From NCBI RefSeq assembly GCF_011801125.1, contig NZ_CP046171.1, positions 496,001 through 560,000 on the forward strand: a stretch of DNA of 64,000 nucleotides. The letters are read 5' to 3'. Below, one piece after another: positions 1-64,000 of this stretch (the first letter of the stretch is position 1; every line of letters begins with the position of its first letter). This DNA comes from Nocardia brasiliensis. GTDB taxonomy: Bacteria > Actinomycetota > Actinomycetes > Mycobacteriales > Mycobacteriaceae. The translations under genes and the position numbers were made by a program. Under the pieces are notes generated by a model. That model saw only the letters and a list, made by a program, of their open reading frames with translations, did not search any database and had not been told where the DNA came from.

Positions 1-390
1 CGCGCCCTCGGTGAGCTCTTCCCAACCCACCTCGCCCCACGGTCCGCGCACCGGACGCGGCGTGCCCCCGTATTGGATGACCAGCGAGAGCACCCCGCCG
101 GACGGAATCCGTTGCTGCGGTGTGACGGTCAGCTTGCCGCGCTGGTGCACGTATTTCGCGGCCTTGGCGCCGTTGACGAAGACCTTCGACACGGTGAGCG
201 CCTGCGCGAGATCGAACGCGAAGCGCGGCTGCACGGCGGTGGTCACCGCGGTGATCGCGGCCCGGCCGGTCAGCCGGTTGCTCGCCACCTTGTAGGTCAG
301 CTCCAGCTCGTACCGCGATACCCGATAGCCCCGATTTCCGTTCTGCGGCAAGTAGTCATCGATGGGCGCTGCGTAGAACTTGTCGGGCAT
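1..390 (-). CDS. M1 family aminopeptidase, N-terminal fragment (runs off the window)
   Basis: The first 130 residues are visible; the gene continues beyond position 1. The start ATG (390-388) shares one base with the TGA of the synthetase upstream, so the two are translationally coupled. The N-terminus (MPDKFYAAPIDDYLPQNGN, then YRVSRYELELTYKV) and the following beta-rich segment ending GPWGEVGWEEL match the N-terminal saddle domain of M1 zinc aminopeptidases. The HExxH zinc site would lie outside the window, so catalysis cannot be judged. From memory, a metallopeptidase of this type beside a Pls-type synthetase is a recurrent actinobacterial arrangement. That suggests, but does not prove, a role in trimming or processing the peptide product. 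Confidence 0.8.
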   Translation of the reverse strand, partial: MPDKFYAAPIDDYLPQNGNRGYRVSRYELELTYKVASNRLTGRAAITAVTTAVQPRFAFDLAQALTVSKVFVNGAKAAKYVHQRGKLTVTPQQRIPSGGVLSLVIQYGGTPRPVRGPWGEVGWEELTEGA

Positions 391-3300
391 CAGGTCGCGG
401 CCCCCGGGTCGCCGCGAAACCAGGGCGCGATCGGATTGCCCCACCATCGCGTCGATGGCGGCACGGTGTCGCCGCGCATGACCAGCGAGGCGGGGCCGAT
501 GGTCGCGCCCTCGCCGATGGTGGAGGCGGGCAGGGCGACGCAGTGCGGTCCGAGGGTGGCACCGGCGCCGAGGGTGACGGTATCCATGGACATGATCCGG
601 TCGTGGAAGAGATGGGTCTGCACGACGCACCCGCGCTCCACGGTCGCGCCGTCACCGAGTGTCACCAGGTCTGCCTCCGGTAGCCAATAGGACTCGCACC
701 ATACCCCGCGGCCGATGTCGGCCCCGAGGCCGCGCAGCCACAGATTCAGCACCGGGGTACCCGTGGCGGCGCGCGCGAACCATGGCGCCGCAACGGTTTC
801 CACGAAGGTGTCGGAGACCTCGTTGCGCCACACGAACGAGCTCCACAGCGGATGTTCCTCGGTCCCGATTCGGCCGACCAGCGCCCACTTCGCGACCACC
901 GAGCTCGCGCCCGCCACCGCGCCCGCGGCAAGCAGCACCACGCCGCTGAGCAGTGCGGCGGGCAGATGGCCGACGTCGCGCGCCAGCCAGGCGAGGGTGA
1001 ACAGCACGCCGAGCCCGATCGCGAAGGTCACCAGCACCGGCAGGAGCCGACAGGTCTCGATGACCGCGCGGGCCACCCGTAGTCGCGGCGGCGGATCGAA
1101 AGTGCGTGCGGTGTCGCTGCTTTCCGGCGCGCGGCGCAGTCGCACCGGCGGGCTGCCAAGCCACGACGAGCCCGCCTTGGACTTGGACGGCGCCGCCGAA
1201 AGCACCGCGACCAGACCATTTTTCGGCACGCGCCGACCGGGGGCGGTCATGCCGGAATTGCCGAGGAAGGCGCGCTTGCCGACCTTGGCCTCGCCGATGC
1301 GCAGCCAGCCGCCGCCCAATTCGTAACTGGCGATCATGGTGTCGTCGGCCAGGAACGCGCCGTCGGCGACAACGGTGAACCTCGGCAGCAGCAGCACCGT
1401 CGAGGCCTCGACGTTCTTGCCGATCTTCGCGCCGAGCAGGCGCAGCCAGATCGGCGTGAGCAGGCTCGCGTACAGCGGGAACAGGAAGGTGCGTGCCGCG
1501 TCCAGCAGGCGTTCGGTGGACCACACCTGCCAGCCGGTCCTGCTGCGTACCGGGTGATAGCCCTCGCGCAGCCGGAAGCTGAGCAGCCGCACCAGGATGA
1601 TGGTGATCGCGGCGTACACCGCGAGACTGAGCACCGTCGCCACCGGCAGGATCGCGAACGCCCGGCCCAAACCGCCCGCCAGCGTGCGAGTATCGCGAAT
1701 GAACCAGGCGATGAACAACCCGCCCGCGCCGAGCCCGAGGATCGGCACCGCGGCCAGGGCCATCGAGGTGATACCGAAGATCGCCACCCAGTGTGCCGCC
1801 CGGTCCGGAGTGTGTGCGGGCCAGCGGTGCTGTGCCTTACCGAGTTTCACCGCGGGCGAGCCCGCCCACTCCTGCTCGGCCTTGACCTTGCCGGATACCG
1901 CGGAGCCCGGCGCGACCTCCGCGTTCTTGCCGATCCTGGTGCCGGGTAACAGGATCGATCGGGAGCCGACCACCGCGCCGGGGCCGACGACCACCGGCCC
2001 GATATGCACCACGTCGCCGTCGATCCAGTAGCCGGACAGGTCGACCTCGGGTTCCACGCTGCATCCGTCGCCCAGTTCGAGCATGCCGGTGACCGGCGGG
2101 ATCGTGTGCAGGTCGACGCCCTTGCCGACCTTCGCGCCGAGCGCCCTGGCGAACGGCACCATCCATGGTGCGCCGGAGAGGTTTTCGGCCCCGCTGGCCT
2201 CGGCGAGGCGTACCGCGGCCCACAGCCGCAGGTGCACCGAGCCGCCGCGCGGATACTGTCCCGGCCGCACGCCGTGCAGCAGCATCCGCGCGCCCGCCAC
2301 GCAGATCGCCATCCGGCCGAGCGGGGAGATGAACAGCAGGAACGCGACCAGTGTCCACCACCAGGACAGTTGCGGCAGCCAGGGCAGCGAACCGGACCAG
2401 GCGGCGATATTGCCGACGATCGCGAGCCAGGTGAGCCATTGCAGACCGGTCAACGTGGTGAGCGGGACGGTCGCGACCACCTGGATCGCCTGCGCGCGCA
2501 ACGGCGTCGGGCGCACCACGCGCTCCTCGACCGCGACGGCGGGTGTGCTCTGCTCCAGCAGGTCGACGAGTGCGCCAAGGCGCGGGTGGTCGTACAGATC
2601 GGCGACGGTGATCTGCGGATACCGTTCCCGCAGCGCGGTCACCAACTGCGCGGCGGCCAGCGAGCCGCCGCCGAGGTCGAAGAAGTCGGCGTCGAGATCG
2701 ACCACCTCGCCGCCGAGGATCGAATCCCACAGTCCGGCAACCCACTGCGCGGTGCCGGTGAGATCGTTGTGCTCGTCGTCGTCGGTGCTGTTCGGCAGCG
2801 GCCATGGCAGCGCGTTGCGATCGACCTTGCCCGAGGTGCGGGTCGGCAGTTCGGCGACCACCGCGAGCCGGGGCACCAGCGGAGCCGGAAGCTGTTCGGT
2901 GAGTTGGGCTCTGGCGGCTTTGAGGTCGAACTCGGGACCGGGGCCGGTGAGGTAGCCGACCAGGATCTTGTTGCCCGCCTTGGTGCTCCGGATCGCGGCG
3001 GCCGCGCCGGTGACACCGGGCAGATGCTGGAGCGCGTTGTCGATCTCGCCGAGCTCGATGCGGCGGCCGCCGAGTTTGATCTGATCGTCGGCGCGGCCGA
3101 GGAATACCAGGCCCGCACTGTCGTTGCGGACCAGGTCGCCGCTGCGGTAGGCGCGATCCCAGCCGACCGAGGGCAGCGGGGCGTACTTCTCGGCGTCCTT
3201 CGCGGGGTCGAGGTAGCGGGCCAGGCCGACGCCGCCGATCACCAGCTCGCCGGATTCGCCCTCGCCGACCGGGTTTCCGTTGGCATCGATCACCACCAGA

Positions 3301-4328
3301 TCCCAGCCGTCCAGCGGCAGGCCGATCCGGATCGGCCACCCGCCGTCGAGCAACGCGGCACACGCGACCACCGTCGCCTCGGTGGGGCCGTAGGTGTTCC
3401 ATACCTCGCGCTCCGAATGGCCTTTGCCAGCAAGGCGTTCCGCGAGTTCCGGCGGCACCGCCTCGCCGCCGAAGATCAACAGCCGGACCGCGTCGAGCGC
3501 CTCGGCCGGCCAGGTCGCGGCCAGGGTCGGCACGGTGGACACCACGCTGATCTCCCGCCGCACCAGCCACGGGCCGAGGTCGGCGCCGGTGCGCACCAGC
3601 TCGCGCGGTGCGGGCACCAGGCAGGCGCCGTTGCGCCAGGCCAGCCACATCTCCTCGCAGGACGCGTCGAAGGCGACGGACAGACCGGCCAGCACCCGGT
3701 CGCCGGGGCCGATCGGTGCGTCCCGTAGGAACAGGTTGGCCTCGGCGTCGACGAACGCGGCGGCGTTACGGTGGGTCACCGCAACGCCTTTCGGTGTTCC
3801 GGTGGATCCGGAGGTGAAGATGATCCACGCGTCGTCGCCCGGCGTCGGTAGCGTGCTTTGCTGCGGTGTGCGCGAATTGCCTTCGGCGGCACGGATTCCG
3901 GCGGCCGTCGTCGCGATGCCCGCCGCTGTGACGATCGCGGTGACCTGCGCCTCGCCGAAGACCAGCTGCGCGCGTTCGTCCGGGTCGTCGGCGTCCACCG
4001 GCACGTAGGCCGCGCCCGCGTACAGCACGGCGAGGATGGTGAGGTAGAGCTGCCGGGAGCCCGATGGCATCCGCACGCCGACCCGGTCGCCCGGTCGCAC
4101 GCCCGCGGTGGCCAGCCTGGCCATGGTCTGCTCGATCTCGACGACCAGTTCGAGGTAGCTGAGCACCACCTCGCCGTCGTCGATGGCGGGCGCGTCCGGG
4201 TGCGCCAGCGCCGTCGCGGTCAGAATGTCGACGAGGGTCCGGGCCTGCGGCGTGTGCGTGCCGCGGAGCAAGGGGTCCACCGTCGCATCAACCTGTGGCT
4301 GGAGCATGACGCCCTGCCCACCTCCCAT
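390..4328 (-). CDS. Pls/PosA-type single-module non-ribosomal peptide synthetase
   Basis: A 1312-residue protein, about the length of epsilon-poly-L-lysine synthetase. Order: adenylation domain (about 30-510; FTSGSTGTPKG at 171-181, NTYGPTE at 311-317, YRSGDL at 394-399, GKVDRNALP with Lys501); carrier domain (DLGGGSLAAAQL, phosphopantetheine Ser556); then hydrophobic membrane segments alternating with three left-handed beta-helix-like repeats (for example LGDGCSVEPEVDL). No condensation or thioesterase domain is seen. Aligning by eye to GrsA gives pocket residues D221 A222 E225 S264 I285 G287 T312 V320 V321 K501, which resembles lysine-type codes. It probably polymerises or ligates an amino acid at the membrane. 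An internal ATG at 4307 is an alternative start. Confidence 0.9.
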   Translation of the reverse strand: MGGGQGVMLQPQVDATVDPLLRGTHTPQARTLVDILTATALAHPDAPAIDDGEVVLSYLELVVEIEQTMARLATAGVRPGDRVGVRMPSGSRQLYLTILAVLYAGAAYVPVDADDPDERAQLVFGEAQVTAIVTAAGIATTAAGIRAAEGNSRTPQQSTLPTPGDDAWIIFTSGSTGTPKGVAVTHRNAAAFVDAEANLFLRDAPIGPGDRVLAGLSVAFDASCEEMWLAWRNGACLVPAPRELVRTGADLGPWLVRREISVVSTVPTLAATWPAEALDAVRLLIFGGEAVPPELAERLAGKGHSEREVWNTYGPTEATVVACAALLDGGWPIRIGLPLDGWDLVVIDANGNPVGEGESGELVIGGVGLARYLDPAKDAEKYAPLPSVGWDRAYRSGDLVRNDSAGLVFLGRADDQIKLGGRRIELGEIDNALQHLPGVTGAAAAIRSTKAGNKILVGYLTGPGPEFDLKAARAQLTEQLPAPLVPRLAVVAELPTRTSGKVDRNALPWPLPNSTDDDEHNDLTGTAQWVAGLWDSILGGEVVDLDADFFDLGGGSLAAAQLVTALRERYPQITVADLYDHPRLGALVDLLEQSTPAVAVEERVVRPTPLRAQAIQVVATVPLTTLTGLQWLTWLAIVGNIAAWSGSLPWLPQLSWWWTLVAFLLFISPLGRMAICVAGARMLLHGVRPGQYPRGGSVHLRLWAAVRLAEASGAENLSGAPWMVPFARALGAKVGKGVDLHTIPPVTGMLELGDGCSVEPEVDLSGYWIDGDVVHIGPVVVGPGAVVGSRSILLPGTRIGKNAEVAPGSAVSGKVKAEQEWAGSPAVKLGKAQHRWPAHTPDRAAHWVAIFGITSMALAAVPILGLGAGGLFIAWFIRDTRTLAGGLGRAFAILPVATVLSLAVYAAITIILVRLLSFRLREGYHPVRSRTGWQVWSTERLLDAARTFLFPLYASLLTPIWLRLLGAKIGKNVEASTVLLLPRFTVVADGAFLADDTMIASYELGGGWLRIGEAKVGKRAFLGNSGMTAPGRRVPKNGLVAVLSAAPSKSKAGSSWLGSPPVRLRRAPESSDTARTFDPPPRLRVARAVIETCRLLPVLVTFAIGLGVLFTLAWLARDVGHLPAALLSGVVLLAAGAVAGASSVVAKWALVGRIGTEEHPLWSSFVWRNEVSDTFVETVAAPWFARAATGTPVLNLWLRGLGADIGRGVWCESYWLPEADLVTLGDGATVERGCVVQTHLFHDRIMSMDTVTLGAGATLGPHCVALPASTIGEGATIGPASLVMRGDTVPPSTRWWGNPIAPWFRGDPGAAT

Positions 4329-4463
4329 TCGACCTGCCTCGCGCTTCCTGGTCTTGTTGTGTCATAGCTGGGTTACCAGTGGGCAAACACCACGGTGACC
4401 AGCTGTCCACGGTACTCGGGGTTGTCCAGGTCTGCGGGGCGGCGGCGCTGTGACCGGGCGCGA

Positions 4464-5102
4464 TCAGGCGGCGGAGGCGGCCGTCCCGATCCCGAGGGTC
4501 GCCAGGATCGCGGCGCTGACCTGTTCGAGCCGTTCCCGCACGCGCGGTCGGCGCAGCAGCGCGACCGCACGCGAGGCGGCCAGGGCCAGCAGCACCATCT
4601 CTACCGCGGCGATCGAGGACTCGACGGCGCCGAGCGCCAAGGTGTTGACGAAGCTGACCTCGGTGAGGAACTGGGGGAGCACGGCGAGATAGAACAGCCC
4701 GACCTTCGGGTTGAACAGGCATGAGACGAGGCCCGCGGTGAACGCCGAGCGAACTGACGCCCGGGCGCCCGTCACGGTCGGTGCGGCGTCGTCGCCGTGC
4801 GGGCAGGCCCGCCGCGCCCGTCGCTGCTCGACGAACGCGCGAATGCCCAAGTACACCAAGTAGATTCCGCCGATCACCTTGAGCGCGCGATAGGCGGTCG
4901 CGGACTGTTCCAGCAGGGCGGCGACCCCCGCCGCGACCACCACCGCCCACACGATGCCGCCCACCGCCGAGCCGATCGCGGCCGCGATCCCCGGTCGTGC
5001 GTCCACGATCGAGAAGCGCAGCACCAGGAACGAATCGGGGCCGGGGGTGATCGAGAGCAGGACGCACACGCCGATGAAGCTCAGCAGCAGAGAAGGCGAC
5101 AT
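4464..5102 (-). CDS. LysE/RhtB-family amino-acid exporter
   Basis: About 212 residues with six predicted membrane segments and the family signature near the N-terminus (SITPGPDSFLVL), followed by GLVSCLFNPKVGLFYLAVLPQFL in the middle; this is the LysE/RhtB pattern. It would export amino acids or related metabolites using the proton motive force. The ATG at 5102 begins exactly at the conserved N-terminus (MSPSLLLSFIGV); in-frame starts further upstream would add a basic, poorly conserved leader and overlap the divergent SAM-IV promoter. The ribosome binding site (caggaa directly before ATG) is weak. Because it lies next to a lysine-like peptide synthetase, basic amino acid export is a tempting guess, but the substrate is unknown. 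Confidence 0.85.
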   Translation of the reverse strand: MSPSLLLSFIGVCVLLSITPGPDSFLVLRFSIVDARPGIAAAIGSAVGGIVWAVVVAAGVAALLEQSATAYRALKVIGGIYLVYLGIRAFVEQRRARRACPHGDDAAPTVTGARASVRSAFTAGLVSCLFNPKVGLFYLAVLPQFLTEVSFVNTLALGAVESSIAAVEMVLLALAASRAVALLRRPRVRERLEQVSAAILATLGIGTAASAA

Positions 5103-5175
5103 TTCCTGAATCTGGTCCCCGCTCGCCGTCCGCGCAAGGCGTTTTCGGCGGCGCCCGCGCGTGTCCGATCGCGGG

Positions 5176-5205
5176 TTGACAGGGCGGGGCGGCATCTGCC
5201 AATCT
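5176..5205 (+). promoter_or_regulatory. Promoter of the SAM-IV riboswitch transcript
   Basis: TTGACA at 5176-5181, an 18-base spacer and CAATCT at 5200-5205. Initiation about seven bases later would fall at 5212-5213, exactly where the riboswitch fold begins. The -35 is a perfect consensus; the -10 is weaker. Confidence 0.55.
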
Positions 5206-5212
5206 CGGGATA

Positions 5213-5325
5213 GGTCATGAGTACCAGCGTTCAGCCCCGGCTTGCTGGTCGGCAACCCTCCTCCGCGGTGGGGTGCTCCGGGTGACGACCGGGCCGACGC
5301 CCAACCGGGCGCGGCAAGCGCGGAC
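5213..5325 (+). promoter_or_regulatory. SAM-IV riboswitch
   Basis: This stretch matches the actinobacterial SAM-IV class almost base for base as I remember it: GGTCATGAGTACCAGCG at the 5' end, CCCCGGCTTGCTGGTCGGCA in the core, then CGCGGTGGGGTGCTCCGGG, the closing GTGACGACC of helix P1, and the 3' element GCGCGGCAAGCGCGGAC that makes the pseudoknot side. P1 (GGTCAT with GACGACC) has one A-C mismatch compared with the usual pairing. It lies 48 bases upstream of the aminotransferase start on the same strand. By class behaviour, S-adenosylmethionine binding should reduce expression of the downstream gene. Confidence 0.92.
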
Positions 5326-5373
5326 TCGATGAATCTTCCAGATCATGGGTCCCTGAGCCGATGGGATTTTGTG

Positions 5374-6693
5374 ATGACCGCTGTTGTGGACCAGACCTGT
5401 TCCGCCCTCGCCCGGGTGTCCGGTGACGACCTGCGGGTGCCGCTCGTCCAGGGCGGAACCACCACCTACGCCAACTTCGACTACGCCGCGAGCGCGCCCG
5501 CGCTGGCCCAGGTCACCGACCGCGTGCAGCAGTTGCTGCCGTTCTACGCGAGCGTGCACCGCGGCGCGGGCTACGCCTCGCGCATCTCCACCGAGTGCTA
5601 CGAGGCCGCCCGCGCCTCGGTGACCCGCTACCTCGACGCGGCCGACGACCAGGTCGTGGTGTTCACCCGCAACACCACCGACTCGCTGAACCTGCTCGCC
5701 TCCTGCGTGCCCGGTGACACCGTGGTGCTCGACATCGAGCATCACGCCAACTTCCTGCCGTGGACCCGGCACGGCCGCCGGGTGGTGCAGGCCGCGGCGA
5801 CCGTCGAGGAGACCATCGGCAGGCTGGTCGCGGAGCTGTGCAGCAAGCCTGCCGCGCTGCTCGCGGTGACCGGCGCGTCCAATGTGACCGGCGAGGTGCT
5901 GCCGCTCGAGCGGCTCGCCACCGTCGCGCACCAGTGCGGCGCGCGCATCCTGGTCGACGCAGCCCAGCTGGCACCGCATCGTCGAATCAGCCTGCGCGAC
6001 ACCGGCATCGACTACATCGCCTGCTCCGGCCACAAGCTGTACGCCCCGTTCGGGGCTGGGGTGCTGGTCGGGCGCCGGGACTGGCTCGATCAGGCCGAGC
6101 CGTATCTGGCCGGTGGCGGCGCGGTCCGCGAGGTCAGCACCACCGGGGTCGAGTGGGCCGCCGCGCCGCAGCGGCACGAGGGCGGCTCGCCCAACGTGCT
6201 CGGCGCCGCCGCGCTCGCCGCCGCCTGTGACGCGCTCTGTGAGATCGACGCCGAAACCCTTGCCGCACACGAACACCGCCTCGCCGATCGGCTGCGGGAC
6301 GGGCTCGCCGCGATTCCCGGCGTGCGCCTGCTGCGTATCTGGAACGACAGCCCCGACACCGTCGGCATCGTCGCCTTCACCCTGGACGGATTCGTCCCCG
6401 GTCACGTCGCCGCCTACCTGTCCGCCGAACACGGCATCGGTGTGCGCGACGGCCGCTTCTGCGCGCACCCCCTGCTCGCCCGGCTCGACCTCGACGGCGC
6501 CCTGCGCGCCAGCATCGGCCTCGGCACCACCCCGGCCCACGTCGACCGCCTGATCGACGCCGTCGCCACCCTCGTCCGCACCGGCCCGACCTGGGACTAC
6601 GCCAGCACAAACGGCCTCTGGAACCCCACCCCCGAAACCCGCCCCTTGACCTCCCAGGCGCCCACCGGCGCCGCCCCCTGCCTCGTCGACTGA
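5374..6693 (+). CDS. Class V aminotransferase / cysteine desulfurase-like enzyme
   Basis: A 439-residue PLP-dependent fold-type I protein. Visible features are the substrate/PLP region TRNTTDSLNLL, EHHANFLPW, the PLP-aspartate segment ILVDAAQLAPHR, and the Schiff-base lysine in SGHKLYAPFG. Near the C-terminus, VRDGRFCAHPL places a cysteine where SufS-type desulfurases carry the persulfide Cys. It could therefore release sulfur from cysteine or a related substrate. The SAM-IV riboswitch upstream puts it in the methionine/SAM-responsive sulfur network. ATG 5374 is preceded by tggga at a suitable distance; GTG 5371 and ATG 5329 are in-frame alternatives. Confidence 0.88.
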   Translation: MTAVVDQTCSALARVSGDDLRVPLVQGGTTTYANFDYAASAPALAQVTDRVQQLLPFYASVHRGAGYASRISTECYEAARASVTRYLDAADDQVVVFTRNTTDSLNLLASCVPGDTVVLDIEHHANFLPWTRHGRRVVQAAATVEETIGRLVAELCSKPAALLAVTGASNVTGEVLPLERLATVAHQCGARILVDAAQLAPHRRISLRDTGIDYIACSGHKLYAPFGAGVLVGRRDWLDQAEPYLAGGGAVREVSTTGVEWAAAPQRHEGGSPNVLGAAALAAACDALCEIDAETLAAHEHRLADRLRDGLAAIPGVRLLRIWNDSPDTVGIVAFTLDGFVPGHVAAYLSAEHGIGVRDGRFCAHPLLARLDLDGALRASIGLGTTPAHVDRLIDAVATLVRTGPTWDYASTNGLWNPTPETRPLTSQAPTGAAPCLVD

Positions 6694-6748
6694 CCGAACG
6701 ACAAAGTTGGCAGCCGGGTTGTCCCTCCGGGTCTATAGCATCTACGGC

Positions 6749-6853
6749 ATGGCTGACCGGAGCGAGTGGGCGGACCTGCGAGATCGTCGAGCGGTGCGCT
6801 TGACCGACCCGTTTCCGATGCAGATTTCGTTCGCCGAACTGGACGGAAGCTAG
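6749..6853 (+). CDS. Small ORF of 34 residues, unknown
   Basis: ATG at 6749 opens a 34-codon frame beginning MADRSEWADLRDRRAV and ending in TAG, five bases before the stop of the opposing flavin reductase. A TATAGC hexamer at about 6734 could be a -10 element for near-leaderless expression. The start (W..LR..R) faintly recalls N-termini of small DNA-binding or antitoxin proteins, but no domain is complete. It may be a gene remnant or a real small protein. Confidence 0.25.
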   Translation: MADRSEWADLRDRRAVRLTDPFPMQISFAELDGS

Positions 6854-6857
6854 CGGT

Positions 6858-7406
6858 TCAGTCGGTGAGTTCGGTGGGGCGGTGGTAGTGGCCGTTGTAG
6901 TAGAGGAGGGGGGCGGCGGCGGGGGAGTCGTTGGTGTTGTCGTGGACTCGGGTGACCAGGCCCACTACGAGGGTGTGGTCACCTAGGGGAATCAGTTGGT
7001 GGATGGTGGCGCGGAGCCAGATGGGCGTGCCGTGCAGGACGGGCTCACCGGTGTCGAGGGTGGTCCACAGGGAACGGTCGGTGAAACGTTCGTCGGCGGT
7101 GCGGGCGAAGCGCTGGGCGATATGGCGCTGATGTTCGCCGAGGAAGTGGATGACCACGGAGCCCGCGTCCAACAGGGCGGTGAGGCTGGACGAGGTGTGC
7201 GCGATATTGAACGAGACGAGCGGCGGGGCCAGCGACAGCGAGGCGAAAGACGTCGCGGTGAAACCGATCGGCCCGCTCGGTGAATTGAGGGTGACCACGG
7301 TGACCCCCGCCGGATAGTGGCGCATCGAGGCGCGGAACTGCTCGGCGGTGATCCCGCTCAGATCATCGGGGATCTGGAAATCGACGGGTCGTTCTGCTTC
7401 GGTCAC
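6858..7406 (-). CDS. Flavin reductase-like FMN-binding protein
   Basis: About 182 residues of the HpaC/flavin-reductase split-barrel family: [13 protein letters not shown], then [41 protein letters not shown] and a C-terminal LLYYNGHYH. These enzymes reduce FMN or FAD with NAD(P)H to feed a flavin-dependent oxygenase. No oxygenase partner is adjacent, so the partner is unknown. GTG 7406 (agg eight bases upstream) is chosen over a TTG at 7445 because the extension is short and unlike the family. Confidence 0.85.
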
Positions 7407-7551
7407 TCGAGCCAACCTACGCTTGCCCGTCTCTCCGCGTATCAAGGCCAGTCCTAGGTGCGGAAATAGGTGGAGTCGGCGACCGGCGGTCGTGCTCGTG
7501 CGAGTAAGCCCGTGCCCGGCGAGTTACCCATGTCCTCGCGTGATCGGTCAT

Positions 7552-8028
7552 TCAGACGACCTCGATGGGCAGGCCCGCGGTGATCCGGACCAACTCGTGA
7601 AAAGAGGTGCGGAACACAGTGTTCGGGTGCCCGCCCGCGGCCCACACCTCCCGGTGCCGGGACAACGCGGAATCCACCCAGGTGGGCAGGTTGGTGGGAT
7701 GGCCGACGGGGGCGACCCCGCCGATCGGCTGGCCGGTCACCTGCCGGACCAGCTCGGCGGGTGCCGCGGTGAGTGTGCCCTCCAGCCGTTTGCCGGTGGA
7801 TTCCAGATCCACTTCGTGCGCGCCGGAAACCAGCAGCAGCACCGGATCCTCGTCCAGCAGGAATACCTTGGCGGTCGTGATGGCCCCCACATCCACCCCG
7901 AGTGCGCGCGCCGCGTCCGCGACAGTTGGCGTCGGTGCCGGCTGGGTCACGATGACACCGTGATGGCCTCGGGCGATGAGGGTGTCCGCGACTCGGCAGG
8001 CGATCGGTGGCAATGTCGACCTGCGCAT
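7552..8028 (-). CDS. YbaK/EbsC-family aminoacyl-tRNA deacylase
   Basis: 158 residues with the YbaK/ProX fold: ITTAKVFLLDEDPVLLLVSG (containing the conserved lysine), a glycine-rich loop GQPIGGVAPVGH, and AAGGHPNTVFRTS near the C-terminus. Members hydrolyse mischarged aminoacyl-tRNAs such as Ala- or Cys-tRNA(Pro); they act alone in the cytosol. It is flanked by unrelated genes, so no operon clue is available. The ATG at 8028 starts the family-typical N-terminus. Confidence 0.85.
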   Translation of the reverse strand: MRRSTLPPIACRVADTLIARGHHGVIVTQPAPTPTVADAARALGVDVGAITTAKVFLLDEDPVLLLVSGAHEVDLESTGKRLEGTLTAAPAELVRQVTGQPIGGVAPVGHPTNLPTWVDSALSRHREVWAAGGHPNTVFRTSFHELVRITAGLPIEVV

Positions 8029-8082
8029 GAAAACCAGAGTAGAGCGATTGCGAGTGGTGCGCCGGTCTACGCGGCGAATGCG

Positions 8083-8403
8083 TCAGTATTCCGGATATCC
8101 CTCGTTCGGCCCGAGCAGTTCCGCGATGCGTTCGTGCGTGCATCGGGCCAGTTCAGCGACGCTGTGCTCCGAGACCTGTTCGTGCGCAACCGCTTCGAAT
8201 GCCCGATCCAGATCCTCCGGGGAGAGCGCGAGCAGGCCGAGATCCGCGGCGGCCAGCAACGCGTCCCGATCCGGGAAGGGTCTGGCGTCGGCGAGTTCGG
8301 TCGCCCAGGTGACATTGCCGCAACAGCCGAAAAGCGCGTGTATCGCACGGGCGCGGGGAAATTGGTTGAACCGGTCGAGACCGATTCCCTGATGCATCAG
8401 CAT
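8083..8403 (-). CDS. OHCU decarboxylase-like protein lacking the catalytic middle
   Basis: 106 residues starting MLMHQGIGLDRFN, FPRARAIHALFGCCGNVTWATELADARPF, which closely resembles the N-terminus of actinobacterial 2-oxo-4-hydroxy-4-carboxy-5-ureidoimidazoline (OHCU) decarboxylases of urate breakdown. The end (RIAELLGPNEGYPEY) resembles the family C-terminus. About 50 residues normally between them, including the catalytic His-Pro and Glu-Gln region, are absent, so decarboxylation is doubtful. GGAGG lies five bases before the ATG at 8403, supporting this start over one at 8448. It is either an internally deleted paralogue or a repurposed small protein. No other urate genes are nearby. Confidence 0.55.
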   Translation of the reverse strand: MLMHQGIGLDRFNQFPRARAIHALFGCCGNVTWATELADARPFPDRDALLAAADLGLLALSPEDLDRAFEAVAHEQVSEHSVAELARCTHERIAELLGPNEGYPEY

Positions 8404-8558
8404 GATGGCCTCCGAGCCGTATGACGAGGTTCGTTGACTTACCTCCATGATCCGCGCCCGCTGACCTCGGACCTACTGCATACCAACAATTTTGCGCAGC
8501 CTTAACAAGATTTACCGCTTTGCGCGACGGCGGTGTATCCGGCGCGCGAACTCTGTAA

Positions 8559-8564
8559 TACGCT
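8559..8564 (+). promoter_or_regulatory. -10 element, probable leaderless start of the crotonase gene
   Basis: TACGCT ends six bases before the ATG at 8571, so transcription would begin at or beside the start codon. An overlapping TAATAC at 8556 is an alternative. No Shine-Dalgarno sequence is present. Confidence 0.4.
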
Positions 8565-8570
8565 GTACAA

Positions 8571-9392
8571 ATGACTGACTGGCAGGCTTTTACCGTCGAG
8601 ATCAAAGACTACGTCGCGCAGGTGACGCTGACCGGGCCCGGCAAGGGCAACGCGATGGGCCCCGATTTCTGGCGTGAGCTGCCGGAGATCTTCCAGGAGC
8701 TGGACGCGGATCCGCAGGTGCGCGCGATCGTGCTGACGGGTTCGGGCCCGCACTTCTCCTACGGCCTCGACCTGCCCGCGATGAGCGGCATGTTCGGTCC
8801 GCTGCTCGGCGATCGGGCGCTGGCGGCGCCGCGCACCGAGTTCCTGGTCGAGCTGCGCAAGATGCAGGGCGCGGTGACCGCGGTGGCGGACTGCCGCAAG
8901 CCGGTGATCGCGGCGATCTCCGGATGGTGCATCGGTGGCGGCCTCGACCTGATCGCCGCGGTGGACATCCGTTACGCGAGCGCCGAGGCGAAGTTCAGCC
9001 TGCGGGAGGCGAAGGTCGCGATCGTGGCCGACATCGGCTCGCTGCACCGGCTGCCCGGCATCATCTCCGAGGGCCACCTGCGCGAACTCGCGTACACCGG
9101 CAAGGATATCGACGCCGCGCGTGCGGAGAAGATCGGCCTGGTCAACGACGTGTTCGCGGATCAGGCAGCGGCGCTGGACGCGGCGCACGCCACCGCGCGC
9201 GAGATCGCCGCGAACCCGCCGCTGGTGGTGCAGGGCGTGAAGGACGTGCTGGACCAGCGCACCAAGAACGAGGTCGCCACCGGCCTGCGCTACGTGTCCG
9301 CGTGGAATTCCGCGTTTCTGCCGTCGGAGGACCTCACCGAGGCGATCAAGGCCGTATTCGAGAAGCGGGCGCCGCAGTTCAAGGGCGAGTAA
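8571..9392 (+). CDS. Crotonase-family protein, probably a dienoyl-CoA isomerase
   Basis: 273 residues with the enoyl-CoA hydratase/isomerase fold: oxyanion-hole segments near GSGPHFSYGLDL and AISGWCIGGGLDLIAAVD. Asp126, Glu146 and Asp154 (in GGLDL, SLREAKVAIVADIG) have the same 20- and 8-residue spacing as the catalytic Asp176, Glu196 and Asp204 of rat delta3,5-delta2,4-dienoyl-CoA isomerase, so isomerisation of dienoyl-CoA in beta-oxidation is more likely than hydration. It is monocistronic between a divergent gene and a MarR regulator with its own operator. Confidence 0.85.
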   Translation: MTDWQAFTVEIKDYVAQVTLTGPGKGNAMGPDFWRELPEIFQELDADPQVRAIVLTGSGPHFSYGLDLPAMSGMFGPLLGDRALAAPRTEFLVELRKMQGAVTAVADCRKPVIAAISGWCIGGGLDLIAAVDIRYASAEAKFSLREAKVAIVADIGSLHRLPGIISEGHLRELAYTGKDIDAARAEKIGLVNDVFADQAAALDAAHATAREIAANPPLVVQGVKDVLDQRTKNEVATGLRYVSAWNSAFLPSEDLTEAIKAVFEKRAPQFKGE

Positions 9393-9434
9393 AGAGCCGT
9401 CCATCGGTTGCCCTGTCCCGGAGTCGTCTGCATA

Positions 9435-9466
9435 CTTGCATTGCGCAACTAGTTGATTGATGCAAG
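9435..9466 (+). promoter_or_regulatory. Nested palindrome, probable MarR operator
   Basis: A perfect palindrome CAACTAGTTG (9446-9455) sits exactly at the centre of a wider inverted repeat, CTTGCA (9435-9440) and TGCAAG (9461-9466). In the 16-base half-site, 12 positions are symmetric. It ends 13 bases before the MarR start codon, the usual place for autoregulation of a MarR-efflux operon. Confidence 0.6.
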
Positions 9467-9479
9467 CAAAGGTGAGGGT

Positions 9480-9986
9480 GTGGACGATCAGACGATCGAC
9501 ACGATCGCGATGCAACTCACCCGCCTGCAGCGGATCCGGGACCGCACTGCGGCCCAGCTCGGCGCGTGGACCAAGGACGGGCTGGATCCGGCCGCGTTCG
9601 GCACGCTGATCCGGCTGTGTTGCGACGGGCCGATGCGCTCCGGCGAACTCGCGGCCGCCCTGCACTCCGACGCGTCGACGGTCAGCCGTCAGGTGGCTCA
9701 GCTCGTCGGCAGGCACCTGGTCGAGCGGCAGGCCGACCCGGCCGACGGCAGGGCGACCGTGCTGGTGGTCACCGAGCGCGGACGTGCCATCGCGGAGCAG
9801 ATCCGCAGGCGCCGCAACGAGAACCTGACCAAGGTGATGGCGGACTGGGAACCGCGGAACCGGGCCGAGTTCGCCGAGCTGCTGCGGCAGTTCGTCGACG
9901 ACTACGAGCGAACGCGCCCGGAGATGATCGCCGCAATGCGCCGCAACTGGGACGAGGCACTGACCGAGACGGAGAACGACAGATGA
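9480..9986 (+). CDS. MarR-family transcriptional regulator
   Basis: 168 residues with a winged helix: RSGELAAALHSDASTVSRQVAQLVGRHLVERQADPADGRATVLVVTERGR is the standard MarR recognition helix plus wing with the conserved DxR (DGR). GTG 9480 follows aaaggtgag; an in-frame TTG at 9453 lies inside the operator and is less likely. The gene overlaps the MFS transporter by four bases (ATGA), so it almost certainly represses this efflux operon from the palindrome upstream until a ligand binds. Confidence 0.9.
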   Translation: MDDQTIDTIAMQLTRLQRIRDRTAAQLGAWTKDGLDPAAFGTLIRLCCDGPMRSGELAAALHSDASTVSRQVAQLVGRHLVERQADPADGRATVLVVTERGRAIAEQIRRRRNENLTKVMADWEPRNRAEFAELLRQFVDDYERTRPEMIAAMRRNWDEALTETENDR

Positions 9987-11692
9987 CCACAGCAGCGCCG
10001 ACCGAGGCAGCGCCCCCGGCCTTCACCCACCGCCAGATCCTGGTGATCCTGAGCGGGCTGATGCTCGGGATGCTGCTGGCCGCGCTCGATCAGACCATCG
10101 TCTCCACCGCCATCCGCACCATCGCCGACGATCTCAACGGTTACTCGATGCAGGCGTGGGCGACCACTGCCTATCTGATCACCGCGACGCTGGCGACCCC
10201 GCTGTACGGCAAGTTGTCGGACATGTTCGGGCGCAAGCAGTTCTTCATGCTCGCCATCGCGATCTTCATCGTCGGCTCCCTGCTGTGCACGATGTCCCAG
10301 TCGATGTATCAGCTCGCCGCCTTCCGCGCGGTGCAGGGCATCGGCGCGGGCGGGCTGATGTCGCTGGCGCTGACCATCCTCGGCGATATCGTCGGCCCGC
10401 GTGAACGCGCCAAGTACCAGGGGTACTTCCTGGCGGTGTTCGGCACCTCCAGCGTGATCGGCCCGGTGCTCGGCGGTGTGCTCGCCGGGCAGCAGACCAT
10501 TCTCGGTGTCAGCGGCTGGCGCTGGGTGTTCCTGGTGAACGTGCCGATCGGCCTGGTCGCGCTGGCCGTGGTGTCGCGGGTGTTGAAACTGCCCAAGCGG
10601 CCCAAGTCGACCGACCGGGTGGACTGGTGGGGCGTGCTCGTGCTCGCGATCGGCCTGGCCCCGCTGCTGGTGGTCGCCGAGCAGGGCCGTGAATGGGGTT
10701 GGGGCAGCGGCCGTTCCATCGCCTGCTACGCGATCGGCGGGCTCGGCATCATCGGCTTCGTGCTGGTGGAGAAGAACCTGCGCGACGCGGCGCTGATCCC
10801 GCTGCGTATCTTCAAGAACGGCACTTTCGCTCTGGGGGTGGTGATCTCGTTCGTGGTCGGCGCGGGCATGTTCGGCGGTATCTCGCTGCTGCCGCAGTAC
10901 CTGCAGGTGGTGCGCGGGGCCAGCCCGACGCTGGCCGGTCTGCAGATGCTGCCCATGGTGCTCGGCCTGATGACCGGTTCGGTCGTGTCCGGTCAGTTGA
11001 TTTCGCGGACCGGTCGCTACCGCGCCTTCACCATCATCGGCGCCACCATGCTGACGCTCGGCTTGTTCCTGCTGCACTTCCTGACCGCCGTCAGCCCGCT
11101 GTGGCTCGCGATGATCTTCATGGCGTGCACCGGTTTCGGGCTTGGCAACCTGATGCAGCCGCTCACGCTGGCCTTGCAGAACGCGTTGCCGCCCAAGGAC
11201 ATGGGTGTGTCCACCGCGGCGGCCACCTTCTTCCGGCAGATCGGCGGCACCCTCGGTGTCGCGGTGTTCCTCTCTATCCTGTTCGCGCAGCTGACTCCGA
11301 GCATCTCGGACGAAATGCGCAGCGCCGCCGCCGATCCACAATTCCAGCACGCCGTGGTCGAGGGGGCCCGCAGCGGCAACCCGGCCGACGCGGCGCTGGC
11401 GAAAGGCTTGCTCGCGCAAGATACTTCCGCCGCCGGGCAGGTGCTGAAGGACAGCTCGATCATCCAGCAGCTGAGCCCCGAGCTGGCCCGGCCGTTCAAG
11501 GTCGGCTTCGCCGATTCGATGTCGACGGTGTTCCTCTCGGCGACCGGTGTCGCGTTGCTCGCGCTGATCCTGGTGCTGTTCTGGCGCGAGGTGCCGCTGC
11601 GGATGATGGGCGGCATCCAGGCCGCCAACGCCGAGGCGGCCGACGCCGAGGGCGGTGCGCGGCGACCGGGGAACGGTTCCGGCTCGGCGTGA
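9983..11692 (+). CDS. DHA2-family (EmrB/QacA-type) MFS drug efflux transporter
   Basis: 569 residues with about 14 membrane segments. Signature LDQTIVSTAIRTIADDL (first helix of DHA2 members) and LYGKLSDMFGRKQFF (the motif A loop) are present. A periplasmic loop follows the thirteenth helix (TPSISDEMRSAAADPQF). It exports lipophilic drugs or dyes by proton antiport; the substrate cannot be read from sequence. The start codon overlaps the stop of marR, so the two are translationally coupled. Confidence 0.92.
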   Translation: MTTAAPTEAAPPAFTHRQILVILSGLMLGMLLAALDQTIVSTAIRTIADDLNGYSMQAWATTAYLITATLATPLYGKLSDMFGRKQFFMLAIAIFIVGSLLCTMSQSMYQLAAFRAVQGIGAGGLMSLALTILGDIVGPRERAKYQGYFLAVFGTSSVIGPVLGGVLAGQQTILGVSGWRWVFLVNVPIGLVALAVVSRVLKLPKRPKSTDRVDWWGVLVLAIGLAPLLVVAEQGREWGWGSGRSIACYAIGGLGIIGFVLVEKNLRDAALIPLRIFKNGTFALGVVISFVVGAGMFGGISLLPQYLQVVRGASPTLAGLQMLPMVLGLMTGSVVSGQLISRTGRYRAFTIIGATMLTLGLFLLHFLTAVSPLWLAMIFMACTGFGLGNLMQPLTLALQNALPPKDMGVSTAAATFFRQIGGTLGVAVFLSILFAQLTPSISDEMRSAAADPQFQHAVVEGARSGNPADAALAKGLLAQDTSAAGQVLKDSSIIQQLSPELARPFKVGFADSMSTVFLSATGVALLALILVLFWREVPLRMMGGIQAANAEAADAEGGARRPGNGSGSA

Positions 11693-11754
11693 TCGGACGC
11701 GACCCGCTTCAGGGCGCTGTCACCAGCGCGATGCCGTTCTGACACCATGGCCAG

Positions 11755-12999
11755 GTGAAGGTGCTGCGCTCGGTGCGGGCGAGGATGCGGCTGCTCCCGG
11801 GTGCGATCGGGTACCTGGCGCTCGGCAGCGTGACCTCGCTCGCCGCGATGTTCGCGGTGATCGGCCTGCTCCTGGTGCTCGCGTTCTGCCTGATCGGCGT
11901 CGGCATTCCGGCCGTACCGGAGGCGATCCGGGTGGTCCGGCCGCTGGTCTCGTTCGAACGGCGCCGGGCCGGGAAACGACTTGGGGCGCCGATCGAGGAG
12001 GTCTATCAGCCCCTGGTAGGCGGGCTGCGGCAGCGGGTGCGCACCGCGTTCACCGATCCGGCGAACCGGCGCGATGCCGGCTGGCTGGTCACGCACGGGC
12101 TGACCGGCATCTACCTGGGGATATTCGCCGTCGCGCTGCCGATCTCGGTGCTCATGCAGCTGGTCACCCCGGCCCTGTGGCGGCACCTGCCGCCGGGGGA
12201 GTTGATGACCTTCGGTTTCGCGGTGGACTCGTGGCGCACGGCCTGGTTGAGCGGCCTGATCGCGCTGCCCATCTTCGGCGTGACGCTGCTGATCCCGATG
12301 GTGGCGCGGTGGCAGGCGCTGCTGGCCCGCGCGCTGCTCGGCCCGCAGGCCGGGGTGGTGCTCGCCGGTCGGGTCGCGGCGTTGACCGCGACCAGGGCGG
12401 CCGCGCTGGACGCGCACGGCGCGGAACTGCGCCGGATCGAACGCGACCTGCACGATGGTGCGCAGGCCCGGATCGCGGCGGTGATCATGCAGCTCGGGCT
12501 GGCCGACCAACTGCGCGAACAGGATTCGCGGGCGGCGGACGAACTGGTGCGCAAGGCGCAGGACACGGCCACCGCGGCGCTGGCGGAACTGCGCGAGGTG
12601 GTCCGCAACGTCTATCCGCCGGTGCTGGCCGATCGCGGGCTGGTCAGCGCGGTTTCGGCGCTCGCGGCGCGCAGCCCGATCCCGTGCGTGCTCGAGCTCG
12701 ACGAGGTGGGCAGGAGGCCCGCGGCGGTGGAAGCGGCGGCCTATTTCGTCATCGCCGAGGCGCTCACCAACGCCACCAAACATTCTTGCGCCGAGGCCAT
12801 TACGCTCGAGCTGGGCGGCACCGCGGAGCTGCTGCGGATCGAGGTCCGCGACGACGGCGTCGGTGCCGCCGTCGAGACCTACGGCGGTGGGCTGGCCGGT
12901 ATCCGGCGCCGGGCCGAGGCGCTCGACGGGCGGATGGTGCTGACCAGCCCGGCGGGTGGCCCTACTGTATTGCGGGTGGAGTTGCCGTGCGGGTCATGA
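11755..12999 (+). CDS. Sensor histidine kinase of the NarL/DesK type
   Basis: 414 residues. An N-terminal membrane sensor has about four hydrophobic segments (residues 15-55 and 110-185) and resembles the actinobacterial putative sensor domain. It is followed by a dimerisation/phosphoacceptor helix with His233 in RRIERDLHDGAQAR, then an ATPase domain with an N-box (EALTNATKHS) and G-box (VRDDGVG, GGGLAGIRRR). GTG 11755 is the start. The response regulator gene overlaps its 3' end by 13 bases, making a cognate pair. The signal is unknown. Confidence 0.9.
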   Translation: MKVLRSVRARMRLLPGAIGYLALGSVTSLAAMFAVIGLLLVLAFCLIGVGIPAVPEAIRVVRPLVSFERRRAGKRLGAPIEEVYQPLVGGLRQRVRTAFTDPANRRDAGWLVTHGLTGIYLGIFAVALPISVLMQLVTPALWRHLPPGELMTFGFAVDSWRTAWLSGLIALPIFGVTLLIPMVARWQALLARALLGPQAGVVLAGRVAALTATRAAALDAHGAELRRIERDLHDGAQARIAAVIMQLGLADQLREQDSRAADELVRKAQDTATAALAELREVVRNVYPPVLADRGLVSAVSALAARSPIPCVLELDEVGRRPAAVEAAAYFVIAEALTNATKHSCAEAITLELGGTAELLRIEVRDDGVGAAVETYGGGLAGIRRRAEALDGRMVLTSPAGGPTVLRVELPCGS

Positions 13000-13631
13000 T
13001 CGCCGAGGACGATGCCCTGCTGCGGGAGGGCCTCGTGCTCCTGCTGAGCACCGCGGGCATCGAAGTGGTCGCCGCGGTCGACAACGCCGAGGACTTCCTC
13101 ACCGCGGTGGCAGCCGACCGGCCGGACGCGGTGGTGCTCGACATCCGGATGCCGCCGACCTTCACCGACGACGGGTTGCGCGCCGCGGTGCGCGCCCGCG
13201 AACTGCATCCCGGCCTGCCGGTGCTGGTCCTTTCGTCCTGGGTGGAGGACAGCTACGCCGCCGAACTGCTCGGCGACGGCCAGGGCGGCGTCGGCTATCT
13301 GCTGAAGGAGCGGGTCGGAAAGGTGGACCGGTTCCTGGACTCGCTGCGCCGGGTGGCCGCGGGCGGCACCGCGATGGATCCCGAGGTGATCTCCCAGCTG
13401 CTGGTGCGGCGCACAGCCGACGACCCGCTCGCCGCGCTCACCGCGCGGGAGCGGGAGGTGCTCGCGCTGATGGCCGAGGGGCACAACAACGCGACCATCG
13501 CCGAGCGGTTGGTGGTCAGCGAAGGCGCTGTGCACAAACACATTCGGAACATCTTCGCGAAGCTGGGACTGTCCACCGAGGACGTAGGGCACCGCCGTGT
13601 ACTCGCGGTGCTGGCCTACCTGAACGCGTGA
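12987..13631 (+). CDS. NarL/LuxR-type response regulator
   Basis: 214 residues: receiver domain with acidic pair (Glu7, Asp8, Asp9), phosphoacceptor Asp52 in VVLDIRMP, Ser/Lys switch residues (LVLSS, GYLLKER), and a C-terminal LuxR helix-turn-helix (LTAREREVLALMAEGHNNATIAERLVVSEGAVHKHIRNIFAKLGL). It starts at GTG 12987 inside the kinase gene, so expression is coupled. It should bind DNA when phosphorylated by the adjacent kinase; its targets are not evident. Confidence 0.92.
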   Translation: MRVMIAEDDALLREGLVLLLSTAGIEVVAAVDNAEDFLTAVAADRPDAVVLDIRMPPTFTDDGLRAAVRARELHPGLPVLVLSSWVEDSYAAELLGDGQGGVGYLLKERVGKVDRFLDSLRRVAAGGTAMDPEVISQLLVRRTADDPLAALTAREREVLALMAEGHNNATIAERLVVSEGAVHKHIRNIFAKLGLSTEDVGHRRVLAVLAYLNA

Positions 13632-13642
13632 CGGCTCGAGCC

Positions 13643-13662
13643 CGTGCGGGATTCACCGCACG
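13643..13662. terminator. Hairpin between convergent genes
   Basis: CGTGCGG, loop gattca, CCGCACG. An alternative outer pairing, TGAACGCGTG (13621-13630) with CACGCGTTCA (13659-13668), overlaps the response-regulator stop. There is no T-tract, so it is a candidate terminator only. Confidence 0.4.
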
Positions 13663-13716
13663 CGTTCAACCGGTCCAGTGCCGAAGCCCGATCCGGGACG
13701 GACGTCGGCGCGGCGC

Positions 13717-15231
13717 CTAGTCCGCCTCGCAGGTGAGATCGGCAGCGGGCAGCGTGCCGTCGCGCAGGTAGGCGTTCACCGCGCCGTATACGCAGGTGTT
13801 GGGGAAGCGGCCGAAGATGTAGTGGATCGGCACGTCGCGCAGCGTGACGAAGACCGAGCCGGTCATCTTCTGGTGCAGCACCTGCGCGCCCTCGTAGGGG
13901 GTCCTGGTGTCGCCGGTGGAGTTCAGGATCAGGCTGGGCACCGAATTGTCCACCACCGTAGGCGCTTCCGCGGGCGGTGCCCAGAACGCGCACGAGGTGA
14001 TGTTGTTGGCGAAGGCGCCGAACACCGGCTGCTCAGCTCGTGCCTGCTCGATGTTGCGCAGGTAGAACGCCGGGTCGCGGGGCGCGGGGACGTCGCCGCA
14101 CAGCACCGCCATCTGCGGCGAACCGTCCTGCTTGCCCGGTACGAACATCATCTCGAGGCTTTCCCGCAGTGTGTCGTCGGGTTGCACGACCTGCCCGTCG
14201 GCCGCGTCGCGGAGCTGACGCACCTGGCCGGCCAGCAGCTCGTAGTTGCGCACGTCGTCCAGCGCGACGAACAGCAGGATAGGCAGGGTGTGGTCGTCGA
14301 CGGTGAACTCGCCCAACCGAATCGGCTCCTGCGCCGAGCGCTGGATCAGCTCCACGATGGTGGCGCGCACCGCGGCCCTGTCGGAGCCGAAGTGGTACTC
14401 GCTGTCGTGCGCGGCGGCCCAGTCCGCCCACAGGTCGAGTGCCGCCTCGTTCACCGGGCCCATCGCCCGCATCATGCCGACCGAGCCATAGGTCTCCGGA
14501 TTCGCCGCGCTGTCCAGCACGATCCGGTCGCTGCGCTGCGGGAACATCTGGGTGAACACCGCGCCGAGGTAGGTGCCGTACGAGGTGCCGAAGTAGCTGA
14601 CCTTCTCGACGCCGAGCGCGCCACGGATCACGTCCATGTCGCGCGCGGTGTTGCGGGTGCTGATGTGCGGCAGCCTGGCGCCCTCGGTCGCCGCGCAGCG
14701 TGCCGCGAGATCCGCGTGTGTCGCAACGGATTCGGCATAGCCCGCGGCGTCGACGCCGGCCGACTCCAGGCCGAAGCCGCGTGGCCAGTGGCAGTCGATC
14801 GCCGCGGAACGCCCGATGCCGCGCGGGTCCATGCCGATGAGGTCGTACTGTGCGCGCACGTCGGGTGTCATGGCCGCGCCGACGCCGAGCATGAAGTCGA
14901 GGCCGGAACCGCCGGGCCCGCCCGGGTTGGACAGCATGACACCGCGCCGCCGCGCGGGCTCAGGAGAGGTGAGCCGGGAAATAGCCACCGTGGTCGTCGG
15001 CCCCTGCGGGTCGGCGTAGTTCAGCGGCACCGTGACGTCGGTGCACTGCGCGCCCGCCGGGTCGAGCTTCGGGTCGTCGCATGCTTTCCAGTCGAGCTGC
15101 TGGCTGTAGAAGCGCTCCAGCGCGGGGGGTTCGGCATTGGCGTCGGTGCTGGTGCAGCCGGTCGTCGCGGTGCAGAGCGCCAACCCCGCCGCGAGGCTCG
15201 CGACGGCGGCGCGGCTTCGGGTCCGGTTCAC
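13717..15231 (-). CDS. Secreted alpha/beta hydrolase, tripeptidyl-aminopeptidase (TAP) type
   Basis: 504 residues. An N-terminal hydrophobic signal ends in TATTGC (Cys26, lipobox-like), so it is probably a lipoprotein. Alpha/beta-hydrolase motifs are NPGGPGGSGLDF (oxyanion loop), Ser217 in YFGTSYGTYLG, Asp in NSTGDTRTPYEG and His in VPIHYIFG, which with the C-terminal TAP-like domain fits an exported peptidase or esterase. GTG 15231 has GGAGG eight bases upstream. An in-frame ATG at 15291 overlaps the stop of the serine hydrolase upstream (ATGA) and would add 20 residues, so coupling is possible. Confidence 0.88.
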   Translation of the reverse strand: MNRTRSRAAVASLAAGLALCTATTGCTSTDANAEPPALERFYSQQLDWKACDDPKLDPAGAQCTDVTVPLNYADPQGPTTTVAISRLTSPEPARRRGVMLSNPGGPGGSGLDFMLGVGAAMTPDVRAQYDLIGMDPRGIGRSAAIDCHWPRGFGLESAGVDAAGYAESVATHADLAARCAATEGARLPHISTRNTARDMDVIRGALGVEKVSYFGTSYGTYLGAVFTQMFPQRSDRIVLDSAANPETYGSVGMMRAMGPVNEAALDLWADWAAAHDSEYHFGSDRAAVRATIVELIQRSAQEPIRLGEFTVDDHTLPILLFVALDDVRNYELLAGQVRQLRDAADGQVVQPDDTLRESLEMMFVPGKQDGSPQMAVLCGDVPAPRDPAFYLRNIEQARAEQPVFGAFANNITSCAFWAPPAEAPTVVDNSVPSLILNSTGDTRTPYEGAQVLHQKMTGSVFVTLRDVPIHYIFGRFPNTCVYGAVNAYLRDGTLPAADLTCEAD

Positions 15232-15287
15232 GGTCGATCCTCCGATATTGTTGGCCCGCAACCGAATCAGGTGCGGAAAGGTTCCGG

Positions 15288-16475
15288 TCATGGGGTGCAG
15301 AGCGCGGTATCGAGCACCGCCTCGATCAACTCGGACGACTCCTCGGAGGTGGGCAGCTGGTTCACCGCCACCGCGACGGCTCGGCCGTCGGCCGTTGCGC
15401 TGTTGCGCGTGCCGAAGCCGGGAATGCTGCCGCCGTGCCCCCAGACCTGCTCGCCGCACGATGTCGACTGATGGATCAGGCCGAGGCCGTAGCCGGCGCC
15501 GGGCATCCGGTCGAACGGCACCGTCTGCCGCATCTGCGCCAATTGCGCTGGTGGCAGCAGCTTGCCGGACAACAGTGCGAGGATGAAGGTGTTGAGGTCG
15601 GCGTTGGTCGCGACCATCGCGCCCGCCGCGCCGCCCCAGGACGGGTCCAGCTCCGTGAAGTCGATCTGCTTGCCGTCGCGGACGTGATAGCCACGCGGAT
15701 GCGGATCGCGCAGCGTGCGCTCGCCCGTGGCCGGGAAGTAGGTGGACTTCAGGCCGAGCGGCGCGATGATCCGATCGTTGATCGCCGCGGCGAAGGTTCG
15801 TCCGGTGACCCGGTCGATCAGCATGCCGAGCAGCAGGTAATTGGTGTTGGTGTACACCGATTTCGCGCCGGGTTCGAAGTCCGGCGGCATGGTCAGCGCG
15901 TTGCGGACCAGCTCGGCGGCCTCGAAATGCTGTGTGCGAATGGCGTCTTCGTCCGGGTCGAGCTGGGCCGGGCCGTTCGAGTCGACGCTGGTGCCGTTGC
16001 CTCGGCCGAGATAGTCGGGCAGACCGCTGGTGTGCTGCATGAGCTGGCGCACCGTGACGCGATTGCCGTCGTTGCCGTTGCCCGCGACCACGCCGGGCAG
16101 ATAGCGCTCGATCGGTGCGTCCAGCTCGACCTTGCCCTCGGCGACCAGCTGGAGCACCACGGTCGCGACGAAAGTCTTTGTATTGCTGCCGATCCGGACG
16201 AGTGCGTCGTCCTGGAACGGGGCGCCGGTGCCGAGGTCGCCGACGCCCGCGGTGTAGACCCGGTGCCCGCGTGGGTCGTCGATGACGACCTGGACGCCGG
16301 GAATCCCGCTGCGCACCACGCGATCCAGTGCGGCGGTCAGTGCGGGTGGCGCGGCGTCGGCGGGGGTCGGCGTGCGCACCGCGGATTGCCCGCCGCACGC
16401 GGCCGTCGCGAGCACCGCGCCCGCGACGAGTGCCGGCCAGAGCGCCCGGCCGCCATGGCGGCGAAATGGGTTCAT
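15288..16475 (-). CDS. Serine hydrolase, class C beta-lactamase/DD-peptidase fold, lipoprotein
   Basis: 395 residues. The signal peptide ends in LATAAC (Cys27), so a lipoprotein is likely. Active-site motifs of the beta-lactamase-C/PBP4* fold are Ser97-x-x-Lys100 (GSNTKTF), Tyr208-x-Asn210 (VYTNTNY) and HGG in WGHGGSIPGFG, the KTG equivalent. It could act on D-amino peptides, esters or lactams; true beta-lactamase activity cannot be inferred. It is transcribed ahead of the TAP-type hydrolase and probably forms an envelope operon with it. ATG 16475 is chosen because it begins the signal peptide; AGGAGG lies further upstream than usual. Confidence 0.88.
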   Translation of the reverse strand: MNPFRRHGGRALWPALVAGAVLATAACGGQSAVRTPTPADAAPPALTAALDRVVRSGIPGVQVVIDDPRGHRVYTAGVGDLGTGAPFQDDALVRIGSNTKTFVATVVLQLVAEGKVELDAPIERYLPGVVAGNGNDGNRVTVRQLMQHTSGLPDYLGRGNGTSVDSNGPAQLDPDEDAIRTQHFEAAELVRNALTMPPDFEPGAKSVYTNTNYLLLGMLIDRVTGRTFAAAINDRIIAPLGLKSTYFPATGERTLRDPHPRGYHVRDGKQIDFTELDPSWGGAAGAMVATNADLNTFILALLSGKLLPPAQLAQMRQTVPFDRMPGAGYGLGLIHQSTSCGEQVWGHGGSIPGFGTRNSATADGRAVAVAVNQLPTSEESSELIEAVLDTALCTP

Positions 16476-16825
16476 GCGCAACGCTGTCCTCCTGTTCGGG
16501 CCGGGAGACATCGGTGCTCCGCGACGGTTCCGAGCCTAGGAATTCCGCGAGGTCGTGCCCATGGCGCGAACACCCGGATATCGGGTATCGCCCACGGGTG
16601 TCCGAGGGTGGTGCCAGCACTACCGACCCCCGCGATTCGGCCGGACATCAGCATCCGATCAGCTGTTCGTCACGAAAACCTCACGGAATTCTCGGTTTGA
16701 TGCGGTATCCGTGGCGATGGATCATTGGTGGCTCATCGTCCGGTGCACGGATGAGGGTGCCGCAAACGTCGGACGATTGGTTACCTTCGAAGGCGGACGC
16801 CCGACGGTCGGAGAGAGAGGGCCGC
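16476..16825. other. Divergent intergenic region between hydrolase and AfsR-like regulator
   Basis: 350 bases with no supported gene. TACCTT at 16782-16787 is a possible -10 for the regulator 39 bases downstream. Short repeats (ggatatcgggtatcg at about 16577) suggest protein binding, but no defined operator was recognised. Confidence 0.4.
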
Positions 16826-19800
16826 ATGCTGAAGTTCGCTGTGCTGGGTGAGGTGCGTGCGTGGCGCGATGACCTGGAGCTCGATCTCGGGTCCAAGCAA
16901 CGCAGAGCCTTGCTCGCGGCGTTGCTGCTGCGCAGTGGACGGTCGGCTACGGTGCCCGAACTCATCGACGGCGTCTGGGGGGAACATCCGACGCCGAGCG
17001 CGATCGGCGCGCTGCGCAACCACATCCTGCATCTGCGCCGGGCGCTGGAGCCCGACCGCCCGTCCGGCGCGCCCGCGACGGTGCTCGTCGGGTTCGGCGG
17101 CGGCTACGCGTTGCGGCTCGACCCCGGCGCGGTCGACGTGGAGATGGTCGAGGATCTGCTGCTCGAGGTGCAGCAGGAGCGGATCGGCGCCGAGCAGCCG
17201 CACCCGGTGGAGGTGGTGCGCGAACGGCTCGATGCCGCACTGCGGCTGTGGTCGGGCACGCCGCTGGCCGGACTGCCCGGCCCCTACGCCGATCGGCAGC
17301 GCACGCAGCTGATCGAACGCCGAGTCGCGTTGCTGGAGCAGCGGATCGAGCTCGATCTGCGCCTCGGCCGCTACACCGAGGTGATCGCCGAACTCACCCC
17401 GCTGTGTGCCGAACACCCGATGCGCGAGCAGACCAGGGGACTGCTGATGACCGCGCTGTATCACGCGGGCCGCCAGGCCGAGGCGCTCGCGGTGTACGCC
17501 GAAACCCGCAAGGCGCTCATCGACCGGCTCGGCATCGAACCCGGACAGCAGCTGACCGACCTGCATCAGCGCATCCTGCGCGCGGACCTGACCCCGCCGC
17601 ATCTGGCCCCGGCGCGCAACGCGGCGGCGGCGCGGCCGCAGCGCCGCGCGGTCACGCGCGTCGCGCAGCTGCCCGCCGATGTCGTCGACTTCACCGGACG
17701 GGCGGAGACCGTCCGGTCGATCAGTGAATGGCTGTCGCGCGCAAACAGTTCCGCGGTGCCGGTGTGTGTGATCGGCGGTATGGGCGGCATCGGCAAGAGC
17801 GCGCTCGCGGTGCACGTCGGGCATCTGGTGCGCGACCGGTTCCCGGACGGGCAGCTGCACGTCGACCTGCACGGTTTCGCCCAGGCGCGCGGTGGCCACC
17901 CCGCGGGGCGGGCCACCGCGGCCGCCGACGCACTCGGTGACTTCCTACGCGCGCTCGGGGTGCCCGAGGGCGAGATCGCGCCGACGCTGGCCGAGCGCTC
18001 CGGCCAGTTCCGCAGCTTCCTCGACGGCAAGCGGGTGCTCGTCGTGCTGGACAACGCGCACGACGTCGCTCAGGTCACGCCGTTGATTCCGGGTACACCC
18101 GGTTCGGCCGTGCTGATCACCAGTCGCTCGGCGATGCCCGAATTACCCTGTGTGGTCGGCACTCTCGGCGTGCGACTGGACGTGCTGGCGCGGGCGGAGG
18201 CCCGCACGCTGCTGGCGGGCATCGCGGGCCTGCGTCGGGTCGCCGCGGAGCCGGCCGCGGTGGACAGCGTGCTCGACGCGTGCGGCGGTCTGCCGCTCGC
18301 GGTCCGGATCGTCGGCGCGCGGCTCGCGGCCCGGCCGCAGTGGACCATCGGCACCCTCGCCGAACGGCTGGCCGACGAGCAGCAGCGGCTCGGCACGCTG
18401 CGCAGCGGTGACCTCGCGGTCGAGGCCGCCTTCCGGCTCAGCTACGACCAGCTCGATCGCGCGCAGGCCAGGGCGTTTCGCATGCTGGCCGCCCCGGAGG
18501 TGGCGCAGATCTCGCTGGACGGCGCGGCCGCGGTGCTCGGCGCGGATCGGATGCTCGTCGAGGAACTGTGCGAGTCGCTGGTCGATCTGAACCTGATGGA
18601 GACCAGCGCGCCGGGCCGCTACACCTATCACGACCTGCCGCGCCTGTTCGCCCGCGAATTGCACCAGGCCGCGACCGAACCGGCGGCCGACCCGTTGCTC
18701 CGCCTCCTGGACTTCTACCTGGCGAGCATGAAAAACCTGATGGTGGTGTGCAATCCGGGGACCACGCTGTCCGAGCACCTCGGTGCCACGGTCGCGCGGG
18801 GCATCTCGTTCGTGGACACGGTCGCCGCGCAGTACTGGCTCGATACCGAACGCCCGAATCTGATCTCGCTGTACGAGCAGGCCGCGCGGGTGGGCGGCGC
18901 GGCGTTACCCGCCGCCGCCGATATCGCCTGGGCCACCGCGGAATTGATCGACGGCGGCCCGCACGGCCAGGAGCTGTCGCGGGCGTTGGGCAAGCTGCTC
19001 GACGCGGCGCTGCGCGCGGGAGACCGGCGCGTCGAATGCCGGATCAGGGTGACCCTCGGTTCGATCTTCACCTACTCGCTCGGCACCCTGCGGCAGGGCC
19101 GCGACCATCAGCGCATCGCCCTGTCGCTAGGCGGCAGCGCGCCCAGCGACGTGCGGCTGGCCGCCTTCGCGGCACAGTTGCTGGCCTCCTCGACCAGGAT
19201 GGGCACCGAGACGGCGGCCTCGATCGCGCACGGCGAGCGCGCGATCCGGCTGGCCCAGCGGGTCGGCGATCCGGCGGTCGAGTGCACCAGTCTGGTGCAT
19301 ATCGCCAAAACCCTCTCCGACGCAGGCGAATTCGTCGCGGCGCAGGAGCGGGCGACACAGGCCAAGACGCTGGCCGCGAAAATCGGCAACGCCGCGCTGG
19401 AGGCGATGGCGACCCACGAGCTGGGCGTGGCCCGCAGCTTTCAAGGCGAGCACCCGCAGGCGATCGAGCTGTGCGGCGAGGCGGTGCGTCTGGCCCAGCT
19501 CAGCGGCGTCGAGCTGCGGGAGGGCTGGGCGCTGGCGCGGCTGGCGCACGTGCACATGATGGCGGGCGAGCTGACCAAGGCGGAGCCGATCGCCGAGGCG
19601 GCGGTGCGCACGCTCAATCGCGCCATTGGGCCGCTGAGCCGGGCGCGGGTGCTGGTGATGCACGGGCTTATCCTGCAGGCGCTCGGCCGGACCCATCAGG
19701 CCTACTGCGTATATCGTTCGGCGGCAGAGACTTTCGCCTCGATCGAGGACGCGCACTTCACCCACGAACGGCTCGACGGTGCGGTGGAGGCGCCGATCCT

Positions 19801-19876
19801 GTCGCTGCTGCGCGAACATCTCGACGAGGTGATGGCCGAACGGGCACAGCGGCGTACTCGCGCCACCGGGGCCTGA
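16826..19876 (+). CDS. AfsR/SARP-family regulator with NB-ARC and TPR domains
   Basis: 1016 residues. Order: winged-helix OmpR-like DNA-binding domain (1-95, KQRRALLAALLLRSGR, PSAIGALRNHILHLRRAL); bacterial transcriptional activation domain (about 100-250, AEHPMREQTRGLLMTALYHAGRQAEAL, GIEPGQQL); NB-ARC ATPase (Walker A GGMGGIGKS at 317-325, Walker B RVLVVLDNA, CGGLPLAVRIVGARLA); and C-terminal TPR-like helices (about 700-1000). Members switch on secondary metabolism or morphogenesis when phosphorylated or nucleotide-bound. No biosynthetic cluster adjoins, apart from the synthetase 12 kb away. ATG 16826 has ggagagagagg upstream. Confidence 0.92.
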   Translation: MLKFAVLGEVRAWRDDLELDLGSKQRRALLAALLLRSGRSATVPELIDGVWGEHPTPSAIGALRNHILHLRRALEPDRPSGAPATVLVGFGGGYALRLDPGAVDVEMVEDLLLEVQQERIGAEQPHPVEVVRERLDAALRLWSGTPLAGLPGPYADRQRTQLIERRVALLEQRIELDLRLGRYTEVIAELTPLCAEHPMREQTRGLLMTALYHAGRQAEALAVYAETRKALIDRLGIEPGQQLTDLHQRILRADLTPPHLAPARNAAAARPQRRAVTRVAQLPADVVDFTGRAETVRSISEWLSRANSSAVPVCVIGGMGGIGKSALAVHVGHLVRDRFPDGQLHVDLHGFAQARGGHPAGRATAAADALGDFLRALGVPEGEIAPTLAERSGQFRSFLDGKRVLVVLDNAHDVAQVTPLIPGTPGSAVLITSRSAMPELPCVVGTLGVRLDVLARAEARTLLAGIAGLRRVAAEPAAVDSVLDACGGLPLAVRIVGARLAARPQWTIGTLAERLADEQQRLGTLRSGDLAVEAAFRLSYDQLDRAQARAFRMLAAPEVAQISLDGAAAVLGADRMLVEELCESLVDLNLMETSAPGRYTYHDLPRLFARELHQAATEPAADPLLRLLDFYLASMKNLMVVCNPGTTLSEHLGATVARGISFVDTVAAQYWLDTERPNLISLYEQAARVGGAALPAAADIAWATAELIDGGPHGQELSRALGKLLDAALRAGDRRVECRIRVTLGSIFTYSLGTLRQGRDHQRIALSLGGSAPSDVRLAAFAAQLLASSTRMGTETAASIAHGERAIRLAQRVGDPAVECTSLVHIAKTLSDAGEFVAAQERATQAKTLAAKIGNAALEAMATHELGVARSFQGEHPQAIELCGEAVRLAQLSGVELREGWALARLAHVHMMAGELTKAEPIAEAAVRTLNRAIGPLSRARVLVMHGLILQALGRTHQAYCVYRSAAETFASIEDAHFTHERLDGAVEAPILSLLREHLDEVMAERAQRRTRATGA

Positions 19877-19909
19877 GCCCGGCCGAACAATCCTGGGCCA
19901 CAACGAGAA

Positions 19910-19940
19910 AGCGGGAAGCCGGGCGACCCGGCTTCCCGCT
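19910..19940. terminator. Bidirectional terminator between convergent regulator and ppa
   Basis: A perfect 14-base stem (AGCGGGAAGCCGGG with CCCGGCTTCCCGCT) around a CGA loop. On the minus strand it is followed by tttctc, so it should end ppa transcription best. Confidence 0.8.
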
Positions 19941-19951
19941 TCCTGTTCGGC

Positions 19952-20443
19952 TCAGTGGCCGCCCTGGTCCTTCAGCCGCCGCAGCGACGCCTCGACCTCG
20001 GCCTCGGCCTCGGCGCGGCCGACCCACTCCGAGCCCTTGACGTACTTGCCCGGCTCCAAGTCCTTGTACCGCTCGAAGAAGTGCTTGATCGCGGCCAGCT
20101 CGAACTCGGGCACATCCTTCAGATCCTGGATGTGCTCCCAGCGCGGGTCGCCCGCGGGCACGCACAGCACCTTGTCGTCGCCGCCCGCCTCGTCGACCAT
20201 CTTGTACATCGCGACCGGGCGCACCTCGATGAGGCAGCCGGGGAACACCGACTCGGGCAGCAGGACCAGCGCGTCCAGCGGGTCACCGTCCTCGCCGAGG
20301 GTGTTCTCGATGTAGCCGTAGTCGGCGGGGTAGACCATGGACGTGTAGAGGTGCCGGTCGAGCCGGACCCGTCCGGTCTCGTGATCGACCTCGTACTTGT
20401 TCCGAGAGCCCTTGGGGATCTCGATGGTGACGTCGAACTCCAC
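19952..20443 (-). CDS. ppa: Inorganic pyrophosphatase
   Basis: 163 residues, the usual length of bacterial family I pyrophosphatase (162 in M. tuberculosis). It hydrolyses pyrophosphate in the cytosol and pulls biosynthetic reactions forward. Conserved elements are [14 protein letters not shown], the signature [14 protein letters not shown] with metal-binding aspartates, and [14 protein letters not shown] followed by [15 protein letters not shown] 20443 is preceded by AAGGAG at five bases. It is divergent from dacB, as in M. tuberculosis. Confidence 0.97.
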
Positions 20444-20601
20444 GCCATCTCCTTCGGTGCATCTATGAGCATGAGCAGCCGCGACTGCCGACTCGCCAGG
20501 TTGTTCAAGGGAACGGTTGCGCAACGAGGATAGTGTGGTCGGCGGGGACATGGGTGCGGCAGGCGGCTGCTGCGGAGATCAGTCGAGGAGAGCTGCGGTC
20601 A

Positions 20602-22056
20602 GTGGTTGGTAAGAACAGAGGCGGCCTGGCCAACCGGCGGCGCCGCAATCTCTGGATCGGTTTCGGGGTCACGCTTGCCGTATTGCTCGCCGCGGGAACG
20701 GGAGTTCTGCTCACGGTCAAGCCGTGGACCGACGAGTTCCGCCACGGTGGGCGCACCATCGCGGCCCCGCCCACGCCGGTCCGGCCCTTTCCTCGCGTCG
20801 CGCCCGCGCCGTCCAACGCGCCCGCGCCGAGCCCGGCCGGTATCGCGGCCGCGCTCGCGCCGGTCATCGGTAACCCGGATCTCGGCGTCTTCGCCGGACA
20901 GGTGACCGACGCCGACAGCGCGACGGTGCTCTGGAGCGGTGATCCCGGTAAGCCGATGATCCCGTCGTCCACCGCGAAGATCCTGACCACGGCCGCGGCG
21001 CTGCTCACCCTGCCCGCGGACCATCGGCTGACCACCAAGGTGGTGGCCGGCGCCGCGCCGAACGAGCTGGTGCTCGTCGGGGGCGGCGACCCGACGCTGA
21101 CGGCCGAGCCGGAAGGCAAGGGCTACTACCCGAACAGCGCCAAGGTCGCCGACCTGGTGGCCCAGATCAAGAGCTCCGGCCGCGCGGTCGACACCATCGT
21201 GGTGGACACCTCGGCCTACACCGGGCCGTCCATGGCCAAGGGCTGGGATCCGATCGATATCGGGGACGGCTCGATCGCGCCGATGGAGTCGGTGATGATC
21301 GACGGCGGCCGGCTGCAGCCGCTGGTCGAGTACTCTCCGCGCACCCCGACGCCCGCGCTGGACGCCGGGCGCAGGCTGGCAGTCGAGCTCGGCCTCGATC
21401 CCGGCCGGGTCCGGATCGGCGCCGCCGCGCCGGGTGCCGCCGAGGTCGCGAGCGTGCGCTCGGCGCCGCTGCGGGACCGGCTGCGCGACATGATGGTCTA
21501 CTCCGACAACATCCTCGCCGAGGCGGTCGGGCGCGAGATCTCGGTCGCCACCGGCGGCGAGGCCTCGTTCGCCGGCGCGGTCACCGCGGTGAACAACGCA
21601 CTGGCCAAGGCGGGCTTCGACCTGACCGGCCTGGACATGCACGACAACAGCGGCCTCTCGGTCGACGACCGGATTCCGGCGCGGCTGCTGGACCGGATCG
21701 TCGCGACCGCCGCCAAGCCGAACGCGGGCAGCACGGTGCAGCCCGCTGGCACGATGGCCAGGCCCGAGAACGACCGGCTCGCCGCGACTTTGGCGCCGCT
21801 GCTCGACGACCTGCCGATCGCGGGCGCGACCGGCTCGCTGACCAGCCGCTATGTCGAGCAGAACCGCCAGGCCGCCGGGTTCGTCCGGGCCAAGACCGGA
21901 ACTCTGTCGGTGTCCAGTGCGTTGGTCGGGTATGTGCTCGACGCCGACGGCCGGGTACTGACATTCGCGCTGATGTCGAACGACCGGCCGCCGGAGGTGA
22001 GCAGGCCTGCGCTCGACGCGATCGCGGGCACGCTACGCAACTGTGGATGCTCGTGA
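20602..22056 (+). CDS. dacB: D-alanyl-D-alanine carboxypeptidase/endopeptidase (PBP4 type)
   Basis: 484 residues. One N-terminal membrane segment (about 20-40) is followed by a Pro/Ala-rich linker and the S13 penicillin-binding domain: Ser123-Thr-Ala-Lys126 (SxxK), Ser301-Asp-Asn303 (SxN) and Lys431-Thr-Gly (KTG). It trims or cleaves peptidoglycan cross-links outside the membrane. GTG 20602 has GAGGAG upstream. It is followed after three bases by the DUF2342 protease, tilS and hpt, the same order as Rv3627c to Rv3624c. Confidence 0.95.
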   Translation: MVGKNRGGLANRRRRNLWIGFGVTLAVLLAAGTGVLLTVKPWTDEFRHGGRTIAAPPTPVRPFPRVAPAPSNAPAPSPAGIAAALAPVIGNPDLGVFAGQVTDADSATVLWSGDPGKPMIPSSTAKILTTAAALLTLPADHRLTTKVVAGAAPNELVLVGGGDPTLTAEPEGKGYYPNSAKVADLVAQIKSSGRAVDTIVVDTSAYTGPSMAKGWDPIDIGDGSIAPMESVMIDGGRLQPLVEYSPRTPTPALDAGRRLAVELGLDPGRVRIGAAAPGAAEVASVRSAPLRDRLRDMMVYSDNILAEAVGREISVATGGEASFAGAVTAVNNALAKAGFDLTGLDMHDNSGLSVDDRIPARLLDRIVATAAKPNAGSTVQPAGTMARPENDRLAATLAPLLDDLPIAGATGSLTSRYVEQNRQAAGFVRAKTGTLSVSSALVGYVLDADGRVLTFALMSNDRPPEVSRPALDAIAGTLRNCGCS

Positions 22057-22059
22057 CGG

Positions 22060-23199
22060 GTGGTTGACATGCACGCAGATGGTTCCGACCCGGCCGGTCC
22101 CGGCACGGCAGACGCGGTAGTGCCGACCGGCGCCGCCGTCGAGCAGCCGAAGGGGCGTTCGGGCTTCTCCGGCGCGGTCGACTGGCGCCTGGCCGCGAAG
22201 ACCGGCGCCACCCTGGTGCCCGCCGGGCCGCGGACCTCCCGCTTCTCCGCCGAGCAGGTCGTGGCCGAGTTGGCCACCGCCTCCGAACGGGCCGAGGGGC
22301 CGGTCCGCGAGGTGAGCGGATTGCTCGACGACCAGCCGGTGCCCGCCGCCCGGATCGTGGACCGGCCCGGCTGGATCGCGGCCGCCGCCGCGTCCATGGG
22401 CCAGCTGACCGGCAGCGACGGCGGCGCCGCCGAACGCGGCATGTGGCAGGGCAAACCGGCGGGCGTGCAGGCGGGCGCGATGCTCGCGTTCCTGTCCACC
22501 GCGATCCTTGGCCAGTACGACCCGTTCACCGGCCCCGACGGCACCCTGCTGCTCGTCGCGCCGAACATCGTGGCGGTCGAGCGGGCGCTCGGTGTCTCAC
22601 CGAGCGACTTCCGGCTCTGGGTCTGCCTGCACGAGGTGACCCACCGGGTGCAGTTCTCCTCGGCGCCCTGGCTGGCCGAGTACATGCGCAGCAATGTCGA
22701 GGTGCTCGGCGAGGTCGGCGACGAGCCGCTCAACGAGATGCTGTCGCGGCTGCTCGACGAGGTTCGCGACCGGCGCAAGGGCGGCACGCCCGCCGACCCC
22801 GCCACCCGAGGCGTGGTCGGGCTGCTGCGTGCCACCCAGGCCCCGCCGCAGCGCGAGGCGCTCGACCGGCTGCTCATGCTGGGCACCCTGTTGGAGGGGC
22901 ACGCCGATCACGTGATGGACGCCGTCGGCCCCGCCGTGGTGCCGTCCGTCGGACAGATCCGCTCGGCCTTCGATCAGCGCCGCAAGCGCCCGAGCAACCC
23001 GATCCAGCGCATCATGCGCGCGCTGCTCGGCGTGGACGCCAAGGTCGCCCAGTACGTGCGCGGTAAGGCGTTCGTGGACGATGTCGTCGGGCGGGTCGGC
23101 ATGGCGCAGTTCAACACCATCTGGACCGACGCCGAAACCCTGCCGCGCACAGACGAAATCGAGACACCCGAACACTGGGTGACGCGCGTGCTCGGCTAG
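22060..23199 (+). CDS. DUF2342 zinc-dependent metalloprotease
   Basis: 379 residues with a gluzincin-like motif His191-Glu-Val-Thr-His195 (CLHEVTHRVQF), a downstream glutamate region (LLEGHADHVMDAVG) and the conserved start DWRLAAKTGA. It is the counterpart of Rv3626c, sometimes labelled F420-biosynthesis-associated, but a function is not established. It begins at GTG 22060 (ATG 22069 is an alternative), three bases after dacB, so it is in the same operon. Confidence 0.88.
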   Translation: MVDMHADGSDPAGPGTADAVVPTGAAVEQPKGRSGFSGAVDWRLAAKTGATLVPAGPRTSRFSAEQVVAELATASERAEGPVREVSGLLDDQPVPAARIVDRPGWIAAAAASMGQLTGSDGGAAERGMWQGKPAGVQAGAMLAFLSTAILGQYDPFTGPDGTLLLVAPNIVAVERALGVSPSDFRLWVCLHEVTHRVQFSSAPWLAEYMRSNVEVLGEVGDEPLNEMLSRLLDEVRDRRKGGTPADPATRGVVGLLRATQAPPQREALDRLLMLGTLLEGHADHVMDAVGPAVVPSVGQIRSAFDQRRKRPSNPIQRIMRALLGVDAKVAQYVRGKAFVDDVVGRVGMAQFNTIWTDAETLPRTDEIETPEHWVTRVLG

Positions 23200-23267
23200 T
23201 CCAGCCGCATCCGGTCCTGGACCGTCGAAACGCGGGTGCGGGCGATCGGGGCAGCCGCGTGAACCCG

Positions 23268-23273
23268 TAGGGT
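23268..23273 (+). promoter_or_regulatory. -10 element, probable leaderless start of tilS
   Basis: TAGGGT ends six bases before the ATG of tilS at 23280, with no Shine-Dalgarno sequence between, so tilS-hpt may have its own leaderless promoter besides read-through from dacB. Confidence 0.45.
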
Positions 23274-23279
23274 GCGCGT

Positions 23280-24281
23280 ATGGGTCGCGCGGACGCCGGA
23301 ACGGCGCAGCCGCGCCGCCTGCCCGAGACGGCGGCGGTGCTGGCGGTGCGACATGCCGTGCGCGCGTGGGCCGCGGCACGCGCGGTGTCCGAGGTGGCCG
23401 TGGCACTGTCCGGTGGCGCGGACTCGCTGGCGTTGACCGCCGCGGCCGTGGTCGAGCTGGACGCGGTCGACGCCCTCGTGGTCGATCATGGTTTGCAGCC
23501 CGGATCCGACGTGGTGGCCGCCGACGCGGCGGCGTGCGCGCTGGCCATCGGGTGCCGCTCCGCGCGGGTGCTCGCGGTCGAGGTCGGCGGCGCGGGCGGG
23601 CTGGAGGCGGCGGCGCGCGCGGCCAGGTACGCGGCCCTGACGCAGGCACGAGCCGGCTTGCCGGTGCTGCTCGGGCACACGCTCGACGATCAGGCCGAAA
23701 CCGTGCTGCTCGGGTTGGCGCGCGGATCGGGCGGACGGTCCATTCAGGGAATGGCGGACTGGGCCGAGCCGTGGGGCAGGCCGCTGCTCGGTGTGCGCCG
23801 GACGACGACCAGGCAGCTGTGCGCCGACGCCGGGCTGATCCCGCACGAGGACCCGCACAACCAGGCGCCGGAGTTCACCCGGGTGCGGTTGCGCACCGAG
23901 GTGCTGCCGCTGCTGGAAGCGGTGCTCGGCGGCGGTGCGGCCGAGGCGCTCGCCCGCACCGCCGCCCAACTGCGCGAGGACGGCGCCGTGCTGGACGCGT
24001 TGGCAGGCGAGTTGCTGGACACCGCGAGTGATGGTGATGGCCTCGTCATCGAGACGCTCGCCACTGCGCCGCCCGCGCTGCGCCGCAGGGCGGTGCGGGC
24101 ATGGTTGCTCGAAGGTGGTGCGAAAGCGCTGACCGGCAAGCATTTACACGCCGTCGACCAGCTGATCACGGACTGGCGCGGGCAGGGTGGGGTGGCCGTC
24201 GGCGGCGGAACCGGGGGTAGCAGGTTGGTCGCAGCGCGCGAACATGGCAGGCTGACACTGCGTCTGCGCAGCGGCCGATGA
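23280..24281 (+). CDS. tilS: tRNA(Ile)-lysidine synthetase
   Basis: 333 residues. The PP-loop SGGADS (Ser44-Ser49) binds ATP. LLGHTLDDQAETVLLGLARGSG and PLLGVRRTTTRQLC are the TilS signatures, followed by DPHNQAPEFTRVRLR. It converts C34 of the CAU-anticodon tRNA(Ile) to lysidine so that AUA is decoded as isoleucine. It is 51 bases upstream of hpt, as in most bacteria (tilS-hpt-ftsH), but ftsH is 15 kb away here because of an accessory block. Confidence 0.95.
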   Translation: MGRADAGTAQPRRLPETAAVLAVRHAVRAWAAARAVSEVAVALSGGADSLALTAAAVVELDAVDALVVDHGLQPGSDVVAADAAACALAIGCRSARVLAVEVGGAGGLEAAARAARYAALTQARAGLPVLLGHTLDDQAETVLLGLARGSGGRSIQGMADWAEPWGRPLLGVRRTTTRQLCADAGLIPHEDPHNQAPEFTRVRLRTEVLPLLEAVLGGGAAEALARTAAQLREDGAVLDALAGELLDTASDGDGLVIETLATAPPALRRRAVRAWLLEGGAKALTGKHLHAVDQLITDWRGQGGVAVGGGTGGSRLVAAREHGRLTLRLRSGR

Positions 24282-24332
24282 CACATAATGGATCGGCCGT
24301 CCGGGAGCGAACACCAGAAGGGAACAGCTGAC

Positions 24333-24884
24333 GTGTACGGGGACGACATCGCGTCGGTGCTGATCACCGAGGAACAGATCGCCACCAAGACCAAGGAGCT
24401 GGCCGAGCTCATCGCCAAGCGCTATCCGCCGGGCGCGCCCGAGGGCGACCTGCTGCTGGTCGGTGTGCTCAAGGGCGCGATCTTCTTCATGACCGACCTG
24501 GCCAAGGAGCTGTCGATCCCGACCCAGATGGAGTTCATGGCCGTATCGTCGTACGGCTCGTCCACCTCGTCCTCCGGTGTCGTGCGCATCATGAAGGACC
24601 TGGACAAGGACATCGCGGGCCGCAATGTGCTGATCGTCGAGGACATCATCGACTCGGGCCTGACGCTGTCGTGGCTCAAGCGCAACCTGTCCACCCGCAA
24701 CCCGGCCTCGCTCGAGGTGGTCACGCTGCTACGCAAGCCGGATGCGTTACGCACCCACGTGGACGTCGCGCATGTCGGCTTCGACATCCCGAACGAATTC
24801 GTCGTCGGTTATGGCCTCGACTACGCCGAGCGCTACCGCGACCTGCCCTACATCGGCACCCTCGACCCCAAGGTCTACTCCTGA
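24333..24884 (+). CDS. hpt: Hypoxanthine(-guanine) phosphoribosyltransferase
   Basis: 183 residues with the PRPP-binding loop [13 protein letters not shown], the flexible-loop segment [22 protein letters not shown] and the purine-contacting [20 protein letters not shown] near the C-terminus. It salvages hypoxanthine and guanine to IMP and GMP. GTG 24333 is preceded by AAGGGA nine bases upstream and starts the family-typical MYGDDI. Confidence 0.96.
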
Positions 24885-24894
24885 CCCGGGCGAT

Positions 24895-25614
24895 TCAGCC
24901 GTCCGGGAGTACCCCGAAAATCGTTGCGGGCGAGCCGGAGCCGCCGCGGTAGCGCGGCCCGCCCACCAGGATCCACGCACCGGTCGCCGGGAGCGCGGCG
25001 AGGTCGGCCAGGCACTCCAGGCTGATCCGATGCTCGCGGTACAGCAGCTTCGAGACCGCGTAGGTGTGATCCGTGCCCAGATCAGGGCCGAAGGTATCGA
25101 TGCCGAGCGCGCCGCGCCGACCCAGCCTGCCGGTCCGGAGCAGCCATTCGACGGTCTCCGGCGCGAAACCCGGCTGGTGGCCCGCGCTTTCGCCGGTGCC
25201 GAGAAACTCGGGGGTGCCCCACTTGGCGTCCCATCCGGTCCACGCGATGATGGCCGCGCCGTCCGGAATGCGGCCGTGCCGGGCCTCCCACTGCTTCAGA
25301 TCCGCGACCGAGATCGCGTAGTCCCGATCGCGGGCGCAGCGTTCGCGCATGTCGAGCCGCACCGCGGGCAGGAACAGGTCGTCCAGGTCCAGCTGGTCGG
25401 CGCTCAGTCCGTCGGGATCGAAGTGGATCGGCGCGCCCCAATGGGTTCCGGTGTGCTCGCCCTGCTGGATGTAGCGCAGGTAGTAGCCGTCGTTGGCGAT
25501 CGTCGCCACGATGTCGGTGCGGAACTCCGGGTCGTCCGGGTACAGCGGCGTCGTGGCCGGGTCGTGCACATGCGACAGGCTTACCAGCCGCCCGAACGGC
25601 CGCGGCCTGGTCAT
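24895..25614 (-). CDS. Cyclase-family (kynurenine formamidase-like) hydrolase
   Basis: 239 residues. SLSHVHDPATTPLYPDDPEF opens the fold, and EHTGTHWGAPIHF corresponds to the family metal motif HxGTHxDxPxH, with the usual Asp replaced by Gly. GALGIDTFGPD and the C-terminal LVGGPRYRGGSGSPATIFGVLP are also family segments. Members cleave amides or lactones such as N-formylkynurenine, using Mn or Zn; the missing ligand may alter metal binding. Its ATG overlaps the stop of kinase A by four bases, linking it to the kinase operon. Confidence 0.8.
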   Translation of the reverse strand: MTRPRPFGRLVSLSHVHDPATTPLYPDDPEFRTDIVATIANDGYYLRYIQQGEHTGTHWGAPIHFDPDGLSADQLDLDDLFLPAVRLDMRERCARDRDYAISVADLKQWEARHGRIPDGAAIIAWTGWDAKWGTPEFLGTGESAGHQPGFAPETVEWLLRTGRLGRRGALGIDTFGPDLGTDHTYAVSKLLYREHRISLECLADLAALPATGAWILVGGPRYRGGSGSPATIFGVLPDG

Positions 25615-27974
25615 CGCTTCCGCTGCGGGATGGCCCGCGCCAGGGCGAGCAGATCGGCCTCCAGCCAGCGGAACAACCGGTAGGTAACCACGAATGCCAG
25701 AATGCCACCCACGCTGAGCAGGCGCACCGGAACGATGACCAAGCCCAGATCCGCGGCGTCGACGAAGGTGGCCCCGGCCACCCCGAGCAGCGGGACCGAG
25801 GCCGCGACGCCGAGGTAGAAGTTCCCGCGCCGGGCGAGCTTTCGCAGCTGACGCTCGTCACCCGGCCCGACGCCGCCGCGCACCAGCAGCTGCGGATACA
25901 CCACCCGCACCGCGAAGAGCATGGCCGGAAAGAACGGGTAAGCCAGCGCGATGGCGGCGCAAACCACCTGTGCGGCAAAGAAATGCAAGAAGGTGCCGGG
26001 CGGCAGCGATACGCCGCTCGCGGCGAGCGCCAGCGGCCAGGCGACGCCTGCGACGATCCACATCGCGAACGGCACCAGCACCGCCCAGTCGCCGAGCAGC
26101 AGCGTGTCGCGCCTGGCCTTGGCCAGCGTGCGCGCGGAATACTCACGGCCACGGGCCAATCGGAACGAGACGGTGAGCGGGCGGCGGCCGAGCGCGATGA
26201 GCAGGACGGCCGCGAGCGGGAACGAGATGAGGTTGTTGATCAGGCCGACGGTGAAGAACTTCTCCTGGTCGGCGGCCGCGAGCCGGTCGATGATCAGCGA
26301 CTGGTTGAGCTGGATGTTGTACCAGCTGGCCAGCACGTTGGGCACGCCGACACACAGCGCCGCCACCGGGATGAGCCAGCCGCGGGTCCGGAAGCGCAGG
26401 CTGCTCGGCGGTGGGTCGACCAGGTCGCGGGCGCGGGCGTCGAGGCACAGATCCAGCTGCCCGGCCAGCTCGGCGCCGGTGCGCCAGCGGCGTTTCGGCT
26501 CGGGCCGCAGGCAGTCGAGCAGAACGCGGCGCAGCGACGGGGGCGTATCGGCGGGCAACTGGGCCAGCGCCGTTTCCGGGATGCCTGCTCTGCGGGCTTC
26601 GAGCATGCGCGCGATGGCTTCGGTGCGCGGCCGTGGCTGGTCGTCGAACGGGTGTGTGCCGGTGAGCAATTCCCACAGCAGCAGGCCGAGCGAGTAGAGG
26701 TCGCTGCGCGTGCCGGGCGCGGGGGCGGCCGGATCGAGCAGGCGGGCCAGCTGTTCGGGAGACTGGTAGCGCAGCGAATCATCCTCGAACTCGGTGTGAT
26801 TCGGCACGGCGGCGGACGGGGCGGCGGCGCGCAGCGCGAAATCGGCGAGCTTCGGCACGCCCTCGGCGGTGAACAGCACATTCGCCGGTTTGATGTCGTG
26901 ATGCAGCACGCCGAGATGCGCGGCGTGATCGAGCGCGTCGGCCAGCCGCCTGCCCACCCAGGCCACCGTTTCCGGCCAACTCAGCGTCGCGATCTCGGTG
27001 CGCACGCTCGAATCCGACGGCCGGATCTCGCCTTTCGCCGCCATCGCGGCGTCGACGGCGCGCAGCAGCAGTGCCCCGCCGTCGGACTCCGGACCGCGGC
27101 GGCGCTGCTCGAGCACCCCGAGCGCGGTCCCGCCGGGCAGATACTGCATGTAGACGAGCCGTGGCGCGGCCGCATCGGTAGCCGGAACCTCTGACCGGGG
27201 TTGTACGACCCAGGTCGCGGCGGCGGCCACGGTGTGGCTCGGATCCGGGCCGGGGCGGGTCGCGTCCAGCGCCGAGCCGAAATCCGTTGTCGTCCAGGCG
27301 TCGAACTCCGTCTCGGGCGCGTCGTCGGTGCGTAGCACCCGCTGGTCGAAGACGCGGACGATGTGCGCGTGATCGAGCTGAGCCATTGTCTGCGGCGCGC
27401 CCGCCCGGCCCGCCGAAAGCCGCACCGCGACAAGCCGTTGCATGGAGATCTGGCGGGCCAGGAAGACCCGGCCGAGCACGCCGGTGCCGAGATCGGTCAG
27501 CAGGTCGAAGTCGTCGATGCGCCGCCCGGGGGCGAGCTCGGCCAATGCGGCCAGCGCGGCGGCCGACTCCGGGGCGAGGAGATCCGCGGTGTCGTCGTCG
27601 ATGTCGAACGCGCGCAGCCGCGCATGGATCTCCGCCGCGAACTCCGGGTACTCCGCGGCGAACGCCGCGACCGAGAGCGGCGCGTGCCTGCGCCGGGCCA
27701 TGAACTCCGCGCACACCAGGCCCGCCAGCTCGGGGCTTTGCTCGACCTCAGGAAACTCCTTGCGGTACTCCGCGATTCGCTTGCCGAGTGTGGCGGCGCG
27801 GGTCCAGCGTTCGCGCAGATCGATCCGCAACAACTCGGTCAGGATCGCCAGCCGGGTCTGGGTGCCGTCGGGCACGTAGTCCGCGATCCGCGGCGGCGCG
27901 CGCCGATCGTCGCGCAGGCTGCGCTGCCACTCGGCGGCGAACCGTGCGACCGCGTCGACCTGCGAAGCCGTCAC
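25611..27974 (-). CDS. Membrane Ser/Thr kinase-like protein A, probable pseudokinase
   Basis: 787 residues. An N-terminal helical module (PPRIADYVPDG, LLRIDLRERW, YRKEFPEV, AAEYPEFAAEI; residues 27-120) resembles the module before planctomycete kinases. The kinase domain spans about 155-510, then come about six membrane segments (535-775). Key residues are changed relative to protein B: VAVK is VAVR (Arg185), HRD is HHD (358-360), DFG is DFA (378-380). Lys362 and Asn365 of the catalytic loop remain. Phosphotransfer is therefore doubtful. It overlaps both neighbours by four bases (GTGA, ATGA) and is a diverged copy of kinase B, perhaps its regulator. Confidence 0.85.
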   Translation of the reverse strand: MTASQVDAVARFAAEWQRSLRDDRRAPPRIADYVPDGTQTRLAILTELLRIDLRERWTRAATLGKRIAEYRKEFPEVEQSPELAGLVCAEFMARRRHAPLSVAAFAAEYPEFAAEIHARLRAFDIDDDTADLLAPESAAALAALAELAPGRRIDDFDLLTDLGTGVLGRVFLARQISMQRLVAVRLSAGRAGAPQTMAQLDHAHIVRVFDQRVLRTDDAPETEFDAWTTTDFGSALDATRPGPDPSHTVAAAATWVVQPRSEVPATDAAAPRLVYMQYLPGGTALGVLEQRRRGPESDGGALLLRAVDAAMAAKGEIRPSDSSVRTEIATLSWPETVAWVGRRLADALDHAAHLGVLHHDIKPANVLFTAEGVPKLADFALRAAAPSAAVPNHTEFEDDSLRYQSPEQLARLLDPAAPAPGTRSDLYSLGLLLWELLTGTHPFDDQPRPRTEAIARMLEARRAGIPETALAQLPADTPPSLRRVLLDCLRPEPKRRWRTGAELAGQLDLCLDARARDLVDPPPSSLRFRTRGWLIPVAALCVGVPNVLASWYNIQLNQSLIIDRLAAADQEKFFTVGLINNLISFPLAAVLLIALGRRPLTVSFRLARGREYSARTLAKARRDTLLLGDWAVLVPFAMWIVAGVAWPLALAASGVSLPPGTFLHFFAAQVVCAAIALAYPFFPAMLFAVRVVYPQLLVRGGVGPGDERQLRKLARRGNFYLGVAASVPLLGVAGATFVDAADLGLVIVPVRLLSVGGILAFVVTYRLFRWLEADLLALARAIPQRKR

Positions 27975-30553
27975 GTGCGCCGCTCCGTAGCGGCCGCGTC
28001 CGGCACCGCATCCGCGCAGGTCGGCACCGCACCCGAAGAGGTCGGCAGCGCGTCCGCCGAGTTCGGCGCCGCCGCACCGGAATCCGGTCCAGCGGACGCG
28101 GGCGCGACCACCCGCTCCAGCGCCCGCAGATCCGCCTCCAACGCGCGAAACAGCAGATAGGCCACCACGAACGCGATGATGCCGCCCACGCACAGCACCC
28201 GGACCGCGACGATCACCATCGGGATGTCGGCGGGTGGCAGGAACGTCACCCCGGCGACCGCGAGCAACGGCACCGACGCCGCGACCGCCAGGTATCCGTT
28301 GCAGCGGCGATCGAGCCCGCGCAGCCAGACCGCGTCTTCGGGGCTGATGTCACCGTGGCGAAGGAACAGCGGGTAGATGCAGCGCACCATGTAGAAGGTC
28401 AGCAGGAAGAACGGATACGCCACCGCGATCGCGCCGCACACCACCAGGGACGCGAGGAAGTGCACGATGGCCCGCGCGGGCAGGTCACCGGTCACCAGCT
28501 GCAACGAGATCGGAAAGCTCACCCCGGCCACCACCCAGAGCGAGAACACCACGGCCACCGCGCGATCCCCGAGCAACAGGGCGTCGCGTCTGGTCCGTCG
28601 CAACGTCTCGGGGTCGTACCGGCGTCCCTTCGCGAGGCCGTGCGGCACGGTGAGCAGGTAGCGCGAGAGGTAGAGCAGGATGGCGATGCCGACGGGGAAG
28701 ACCACCGCGTTGACCACGCCGGTGATGATGCCGAAGCTGTGCTGGGCGTTCTCGTTGAGCCGGTTGATGATCAGGTGCTGGTTGTGCTGGATGTTGTACA
28801 GCGAGGCAAGCACATTCGGCAGTCCGACGGCCAGGGCAGCGACGAGCAACCGCCATGGCCGCAGGCGCAGCCGCCAACTTGCCGGCGCCGGATCGACCAA
28901 CTCGCGCGCCCGCGCGTCCAGGCACAGCTCGAGCTGCCGGGCCAGCACCGCGCCGTTGGCCCAGCGCATGGTCCGTTCGGGGGCCAGGCAGGTCAGCAGC
29001 ACCCTACGCAGCGCCGCCGGGCAATCGGCGGGAATCCCGGCCAGCGCCGCGGCTGACACGCCCGCGCTGCGCCGCTCCAGCATGGCCTCGAGCGTGGTGT
29101 CGTCGCCGTGCTCGCCCGCGGTGCTGTCGTCGAACGGCTTGGCGCCGGTGAGCAGTTCCCACAGCACCACGCCGAGGGAGTAGATGTCGGCGCGGGTGTC
29201 CAGATCCGCCGCGCCGCGGCCGAAGCCGGGATGGCAGGCCTCCAACTGCTCGGGCGACATATACGACAGCGAGCCGCCGAAATAGGCGACCGGACTGGTG
29301 CCTTCGACATTGCGGCTGAAGCTGATGTTGAAGTCGGCGAGCTTCGGTACCGCCTCCGCGGTCAGCAGCACGTTGGCCGGCTTCACGTCCCGGTGCAGCA
29401 CGCCGTGCGCGGACGCGTAGTCCAGGGCCTCGGCCAGCCTGCGGCCCAGCCAGGCCACCGTCTCCGGCCAGCTGAGCGCGGCGATCTCGGCCCGCACGCT
29501 CGAATCCGTCGGCCGGATCTCGCCCTTCTCCTCCATCGCGGCGTCGACCGCGTCGAGCAGCAGTTGGCCGCTGCGTTCGGCGGGCGGGGTCGCGCGCACC
29601 CAGCGCAGCACGCCGAGCAACGTGCCGCCGGGGAGGAACTGCATGTAGAGCAGTCGCAGCCGGTGCGCGGCGCCGCCGCCGGAACCGAGCACCCGCTGAT
29701 CGAAGACCCGCACGATGTAGTCGTGATCGAGCTGGGCCAGCGTCTGCGGTTCGGTGCCGTGGTCGGTGGAGATCTTCACCGCGACCAGCCGTTGCAGCGA
29801 GCGCTGCCTGGCCAGGAAGACCCGCGCGAACGCGCCGCTGCCCAGCCCGGTCAGCAGGTCGAAATCGTCGATCCGCTGGCCGATTTCGATCCGGTCGAGC
29901 GCGTTGTGGCGGCCGGGACCGGTGCCGATCGTGGTCGGCACCGCGGTCGCCGTTCCGGTCGGGTCCAAGGTCGCTCGGGTCACCTCTGAACTACGGGCGG
30001 GCCCGACGGTTCGGTTCAATCCGGCGTCGGCGATCGCGGTTCTGGTGCGGTCGAGCGCGGCGAGCGCGGAATCGTCCAGTATCGCGCGCCGCGTACTCTG
30101 CTCGACGTCGTCGGCGTTGAGCAGCGCGCGCAGTTCCGCTGCCTGCTCCGGATATTCGCGCAGACAATCTCGGGGATCCACTCGTTCCCCGCTGTGCCTG
30201 CGGATGACGAACTCCTCGTAGACAAGTCCGGCCGGGATACTTTTCGGTTGCAGTTCGGGAAATTCGCGGCAATATTCGGCGAGCCGTTTGCGCGGGCGCG
30301 GTTCGGCGGGTTCGGTCGTGTTCGGGTCGAGCGCGGCGCGGCGCAGCCAGCGATGCCGCAGGTCGACCCGGATGAGTTCGAGCAGCGCCGCGGTGCGCAG
30401 GGCGCTGGCGTCGGGCAGATACTCGCTGATCTCGGGCGGGTGTTTGCCCGCGGCGGCCTCCCATGCCGCGCAGAACGCTTCCACCGCGCCGAATTCGGCA
30501 CGCAACGCGGGATCGCCATAACCGGAAGTACTTCTATCGGACTCGGCACTCAT
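27971..30553 (-). CDS. Membrane Ser/Thr protein kinase B, planctomycete-like architecture
   Basis: 860 residues. The N-terminal module (PPEISEYLPDA, LIRVDLRHRWL, YCREFPEL, REYPEQAAEL; 39-142) is followed by a Thr/Pro-rich linker (180-215) and a kinase domain (about 230-520): GLGSGAFARVF, VAVK (Lys260), HRDVKPANVLL (387-397), LADFN (407-409, Asn replacing Gly of DFG), then SYMSPEQL and DTRADIYSLGVVLWELL. About six C-terminal membrane segments follow, with PNVLASLYNIQHNQHLIINRL between the first two, shared with protein A and perhaps an extracytoplasmic sensor. ATG 30553 has aagg upstream. It heads an operon kinase B, kinase A, cyclase. Confidence 0.88.
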   Translation of the reverse strand: MSAESDRSTSGYGDPALRAEFGAVEAFCAAWEAAAGKHPPEISEYLPDASALRTAALLELIRVDLRHRWLRRAALDPNTTEPAEPRPRKRLAEYCREFPELQPKSIPAGLVYEEFVIRRHSGERVDPRDCLREYPEQAAELRALLNADDVEQSTRRAILDDSALAALDRTRTAIADAGLNRTVGPARSSEVTRATLDPTGTATAVPTTIGTGPGRHNALDRIEIGQRIDDFDLLTGLGSGAFARVFLARQRSLQRLVAVKISTDHGTEPQTLAQLDHDYIVRVFDQRVLGSGGGAAHRLRLLYMQFLPGGTLLGVLRWVRATPPAERSGQLLLDAVDAAMEEKGEIRPTDSSVRAEIAALSWPETVAWLGRRLAEALDYASAHGVLHRDVKPANVLLTAEAVPKLADFNISFSRNVEGTSPVAYFGGSLSYMSPEQLEACHPGFGRGAADLDTRADIYSLGVVLWELLTGAKPFDDSTAGEHGDDTTLEAMLERRSAGVSAAALAGIPADCPAALRRVLLTCLAPERTMRWANGAVLARQLELCLDARARELVDPAPASWRLRLRPWRLLVAALAVGLPNVLASLYNIQHNQHLIINRLNENAQHSFGIITGVVNAVVFPVGIAILLYLSRYLLTVPHGLAKGRRYDPETLRRTRRDALLLGDRAVAVVFSLWVVAGVSFPISLQLVTGDLPARAIVHFLASLVVCGAIAVAYPFFLLTFYMVRCIYPLFLRHGDISPEDAVWLRGLDRRCNGYLAVAASVPLLAVAGVTFLPPADIPMVIVAVRVLCVGGIIAFVVAYLLFRALEADLRALERVVAPASAGPDSGAAAPNSADALPTSSGAVPTCADAVPDAAATERRT

Positions 30554-30677
30554 TCTGGACCTTAATTTTCCGCCACACCCGATGTCATCGTCCCCCGTGC
30601 AGTATTCGGAATGATAACTTGCGGCTGAACAGCGATCACCCGAATTCGACAACGATGCGACGGGGGACGACCAGCAC

Positions 30678-32150
30678 ATGTTCGAGAAGGCCACAGCGGT
30701 GGCGGACGGTTCGGTACAGAAATCAACACAGCGCCCCGCGGTGGAACGGCCGCGGGTCGGCCACGCCCCGGCGCCGCCCGCCGCGGCGGTCCCTGCCGAG
30801 GAGAGCACGGACCCGCGCCGCGGCCCGGCCGCGGCGATCGCGGCGGGCGTGCGGGACGGTTCGCTGACCGCGCGCGCGGTGGTCGAGGCCACCCTCACCA
30901 GGATCGTTGCCGAGCACCGGAACACCAATGCGTTCAGCGTCATTCGCACCGAGAAGGCCAGGACCGAGGCGAGCGCGCTGGAGCAGCGCGCCGACCTGGA
31001 CGTGCTACCGCTGGCCGGGGTGCCGATCGCGATCAAACACAATGTCGCGGTGGCGGGGGAGACGATGCGGTGCGGTTCGGCCGCCACCGACGCCAGGCCG
31101 GTCGCCGACGACCACGCGGTGGTGCGCAGGTTGCGGGCCGCGGGCGCGGTGATCGTCGGGCTGACCACCGTGCCGGAGCTCGGCCTGTGGGCCACCACCG
31201 ACACCACGGACCGGATCACCGGCAACCCGTGGAATGTCGCGCGCAGCGCGGGCGGGTCCTCCGGTGGCGCGGCCGCCGCCGTTGCCGCCGGGCTGGTGCC
31301 GATCGCGCACGGCAACGACGGATTCGGCTCGGTGCGCATTCCGGCCGCCTGCTGCGGTGTCTACGGATTCAAGCCGGGACATCACACGGTGCCCGCGCAG
31401 ATCGGCGTCGACGACTGGTCGGGCATGGTCGAAAACGGTGTGCTCGCAACGACAGTCGGTGATGCCGCGCTGGCCTTGTCGGTCATGGCCGCGCGCCCGG
31501 ACCTAGCCGAGGTGGAGCCGCCGGGCCGACTACGCATCGGCCTAGCCGTGGCTTCACCGCTTCGCCTGTTCCCGGTCGATCGGCAGTGGACCAACGCCGC
31601 CCGCACCGCCGCCTCGGTGGCCGCGGCGGCGGGCCATCTGGTCGAGCCGACCGCGTTGCCCTACGGCGACGCGTTGCTCTGGATCTTCTTGCGCTGGTTG
31701 GCCGTCGGCGCCCGGGACGCCGCCGCGCTACCCCATCCCGATCGACTACAGCCGCGCACCCGCCGCCATCTCGCACTCGGCCGCACCGTCACCCGACTAC
31801 GCCTGGTCCGGCAGAGCCAGGTCGATCGGGTCGAGGCGCGCCTGCTCGAATTCTTCGAACGCTACGACGTGGTGATCACGCCCACGCTCGCCGGTCCGCC
31901 GCCCAAGGCGCGGGCCTGGCACCGCCGCGGCTGGCTGGCCAATGTCCTTGCCGCCGCGCGGTATTCGCCCTTCACCCCGCTGTGGAACCTGGTCGGCTGG
32001 CCCGCCGCCTCGCTTCCGATGGGGATGCACCCCGATGTCGGAACGCCGCTGGCGGCTCAGCTGGCCGGTCCGCCGGGCAGTGAATCCACCCTGTTGCGAT
32101 TGTCCGCACAGCTGGAGGCCCAGCATCCGTGGCGGCGCACGATCAACTGA
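30678..32150 (+). CDS. Amidase-signature-family hydrolase
   Basis: 490 residues. The Ser-cisSer-Lys triad region is visible: Lys in GVPIAIKHNV, the glycine-serine stretch NPWNVARSAGGSSGGAAAAV, and the nucleophile region NDGFGSVRIPAACCGVYGFKP. PTLAGPPPKA near the C-terminus is typical. It hydrolyses an amide of unknown structure. The N-terminal 45 residues are Pro/Ala-rich and unlike the family, so a later start is possible. It is divergent from kinase B and convergent with the LysR gene; the two stop codons abut. Confidence 0.85.
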   Translation: MFEKATAVADGSVQKSTQRPAVERPRVGHAPAPPAAAVPAEESTDPRRGPAAAIAAGVRDGSLTARAVVEATLTRIVAEHRNTNAFSVIRTEKARTEASALEQRADLDVLPLAGVPIAIKHNVAVAGETMRCGSAATDARPVADDHAVVRRLRAAGAVIVGLTTVPELGLWATTDTTDRITGNPWNVARSAGGSSGGAAAAVAAGLVPIAHGNDGFGSVRIPAACCGVYGFKPGHHTVPAQIGVDDWSGMVENGVLATTVGDAALALSVMAARPDLAEVEPPGRLRIGLAVASPLRLFPVDRQWTNAARTAASVAAAAGHLVEPTALPYGDALLWIFLRWLAVGARDAAALPHPDRLQPRTRRHLALGRTVTRLRLVRQSQVDRVEARLLEFFERYDVVITPTLAGPPPKARAWHRRGWLANVLAAARYSPFTPLWNLVGWPAASLPMGMHPDVGTPLAAQLAGPPGSESTLLRLSAQLEAQHPWRRTIN

Positions 32151-33047
32151 TCAGGAGGCGCTGACGGCGGGTTGCTGCTGCTGCGCCGAGAACCCGCCGT
32201 CGACCGCGCGGCCCGCGAATTCGAGGATGGTCGGCCTGGTGTCGTCGGCCCGCCACGCGACGGCGAGTTCGCACGGCGCGAGGCCGGCCACCGGGCGGGC
32301 GGTCAGGCCGGGCCAGCGGTACATCGGCACGTTGTTCTCGGCGAGCAGGCAGACGCCGAGGCCCAGGCTCACGGCCTCGAGCTTGTCCTCCGGTGTCGCG
32401 GCCTCGGCGCCGATCTTGGGCTGCCGTCCGCTGCGCGCGTCGTTGCCGAGCCAGAAGTCCCGGACCGCGCCTGCCTCGGTGGGCAGCGCGACGAACGGCT
32501 CGTCGAGCAGATCGGTGAACTCGATCGTTTCCTGATCGGCCAGCGGGTGGTTCTCCGGCAGCAGCACCCAGCGCGGCTCGGTGCGCAGCACCTGCCAGCG
32601 GTAGCGGTTCGGGTCGGGCAGCGGCAGCCACACCAGCGCCAGGTCCGCCTGTCGTCCGGACAGGCCGCTGGACGGGTCGGTCCAGGACGCGGCGTGCAGT
32701 GCCAGCCGGTGGCCGCTCGCGCTCTCCAGATCGCTCAGCAGTCCGCGCCCCAGCGCGGATTGGATGCCGACGCGCAGCACCTCGCCCGCCTCCTGCAGCG
32801 AGACGTTGGTGACCTCCCACAGCTCCAGGATCTTGCGCGCGCCCTCGAGCAATTCTTTGCCCGCTACGGTCAGGGCGACACTGCGCTGGTTGCGGTCGAA
32901 CAGGACTACGTCGAGCTGGCGTTCCAGCTGCCGGATCTGACGCGACAGGGTGGGTTGAGCGATGTGCAGCCGCTGAGCGGCGTTGGTGAAGTGCAGTTCC
33001 TCAGCGACGGCGACGAAATACCGCAGGTCGCGCAAATGCGGGTCCAT
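32151..33047 (-). CDS. LysR-family transcriptional regulator
   Basis: 298 residues. N-terminal winged helix: LRYFVAVAEELHFTNAAQRLHIAQPTLSRQIRQLERQLDVVLFDR is the canonical LysR signature. The effector-binding domain follows (VLRVGIQSALGRGLL to LGLGVCLLAENNVP). The C-terminus is Gln-rich. LysR members usually regulate the divergent neighbour; here the upstream side (33048-33472) holds only a small ORF, so the target may be itself or elsewhere. Confidence 0.92.
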   Translation of the reverse strand: MDPHLRDLRYFVAVAEELHFTNAAQRLHIAQPTLSRQIRQLERQLDVVLFDRNQRSVALTVAGKELLEGARKILELWEVTNVSLQEAGEVLRVGIQSALGRGLLSDLESASGHRLALHAASWTDPSSGLSGRQADLALVWLPLPDPNRYRWQVLRTEPRWVLLPENHPLADQETIEFTDLLDEPFVALPTEAGAVRDFWLGNDARSGRQPKIGAEAATPEDKLEAVSLGLGVCLLAENNVPMYRWPGLTARPVAGLAPCELAVAWRADDTRPTILEFAGRAVDGGFSAQQQQPAVSAS

Positions 33048-33159
33048 AGCCCCTTGCTATCAGAATCAGTCCTGAATTTCTAGCCTTATCAAGCCAGAAA
33101 GTTCGGATACGGGTACCAAAACATTCGACAAGTTTGTTAGAGACAGCATATTGCCTGTG

Positions 33160-33252
33160 ATGGTGTGGCGCACCATCGCCTCCGCGAATGATCGGCATAC
33201 CGCCGCTCAGGTGGCGGCAATGCTCAATCGGTCACTAGACCAGCACGAATGA
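33160..33252 (+). CDS. Small ORF of 30 residues, unknown
   Basis: ATG 33160 to TGA 33252, divergent from lysR, with a helical-looking product ending AAMLNRSLDQHE. No good ribosome binding site is seen and no family is recognised. It is listed only because it occupies the place where a LysR target would be expected. Confidence 0.15.
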   Translation: MVWRTIASANDRHTAAQVAAMLNRSLDQHE

Positions 33253-33414
33253 CGGATTCCGCGCAACATCAAGCTCAGCTAAAGACCGACCGACCGGTTG
33301 CTGGCAATCCGCTGACGGCCTGCTTCTGGCCGTCATGGAGTCATTTGCAGCCTCTATGGTGATTTTAGTCACATTCTGGTTTGACCGACCGCTCAGGTGG
33401 GTTTGCCGGCATCG

Positions 33415-33453
33415 AAAAAACGCCGCGGCCCGGAGCGAGTCCGGGCCGCGGCG
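33415..33453 (-). terminator. Intrinsic terminator of the aldehyde dehydrogenase-SDR operon
   Basis: A 14-base perfect stem (CGCCGCGGCCCGGA with TCCGGGCCGCGGCG) and a GCGAG loop. Read on the minus strand it is followed by six T residues, a classical rho-independent terminator 20 bases after the SDR stop. Confidence 0.88.
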
Positions 33454-33472
33454 CTTCGGTCGCGGGTGGAGG

Positions 33473-34306
33473 TCAGACGCTGCGCGCCCGGTCCTCGTAC
33501 GCCTTGCGCTGATCGGTGTCGACGTCGTCGAGGAACGCGCGACCCGAGCCCAGCGCCCTGGCCACGGCGTCGCCGACCGGGTCGGGCAGCACGCCGAACA
33601 GCTGAGCCAGGAAGCCTGCGACGGCGGTCACCCTGACCTTCGACTTGGGCGCCGCGATCAGTCCGACGATGGCGGCCGCGATCTCGTCCGGCTCGGCCGG
33701 GCGCAGCAGCTTCGGCGGGGTGACGCCCGAGCCGAGCTCGGTGTTGGTCAGCGTCGGCAGCACCGAGGAGAAACGCACCCCGGAGTCGCGGTACTCCTCG
33801 CGCAGCGTGTCGGTGAACCCGAGCACCGCGTGCTTGCTGGCGTTGTAGGTGGCCAGGCCGGGGATGTGGCTCTCGCCCGCGAGCGAGGCGATGTTGATGA
33901 TGTGCCCGCTCTTGCGTGCGAGCATCCGGGTCAGGCCCAGCTTGGAGCCGAGGATGACACCGTAGACATTGATGTCGAGGATGCGGCGGGTGATCTGATC
34001 CGGCTCGTGCACCAGCCTGCCGGTCGGCATGATGCCCGCGTTGTTGATCAGCACGTCGATCGGTCCGACGGTGCGCTCGACCTCGTCGAGGAAGCTCTCG
34101 AACGAGGCCGGATCGGTCACGTCGAGCTTGCCGTAGAGCTCGAAATCGTGTGTGGTGCCCGACTCTTTCACCGTGCTCTCGTCGATGTCGCCGATCGCGA
34201 TCTTGGCGCCGAGCGCCCGCAGCGCGGTGGCGGTAGCCAGGCCGATGCCACGGGCGCCGCCGGTGATCACGACGACTTTGCCGCGGATCTTCGAAGAGTC
34301 GCTCAC
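33473..34306 (-). CDS. Short-chain dehydrogenase/reductase
   Basis: 277 residues with the Rossmann motif TGGARGIG (15-22), NNAG (88-91), Ser141 and the catalytic Tyr154-x-x-x-Lys158 (ATYNASKHA). An Asp-based DIDES (40-44) after beta-2 suggests NAD rather than NADP. GTG 34306 has GGGAGG seven bases upstream and overlaps the aldehyde dehydrogenase stop by four bases. Together they would oxidise an alcohol and then an aldehyde, or the reverse; the substrate is unknown. Confidence 0.9.
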   Translation of the reverse strand: MSDSSKIRGKVVVITGGARGIGLATATALRALGAKIAIGDIDESTVKESGTTHDFELYGKLDVTDPASFESFLDEVERTVGPIDVLINNAGIMPTGRLVHEPDQITRRILDINVYGVILGSKLGLTRMLARKSGHIINIASLAGESHIPGLATYNASKHAVLGFTDTLREEYRDSGVRFSSVLPTLTNTELGSGVTPPKLLRPAEPDEIAAAIVGLIAAPKSKVRVTAVAGFLAQLFGVLPDPVGDAVARALGSGRAFLDDVDTDQRKAYEDRARSV

Positions 34307-35910
34307 TTGTTGCCTCCCTTGAGTTTCAGAACAGCCGGAATGTCTATGCGGCGCAGGCCGCGGGCACCGGCGGCGCGCATGGCGCCGACCGCGAACAGCA
34401 GCTTGGGCATCTGGTACGGGAACCAGAACAGCTCCTTCTGCTGCGTGGGCAGGATCGGCGTCGTAATCGCTTGCTGGCGACAGTATTTGCGGACACCGTC
34501 GGCGCCGCCCCAGCGCGCGCCGACACCGGACTGACCCCAGCCGCCCATCGGCAGCGCGAAGCTGAACAGATTGCTGAAGACGTCGTTGATGTTGACCGCG
34601 CCCGCGTTGAGCTGGCGGGCCACCCGCTCGCCCCGCTCCTTGTCCCCGGTCCACACCGAGGCGGACAGGCCGTAGATCGAATCATTCGCCAGCCGAATGG
34701 CTTCCGCCTCGTCGGCCACCTTCATCACCGGCAGCGTCGGGCCGAAGGTCTCCTCGGTGACACACGACATCGTGTGGTCGACGTCGACCAGCACGGTCGG
34801 CTCGAAGGCGGTGCCGAACCCGGCCCGCTTGCCGCCGGTGAGTACCTTCGCGCCTGCCGCGACGGCCTCCTCGACATGGCGTTGCACGATCGCCGCCTGG
34901 TTCTCGTTGGCCAGCGCGCCGACGTCGTGTCTGGACTCGCGATCGTCGATACCTTGGCGCAGCGCTTTGACATTCGCGGTCAGCTTGGCCACGAACTCGT
35001 CGTAGACCGGCGCCTCGACGTACACCCGCTCCACCGAGATGCACACCTGGCCCGAGTTGAACATGCCGCCGAAGGTGATGCCGTGCGCGGCGCGATCGAG
35101 ATCGGCGTCGGCGAGCACGATGGCCGGGTCTTTGCCGCCGAGCTCGAGGCTGTACGGAACCATGCGCTCGGCACAGGCCACCGCGATCCGGCGGCCGGTC
35201 GCGGTGGAGCCGGTGAACTGGATGTAGTCGGCGTTGTCGACAACCGCGGCGCCGGTCGCGCCCGCGCCGGTGACCACGGCGAGCACCGGGGGCGCACCGA
35301 TTTCGGCCCAGCCCCTTGCCAATTCGAGCGCGGACAGCGGCGTAACCTCGGACGGTTTCAAGATCACCGCGGCACCGGCGGCCAGCGCGGGGAACACATC
35401 GAGCGCGGGCATCGCGAGCGGGAAGTTCCACGGGGTGATCACCCCGACGACCGGGTACGGCTTGTACACGGTGGTCAGCTTCTTGACCCGGGCCAGCGGA
35501 CTGTGCGGCGAGGGGTGGTCGTCGCCGAGGAACTTCGCCGCACGGCGCGCGTAATAGCCGACCAGGTCGGTCGCGAATGCCGGGTCGATCAGCGAATCCA
35601 CCCGGGGCTTACCGGTTTCCGACTGCACCACATCGGCGATCCGCTCGGTGTTGTCGATCAGCCAGTCCTGCAGTTTCAGCAGCCATTGCTTGCGCCCGTC
35701 GGCGCCGATCGCCTCCCACTCCGGTTGATACAGGCGCAGCTCGCGGACCTTGGCCGCGACGTCGTCGGCGCTCACCACGGGGACCGTGCCGACCAGCGCA
35801 CCGTTGCCGGGGTTGCGCACCTCGATGGTGGTGGGTGCGGGCTGTTTCGTGGTCGCCTTGCGCGCCTGCGCCTTTTTCGCCGTGCCGGCTGCGGGCGTGG
35901 TATCGGTCAT
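34303..35910 (-). CDS. NAD(P)-dependent aldehyde dehydrogenase (succinate-semialdehyde type)
   Basis: 535 residues. Catalytic Cys290 (NSGQVCISVERVYV) and general base Glu256 (SLELGGKDP) are present, with ITPWNFPLAMPALDVFPALAAG and FTGSTATG for cofactor binding. The N-terminal 25 residues are Lys/Ala/Thr-rich, and the C-terminus (after about 470) carries a basic tail QQKELFWFPYQMPKLLFAVG longer than in classical enzymes. From memory, this resembles actinobacterial semialdehyde dehydrogenases with a membrane-associating tail. GAGGAG lies eight bases before the ATG. The divergent PucR-type gene is the likely regulator. Confidence 0.9.
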   Translation of the reverse strand: MTDTTPAAGTAKKAQARKATTKQPAPTTIEVRNPGNGALVGTVPVVSADDVAAKVRELRLYQPEWEAIGADGRKQWLLKLQDWLIDNTERIADVVQSETGKPRVDSLIDPAFATDLVGYYARRAAKFLGDDHPSPHSPLARVKKLTTVYKPYPVVGVITPWNFPLAMPALDVFPALAAGAAVILKPSEVTPLSALELARGWAEIGAPPVLAVVTGAGATGAAVVDNADYIQFTGSTATGRRIAVACAERMVPYSLELGGKDPAIVLADADLDRAAHGITFGGMFNSGQVCISVERVYVEAPVYDEFVAKLTANVKALRQGIDDRESRHDVGALANENQAAIVQRHVEEAVAAGAKVLTGGKRAGFGTAFEPTVLVDVDHTMSCVTEETFGPTLPVMKVADEAEAIRLANDSIYGLSASVWTGDKERGERVARQLNAGAVNINDVFSNLFSFALPMGGWGQSGVGARWGGADGVRKYCRQQAITTPILPTQQKELFWFPYQMPKLLFAVGAMRAAGARGLRRIDIPAVLKLKGGNK

Positions 35911-35964
35911 CGTTTTTCTCCTCGTGGTCGTGCTGATCCGGGTGCACGCTGGGGGCCGTCGCCA

Positions 35965-36030
35965 CCGCGCCCTGAGTGGGAACCACGGAGACGCCGCGCC
36001 CTGACGGAAACACGGAGCCGCCGCGCCCTG
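35965..36030. repeat. Imperfect tandem repeats upstream of aldehyde dehydrogenase
   Basis: CCGCGCCCTG occurs at 35965, 35994 and 36021, spaced 29 and 27 bases; the first two copies are also followed by a shared cacggag. The array lies between the divergent aldehyde dehydrogenase and PucR-type genes, so regulator binding is plausible. Confidence 0.5.
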
Positions 36031-36125
36031 GGCGGGCACGTGTGAAAGACGCCACTGATATATGAGCGTGGCACAATCGACCTGGAGTTTCTTGGCTCTG
36101 TTTGTCAACTGGAACGAGCAATTTT

Positions 36126-37475
36126 GTGTCTGAAGTACAAAATGGCGGGCATGTGACCAGCGCATCATCGGGGCGGGCCGCGGCGGACCTCGAGGTGGTC
36201 CGCGACTGGCTCGCCGAATACGTCTACGAGACGATGCGTGCCGAGACGCTCGAACAGATCGTGACGCGCCTCGACAGCGCGATCGTCGCGCGGGTGCCCG
36301 AGCTCGCCGACCGGGACATGCGCCGTGACCTGGCCGCGAGCACGCGCGCGCACGCCAGGCTCATGCTCAGCGGAATCACCAGTGACACCTACGAATTCAC
36401 GGTGCCGGAGGAGGCGCACGCGTTCGCCAGGACGATCGCGCGGCGCGGCTTCGAACTGCGCGTGCTGTTGCGGACCTACCACGTCGGGATGGAGGGCGTG
36501 CTCGACTACATGGCCGACGCGATCGATCAGCGGGAGACGCCGCAGGAGATCGAGCGCGCGGTGCTGTTGCGGATCTTCGAGCGCTCGACGAAATGGGTCA
36601 GCACCTCGGTCGAACTGCTCACCGAGACCTACATGGAGGAGCGGGAGCGGGTCATGCGGGCCGCGCTCAACCGGCGCACCGAGACGATCCGCGCGCTGCT
36701 CGCCGGCGCCGAGCTGGACGCCGAGCAGGCCTCGGTCCGGCTCGGTTACCGGCTCGGGCAGTGGCACGTGGCCTTCGTGCTGTGGACCGACGAGGGCGAA
36801 TCAGGCAGCGGGGACGGCGAAGCCATCGGGGTGCTGGAGCGGGTCGCCGCCCGGATCGCGGCGGGTATCGGCAGCAGTCGGGTGCTCACGGTGGCCTCCG
36901 GCGCCAGCGGCATGTGGGCCTGGGCCGGGCTCGACGAGGCGCCGAATTCCGAGGGGGGACAGGCTAATCGAGGTGCGACGGGGGAGCCCGGTGGGTTCGA
37001 GCGGAGTGCGGCCGCACTGGTCGAGGCGCCCGTGCGGGTGGCGTTCGGCGTCCCGGCGGGACAGCTCGCCGGATTCCGGCAGAGTCATCGTGAGGCGGTG
37101 GCCGCCCGGCAGGTCGCCGAGCGCGGCCCGGCCCGCGGCGAACGCGTCATCGGCTATCGCGACGTGGAGATCGCGTATCTGGCCGGTGTCGACGAGACGG
37201 CCATGCGCGGACTGATCGCCAGGGAATTGCGGTCGCTGTCCGGCACGGACGCGAACGCGGCACGGCTGCGCGAGACGCTGCACGCCTACCTGAAGAGTCA
37301 TCGCAGCCCGGAGGCCACGGCGAAACTGCTCGGAGTACACAAGAACACGGTGCGCTACCGGATCCAGCGGATCGAGGAACTGCTCGGTCATCCGATCGAA
37401 CAGCGCAGTTCGGCGCTGGAACTGGCCTTGGACTGCGTGGCCGCCTACGGCACGGCCGCCCTGCCTACCGGATGA
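36126..37475 (+). CDS. PucR/CdaR-type helix-turn-helix regulator
   Basis: 449 residues from GTG 36126. An N-terminal helical sensor region (LEVVRDWLAEYVYETMRAETLEQIV to TYMEERERVMRAALNRR) is followed by a GGDEF-related middle domain (GRLGQWHVAFVLW, RVAFGVPAGQLAGFRQSHREAVAARQVA) and a C-terminal PucR HTH (HRSPEATAKLLGVHKNTVRYRIQRIEELLGHPI). It is divergent from the dehydrogenase operon and probably controls it through the repeats between them. The start is uncertain: GTG 36153 and TTG 36102 are in frame and none has a strong ribosome binding site. Confidence 0.88.
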   Translation: MSEVQNGGHVTSASSGRAAADLEVVRDWLAEYVYETMRAETLEQIVTRLDSAIVARVPELADRDMRRDLAASTRAHARLMLSGITSDTYEFTVPEEAHAFARTIARRGFELRVLLRTYHVGMEGVLDYMADAIDQRETPQEIERAVLLRIFERSTKWVSTSVELLTETYMEERERVMRAALNRRTETIRALLAGAELDAEQASVRLGYRLGQWHVAFVLWTDEGESGSGDGEAIGVLERVAARIAAGIGSSRVLTVASGASGMWAWAGLDEAPNSEGGQANRGATGEPGGFERSAAALVEAPVRVAFGVPAGQLAGFRQSHREAVAARQVAERGPARGERVIGYRDVEIAYLAGVDETAMRGLIARELRSLSGTDANAARLRETLHAYLKSHRSPEATAKLLGVHKNTVRYRIQRIEELLGHPIEQRSSALELALDCVAAYGTAALPTG

Positions 37476-37736
37476 TCACTCGGCCGCGTCGCCCGCGGCC
37501 ACCCGCCGCAGCGGCGGCTCGGTCGGCGCGAGCGCGGGGCGATCGGGTAGGTCGGCAAGCAGCTGCGTGGTTGCCGCGGCGATGGCAGTGACGGCCTTGT
37601 CGACAGCTGCCTTGGTGGTGGTGCTCAGGCCGGACACACCACCGACCGTGCGCACGTACTGCAGTGCGGCAGCATAGATTTCCTGCTCGGTAGCGGCAGG
37701 CTCCAAGCCACGGAGGAGGGTGATGTTGCTACTCAT
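37476..37736 (-). CDS. DUF2277 family protein
   Basis: 86 residues: MSSNITLLRGLEPAATEQEI, YAAALQYVRTVGGVSG, and AAVDKAVTAIAAATTQLLADL match the DUF2277 pattern (short N-terminal motif, then FEPPAT-like and AALQFVRK-like segments). The family is common in actinobacteria and has no established function. Its stop codon directly abuts that of the PucR-type gene. The C-terminal Pro/Ala tail is variable. Confidence 0.75.
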   Translation of the reverse strand: MSSNITLLRGLEPAATEQEIYAAALQYVRTVGGVSGLSTTTKAAVDKAVTAIAAATTQLLADLPDRPALAPTEPPLRRVAAGDAAE

Positions 37737-37851
37737 GCGAGCACAGTAGCTCTCTGGCCCGGTATGCGGCAGGGCAAGAAAGTCCTCGGCCGAAATTCGA
37801 ACGCGGGCAATTGGGCCGCGGCGAACCACACCACGCCGCAGGCACGGCCAA

Positions 37852-37857
37852 TAGACT
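37852..37857 (+). promoter_or_regulatory. -10 element, probable leaderless start of DUF1266 gene
   Basis: TAGACT followed after seven bases by the ATG at 37865, with no Shine-Dalgarno sequence. Confidence 0.45.
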
Positions 37858-37864
37858 CGGGCTC

Positions 37865-38701
37865 ATGCCTGCCCGCGGTGTACCCACGTTGACGACCTTC
37901 CCGTACGACGAACTGGATCAGCGCGAAGAGGACCATTGGTCCGGCGCGGCGGTCGCCGACGACGAATTACGAGCGCTCGCGCTCGGCGCGTTCTACTCGG
38001 CCCGCTGGGACGCCTTCCACGACGCGCTGCTGCTCGGCCCGGAGCGCGAGCATCCGCTCGGCGACCGCAGAGAGCTGGCCATCGACACGCTCACCGGCGC
38101 CTGGGGCATCACCGACGGCACCGAGGCGCAGGCCTCCATGGAGCAGCTGCTCGACGGGATGCACGCGCCGCTGTACGCGCTGGTCCACCCGCTGGTGATG
38201 GCCTCGATCAACGCCAGCGAGCGCGACCGCTTCGGCGAGCGGGCCGATCGGCACCGCGCCTTCCTGCGGCAGGTCGGGTCCTTCCGCGGCATGGACAACC
38301 CCGAGGCGCTGGTGCGCGACTACGACATCTGGTCGCAGGCGATCAAGATCGGGTTCACCGATCATCTCGCGCGCCCGCTGCCCAGCGATATCCACGCCTG
38401 GGATCTGGCCAGGGTGGTCGCGGTCGCGCGGATGGCCTTCACCGCAGGCTACCTCGACGCGGATCTGGCCTGGGACTATCTCGCGCGGGCGCTGCCCATC
38501 GCCCAGGCCAAATACCGCAACTGGCGCCAATTCGGCGACGCCTACCTGACCGGCTGGACCTACTGGCAGGCCTGCGAGGACCTGGCGGAACTGAAGAACG
38601 GCGGGGTCGACCGGCGGATGGAACTGCTGCGGCTGTGGATGCGTCCGACCAGCCCGTGGCGGCGCATCAGCCTGACCCCGACACCCGTCGCGCAACCCTG
38701 A
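37865..38701 (+). CDS. DUF1266 domain protein
   Basis: 278 residues. The DUF1266 pattern is visible as ALGAFYSARWDAFHDALL, DTLTGAWGITDGTEA, then HAWDLARVVAVARMAFTAGYLDADLAWDYLARALPIAQ and YRNWRQFGDAYLTGWTYWQA. The family occurs in bacteria with varied context, some near secretion or toxin loci, and has no assigned activity. It has no signal peptide or membrane segments. It faces the SHOCT-like gene with 18 bases between their stops. Confidence 0.75.
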   Translation: MPARGVPTLTTFPYDELDQREEDHWSGAAVADDELRALALGAFYSARWDAFHDALLLGPEREHPLGDRRELAIDTLTGAWGITDGTEAQASMEQLLDGMHAPLYALVHPLVMASINASERDRFGERADRHRAFLRQVGSFRGMDNPEALVRDYDIWSQAIKIGFTDHLARPLPSDIHAWDLARVVAVARMAFTAGYLDADLAWDYLARALPIAQAKYRNWRQFGDAYLTGWTYWQACEDLAELKNGGVDRRMELLRLWMRPTSPWRRISLTPTPVAQP

Positions 38702-38719
38702 CCGGCGGACCCCCGGTCG

Positions 38720-39667
38720 CTACCCGCCGTCGGGTAGCGACCGGAGGATGCCGCGGCCGTAACGCTGGAACTGCGCGTCGTCCACCATGCCGAGCGAGTG
38801 CCGCTCGACCAGCAGTTCCCACTCCGAATACAGCTGTGCCACACCGGGATCGGCCGGGCCGGCGGCGCCGTCGGCGGAATCGCGGCGCACCGCGAAATTC
38901 ACCGCGAGCGTGACGCGCTCGGTGTCGGCCCGGTCCGCGCCGGTGAAACGTAGCGTGACGTTGCCGTCGTGCACTTCCATGCCCGCCTCGCCGCGCGGCG
39001 CGCCGATCTCGCCCGCCGCGGCCGGCGTGCCATCGGTGTTACGTGCCCACAGCACCGCGGGAATCGGCAACTCGTGCGCGTAGCGGTTGCTCGCGCCGAT
39101 CGAGATGAACAGCAGCCGTCCGGTCGTGGCGGCGAGCAGGCCGGGGCCGTTGCCCGCGGGCGGGTGCGCCACCGCGATGGCGGTCTCGAGTACGTATTCG
39201 TCCGGCGTGACGTAGCGGTGCAGCGCGGCGATGGCCGCCTTCGCCTCGCGATGCGGCGCCATCCTGCGCACCGCGCGCTCCACATCCGCCCGGGTCGGCC
39301 CGGACTTGCCCCAGGTGGGCGCGGGCGGATTGAGGTCGGGCGCGGCGACATCGATGCGCTGCGTGGCCAGGATCTGGCCGTTGATCCGGTCCACGATCTC
39401 GCTCGCCGCGGGCACGTCGTGCTCGGCGATGAGCACCGGTAGCGGCGTACGGTCCGCGGGCACCCCGGTCAGCACCGGTGTCGGATATCTCAGGTAGATC
39501 TCGATGACCACCGCGTCGTCGGCGCGCCGATTCAACCGGACCTTGAGCAGGTCCGAAACCGGTACGTCGAGTACCCGCTCACCATCGGATCCCGGACGCA
39601 GGACGATCAATCTTCCGCGTCCGTGACGGAGAATCGCCGTGGGTGTCCGTAGTTCGACTATGTCCAT
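38720..39667 (-). CDS. Hypothetical protein with SHOCT-like C-terminus
   Basis: 315 residues, not recognised as a named family. The N-terminus (IVELRTPTAILRHGRGRLIVLRPGS) and the middle (LAATTGRLLFISIGASNRYAHELPI) look like two PH-like beta-barrel segments of the kind seen in bacterial bPH proteins. The last 28 residues (EWELLVERHSLGMVDDAQFQRYGRGILRSL) have the spacing of a SHOCT oligomerisation motif. AGGGGG sits almost against the ATG. It is divergent from ftsH, sharing its 282-base upstream region. Confidence 0.55.
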   Translation of the reverse strand: MDIVELRTPTAILRHGRGRLIVLRPGSDGERVLDVPVSDLLKVRLNRRADDAVVIEIYLRYPTPVLTGVPADRTPLPVLIAEHDVPAASEIVDRINGQILATQRIDVAAPDLNPPAPTWGKSGPTRADVERAVRRMAPHREAKAAIAALHRYVTPDEYVLETAIAVAHPPAGNGPGLLAATTGRLLFISIGASNRYAHELPIPAVLWARNTDGTPAAAGEIGAPRGEAGMEVHDGNVTLRFTGADRADTERVTLAVNFAVRRDSADGAAGPADPGVAQLYSEWELLVERHSLGMVDDAQFQRYGRGILRSLPDGG

Positions 39668-39949
39668 ACCCCCTGCGCTCTTGTTGTGTCGTCGCTCACG
39701 ATAGGCCGAACATGCCATGATTGTGACCACTTGGAGTAACACAGCCGGGGGACTTCGGGAACCACCGACGTCCCTTCGCCGTTTACCTCTTTAACTGCAC
39801 CTGCAGCCGAACTGCGCGATGTATCGACTAGACCGTACGCGGTAACGTGGCATGTCCGCATCCGAACCCTCCCGGAGCCGGACGCGCCCGACGCATCGCT
39901 TGCACGAACCGGAGACACCGGAAAGGACTGGCCGGCCGGCCGACGCTCT

Positions 39950-42352
39950 ATGAACCGCAAGACAGTGTTTCGCACCCTGGCCATAGTCTCGGGCATTCTG
40001 CTCGTGATCTATGCGTTCAGCTACTTCGGCAATGACACGCGCGGCTGGAAGAACGTCGACACATCCGTCGCTTTGAGCCAGCTGACCGACAAGAACAACG
40101 TCGAGAACGTCCAGATCGATGACCGCGAGCAGCAGCTGCGGATCGAGCTGAAGAACGGCAACGACGCGACCGGTGGGCAGAACAAGATCATTGCGAAGTA
40201 CCCCGGCGGCAGCCAGACCGCCAGCCAGGTCTTCGACGCCGTGAAGGCCTCCGGCGCGCCCTACAACACCGTGGTCAAGCAGGAGAGCTGGCTCACCCAG
40301 ATCCTGCTGTTCGTGCTGCCGATGATCATCCTGCTCGGTCTGTTCATCTTCGTGATGGCGCGCATGCAGGGCGGCGGTCGCGGCGGCATGATGGGCTTCG
40401 GCAAGTCGAAGGCTAAACAGCTGTCCAAGGACATGCCCAAGACCACGTTCGCGGACGTGGCCGGTGCCGACGAGGCGGTCGAAGAGCTCTACGAGATCAA
40501 GGACTTCCTGCAGAATCCGGTGCGCTACCAGGCGCTCGGCGCGAAGATCCCCAAGGGCGTGCTGCTGTACGGCCCGCCCGGCACCGGTAAGACGCTGCTC
40601 GCGCGTGCCGTCGCCGGTGAGGCGGGCGTGCCGTTCTTCACCATCTCCGGTTCGGACTTCGTCGAGATGTTCGTCGGTGTCGGCGCCTCCCGCGTGCGCG
40701 ACCTGTTCGAGCAGGCCAAGCAGAACAGCCCCTGCATCATCTTCGTCGACGAGATCGACGCGGTCGGCCGCCAGCGCGGCGCCGGCCTCGGCGGCGGTCA
40801 CGATGAACGTGAGCAGACCCTGAACCAGCTGCTCGTCGAGATGGACGGCTTCGGCGACCGCACCGGCGTCATCCTGATCGCCGCGACCAACCGGCCCGAC
40901 ATCCTGGACCCGGCGCTGCTGCGTCCCGGCCGTTTCGACCGGCAGATCCCGGTCGGCAACCCCGACCTGGCCGGTCGGCGCGCGATTCTGCGGGTGCACT
41001 CGCAGGGCAAGCCGATCTCGCCCGACGCCGACCTCGACGGCCTGGCCAAGCGCACGGTCGGCATGTCCGGCGCCGACCTGGCCAACGTCATCAACGAGGC
41101 CGCGCTGCTCACCGCGCGCGAGAACGGTGCCGTCATCACGGGCGAATCGCTCGAGGAGTCGGTGGACCGGGTGGTCGGCGGTCCGCGCCGCAAGAGCCGG
41201 ATCATCAGCGAGCACGAGAAGAAGATCACCGCGTACCACGAGGGCGGGCACACCCTGGCCGCCTGGGCGATGCCCGACATCGAGCCCGTCTACAAGGTGA
41301 CCATCCTGGCTCGCGGCCGCACCGGCGGACACGCCATGACGGTGCCCGAGGACGACAAGGGTCTGATGACCCGTTCGGAGATGATCGCCCGCCTGGTGAT
41401 GGCGATGGGCGGCCGCGCGGCCGAGGAACTGGTGTTCCACGAGCCGACCACCGGCGCCTCCTCCGACATCGACCAGGCCACCAAGATCGCCCGCGCGATG
41501 GTCACCGAGTACGGCATGAGCGCGCGCCTCGGCGCGGTGCGCTACGGCCAGGAGGCGGGCGATCCGTTCCTCGGCCGTTCGATGGGCCAGAGCTCGGACT
41601 ACTCGCACGAGGTCGCCGGCGCCATCGACGAAGAGGTGCGCAACCTGATCGAGGCCGCGCACACCGAGGCGTGGGCCATCCTCAACGAGTACCGCGACGT
41701 GCTCGACGTGCTGGCGACGGCGCTGCTCGAGCGGGAGACCCTGCACCGCAAGGAACTCGAGACGCTGCTGGCCACCGTGGAGAAGCGGCCGAGGATCACC
41801 GCGTTCAACGACTTCGGTGACCGCGTTCCGTCCAACAAGCCGCCGGTGAAGACCCCGGGCGAGCTGGCCATCGAGCGTGGCGAGCCGTGGCCGCCGCCGG
41901 AGCAGGTGCCCGCGCCGCTGCCCGCGGGCGCGGCCAGGGAAGGCCAGCCCGCCAACGGTTATCCGGAGGAGGGCGGCTACAACGCCCAGCCGCAGTACGG
42001 TGGCTACCCGGCACCGCCCGCGACCGGATACCCGCTGCCGCAGGCGCCCGCCCCGGGCTACCCGCAGCGCGGTGGCACGCACGGCTCACGTCCGGACTAC
42101 GGCGCCCCGGCCGGTTGGTCGGCGCCCGGTTGGCCGCCGCGCGACGAGCAGCAGCCCGGCCAGCCGAGCGGCTGGACCGAACAGCCGCAGCGCGGTGGTC
42201 ACCAGCAGTGGGCGCCCCAGGGCGGCCCGCAGGACGGCTACGACCGGCGCGGTAACTACGGCGAACGCCCCGGCTACGACGAGCAGGGCCGCCCGAACCA
42301 GAACGGTGAGGGCGAGAGCAACGAGTGGGATGGACCGAACGGTCGGCACTGA
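39950..42352 (+). CDS. ftsH: ATP-dependent zinc metalloprotease FtsH
   Basis: 800 residues. A first membrane helix (7-27), periplasmic domain and second helix (about 120-137) precede the AAA domain (Walker A GPPGTGKT at 208-215, Walker [32 protein letters not shown]). The M41 protease site is His430-Glu431-Gly-Gly-His434. After about 615 there is a 180-residue Pro/Gly/Gln/Tyr-rich tail typical of mycobacterial FtsH. It degrades membrane and regulatory proteins. It heads the folate region as in Rv3610c-Rv3606c. No strong ribosome binding site is seen before ATG 39950. Confidence 0.97.
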
Positions 42353-42366
42353 CCCACGGGCGGCAT

Positions 42367-42388
42367 CGCCCGGCCACCCGGCCGGGCG
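42367..42388. terminator. Hairpin between ftsH and folE
   Basis: CGCCCGGCC, loop ACCC, GGCCGGGCG. A strong stem 14 bases after the ftsH stop but without a T-tract. A TAGGCT hexamer at 42435-42440 may be a -10 giving folE its own promoter. Confidence 0.4.
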
Positions 42389-42496
42389 AGCTGTCGTCTC
42401 CGGGCCTGTCGCGCTCGTCGAGAGCGGTGCCGATTAGGCTCGATCACCGGGGTGCCGAATGATTGCCGGCATCCGAGATTTTGGAGGTGTCCTCGA

Positions 42497-43180
42497 TTGT
42501 CGGCCAACAATCACCTCGGCGGTCCCGCGCTCGCCGGTGCGGACGGCACGGCCGGAAACGGGTCGGCCAACGGTGTGACCGGGGCCGAGCTGGTCGCGCT
42601 CGAGACAGGTAAACCGTTCGATCAGGCCAGAGCCGAGGCCGCGGTCCGGGAGTTGCTGATCGCCGTCGGCGAGGACCCCGATCGGCCGGGACTGCTCGAC
42701 ACTCCCGCCCGGGTCGCGCGCGCCTATCGCGAGATGTTCGCCGGACTCTACGTCGAGCCGGACGCGGTACTGAACACCACGTTCGACGAGGGGCATCAGG
42801 AGCTGGTGCTGGTTCGTGACATCCCCATGTACTCCACCTGTGAACATCACCTGGTCTCGTTCCACGGCGTCGCGCACGTCGGCTACATCCCCGGCAAGCA
42901 CGGCCGGGTGACCGGCCTGTCCAAGCTCGCCAGGGTGGTCGACCTGTATGCCAAGCGGCCGCAGGTCCAGGAGCGACTGACCAGCCAGATCGCCGACGCC
43001 GTCATGCGCAAGCTGGACCCGCGCGGCGCGATCGTGGTGGTCGAGGCCGAGCATCTATGCATGGCGATGCGCGGGATCCGCAAGCCCGGCGCGAGCACCA
43101 CCACCTCCGCGGTGCGCGGTCTGCTCCAGTCGAGTCCGTCGTCGCGTGCCGAGGCACTCGACCTCATCCTGCGGAAGTGA
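42497..43180 (+). CDS. folE: GTP cyclohydrolase I
   Basis: 227 residues. The catalytic zinc ligands are in YSTCEHHL and [44 protein letters not shown] is the family signature. It converts GTP to dihydroneopterin triphosphate, first step of folate synthesis. TTG 42497 with GGAGG ten bases upstream is preferred; a GTG at 42452, 11 bases after a TAGGCT hexamer, would add 15 residues and is an alternative. The first 30 residues are a variable Gly/Ala/Asn-rich extension. Confidence 0.95.
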
Positions 43181-43265
43181 GCGACACCCGGATGATCGCG
43201 CGCGAGGGTCGGCGCCGCGGGGCGGTGCGCATCGCGACGTCGTGTCCGCGCCGCGGGGCGGCGTC

Positions 43266-44144
43266 ATGAATTTCGCGCGCGACGGTCGCCGCTGCGTGGT
43301 GATGGGCGTCGTCAACGTCACCAGCGACTCGTTCTCCGACGGCGGGCGCTATCTGGATCCCGAGCTCGCGATCGCGCACGGCGTCGAGCTGTACGCGGCG
43401 GGCGCGGACATCATCGACGTCGGCGGCGAATCGACCCGGCCCGGCGCGATCCGGGTCGACCCGGAAACCGAAGCGGCGCGGGTGGTTCCGGTGATCCGCG
43501 GCCTGGTCGCCGCGGGCGTGCCGACCAGCGTCGACACCATGCGTGCCGGGGTGGCCGAGGCCGCGCTGGCCGCCGGTGTCTCGGTGGTGAACGACGTGTC
43601 CGGCGGTCGCGCCGACCCCGGCATGGTGAAAGTCGTTGCCGCGGCTGAGGTTCCGTGGATTCTCATGCACTGGCGCGCGGGCGCCGACTACCGGCACACC
43701 GGCCCGGCCGATCACTACGACGACGTGGTCGCCGAGGTGCGCGCCGAACTGCACGGCCAGGTCGAGCTCGCGGTCGCGGCGGGGGTCGACCCGGCCCGGC
43801 TGATCCTCGACCCCGGCCTCGGCTTCGCCAAGAACGCCGAGCACAACTGGGCCCTGCTCGCCGCGCTCCCGGAGCTGGTCGACGCCGGTCTGCCGGTGCT
43901 GATCGGCGCCTCGCGCAAGCGCTTCCTCGGCGCGCTGCTCGCCGATGCCTCGGGCCCGCGCCCGCCGGACGGCCGCGAGAGCGCCACGGCGACCATCTCG
44001 GCGCTGGCCGCCCTGCACGGGGCCTGGGGGGTGCGCGTGCACGACGTGCGCGCCTCGCTGGACGCCATCACCGTCACCGACGCCTGGCAGCGCGCGGCCG
44101 CGGCACGCGCGCACGGACCGAGCTCGCTAGGAGCGCAGCGATGA
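43266..44144 (+). CDS. folP: Dihydropteroate synthase
   Basis: 292 residues. Signatures are [53 protein letters not shown] and GASRKRFLG. It joins p-aminobenzoate to hydroxymethyl-dihydropterin pyrophosphate and is the sulfonamide target. It follows folE by 85 bases containing a duplicated 14-mer (GCGCCGCGGGGCGG at 43212 and 43248). The start is ATG 43266, and its stop overlaps folB by four bases. Confidence 0.96.
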
Positions 44145-44578
44145 GTGGAACCCGGACCGGTGCCGAGCGTTCGGCGGCCCAGCAGGACATCTCGATCGGG
44201 CGCGGTGCGCACCGGATCGAACTGCGCGGCCTGCGCGCGTTCGGCTACCACGGCGTGTTCGAGCACGAGCGGCGCGACGGCCAGGAGTTCGTCGTCGACC
44301 TGACCGTGTGGCTGGATTTCGCGCGTGCCGTCGCCACCGACGACATCGCCGACACCGTGCACTACGGCGAACTGGCCGACAATGCCGTGCGCATCATCGA
44401 GGGTCCGCCCCGCAACCTCATCGAGACCGTGGTGTCCGAGATCGCCGATGACGTGATGACCGACCCGCGGGTCACCGCGGTCGAGGCGGTGGTGCACAAG
44501 CCGTCCGCGCCCATTGCGCACACCTTCGCCGACGTCCGGGTCGTCGCCACCCGGTACCGCGAGGAGCGGCGGGAATGA
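44141..44578 (+). CDS. folB: Dihydroneopterin aldolase
   Basis: 145 residues: [34 protein letters not shown] carries the FolB signature with the tyrosine and catalytic glutamate region, then [27 protein letters not shown] and a late lysine (VHKPSAPI). It makes 6-hydroxymethyl-dihydropterin. The 20-residue N-terminal extension is variable. It overlaps folP and folK by ATGA four-base junctions, so the operon is tightly coupled. Confidence 0.95.
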
Positions 44579-45117
44579 GCCGCGCCGTGCTGTCCATCGG
44601 TTCGAATCTGGGCGACCGGCTCGCCCACCTGCGCAGCGTGGTGCACGGCTTCGGGGATCGGGTCGTCGCGGTGTCGCCGGTCTACTCCACCGCGCCGTGG
44701 GGCGGCGTCGAGCAGGACGACTATCTCAATGCCGTTGTCGTGGTCGAGGATCCGGAGCTGGACTGTTCGGACTGGCTGCACCGTGGACAGGCGCTCGAGC
44801 AGGCGGCCGAGCGGGTCCGTGAGGTGCGGTGGGGGCCGCGGACCCTCGATGTCGATGTGGTCTGGTGCGCCGAGCGCCGCGGTGCCGAGCTGGTGCCGTG
44901 TTCGAGTGCCGACCCGGTGCTCACGCTGCCGCACCCGCAGGCGCACCGGCGCGCCTTTGTTCTGATGCCCTGGCTGGCGCTGGAACCGGCCGCCGCGCTC
45001 GAGGTGGACGGCACCACCAGAGCGGTCGCCGATCTACTCGCCGCGCTGCCCGCCGCCGACCGTGCGGGCGTGCACCGGACCGAGTTCGACCTGACCGCCG
45101 AGGGACCGGTCAGATGA
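44575..45117 (+). CDS. folK: Hydroxymethyl-dihydropteridine pyrophosphokinase
   Basis: 180 residues. [14 protein letters not shown] at the start, [22 protein letters not shown], and the HPPK signature [13 protein letters not shown] with the metal-binding [22 protein letters not shown] follows. It transfers pyrophosphate from ATP to the pterin substrate of FolP. It overlaps folB and the DUF3180 gene by four bases each. Confidence 0.95.
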
Positions 45118-45590
45118 AGCTGAAGCCGACGCGCGTCCTGGACCTGGTGGCGAACGTGGTGATCGCCGCGATCGTCGCGTGGATCGCGACGCGGATGGCC
45201 TACAACAGTTTTCCGCCGATCTCGATCTTCGCGGGCGCCTCGCTGTACCCGGTCGCCGCGATCGAGGCGGTGCTGGCGTTCGTGATCCGATCCAGGGTCA
45301 GCGCCAACGATCTCGGCAACGGCAGGAATCAGCTGCATCCGATCACCGCCGCCCGCGCGGTCGCGCTGGCCAAGGCCTCGTTGCAGGTGGGGTCGATCGC
45401 GGCTGGCGTGTGGCTCGGCTTCCTCTGCTGGGTCTTCCCGCAGCGCGGCACCCTCGGCGCGGCCGCCGCGGACAGCCCGGGCGCGATCGTCGGGATGCTG
45501 GCGGGGGTGGCTTTGGTTGCTGCGGCCCTGTGGCTTGAGTATTGCTGCCGGGCTCCCGAGGACCCGACCGACGATCCCGCAACTACTTAG
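45114..45590 (+). CDS. DUF3180 membrane protein
   Basis: 158 residues with four hydrophobic helices (about 10-30, 38-60, 87-110, 125-145) and no catalytic motif. It matches the DUF3180 protein that follows folK in mycobacteria (Rv3605c). Its function is unknown. The ATGA overlap with folK means it is made together with the folate enzymes, which hints at an envelope or transport role connected with that operon. Confidence 0.85.
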   Translation: MKLKPTRVLDLVANVVIAAIVAWIATRMAYNSFPPISIFAGASLYPVAAIEAVLAFVIRSRVSANDLGNGRNQLHPITAARAVALAKASLQVGSIAAGVWLGFLCWVFPQRGTLGAAAADSPGAIVGMLAGVALVAAALWLEYCCRAPEDPTDDPATT

Positions 45591-45647
45591 CAAATATTAT
45601 TGGCGGAATCACCGCGGCAGACTGTGGGCGCGGCGAGACGATCAAGC

Positions 45648-45653
45648 TACCCT
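45648..45653 (+). promoter_or_regulatory. -10 element, probable leaderless start of the DUF6779-like gene
   Basis: TACCCT ends seven bases before the ATG at 45661. No Shine-Dalgarno sequence lies between, fitting a leaderless transcript separate from the folate operon. Confidence 0.45.
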
Positions 45654-45660
45654 GGCGTGC

Positions 45661-46707
45661 ATGGTTTCACCCTCCCGTACCAGCACTTCCCGTCGCCGGC
45701 GGGAAGACGCGGGAAAATTGTTCATCGGCGTGTTGATCCTTCTCGGGCTGGTTGCCAGCGTTTTCCTGATCTTCAGTAACAGCCTGCAATATGTAAGGAT
45801 CGGTCTGGTCGCGGCCCTGTGGGCGGCCGTCATCGGCGCGTTGGCCGCGACGAAGTACCGCAAGGAAGCCACGATCGACAAGGCCAAGGTGCGCGATCTG
45901 CAGACGGTCTACGAATTGCAGCTCGAGCGCGAGGTCACCGCGCGCCGCGAATTCGAACTCGGCCTCGAGGCCCGAGTGCGCGAGGAAGTCGGGGCGGACG
46001 CCGCCGAATTGGCCGCGCTGCGCGCCGAACTCACCGTGCTCCGGCAGAGCCTGCAGCGGCTTTTCGACGGTGATCTGCTGGTAGATCGTCCGGCGTTGCG
46101 GGCCGACGCCACCAGGATCCAGGAGCTGACCAGCGCGGTCGGCGACCCGGCGAACAATAGCTCCACGAATGCCGGCGTCTGGTCCTACGGTCCCGACCAG
46201 CAACCGCGCAGCAGCGTGACACCGGTGTTCACCCCCGATCATCCCGAGGCGCCCGCCTTCGCCAGTCCCTTCGACGATCCGGTCACCGCGGAGACCTCCG
46301 TGGTCTCCTACGACGACGAGAGCGACGCCGAGATCACCGACATCGACCACGGCGACCAGGATTCGGCACCCGCATCGTCCGGCTGGGGCCAGGATTCGGC
46401 GGCCGCATCGTCCGGCTGGGCCGACGCCTTCACCGAGGGCCCCGTCATCCAGCCCACCCCCGAACCCGACCCCGAGCCGGCCCCCGAGTCCAAGCCAACC
46501 CCGACCCCATGGCCGATCGCGTCTACACCGTCGACTCGCCCCTCCGCCTGGCCCACCACGTCCCCCTCCCCGGCAGGCACCGCCAGCTCCCGCCGACGCC
46601 GCCGCGCCGACCCCGACACCGACTCCGGCACCCCCGAACGCCGCCTCTCCGTCGCGGAAATCATGGCCAACCTCCAATCGGAGGAACAAAGCCGCGAAAC
46701 CCACTAG
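45661..46707 (+). CDS. DUF6779-like membrane protein with long acidic/proline tail
   Basis: 348 residues. Two adjacent membrane helices (about 19-60) are followed by a coiled-coil-like region (KEATIDKAKVRDLQTVYELQLEREVTARREFELGLEARVREEV), then a low-complexity Ser/Asp/Pro tail with an internal near-duplication (DSAPASSGWGQ, DSAAASSGWAD) and an alternating Pro-Glu/Pro-Asp stretch. It corresponds by position and layout to Rv3604c. The last 250 bases are unusually C-rich on the coding strand. The function is unknown; envelope association is likely. Confidence 0.75.
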   Translation: MVSPSRTSTSRRRREDAGKLFIGVLILLGLVASVFLIFSNSLQYVRIGLVAALWAAVIGALAATKYRKEATIDKAKVRDLQTVYELQLEREVTARREFELGLEARVREEVGADAAELAALRAELTVLRQSLQRLFDGDLLVDRPALRADATRIQELTSAVGDPANNSSTNAGVWSYGPDQQPRSSVTPVFTPDHPEAPAFASPFDDPVTAETSVVSYDDESDAEITDIDHGDQDSAPASSGWGQDSAAASSGWADAFTEGPVIQPTPEPDPEPAPESKPTPTPWPIASTPSTRPSAWPTTSPSPAGTASSRRRRRADPDTDSGTPERRLSVAEIMANLQSEEQSRETH

Positions 46708-47252
46708 CACCAGCCAGCCCCGCCCGCGAGCAAGTCGACTCCCCGCCGCGCCACAACGAAGTGAGCCGCCCCCACCCTGCCTAGCATCCGTACGGCAGAA
46801 ATACGCCTGCGATCAATCCCCGCCCACGCGCGCAATGCTCACCAGGCGTCCGCCCCACAACGGCACACCCGTTCGCGGCCGCTTGTGTCTCACCGGTTGA
46901 AGCGCATGCGTCGAAGGTGCCATGACTCGGCCCCATGCCACCGGCGTCCATGAACTTTGCCGCCGACTTTCCCGCATAACGCCCCCGAGACGGAGCGAGT
47001 CTTACGAGCGACTCGGTTCGCGGCCGTCTCGTGGCTCAGCTGTCGAAGCGCATGCGCCGCAGGCGCGAGTCTCGACAGCTGAGCCACGAGACAAAAGGGG
47101 CCGCGAACCACGCCGCGCCCGCGCGGCCAACAACACTGCGTCGAACATCACTGGCTGGGGGCGTGGCGTCGGGAAACCCGGGGCCGATATTCTCGATGGC
47201 GAAACGTCCGGTACCCGCTCGGCGGGACTGGAACGACATCGAGAGGACAACG
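46708..47252. other. 545-base intergenic region rich in inverted repeats
   Basis: No gene is supported. It contains the large inverted repeat at 47015-47109, a related half-element at about 46871-46910 (both share GTTCGCGGCCG and GAAGCGCATGCG), and a small hairpin with GAGTC and GACTC (46997-47014). GAGAGGA before TTG 47253 is the ribosome binding site of the next gene. Confidence 0.6.
47015..47109. repeat. Large imperfect inverted repeat (cruciform or MITE-like)
   Basis: The left arm is GGTTCGCGGCC (47015-47025) plus 21 bases at 47026-47046. The right arm is the exact complement of those 21 bases (47072-47092), a six-base insertion aaaagg, and GGCCGCGAACC (47099-47109). So 32 paired bases enclose a 25-base loop that itself includes the palindrome CGCATGCG. 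Confidence 0.85.
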
Positions 47253-48197
47253 TTGACCTCGAGAAGCGTTAATTCTGACGGCGCGCCTTCGAGTTATGAC
47301 CCTGCTCCCGCGCGTCTCACGGTAGGCATTGTTTCGGCGGGCCGGGTCGGCTCGGCGTTGGGTGTCGCGTTGGAGCGGGCCGGGCATGTGGTGTTCGGTG
47401 CCTGCGCTATTTCCGATGCTTCGGTGCATCGGGCGCGTACCCGGCTGCCGGATTCGGAGATTCTGCCGGTCGAGGATGTAGCCAAACGCAGCGAGTTGTT
47501 GCTGCTCGCGGTGCCCGATACCGAGTTGGCGGGTTTGGTGCGCGGTTTGGCCTCGGCGCGCGCGGTGCGGCCGGGCACGATTGTGGCGCATACCTCGGGT
47601 GCGAACGGGATCGCCGTGCTCGCTCCGCTGACGGACTCGGGTGCGCTGCCGCTGGCGATTCATCCCGCGATGACCTTCACCGGCCACGACGAGGACATTT
47701 CCCGGCTCGGCAATGCCTGTTTCGGTATCACGGCCGCTGATGAGATCGGCTATGCGATCGCGCAGGCGCTGGTGATCGAGATGGGCGGGGAGCCGGTGCG
47801 GGTGCCCGAGGAGCACCGCGCGCTGTATCACGCCGCGCTCGCGCACGGCAGTAATCACCTGGTCACGGTGATCGTGGACGCGGTGGCCGCGTTGCGGGTC
47901 GCGCTGTCCGGGCCGGGTCTGCTCGGGCAGCAGGTGGTCGACGATCAGCCGAACGGGCTGGCCGAGCGGTTGCTGGCCCCGTTGGCGTCGGCCGCGTTGG
48001 ACAACGCGTTGCGCCGCGGCCAGTCCGCGTTGACCGGTCCGGTCGCGCGGGGCGACGCCGCGGCGGTGGCCGCGCATTTGCGCGCGCTGGAAGCCGTCGA
48101 TCCGCGCTTGGCCGAGGGCTATCGCGCGTTGTCGCTGCGCACCGCCGAACGCGCAGGTACGAATCCCGCTGTCATCGAGCTGCTGAAGGGGCGCTGA
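47253..48197 (+). CDS. Rossmann-like and DUF2520 domain protein
   Basis: 314 residues. The N-terminal Rossmann domain ([22 protein letters not shown]) is followed by [14 protein letters not shown] and [14 protein letters not shown], then a DUF2520 helical domain ([34 protein letters not shown]). It resembles ketopantoate/6-phosphogluconate-type dehydrogenases and sits directly before panC as in Rv3603c. A role in pantothenate synthesis as an alternative ketopantoate reductase has been a natural guess, not a demonstrated fact. TTG 47253 has AGAGGA six bases upstream. Its stop shares one base with panC. Confidence 0.88.
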
Positions 48198-49126
48198 TGT
48201 TCGATCCGAAATTACGTGGCGCCTTCAAGCCGGGCGAGCTGACCGTGCACCACGATCCCGCCGTGATCACCCAGGTGTGCAACGCGCTGCGCGGGGTCGG
48301 CCGCACCGTCGCGCTGGTGCCGACGATGGGCGCGCTGCACGAGGGCCATCTGGAGATCGTGCGCCAGGCCAAGAAGACCAATCAGGTCGTGATCGTCTCG
48401 ATCTTCGTCAATCCGCTGCAGTTCGGCGCGAACGAGGACCTGGACAAATACCCGCGCACCTTGGACGCCGATGTGGCGCTGTTGCGCGCCGAGGGTGTCG
48501 AGTTGGTGTTCGCGCCGAGCGTGTCCGACATGTATCCGGACGGCCCGCGCACCACCGTGCAGCCGGGGCCGATCGGCGCGGAGCTCGAAGGCGCCAGCAG
48601 GCCAACGCATTTCGCGGGCATGCTGACCGTGGTCGCGAAGTTGCTGCAGATCGCCAGGCCGACCGAGGTGTATTTCGGCGAGAAGGACTATCAGCAGTTG
48701 ACGCTGATCCGCCAGCTGGTCCGGGACTTGAATTTCGACGTCCGGATCAAGCCGGTGGTGACCGTGCGCGAGCCGGACGGCCTGGCCATGTCCTCGCGGA
48801 ACCGCTTTCTCGATGCGGCACAACGGGAATCGGCGCTGGCGCTGTCGGCCGCGCTGGCGGCGGGCAAGCATGCGGGCGGTCTCGGCGCCGATGCGGTGCT
48901 CGCCGCGGCCCGTCAGGTGCTCGACGCCGCGTCCGGCATCGAGGTCGACTATCTCGAATTGCGTTCGGCCAACCTGGAATCCGCCCCAGCGACCGGCAAC
49001 GCCCGGCTGCTCGTCGCCGCCAGGGTCGGCCGGACCCGGCTGATCGACAATGTCGCCGTCACCCTCGGTGCCCCGATCGACGGCCACCCCAACGTTTCCG
49101 ATACCCGCACCTCCCAGCCCGCCTGA
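48197..49126 (+). CDS. panC: Pantothenate synthetase
   Basis: 309 residues. The HIGH-like ATP site is [73 protein letters not shown] and the KMSKS-like MSSRNRFL are all present. It condenses pantoate and beta-alanine. It is coupled to the DUF2520 gene by a TGATG junction and followed by panD and coaX, giving a short coenzyme A precursor operon. Confidence 0.97.
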
Positions 49127-49151
49127 GCCGCACCAACGAAAGGGCGACGCC

Positions 49152-49574
49152 ATGCTGCGCACCATGATGAAGTCGAAGATCCACCGCGCCACGGTGACCC
49201 ACGCCGACCTGCACTACGTCGGTTCGGTCACGGTCGACCAGGACCTGCTCGATGCCGCCGATCTGCTCGAGGGCGAGCAGGTCTGCATCGTCGACATCAA
49301 TAACGGCGCCCGCCTGGAGACCTATGTCATCGCGGGTGAACGCGGTTCCGGCGTGATCGGAATCAACGGCGCCGCCGCCCATCTGGTGCACCCGGGCGAT
49401 CTGGTCATTCTGATCGCCTATGGCCAGATGAATGAACAGGAAATCGCGGAATACGATCCGAAGGTCGTTTTCGTGGACGAGCGTAATCGTCAGGTCGAAC
49501 TCGGTTCGGATCCCGCGCACGCGCCCGCGGGTTCGGGGCTGACCTCGCCGCGCTCGCTGTCCTTCGCCGGCTGA
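49152..49574 (+). CDS. panD: Aspartate 1-decarboxylase proenzyme
   Basis: 140 residues. The self-cleavage site is Gly24-Ser25 (HYVGSVTVD), which yields the pyruvoyl cofactor on Ser25. [51 protein letters not shown] and FVDERN are conserved. It makes beta-alanine for PanC, and in mycobacteria its C-terminal tail is linked to pyrazinoic acid sensitivity. GAAAGGG precedes ATG 49152. Confidence 0.97.
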
Positions 49575-49592
49575 GCAACCGGCGGGCATCCG

Positions 49593-50390
49593 ATGCTGCT
49601 GACGATCGACGTCCGCAATACCCATATTGTGCTCGGGCTTTTCTCGGGCAGCGGTGCGCATTCGAAACTGGTGCGGCACTGGCGGATCCACACCAATCCG
49701 TTACTGAGCGCCGATGAATTCGCCATGCAGGTGCGTGGCCTGGTCGGCGCGCAGCTGGACGAGGTGGTCGGAGTTTCCGCGCTGTCCACGGTGCCGCCGG
49801 TGCTGCGGGAACTACGCACGATGCTGACCCAGTATTGGGCGCACGTGCCGCACGTGCTGGTGGAACCCGGTGTGCGCACGGGTATTCCGCTGCTGGTGGA
49901 CAACCCGAAAGAGGTGGGCGCGGACCGGATCGTGAACTGCCTGGCCGCCTATCAGCATTATTCGTCGCCGACGATCGTCGTCGATTTCGGCGCGGCCATC
50001 TGTGTCGATCTGGTCTCCGGTAAAGGTGAGTTCCTGGGCGGCATCATCGCGCCCGGCGTGGAGATTTCGATGGAGGCCGTTGTCGAGCGCACCGCTATGC
50101 GCCGGGTCGAGCTGGCCAGGCCGCGTTCGGTGGTCGGTAAGAACAGCATGGAATGCATGCAGTCCGCGGCGGTGTTCGGATTCGCCGGGATGGTCGACGG
50201 ACTGGTGGACCGGATTCGCGACGAGTTCGAGGCCTTCGCAGGCGATGATGTGGCGGTGGTGGCGACCGGCCCGACCGCGCCGTTGATCGTTCCGGAATCG
50301 GAGACCATCGAAGATCACGACCCCTATCTCACGCTGACCGGCTTGCGCCTCGTATACGAGCGCAACCAACGCCGCAAGGGTGTGGGCTGA
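49593..50390 (+). CDS. coaX: Type III pantothenate kinase
   Basis: 265 residues. The ASKHA-fold motifs are [15 protein letters not shown] (with Arg where many homologues have Gly, as in M. tuberculosis), [24 protein letters not shown], and [27 protein letters not shown]. It phosphorylates pantothenate, the first committed step to coenzyme A. It is 18 bases after panD. The ACVD-like ICVD in motif 3 also follows the mycobacterial, non-canonical pattern, and activity in that group is debated. Confidence 0.93.
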
Positions 50391-50451
50391 GTTTCGTGGT
50401 GTCGGGTTCGTCGCACCGACGCGGGCTTGGCGCGCCCGCGTCCGGTGCTGA

Positions 50452-50457
50452 TACACT
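50452..50457 (+). promoter_or_regulatory. -10 element of the cysteine-leader transcript
   Basis: TACACT (preceded by TGA, giving an extended TGATACACT) ends seven bases before GTG 50465, so the transcript should start at the first base of the leader ORF. TTGGCG at 50427-50432 is a possible -35. Confidence 0.55.
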
Positions 50458-50464
50458 CACCGCT

Positions 50465-50506
50465 GTGTATTTCCGCGTGCGCACTCAGGAGTGTTGTCGA
50501 GGCTGA
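50465..50506 (+). CDS. Leaderless Cys-Cys leader peptide
   Basis: GTG 50465 to TGA 50506 encodes MYFRVRTQECCRG, 13 residues with two consecutive TGT codons near the end. It lies directly after a -10 element with no Shine-Dalgarno sequence, so it should be translated from a leaderless mRNA. The two Cys codons (50492-50497) sit at the edge of the first of four complementary segments that precede the cysteine dioxygenase gene. In mycobacteria, leaderless short ORFs with Cys runs are established cysteine-responsive attenuators. The same role here is inferred from layout. Confidence 0.7.
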   Translation: MYFRVRTQECCRG

Positions 50507-50545
50507 CCTGGCCTCGACCGATCGAGGCTGACCACCCGCCCTCGA
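50496..50545 (+). promoter_or_regulatory. Four-segment alternative hairpins, probable cysteine attenuator
   Basis: Segment 1 GTCGAGGC (50496-50503) pairs with segment 2 GCCTCGAC (50511-50518). Segment 2 can instead pair with segment 3 TCGAGGC (50522-50528), and segment 3 with segment 4 CCTCGA (50540-50545). These are mutually exclusive, as in classical 1:2/2:3/3:4 attenuators. In addition AGGA..GTTG around the Cys codons (50487-50496) is complementary to CAACTCCT (50553-50560), next to the dioxygenase GGAG Shine-Dalgarno sequence (50561-50564). Confidence 0.65.
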
Positions 50546-50572
50546 CCGTTCACAACTCCTGGAGATTCGCTC

Positions 50573-51196
50573 ATGCGTTCTTCTGTTCTTTCCCTTTCCT
50601 CCGCACGTGACGACTTTTCGGCTACCCCGCCGCTTGATCGTGCCGTGGCTTCCGCATTACCCACGCGCCTTCGTCCCGCCGACCTGTTGCGGTTGACCGA
50701 CGAAGGCGCCGAAGACGTGCTGGCCGGTCGATACGACCACCTGTTGCCCGCCAATGGCGTCTGGCCTGCCGAGGAACGCTGGGCGGCCCGGCTGCTCGCC
50801 GATGACGAGGTCGATGTCTGGCTGATCAGCTGGACGCCGGGGAAATCCACCGAACTGCACGATCACGCCGGCTCGCTCGGCGCGTTGACCGTGCTCAGTG
50901 GCGCGCTTTCGGAATATCGCTGGAACGGCACCGAACTGCGCCGCCGCATTCTCACCGCGGGCGATCAGGCGTCGTTTCCGATCGGCTGGGTGCACGACGT
51001 GATGCGTGCCCCCGCCCAATCCGTGACCAGTGCCGCGGGAACCGCTGCGGCGGATCCCGCACTGCTCGAACCGACGCTCAGCGTGCACGCGTATTCACCG
51101 CCGCTCACCGCCATGTCCTATTACGAGGTCACCGGCCACGGCACCCTGCGGCGCTCCAGAACCGTTCTCACCGACCAGCCCGAAGGTGACATGTAA
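50573..51196 (+). CDS. Cysteine dioxygenase-type cupin protein
   Basis: 207 residues. The cupin iron site is His96-Asp-His98 (ELHDHAGSLGALTVLSG) with His141 in IGWVHDVM, the 3-His pattern of thiol dioxygenases, which oxidise cysteine to cysteine sulfinate. It follows a Cys-codon leader and precedes a rhodanese, so a role in cysteine/sulfur disposal is consistent. GGAG lies eight bases before ATG 50573. In the M. tuberculosis layout coaX is followed nearly directly by lysS, so this pair is an insertion in the conserved order. Confidence 0.82.
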   Translation: MRSSVLSLSSARDDFSATPPLDRAVASALPTRLRPADLLRLTDEGAEDVLAGRYDHLLPANGVWPAEERWAARLLADDEVDVWLISWTPGKSTELHDHAGSLGALTVLSGALSEYRWNGTELRRRILTAGDQASFPIGWVHDVMRAPAQSVTSAAGTAAADPALLEPTLSVHAYSPPLTAMSYYEVTGHGTLRRSRTVLTDQPEGDM

Positions 51197-51627
51197 TGGA
51201 ACATTTGACTATCGATCAGATGCTCGAGCACGCCCGGGCGCAACTGACCCGGATCTATGCCTTCGAATTGCCGAAGGCGCTCGCCCGTGGCGCGATTCTG
51301 GTCGACATCAGGCCGCAGGCGCAGCGGGTGCGCGAGGGCGCCTTGCCCGGTGCGCTGGTGATCGAGCGGAATGTGCTGGAATGGCGGCTCGATCCGTCCA
51401 GTTCCGCGCGACTGGCATTGGCCACGGAGCACGAGATCGAATGGATCATCGTCTGCTCGGAGGGCTATACCTCGAGTCTTGCCGCGGCATCGCTACAGCA
51501 ACTCGGGCTGCGCAGGGCCACCGACCTGGTCGGCGGTTTCCACGCGCTGAAGGCGGCGGGGCTGTTGCACATCGGAATGCGCGCGCCGCACTTCGCCCGC
51601 GAGGTCGCCGCGCTGGCCTCGCTGTAA
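51196..51627 (+). CDS. Rhodanese-like sulfurtransferase
   Basis: 143 residues forming one rhodanese domain: [38 protein letters not shown], then the catalytic loop [12 protein letters not shown] with Cys87, and [13 protein letters not shown]. It would carry a persulfide on Cys87 and pass sulfane sulfur to a thiol acceptor. Its ATG shares one base with the dioxygenase stop (TAATG), so the two are coupled and probably act in the same cysteine/sulfane sulfur route. Confidence 0.88.
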
Positions 51628-51863
51628 TTGCCAGTTATCCCTTCCAGCTCGAAAGATCCGGGCGGCCAAGGACTTTGGCTGCTCGCTGCAAACCGACGGC
51701 TATTTCGGGCGACGCGGTACCAGGCAAATCCGGCGGGCGAATCGGGCGGATCCGATAGCGTGGCGCGCGGTCGCGGCGCGGGTAGGCGGCCGGGGACTCG
51801 CGCGCCGCTCGTATCGTATCCGGCGGCGGGCGGGCGGCGCGCGAAAGGATTTCCGATGCACGC

Positions 51864-51869
51864 TAGGGT
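51864..51869 (+). promoter_or_regulatory. -10 element, probable leaderless start of lysS
   Basis: TAGGGT ends eight bases before GTG 51878. The 236 bases before it, after the rhodanese gene, hold no supported gene or recognised element. Confidence 0.4.
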
Positions 51870-51877
51870 TGTTGGAT

Positions 51878-53434
51878 GTGAGCACTGCCAACACTTCCCC
51901 CTCCAGCGATCCCGCATCGGATTCGCGGCCCGCCGCGGCGCCCGACGCCGACGACGCCCCCGAGCAGATCCGGATTCGTAAGGAGAAGCGGGAGCGGTTG
52001 CTCGCCGCGGGTGGTGACGCGTATCCCGTGGTGGTACCGCGCACGCATACCCTCGCCGAAATTCGCGCGGCATATCCCGATCTCGCCCCCGACACCCAGA
52101 CCGGGCTGCAGGCCGGTGTCGCCGGACGCGTCATATTCATGCGAAATACCGGCAAACTGTGTTTTGCGACGCTGCAGGAGGGCGACGGCACCAAGCTGCA
52201 GGCGATGATCAGCCTCAACGGTGTCGGCGCCGACGCGCTCGCGGCCTGGAAGGCCGACGTCGACCTCGGTGACTTCGTTTTCGTGCACGGCGAGGTGATC
52301 TCCTCGCGAACCGGTGAATTGAGCGTCATGGCCGATTCCTGGTTCATGGCGGCCAAGGCGCTGCGGCCGTTGCCGGTGGCGCACAAGGAGATGAACGAGG
52401 AGTCGCGGGTCCGGCAGCGCTATGTCGACCTGATCGTGCGTCCCGAGGCCAGGGAAATGGCGCGTACCAGGATCGCGGTGGTGCGGGCGCTGCGTAACGC
52501 GCTGGAGCGCCGCGGTTTCCTCGAGGTGGAGACGCCGATGCTGCAGACGCTGCACGGCGGCGCGGCCGCGCGCCCGTTCGTCACCCATTCCAATGCGCTC
52601 GATATCGATCTCTACCTGCGTATCGCGCCGGAACTGTTCCTGAAGCGCTGCGTGGTCGGCGGGCTCGAGCAGGTCTTCGAGATCAACCGGAACTTCCGTA
52701 ACGAGGGTTCGGACTCCACGCATTCCCCCGAGTTCGCGATGCTGGAAACGTACCAGGCGTACGGAACCTACGACGACTCCGCGCGGATGACCCGGGAATT
52801 GGTGCAGGAAGTCGCCCAGGAGGTGTTCGGCACCCAGGTGGTGACACTGGCCGACGGCACGGAATACGACCTGCGCGGTGAGTGGGCGACGGTCGAGATG
52901 TACCCGTCTCTCTCAGACGCCCTCGGCGTCTCCGTGACACCGGAAACGTCGATAGCCGAATTGCGCGCGCTTGCCGATCGGGTCGGTCTGGAAATTCCCG
53001 AGGACAAGGGCTATGGGCACGGCAAACTTGTCGAGGAACTGTGGGAACACCAGTACGGCGACAAGCTGTACGCGCCGACTTTCGTGCGTGACTTCCCGGT
53101 GGAGACATCACCGCTCACCAGGCAGCATCGATCCACCGCCGGTGTCACGGAGAAGTGGGATCTGTATGTCCGTGGCTTCGAGTTGGCTACTGGCTATTCG
53201 GAGTTGGTCGATCCGGTGATCCAGCGCGAGCGCTTCGTGGATCAAGCCAGGTTGGCCGCGCAAGGCGACGATGAGGCCATGGCGTTGGACGAGGACTTCC
53301 TTGCCGCGATGGAGCACGGGATGCCGCCGACGACCGGTACCGGTATGGGAATCGATCGACTCTTGATGGCGTTGACGGGTCTCGGAATCCGGGAAACAAT
53401 ACTGTTCCCAATTGTGCGACCGGTCACTCGCTGA
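51878..53434 (+). CDS. lysS: Lysyl-tRNA synthetase, class II
   Basis: 518 residues. An anticodon-binding OB domain (about 75-190, [21 protein letters not shown]) is followed by the class II core: motif 1 [16 protein letters not shown], motif 2 [11 protein letters not shown], and motif 3 [15 protein letters not shown]. It charges tRNA(Lys) in the cytosol. The first 30 residues are a Ser/Pro/Ala-rich extension. The position before lsr2 and clpC1 matches Rv3598c. GTG 51878 is probably leaderless. Confidence 0.96.
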
Positions 53435-53487
53435 CGGGCTGATTGCAAAATCTCGGCCTCGTCTTGGAAATTTGGGAATTCGAGGTA

Positions 53488-53515
53488 TTCTTGCCTCGGG
53501 TAATCGGCCTAGTAT
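53488..53515 (+). promoter_or_regulatory. Promoter of lsr2
   Basis: TTCTTG (53488-53493), a 16-base spacer and TAGTAT (53510-53515), followed by AGAGGA as ribosome binding site. The surroundings (53440-53490) are AT-richer than the genome, as expected for a region that Lsr2 itself might bind. Confidence 0.5.
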
Positions 53516-53549
53516 GCGGGTCGCACGATTTCGAGAGGACGTTCATCTC

Positions 53550-53909
53550 ATGGCAAAGAAGGTCACCGTTAGCCTGATCGACGATGTCGATGGTGAGTCC
53601 ATCGCGGACGAGACCATCGAGTTCGCGATCGACGGTGTGTCGTACGAGATCGACCTGTCCGCGGCAAATGCCGCGAAGCTGCGCGACGGGCTGGAGGAGT
53701 GGGTTTCGAGCGCTCGCCGGGTGAGTGGCAGGCGCCGGGTCAAGGCCGCCACCACCGCGACGGGCGCCCCGAAGAGCCGGGTCTCGATCGACCGGGAACA
53801 AAGCGCGGCAATTCGTGAATGGGCACGTCGGAATGGGCACAAGGTGTCCGCGCGGGGCCGTATCTCCGCCGACATCACCGACGCGTACAACAAGGCCGCC
53901 AAGGGTTAG
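53550..53909 (+). CDS. lsr2: Nucleoid-associated protein Lsr2
   Basis: 119 residues. The N-terminal dimerisation domain is [37 protein letters not shown]. The basic linker ([11 protein letters not shown]) leads to a C-terminal DNA-binding domain with the AT-hook-like RGR in [16 protein letters not shown]. It silences AT-rich, often horizontally acquired DNA, bridges chromosomal segments and is the functional equivalent of H-NS. It has its own promoter and terminator, so it is monocistronic. Confidence 0.97.
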
Positions 53910-53924
53910 TTTCGTATTTTTCAC

Positions 53925-53964
53925 ACCGCCGCCCCCGCGAATCGTGCGACGTCGGGGCGGCGGT
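53925..53964 (+). terminator. Intrinsic terminator of lsr2
   Basis: ACCGCCGCCCC pairs exactly with GGGGCGGCGGT around an 18-base loop, followed by the T-rich cttgtattt. It begins 16 bases after the lsr2 stop. Confidence 0.75.
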
Positions 53965-54141
53965 CTTGTATTTAGCGGTTGCGGCCCGTCGCTCGTTCAT
54001 AGGCAGTGGATATTGCCGCACCGCGGGGGACACGCTGTCCCACGCGGCGCGCGGCGCGATCTTGCTCGTAGTTCCAGGACGCGGCACCATGGATATCGTG
54101 CAACGGTCACTGGCGGTAGGGAGAGGCGAGGTATCGGCGCA

Positions 54142-54765
54142 GTGACTGGATTCGTCGGATCATTTTTGCGTTTCCAAGACGACACGGGCCGCCAGCAGGA
54201 GTTCATGCTGACCCCCGAGCGCGAACGCGTCACGATCGGCCGCTCCCCGCAGGCCGACCTGGCCCTGTCCTGGGACGCGGAGGTGTCCCGGTTGCACGCC
54301 GCGATCGAATATCTCGGCGCCCAGTGGACCATCGTGGACGACGGCCTTTCGCGCAACGGCACTTTCGTCAACGGCGACCGACTGGTCGGCAGGCGCAGGC
54401 TGATGGCGGGCGACGTGATCCGGGTCGGCACCTCCCGGGTGTCGTTCCACGATTTCGGCGGTGTCGCCGACGACATCACCCGGACCTCGACCGGTTCCAC
54501 CCCGACCACCAGTCAGCTCACCGATACCCAGCGCTCGGTGCTGATCGCACTGTGCCGGCCCTACAAGAACGGCGCCGCCTTCGCCACGCCCGCCTCGAAT
54601 CAGCAGATCGCCGAGGAGCTGTTCCTCAGCGTCGACGCGATCAAGACCCATCTGCGGGTGCTGTTCGGCAAATTCGGGGTGGAAGACCTGCCGCAGAACG
54701 CGAAGCGGGTCCGCCTGGCGTTTCTGGCGATTCAGAGCGGTCTGATCTCCGACCGCGACCTGTGA
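54142..54765 (+). CDS. FHA domain fused to a helix-turn-helix C-terminus
   Basis: 207 residues. The forkhead-associated domain occupies residues 1-105 (VTIGRSPQADLALSWDAEVSRLHAAIEY, GLSRNGTFVNGDRL), with the phosphothreonine-binding Arg, Ser and Asn conserved. After a Thr/Ser linker, residues 130-207 form a LuxR-like helix-turn-helix (LTDTQRSVLIALCRPY, ASNQQIAEELFLSVDAIKTHLRVLFGKFG). It would bind a phospho-Thr peptide, from a Ser/Thr kinase target, and DNA, making it a candidate transcriptional effector of kinase signalling. GTG 54142 follows gagaggcgagg. Confidence 0.85.
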   Translation: MTGFVGSFLRFQDDTGRQQEFMLTPERERVTIGRSPQADLALSWDAEVSRLHAAIEYLGAQWTIVDDGLSRNGTFVNGDRLVGRRRLMAGDVIRVGTSRVSFHDFGGVADDITRTSTGSTPTTSQLTDTQRSVLIALCRPYKNGAAFATPASNQQIAEELFLSVDAIKTHLRVLFGKFGVEDLPQNAKRVRLAFLAIQSGLISDRDL

Positions 54766-54894
54766 GCCTCCCGTAGACGATTGATTGGTCAGCCGAGCGT
54801 CTCGACCATGGAAAGCCCTTGACGAACCGGCTTGACTGAAAACCATGAACCGAGGCGATGAGGGCGTCGGTCAGGGTTTCGCACTGGAGGAAAA

Positions 54895-55485
54895 ATGACC
54901 GCCACACGTCTGTTCGCCTTGGTGGTGGCCACGCTGGCCACCGGCCTGATCGCCGGCCTGTTCTACGGCTACGCGAACTCGGTGATGCCCGCGCTGAACC
55001 GCGCCGACGACCGCACGATGATCGATGTGATGCAGAAGATCAACGTGGTCATCATCAACCCGGTCTTCATGATCGGTTTCCTCGGCACCGTCGGCTTCTC
55101 GATCCTGGCGGCGCTGCTGCACCTGGGCAGAGAGCAGCGCGCCGTGCTGGTCTGGGTCGGTATCGGCTTGGTGCTCAACGTGATCGCGTTCGCGGTCACC
55201 TCCGGTCTGAACGTGCCATTGAACGACCAGCTCGCCGCAGCGGGTGACGTCGGCCAGATCGCCGACCTGGCCGCGGTCCGTGCCGATTTCGAAGCCGTCT
55301 GGGTCCGTTGCAACATCGTCCGCGCGGTGCTGCACACACTGGCCTTCCTGGCGCTCTGCGGCGCGCTGTTCGTCGCGGGCATCCAGCACGGCAAGGCGAC
55401 CGCCGCGGTGGGCGCGGTGGCGACCGCCGCGCAGCCCGCGCCCGCGCAGTTCCCCGGCCACCCGGGCCTCGCGGCCCACCGCTAG
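54895..55485 (+). CDS. DUF1772 membrane protein
   Basis: 196 residues with four membrane helices (about 5-25, 50-75, 82-105, 145-165). The pattern AGLFYGYANSVMPALNRADDRTMIDVMQKIN and late WVRCNIVRAVLHTLAFL fit DUF1772, a family that includes anthrone oxygenase-like proteins. The activity of bacterial members is mostly unknown. GAGGAAA precedes ATG 54895. It is 129 bases from the FHA gene and has a hairpin after it. Confidence 0.8.
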   Translation: MTATRLFALVVATLATGLIAGLFYGYANSVMPALNRADDRTMIDVMQKINVVIINPVFMIGFLGTVGFSILAALLHLGREQRAVLVWVGIGLVLNVIAFAVTSGLNVPLNDQLAAAGDVGQIADLAAVRADFEAVWVRCNIVRAVLHTLAFLALCGALFVAGIQHGKATAAVGAVATAAQPAPAQFPGHPGLAAHR

Positions 55486-55513
55486 TCCGCGGCCAACCGC
55501 CGCAACGAATTCG

Positions 55514-55563
55514 ACGACCCCGTCATCCGCGCGACCTCGGGTCGGCCCGGGTGACGGGGTCGT
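55514..55563 (+). terminator. Stem-loop after the DUF1772 gene
   Basis: ACGACCCCGTCA pairs exactly with TGACGGGGTCGT across a 26-base loop that itself folds (cgacctcgggtcg). There is no T-tract, so it is a candidate terminator. Confidence 0.45.
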
Positions 55564-55972
55564 TGCCGTACCGCGAATGGTTCGGCGGCAACGGCTTTGC
55601 GCGCCGGATCCATCGTTTCGCCAGAAGGGTGGAGCGGGCGATCTCGCCCGCGACGTCCTCGGCGGACGCGGCGGCACCGACCGGTCGCGTCCCACGCCAA
55701 TTCGCCGCACGAGCTCGGGGCGAGCTGAACGGCGTACTGCGCCAGCGGGTCTCGGCTCGTCGCCGGCTCCGGCTGTCTGAATCGCACCATCCCTGCCTGC
55801 GCGAACGCCGTGCCGCAATCGAACGTCGGCGCCGAGCGATCGCCGTCGCCACGGAACTTTACCGGCGTTGCGGCGGCCTGACCGCAAGGATTCCGGTGGC
55901 GGCGGTGCTGGGTGGCCCGGCCGCCCGAAACTTTCCCGAGTCGGCCCGACTCAGACACTTCTGCGGTAATTT

Positions 55973-55988
55973 CTGGAACGCGTTCTAG
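55973..55988 (+). promoter_or_regulatory. Palindrome resembling a KstR operator
   Basis: CTGGAACGCGTTCTAG contains the perfect palindrome GAACGCGTTC and fits the TnnAACnnGTTnnA pattern I know for KstR, the TetR-type cholesterol regulator. It ends 14 bases before the lipase start and overlaps the probable promoter. Confidence 0.45.
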
Positions 55989-56002
55989 TATTGGAGGCCA
56001 TC

Positions 56003-56941
56003 GTGCGGCATGTTCCCGGCTTTTCGTTACTCATCGTCCTGCTCGCCGCGCTGTGCGCGGTCACCGCGAGCCCCGCCCGCGCCGACTATCCGGTCGATTA
56101 CAACTTTTTCGCGGGGATTCCGAACGAGCTGCTGAATCCCGGCGGTTCGCTACCGGGTAGCAATGACTGGTCCTGTCGCCCGAGCGCCGCCCATCCCAAC
56201 CCCGTCGTGCTGGCGCACGGCACCGGCGGTGGCGCGCAGACGAATTGGGGCGTGTACGCCCCGCTGCTGGCCAATCAGGGCTACTGCGTGTACGCGCTGA
56301 CCTACGGGGCCTACGACCTGCCGTGGCCGATCTCCGCCGTCGGCGGGATGCGGCCGATCGAACAGAGCGGAGCGCAGTTGGCCGCCTTCGTCGATCGGGT
56401 GCTCGCCGCGACCGGCGCGCAGCGGGTCGACCTCATCGGGCACTCGCAGGGCAACCTCGTCGGCAACTACTACATCAAACGTCTCGGCGGTGCGGCCACG
56501 GTAGACAAGATGGTCGCCATCGCGCCGCCGTGGCTCGGCACGAACCTGCTCGCCGCCGGGGACATCGCGGCCTTCAGCAAGCGCCTTGGCGCGGGTCCGG
56601 CATTCGACGCCGTTGCCGGATCCCTGTGCCAGGCTTGCCGGCAGGTGCTGCACGGCTCGGACTTCCTGCTCGCGTTGAACGCCGACGGCGTCTACGACCC
56701 GAATGTCACCTACGTCAACATCGCGTCCAGCCTCGACGAGCTCGTCGTGCCGTACACCGTCGGACTGGTACCCGCGCCGAACGCCACGAATATCGTGGTG
56801 CAGGAAGGTTGTTCGCAGGACCTCTCCGAGCACGCGGGCATCGCGGGCAGCCCGCGCGCCGCGGCGTACGTGCTGAACGCGCTCGACCCGGCGCACCCCG
56901 TGCCGGTGCCGTGCGAGTTCATCCCGCCGTTCACCGGCTAG
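56003..56941 (+). CDS. Secreted class 2-type lipase (alpha/beta hydrolase)
   Basis: 312 residues. A signal peptide (SLLIVLLAALCAVTASPARA, cleavage before DYP at about 29) precedes an alpha/beta hydrolase: PVVLAHGTGGG (oxyanion), nucleophile Ser in LIGHSQGNLVGNYYIKRLGG, and a late His (DLSEHAGI). Cys pairs near the middle (LCQACRQ) may form disulfides. It probably hydrolyses triacylglycerols or other esters outside the cell. GTG 56003 has TTGGAGG upstream and begins the signal peptide. The KstR-like palindrome suggests sterol or lipid control. Confidence 0.88.
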   Translation: MRHVPGFSLLIVLLAALCAVTASPARADYPVDYNFFAGIPNELLNPGGSLPGSNDWSCRPSAAHPNPVVLAHGTGGGAQTNWGVYAPLLANQGYCVYALTYGAYDLPWPISAVGGMRPIEQSGAQLAAFVDRVLAATGAQRVDLIGHSQGNLVGNYYIKRLGGAATVDKMVAIAPPWLGTNLLAAGDIAAFSKRLGAGPAFDAVAGSLCQACRQVLHGSDFLLALNADGVYDPNVTYVNIASSLDELVVPYTVGLVPAPNATNIVVQEGCSQDLSEHAGIAGSPRAAAYVLNALDPAHPVPVPCEFIPPFTG

Positions 56942-57026
56942 CCGCGGACTCGGCGGTCGGGTCGAGGCGGTGGGTGCCCATCGCGTCCGTTGGTTGCCCC
57001 GCACGGGTGCGGTAGCCTGACCGGAC

Positions 57027-57074
57027 ATGTCCATGCCTGGCCGCCGAGTTCGGGAGTTTCCTTGCGGCGCATAG
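57027..57074 (+). CDS. Small leaderless ORF before the ImmA/IrrE gene
   Basis: ATG 57027 follows TAGCCT (57013-57018) by eight bases and encodes MSMPGRRVREFPCGA. It overlaps a possible TTG start (57062) of the metalloprotease, so it may be a translated leader coupling translation to that gene. It is supported only by spacing. Confidence 0.3.
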   Translation: MSMPGRRVREFPCGA

Positions 57075-57088
57075 GGTTCGCAGGTGGG

Positions 57089-57589
57089 ATGAGGTTTCGG
57101 CCGCGTCGTGACCCGCACGCCGACGCGGTGCGCGAGCTGTTCGCGACGCTCACCGTGCCGCAGCCGTGGCGGCTGGCGGATTTCGTCGGGCAGATCGCGG
57201 CGCGGACCGGAACGCGCATACAGCTGGTGCCGCTGCGCGGCGTCGCCGCCGAAGACCTGCCGTGCGGGCTGCTGCTGGAGCGCGCCGAGGACGTGGTGAT
57301 CGCCTACGACGCAACCATTTCCGACTATCACGGCGACCACATCGTGCTGCACGAGATCGGTCACCTGCTGCTCGGGCACCGCGACGGCAGGCCGAGCGGC
57401 GCACAGCACGCGAACATCCGGACGCTGTTTCCGAGCGTCGACCCGGCAACGGTGGTGCGGGTGCTCGCGCGCAGCGACTACGACGACGGCGCCGAACGTC
57501 AGGCGGAATTGTTCGCGTCGTTGATCATGTCCGAGGCCAGGTCGGCGCCCGCGGGCTCGCGGTTTCGCCGCGAACTGTTCGGCGAATGA
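57089..57589 (+). CDS. ImmA/IrrE-type zinc metallopeptidase
   Basis: 166 residues from ATG 57089 with His88-Glu89-Ile-Gly-His92 (VLHEIGHLLLGH) and a downstream acidic segment (DDGAERQAELFASLIM) typical of COG2856 proteases. Members cleave XRE-type repressors to derepress mobile elements or stress genes. No XRE gene is adjacent. TTG 57062 is an alternative start. It overlaps the next gene by four bases (ATGA), forming a fixed pair. Confidence 0.82.
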   Translation: MRFRPRRDPHADAVRELFATLTVPQPWRLADFVGQIAARTGTRIQLVPLRGVAAEDLPCGLLLERAEDVVIAYDATISDYHGDHIVLHEIGHLLLGHRDGRPSGAQHANIRTLFPSVDPATVVRVLARSDYDDGAERQAELFASLIMSEARSAPAGSRFRRELFGE

Positions 57590-58767
57590 CCGACATGACA
57601 TCGTCGTGGCCCACGGTGATCTCCGCGCCGCTGGTGTGCGGTATCTGGGTGCTGTGGGGTATCCGGATGGTCGGTTTCCACGCGACCGTCTACGCCCGTC
57701 GGGCGAATCTGTTGCTCGCGGGTCTCGCGGTCGCCGCGACCCTGCGCGAGCCGACGTGGCAGGGCTGGGTATACACGCTCTCCGGTGGATGCCTGTCGGT
57801 GGCCACGCAGTTCCAGCTCGCGATGGCCGTCATGATCGCGGTGGCGGGTGTGAACGTGCTCACGCTGCGCGCCGTGCTCGGCCGCGCGACCTCGCCCTAC
57901 CTGGTGGTCGGCCTCGGGCTGAGCTGTGCGGTGACGACCATGATCAGCGGTGCGCACGCGCGGGCGGCCGGGGTGATGATCGAACAGGACGTCGGCTGGG
58001 GCGCGGTCGGTTACTGGGCGTCGTTGCTCCCGCTGACCTGGTGGATGGCGGTGCTGCTCGTCGAGGTGTGCCTGGTCGAGCTGCGCGGCCGTACCGACCC
58101 CCGTGACCTGGCATTGCTCGGGGCGGGACTGGTCTTTCTGGTGATCCTGTTCGCCGGGTTCACCTGTGCGCCCATCGCCGCCGTGTATCAGATCGCGGGC
58201 AGGCATACGGTTTTCGCGCGGATTCAGCAGGTCATCGACCGGGATGTGCTGCTGTGGCAGGCGGTGCTGTTCGCGGTGCTCGTCGCGATACCGGTGCTGC
58301 TGCGCGCGGCCGAATGGCTCGAACTCGACAATCACTCGCGCTCGCGCAAGCGGCTGCTCCCGCTGTGGGCCGACCTCACCGCGACCTGCCCGGAGGTGGT
58401 CTACACCGGTCCGGTGATCGGCAGCCGCCGTAGCCGGTTCCTGCTGCATCGAACCGTCATCGAGATCCGCGATTCGGTCAGGATTCTCGCCGGGTACGAC
58501 GTGCCGCAGGAGCAGGCACACCGTGCGGTCGTCGCGGGTCTCGACCCTACGATGGTCTCGGCGGTGCGCCTCGCGCGCGCGTGCCGGGCGCGCCGTACTG
58601 GTGTAACGCGGTGCGGCCGGGGTATGTCGATGATCGCGTCGACAGGAGGCGTCGACGCTGAGATCGCCGAGTTGACCGCGCTCGCCGAGTGCTGGGCCCG
58701 CGCCCAGATCATCGCGGCCCGCTCGGAAGCCGTTGGGCAGTCCGGGATGTCCGAGTGCGGGACGTGA
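57586..58767 (+). CDS. MAB_1171c/DUF6545-type membrane protein
   Basis: 393 residues. About six to seven membrane helices (residues 10-245) are followed by a cytoplasmic domain (LWADLTATCPEVVY, FLLHRTVIEIRDSVRILAGYDVP) that recalls the DUF6545 family, often called MAB_1171c-type putative transporter. From memory, it commonly follows an ImmA/IrrE protease gene in actinobacteria, as here. A signalling role, with the protease cutting a repressor in response to the membrane partner, is inferred. No substrate is known. Confidence 0.72.
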   Translation: MTDMTSSWPTVISAPLVCGIWVLWGIRMVGFHATVYARRANLLLAGLAVAATLREPTWQGWVYTLSGGCLSVATQFQLAMAVMIAVAGVNVLTLRAVLGRATSPYLVVGLGLSCAVTTMISGAHARAAGVMIEQDVGWGAVGYWASLLPLTWWMAVLLVEVCLVELRGRTDPRDLALLGAGLVFLVILFAGFTCAPIAAVYQIAGRHTVFARIQQVIDRDVLLWQAVLFAVLVAIPVLLRAAEWLELDNHSRSRKRLLPLWADLTATCPEVVYTGPVIGSRRSRFLLHRTVIEIRDSVRILAGYDVPQEQAHRAVVAGLDPTMVSAVRLARACRARRTGVTRCGRGMSMIASTGGVDAEIAELTALAECWARAQIIAARSEAVGQSGMSECGT

Positions 58768-58769
58768 TC

Positions 58770-58787
58770 TGTTCGCTGAGGGCAAAA
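58770..58787 (+). promoter_or_regulatory. ClgR-like operator upstream of clpC1
   Basis: TGTTCGCTGAGGGCAAAA fits 16 of 18 positions of the corynebacterial ClgR consensus WNNWCGCYNANRGCGWWS as I remember it. ClgR activates clp genes, so the location 224 bases before the clpC1 start is plausible. Confidence 0.5.
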
Positions 58788-58855
58788 CCTTGAGGGAAAC
58801 GAATCATGCAACGCTCACGTTATGAGTGAATGACCGTGCTGACGCTGGTCGCCAA

Positions 58856-58920
58856 TAGGGTGGACTGGCGGCGGCAGTATCCCCCGGCAACTAGAGTGGA
58901 GTCGGGGGCCACGACCCCCG
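58856..58920 (+). promoter_or_regulatory. clpC1 promoter elements and 5' UTR hairpin
   Basis: Two -10-like hexamers, TAGGGT (58856-58861) and TAGAGT (58892-58897), lie upstream of a stem-loop CGGGGG, ccacga, CCCCCG (58903-58920) that would be near the 5' end of an mRNA starting at about 58904. The remaining leader to the ATG is about 90 bases, with GAGGGAG as ribosome binding site. Confidence 0.45.
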
Positions 58921-59010
58921 GGCTTCATGGCAGGCTGACGCCCACGGTTGTTACACAGCACACTGCGGCGTCTGTTGCCAGAATGTCGGAAGCAGGAGAG
59001 TGAGGGAGCG

Positions 59011-61566
<2,556 letters not shown>

Positions 61567-61575
61567 GAACAACCG

Positions 61576-61609
61576 AAAGGCCCGCCTTCCGCAGGGAGGC
61601 GGGCCTTTT
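61576..61609 (+). terminator. Intrinsic terminator of clpC1
   Basis: AAAGGCCCGCCT, a nine-base loop, and AGGCGGGCCTTT followed by TTCG. A classic hairpin with U-tract ten bases after the clpC1 stop. Confidence 0.85.
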
Positions 61610-61639
61610 CGCGTCTCGGGCAAGCAGATCGGCGCGGCG

Positions 61640-62431
61640 CTAGGCCGACCAGTGCGCGAGCACCGGTGCGAAGGCGTCCGCGAGCTCACCGGGCACGATC
61701 ACCTCATCGATGCCGTACTTTTCCCTGCGGCGCTCCAGCGTGTCGATGGCGGCGGCCGGGTCGGCGTCGAGCACACCCGCCGCACCCGCCGCGCGCAACG
61801 CGTCGGCGGTGTGGCCGAGACGGGTGCTGGTCCAGTAGGGGAGTCGGTCGCCGATGCCGATCAGTTGGTGGCTGAAGGCAATCGGGCGGTCGGTGTGGTC
61901 GCCGACGATGCGGACCATGTCGGCGAGCTCGGGCTCGGTGACCTGAGGTCCCGCCGCGAGCAGAATGCGGTCGGCGAATTCCGCTGCGGCGGCTAGCATT
62001 CGGGGCCCGCTGGCGGCGACGGTGACCGCAGGCGCCGGATCGACCGCGGCACGGACCGCGGCCACGGTGTCGGCCAGCTGCGCCCGCCGGGCGGCCGCCG
62101 AACCCCAAGGCATGCCGAGCCGTTCGGCCTCGGCCTGCGCGCCGGGGCGGCCGGAGCCGATGCCGAGCTCGAAGCGTCCGTCCGAAAGCAGTTGCAGCGT
62201 CGCGGTTTCCCGGATGGTAGCGGCGGCGTTGCGCAGCGGCCCGGCGAGCACGTTCGGGCGCAGCCGGACGGTATCGGTGACGGCGGCCGCGGCGGCCAGT
62301 GCCGGGAACGGCGACGGTGTGTCGAGGGTGTCCGGCAGCAGGATCGTCGCGTAGCCCTGCCGCTCGGCGGCCTGGACGGAGCGGACCCACTCGGCGCCGG
62401 AGCGGGGGACGAGGACGATGGCGAATGTCAT
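61640..62431 (-). CDS. LLM-class F420/FMN-dependent oxidoreductase
   Basis: 263 residues of the luciferase-like monooxygenase fold: MTFAIVLVPRSGAEWVRSVQAAERQGYATILLPDTL, RLRPNVLAGPLRNAAATIRETATLQLLSDGRFELGIGSGRPGAQAEAERLG (the flavin/F420 phosphate region). The C-terminal DPAAAIDTLERRREKYGIDEVIVPGELADAFAPVLAHW is typical of TIGR-class F420 enzymes. Length is shorter than classical LLM enzymes (about 330). Cofactor identity, F420 or FMN, is inferred. ATG 62431 lacks a strong ribosome binding site. Confidence 0.85.
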   Translation of the reverse strand: MTFAIVLVPRSGAEWVRSVQAAERQGYATILLPDTLDTPSPFPALAAAAAVTDTVRLRPNVLAGPLRNAAATIRETATLQLLSDGRFELGIGSGRPGAQAEAERLGMPWGSAAARRAQLADTVAAVRAAVDPAPAVTVAASGPRMLAAAAEFADRILLAAGPQVTEPELADMVRIVGDHTDRPIAFSHQLIGIGDRLPYWTSTRLGHTADALRAAGAAGVLDADPAAAIDTLERRREKYGIDEVIVPGELADAFAPVLAHWSA

Positions 62432-62672
62432 GGGCACCAGCCTGCGCCGGGAGACCATACCGTGACATCGGCCGCGCGTAGCCGGTCGATATACGCCTGC
62501 GCGCGTACGTCGACACGGCCGATCCGGGCGCTGCCGCGGGTTTGCCACGGCGCTCGGACCCGGCTAGTACCGGCGATGCTCGAACGTTGCCGTGCGCCGC
62601 CGCGGCCGCACTCCGCCGCGCCAGATCGGCGTACGTTGGAGAGGGTTCGATACACCGACCGCGGGGGTGCCT

Positions 62673-63314
62673 ATGACAAATCCAGATCTGACCCTGATCG
62701 CCGTACTGCTGGACCGTTCCGGTTCGATGCAGTCGATCAAAACCGATACCGAGGGCGGGTTCGCGGCGTTCCTCGAGCAGCAGCGCACGGTCCCGAAGAC
62801 GATCGAGGTGACCCTGGCGCAGTTCGACACCGAGTACGAGTGCGTCTACGCGAACAAGCCGCTCGCCGAGGTCCCGCCGCTGCACCTGCAACCGCGCGGC
62901 ATGACCGCCCTCTACGACGCGGTCGGCAAGCTGGTCACCGATATCGGCACCGAGCTGGCCCGGCGCCCGGAGGACGCACGGCCGGGCACGGTGATCGTGG
63001 TCGTGCTCACCGACGGCCACGAGAACTCCAGCCGGGAATGGTCGCACGCGGCGGTGAAGTCGCTGATTGTGCAGCAGCGCGAGGTATACAGCTGGGAGTT
63101 CCTGTTCCTCGGCGCCAATATGGACGCCGTCGAGATCGGCACCGGCATGGGCTTCGACCCCGGCTCTTCCATCACCTATGCGGCTGCGCCCCAGGGTGTT
63201 TCGGCCGTCTTCCGGTCCGCGTCGCGCTACTCCGCGCGGCTGCAGAGCGCGCCGGGCGCGGCCAGGAGCGGGTTCACCGACGCGGAGCGCCAGGAGGCGA
63301 ACCCGGGCAACTGA
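62673..63314 (+). CDS. VWA domain protein
   Basis: 213 residues. The metal-ion-dependent adhesion site is Asp14-x-Ser16-x-Ser18 (LLDRSGSMQSI), with Thr in PRGMTALYDAV and Asp in VVLTDGHENSS. The last 45 residues are Ala/Ser/Arg-rich. VWA proteins bind protein ligands through the metal; no AAA partner is adjacent. The layout (MIDAS at the extreme N-terminus, short C-terminus) recalls tellurite-resistance TerY-type proteins, but this is uncertain. ATG 62673 is preceded by gcgggggt. Confidence 0.85.
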   Translation: MTNPDLTLIAVLLDRSGSMQSIKTDTEGGFAAFLEQQRTVPKTIEVTLAQFDTEYECVYANKPLAEVPPLHLQPRGMTALYDAVGKLVTDIGTELARRPEDARPGTVIVVVLTDGHENSSREWSHAAVKSLIVQQREVYSWEFLFLGANMDAVEIGTGMGFDPGSSITYAAAPQGVSAVFRSASRYSARLQSAPGAARSGFTDAERQEANPGN

Positions 63315-63319
63315 GCGGC

Positions 63320-63982
63320 CTACTGCCAGCCCGGCCGCACCAGCCCGGATTCGTAGGCCATGACCACCAATTGGGTGCGGTCGCGGGCACCGAGCTTCAT
63401 CAGGATCCGGCTGACGTGCGTGCGCGCGGTGGCGGGGCTCATGAACAGCCGCGCACCGATCTCGGCGTTGGTGAGCCCCTCCGCGACCAGCACCATCACC
63501 TCGCGCTCGCGCTCGGTGAGTTCGGAAAGCGTCGCGGGCGGTGGGGTTTTCGCGTGCGCGGAGAACTCGGCGATCAGCCGCCGGGTGACCCCGGGCGAGA
63601 GCAGCGCGTCCCCGGCCGCGACCACCCGCACCGCGCGGACCAGGTCGGCCGGTTCGGTGTGCTTCACCAGGAACCCGGTCGCGCCCGCGCGCATCGCCTC
63701 GAAGACATACTCGTCGAGCTCGAAGGTGGTCAGCACCACCACCCGCACCGCGGCGAGCTGCGGGTCCTCGGCGATCATGCGGGTCGCGGCGAGGCCGTCC
63801 AGGATCGGCATCCTGATGTCCATCAGCACCACGTCGGGGGTGAGGCTGCGGGTCATCCGCACGGCCTGTTCGCCGTTGTCCGCCTCGCCGACCACCTCGA
63901 TCCCGTCCTGGGCGGCGAGCAGCGCGACGAAACCGCCGCGCACCAGCGCTTGATCGTCGGCGACCAGGACCCGGATGCTCAT
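63320..63982 (-). CDS. NarL/LuxR-type response regulator
   Basis: 220 residues: receiver domain (Asp9/Asp10, phosphoacceptor Asp55 in VVLMDIRMP, VVLTT, FLVKHTE) and a LuxR helix-turn-helix (LTEREREVMVLVAEGLTNAEIGARLFMSPATARTHVSRILMKLGARDRTQLV). ATG 63982 probably overlaps the stop of an upstream sensor kinase gene (ATGA), only 22 bases of which are in the window. The stop is six bases from the VWA gene, in opposite orientation. Confidence 0.93.
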   Translation of the reverse strand: MSIRVLVADDQALVRGGFVALLAAQDGIEVVGEADNGEQAVRMTRSLTPDVVLMDIRMPILDGLAATRMIAEDPQLAAVRVVVLTTFELDEYVFEAMRAGATGFLVKHTEPADLVRAVRVVAAGDALLSPGVTRRLIAEFSAHAKTPPPATLSELTEREREVMVLVAEGLTNAEIGARLFMSPATARTHVSRILMKLGARDRTQLVVMAYESGLVRPGWQ

Positions 63983-64000
63983 GATCGCGCCTCGCCCGCG
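63979..64000 (-). CDS. Presumed sensor kinase C-terminus, partial
   Basis: Reading the minus strand from the window edge gives AGEARS and a TGA that overlaps the response-regulator ATG by four bases. The frame and ATGA junction are what a histidine kinase-regulator pair would show, but six residues cannot identify the protein. Confidence 0.3.

Follow-up and report, generated by a model that had tools for sequence, protein, structure and literature searches.

A conserved two-cysteine leader ahead of a cysteine dioxygenase-rhodanese operon in Nocardia is a candidate translational attenuator

Introduction

Polycysteine leaderless short ORFs of mycobacteria are reportedly the subject of a study by Canestrari et al. 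(2020, Mol Microbiol 114:93). In PMC9031893, the speed of the ribosome on contiguous Cys codons is described as controlling the downstream gene in this mycobacterial class, and PMC13236596 calls cysteine genes of M. smegmatis regulated by translation attenuation. M. tuberculosis and M. smegmatis have Cys-rich uORFs ahead of cysA2, Rv0485 and nirA (Shell et al., 2015, PMC4633059), and a table in PMC8079986 lists 8 amino-acid leader peptides of Streptomyces lividans. A leader before an actinobacterial cysteine dioxygenase (CDO) gene was found in none of the titles or abstract openings among the matches listed by our literature search; the 2020 study of Canestrari et al. may hold one. MSMEG_6096 was set aside as a Bvg accessory factor (coaX-type) with no bearing on CDO.

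Here we describe a two-cysteine leader ahead of a CDO-rhodanese operon in Nocardia brasiliensis, its conservation and pairing across relatives, and its retention where the CDO gene has been lost.

Results

A leaderless-type ORF with adjacent Cys codons precedes the CDO-rhodanese operon

In the window, by which we mean the whole stretch of 64,000 nt that was analysed, panC, panD, coaX, the leader, CDO, rhodanese, lysS and lsr2 share one orientation. The initial annotation had proposed a leaderless-type leader with two adjacent Cys codons, and its sequence elements can be read directly from the DNA, with TACACT 7 nt before GTG 50465 and an ORF of 13 codons (GTG TAT TTC CGC GTG CGC ACT CAG GAG TGT TGT CGA GGC TGA; Table 1). 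The end of the leader stop codon and the CDO start are separated by 66 nt. The partner strand of the outer helix, H0, takes in two bases of the CDO start codon, A and T, and 5/6 of the H0 pairs form in the window leader.

Table 1. Features of the leader and the downstream genes (positions in the window)
Feature	Position	Strand	Detail
-10 element TACACT	50452..50457	+	7 nt upstream of leader start codon GTG 50465; direct reading
Leader ORF, peptide MYFRVRTQECCRG	50465..50506	+	13 codons, ends QECCRG; Cys codons TGT TGT at 50492-50497
Outer helix H0, 5' strand (leader codons 5-6)	50477..50482	+	Partner 50569-50574; pair counts
Strand A, CAGGAGT	50486..50492	+	Within leader codons Gln-Glu-Cys; pairs with 50555-50561
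Segment 1, GTCGAGGC	50496..50503	+	5' arm of hairpin 1:2 (A1, A2 alignments)
Segment 2, GCCTCGAC	50511..50518	+	Hairpin 1:2; pairing in 99.8% of cells across 51 Nocardia leaders
Segment 3, TCGAGGC	50522..50528	+	Half of second hairpin, seen in Nocardia and a few others
Segment 4, CCTCGA	50540..50545	+	Partner of segment 3; same evidence
Segment 5, ACTCCTG	50555..50561	+	Pairs with strand A, touches the Shine-Dalgarno sequence
Shine-Dalgarno GGAG of CDO	50561..50564	+	Direct reading
Cysteine dioxygenase-type cupin	50573..51196	+	Start ATG 50573; PF05995, 41.6 bits (cut-off 23)
Single-domain rhodanese	51196..51627	+	Catalytic-type Cys87 (CSEGYTS); PF00581, 36.1 bits (cut-off 22.2)

Control without a T-tract terminator, as had been expected, agrees with the sequence: no terminator-like site with a T-tract was found in 50300-51800, where shuffles average 1.0, and a trp-type or other terminator-based attenuator was rejected since an intrinsic terminator with a U-tract was not found in this interval. 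Likewise, a known riboswitch or Rfam leader was rejected as the identity of the element, given that an Rfam 15 covariance-model search of 50380-50620 returned no match at E<=1. At the gathering threshold, Rfam gave a single match across the window, a SAM-IV riboswitch at 5213-5326 on the + strand (113.1 bits).

The first gene of the operon matches CDO chains such as 8qfr. Among 133 distinct CDO homologues, H96 is found in all 133, H141 and Y174 in 132 each, and R69 and H98 in 131 each; judged by alignment, H96, H98 and H141 would be the metal-binding His residues, with R69, the probable equivalent of rat R60, and Y174 in the substrate pocket of an enzyme of the Arg type. R73 was dropped as the Arg60 equivalent, R69 fitting better. 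The CDO stop and the rhodanese start overlap by one base at TAATG, and among the 122 distinct readable rhodanese sequences that accompany a CDO, 121 have Cys at position 87 (4 more were not covered). One rhodanese, L147, has Ser at the catalytic Cys position although CDO is present.

The leader is conserved within and beyond Nocardia

The leader is genuine and strongly conserved. Its core 16-mer, GAGTGTTGTCGAGGCT, occurs exactly in 144/148 Nocardia genomes, in single copy save for two copies in G107, and the reversed-pattern control was found in none of the Nocardia genomes listed. One of the four genomes without the exact 16-mer was inspected (L029, G028), and its leader is intact with the stop changed or shifted. 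CDO itself is present in 150/150 Nocardia genomes searched. In 53 of the 54 Nocardia leaders examined, the 13-codon frame opens with GTG or ATG, and TANNNT lies 6-7 nt before it; in the exception, L020, the start lies five codons earlier with a TANNNT of its own.

In a family sample that includes Nocardia, 213/301 genomes match CDO at E 1e-8 or better, some of these matches being weak and paralog-like (E about 1e-10 to 1e-16). An ECC leader lies ahead of CDO in 34/40 non-Nocardia loci, from 11 of the 15 genera fetched. Three of the 40 have a different CC ORF (L084, L095, L096), and a CC leader was not found in the upstream DNA of three others (L088, L093, L094), in some of which single-Cys leader candidates were picked out by eye. 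Eleven of the loci L001-L176 fail the leader regex (L029, L059, L084, L087, L088, L093-L096, L130 and L157), of which L059 and L087 nonetheless bear ECC leaders. The CDO-rhodanese operons L186, L187 and L198 also have apparently single-Cys leader candidates, again by eye, which are possibly altered or decayed sensors.

A covariance model of 66 short leaders gave 10 matches in 394 genomes of the class, a scan that is no census because known leaders were missed (for example, in the g29 genomes G215 and G230). Nine of the matches adjoin CDO and rhodanese; the tenth, in G453, is marginal (E 0.003) and has neither gene nearby. Scanning the genome of the window for TGYTGYTGY was uninformative, with 767 and 757 matches versus 669 and 661 for the reversed controls. 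The group g29 is probably Mycobacterium, based on a PE_PGRS-like neighbor of L199. A Cys leader lies ahead of each of the six g29 operons examined, in five of the six of the FCECC type, and neither coaX nor lysS was found within the roughly 3 kb fetched for the six loci. Since the leader is kept without these neighbors, leader and operon seem to travel together as a unit.

Both Cys codons turned out to be conserved when relatives were compared, as the initial annotation had anticipated. All 54 Nocardia leaders have two Cys codons, and the pair is TGT-TGT in 87 of the 88 leaders found by CDO homology; for comparison, TGT accounts for 38/140 Cys codons in 34 selected ORFs of the window. The CGA codon is kept in 151/165 leaders, and QECCRG is retained at the protein level in most. 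Outside Nocardia, 21 of the 34 homology-found leaders have at least three Cys codons, with 21/22 of the extra ones being TGC, and other arrangements occur, FCECC in the g29 loci and RMCCC in L095. With TGT-TGT near-invariant and the additional Cys codons mostly TGC, the pair seems to be constrained as RNA and the Cys content as coding sequence.

The end of the leader ORF can pair with the CDO start site

The initial annotation had also described four segments with alternating pairing and a pairing of the Cys-codon region with the Shine-Dalgarno sequence. The segments lie where it had placed them (Table 1), while alternation as the core mechanism was not supported: segments 3 and 4 are missing, by length, in 70/76 distinct non-Nocardia leaders. 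In this short form there is one hairpin, 1:2, whose flanks CCAGGAGUG and CACUUCCUGG pair up to the Shine-Dalgarno sequence, enclosed by an outer helix of leader codons 5-6 with the CDO start. The pairing of the Cys-codon region was confirmed, with coordinates a few bases from those first given, the best match being 50486-50492 with 50555-50561. The shared core is simpler, the last leader codons, including Cys-Cys, pairing with the Shine-Dalgarno region and the start codon.

We counted pairs in two alignments: A1, with 66 of the 70 distinct short leaders (L062, L081, L092 and L141 were omitted as divergent), and A2, with 51 of the 57 long leaders (six non-Nocardia ones were omitted). In A1, 92.8% of cells pair, versus 40.4-48.7% with the partners slid. 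Cells altered on both sides numbered 37 versus a shuffled mean of 12.1 (0/500), and the covariation score was above all 500 shuffles, in tests that are inflated by the relatedness of the leaders. Two of the five A1 covariation measures fail to exceed the shuffles, namely pairs changed on both sides (4 vs 3.1 shuffled, 167/500) and further pair types (22 vs 20.7 shuffled, 108/500). RNAalifold alone recovered hairpin 1:2 from A1 and none of the remaining helices. Within the hairpin, A-U is replaced by G-C at one pair in 6 sequences. The most informative pair is the one between base 2 of leader codon 5 and base 1 of the CDO start codon (U-A 36, U-G 18, C-G 8, other 4 in A1): codon 5 varies in step with the use of AUG or GUG as the start (Fisher test, p = 0.002, for the 65 of 70 short leaders with C or T at this base of codon 5, relatedness uncorrected).

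For the long leaders of A2, the fold 1:2 with 3:4 pairs 94.0% of cells and the alternative 1:4 with 2:3 pairs 93.8%. All four segments are kept in these 51 leaders, with 98.3-99.8% of cells paired for 1:2, 2:3, 3:4 and 1:4, and the pair types are not above shuffles (494/500). The covariation that had been looked for in the segments was borne out in part: 3:4, with 98.7% of cells paired, has one pair with 2 compensatory sequences, and no compensatory change was found in 1:4 or 2:3 among the 51 Nocardia leaders. The start-codon pair is compensatory in 2 sequences, both with GUG starts.

A ribosome on the Cys codons is predicted to ease opening of the CDO start site

We modeled the cost of opening the stretch from the Shine-Dalgarno sequence to the CDO start, with assumed ribosome footprints and at 30 C (medians, kcal/mol). 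For 78 short forms the cost was 17.0 for free RNA, and placing a ribosome on the leader start, the first Cys codon or the stop gave 12.9, 8.5 and 9.2, respectively; the corresponding values were 16.4, 14.2, 10.6 and 11.2 for 59 long forms, and 14.5, 14.2, 10.6 and 10.5 for the window leader. A ribosome at Cys lowered the cost in 77/78 short and 57/59 long forms. As a ribosome at the stop lowers it nearly as much, discrimination would have to come from dwell time. Only the whole-site opening cost fell under the ribosome masks; the unpaired probability of GGAG, a cruder measure, was not raised (0.29 free and 0.16 stalled for short forms, 0.31 and 0.22 for long forms).

Compared with dinucleotide-shuffled leaders, in 30 loci chosen by hand and with the modeled RNA beginning 3 nt 5´ of the leader start codon, the free cost had a mean z of 2.86, and in 15/30 loci <=1/60 shuffles were as high. 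The window leader is not extreme in this test (z 1.9, 3/60 as high), and there was no excess over shuffles in some loci, such as L089 (z -0.1) and L035 (z 0.4). Taken as a model, the structure at the Cys-codon region is predicted to hide the downstream ribosome-binding site.

The leader is retained ahead of rhodanese after loss of CDO

Repeated loss of CDO under a kept leader provides a natural experiment for asking which gene the putative switch serves. Among 79 named loci, found with a pattern designed to exclude the Nocardia leader form, the leader is followed by CDO and then rhodanese in 59 (L148 is cut before rhodanese), directly by rhodanese in 18, and by a gutted CDO ORF and rhodanese in 2. 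CDO is hence gone or gutted in 20/79 loci, with the leader in the same place ahead of rhodanese. Thirteen of these 20 genomes have no CDO match and 6 have only paralogs of 33-41% identity; the remaining case, one MAG, has a 72% CDO elsewhere in the genome. The upstream gene is coaX in 57/59 loci with CDO and in 18/20 without; the two exceptions among the 20 are truncated by the end of the locus. Pairing persists as well, in 96.9% of cells (341/352) for the 16 CDO-less leaders in A1 versus 91.5% in the other 50, and opening-cost z values for the 7 CDO-less loci compared with shuffles were 3.0 (L103), 3.8 (L119), 3.1 (L122), 5.3 (L129), 4.6 (L132), 2.7 (L158) and 1.3 (L155). A tree of 89 rhodaneses, many of its forks unresolved, needs 5 changes of CDO presence, and its starred branches alone give 3 independent pairs. 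Because leader and pairing persist before rhodanese after CDO loss, rhodanese looks like the lasting client of the leader.

The remains of CDO differ among loci. In L132 and L174 (Rhodococcus xishaensis and R. spongiicola), mini-CDO ORFs of 76 and 82 codons stand between leader and rhodanese and keep the CDO start and end without the catalytic middle; the idea that a stop codon had broken these CDOs was wrong, as both ORFs are open. The rhodanese ORFs of the CDO-less loci L103 and L158 begin with residues resembling the CDO N-terminus of near relatives; judged by sequence, a deletion thus seems to have run from the CDO start to the body of the rhodanese. The MAG G163/G434 has two Cys leaders in one bin, L062 before CDO and L155 before rhodanese.

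Of the 20 loci without CDO, 5 have Cys and 15 have Ser at rhodanese position 87, the Ser loci being L119, L120, L121, L122, L124, L129, L131, L134, L141, L144, L151, L156, L157, L162 and L165. Despite this split, loss of the Cys following loss of CDO was dropped as independent evidence, because the 15 Ser rows form one tree group and the starred branches give only the 3 independent pairs.

Discussion

The leader and its pairing likely constitute a translational attenuator that senses charged tRNA-Cys and turns the operon ON at low cysteine. The basis of this reading observed here is the sequence, the conservation, the pairing counts and the retention of the leader after CDO loss; the transcript start, the stalling, the sign and the coupling of CDO to rhodanese we infer. 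The mRNA would begin at or beside GTG 50465. With ample cysteine, ribosomes would clear the 13-codon ORF fast and the RNA would close, leader codons 5-6 pairing with the CDO start-codon region and CAGGAGT being paired up to the Shine-Dalgarno sequence, with the middle filled by hairpin 1:2 and, in Nocardia, by 3:4. CDO would then be poorly translated, as would rhodanese through the TAATG overlap. Under a shortage of Cys-tRNA, the ribosome would be held up at TGT-TGT and sit over both strand A and segment 1; the closing helix would then open, and the operon would be translated. This sign is expected because, with a single hairpin, a stalled ribosome can only remove the strand covering the start site, and it agrees with what citing papers say of the mycobacterial class.

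The initial annotation had offered the opposite sign as one of two readings. In that scheme, ample cysteine would bring the ribosome to the leader stop, 3:4 (or 1:4 with 2:3) would form, and CDO would be ON against excess cysteine, under Rho-dependent or translational control. Such logic makes metabolic sense for a dioxygenase, and induction at low cysteine would have CDO use up cysteine in times of shortage. The retention of all four segments in the Nocardia leaders and the lower start-site opening cost with a ribosome at the stop are also compatible with it. We nevertheless consider it unlikely, as the non-Nocardia leaders without segments 3 and 4 keep the rest, 2:3 and 1:4 lack compensatory changes, 50300-51800 holds no terminator-like site, and CDO can be lost while the leader stays. 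It is disfavored also because a ribosome at Cys in the one-hairpin form would only remove the strand that covers the Shine-Dalgarno sequence. The other role that had been suggested for the operon, supplying sulfane sulfur under cysteine limitation, fits better than the inverted logic, because the leader remains with rhodanese when CDO is lost.

Two further explanations dispense with cysteine sensing by the ribosome. The RNA might merely hold the start site closed, as a basal setting or in a general stalling response, with Cys codons that are incidental to the pairing sequence. The position of the CC codons inside a near-invariant RNA stretch, with TGT-TGT in nearly all leaders, is what this would predict, but the extra Cys codons of the non-Nocardia leaders, the FCECC and RMCCC arrangements and the sulfur-type genes downstream argue against it, and we regard it as less probable again than the inverted logic. 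Alternatively, the 13-residue Cys-Cys peptide might act as a product, a metal or redox peptide, rather than via ribosome position. The retention of QECCRG in most leaders would suit such a role, under which TGT-TGT, the kept CGA and the start-codon covariation would be without reason, making this the most improbable of the explanations.

With an attenuator that is ON at low cysteine, the operon would be read as a low-cysteine unit of sulfur supply or handling centered on rhodanese, not one of high-cysteine disposal, which is the most economical reading. More tentatively, and at somewhat less than an even chance, the leader may be a starvation-induced switch whose real client is rhodanese, with CDO taking part in sulfur supply, acting on another thiol or a persulfide, or serving partly as a translational relay. 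CDO could be deleted or gutted in frame, with leader, start-site pairing and rhodanese kept, because it would serve such a supply or relay function, and codon 5 and the AUG or GUG start would coevolve because the start codon itself would be enclosed by the switch. If the predicted response is true, a cysteine-responsive ribosome switch governs an enzyme annotated as destroying cysteine in no fewer than 12 genera (Nocardia and 11 of the 15 fetched); the annotated role of leader-linked CDO would be put in doubt, and there would be a direct way to test it.

The surprise of the system is its target, enzymes thought to break down cysteine; its anatomy is like that of a known class. By that anatomy the leader is a candidate translational attenuator of the polycysteine leaderless class, with a predicted cysteine response. 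Adjacent Cys codons lie near the end of the short ORF, and the downstream operon (CDO, rhodanese) is one of cysteine and sulfur. As the mycobacterial polycysteine ORFs are described, they share with this locus a leaderless-type short ORF with adjacent Cys codons, placed first in a sulfur operon, and a structure that should mask the start site downstream. They differ in that the target here is CDO with a single-domain rhodanese, there are only two Cys codons in Nocardia, the pairing reaches the start codon, a second hairpin is present in Nocardia, and the cysteine response is a predicted one.

Compared with S. lividans, the leaders in the table of PMC8079986 resemble the ORF here in being short and, as is predicted here, leaderless, some without a U-tract, whereas none of the 8 is described there as cysteine-dependent. 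The leaderless uORFs of Shell et al., 2015 (PMC4633059) are, like the leaderless-type leader here, conserved, Cys-rich and upstream of sulfur genes, while no CDO locus is among the three in the figure legend. The genome of the window has two further leaderless-type Cys-rich ORFs, MLSNHELMLTRRRTVDLCRLGGCCCLCR (L214, position 720) and MRASGVRLVARRHVDYKRVCSACCLTNSSR (L223, position 860), which lie ~780 and ~640 nt ahead of the first domain matched in a two-domain rhodanese and a sulfite/nitrite reductase, respectively; these leader candidates are comparable to the cysA2 and nirA cases of PMC4633059.
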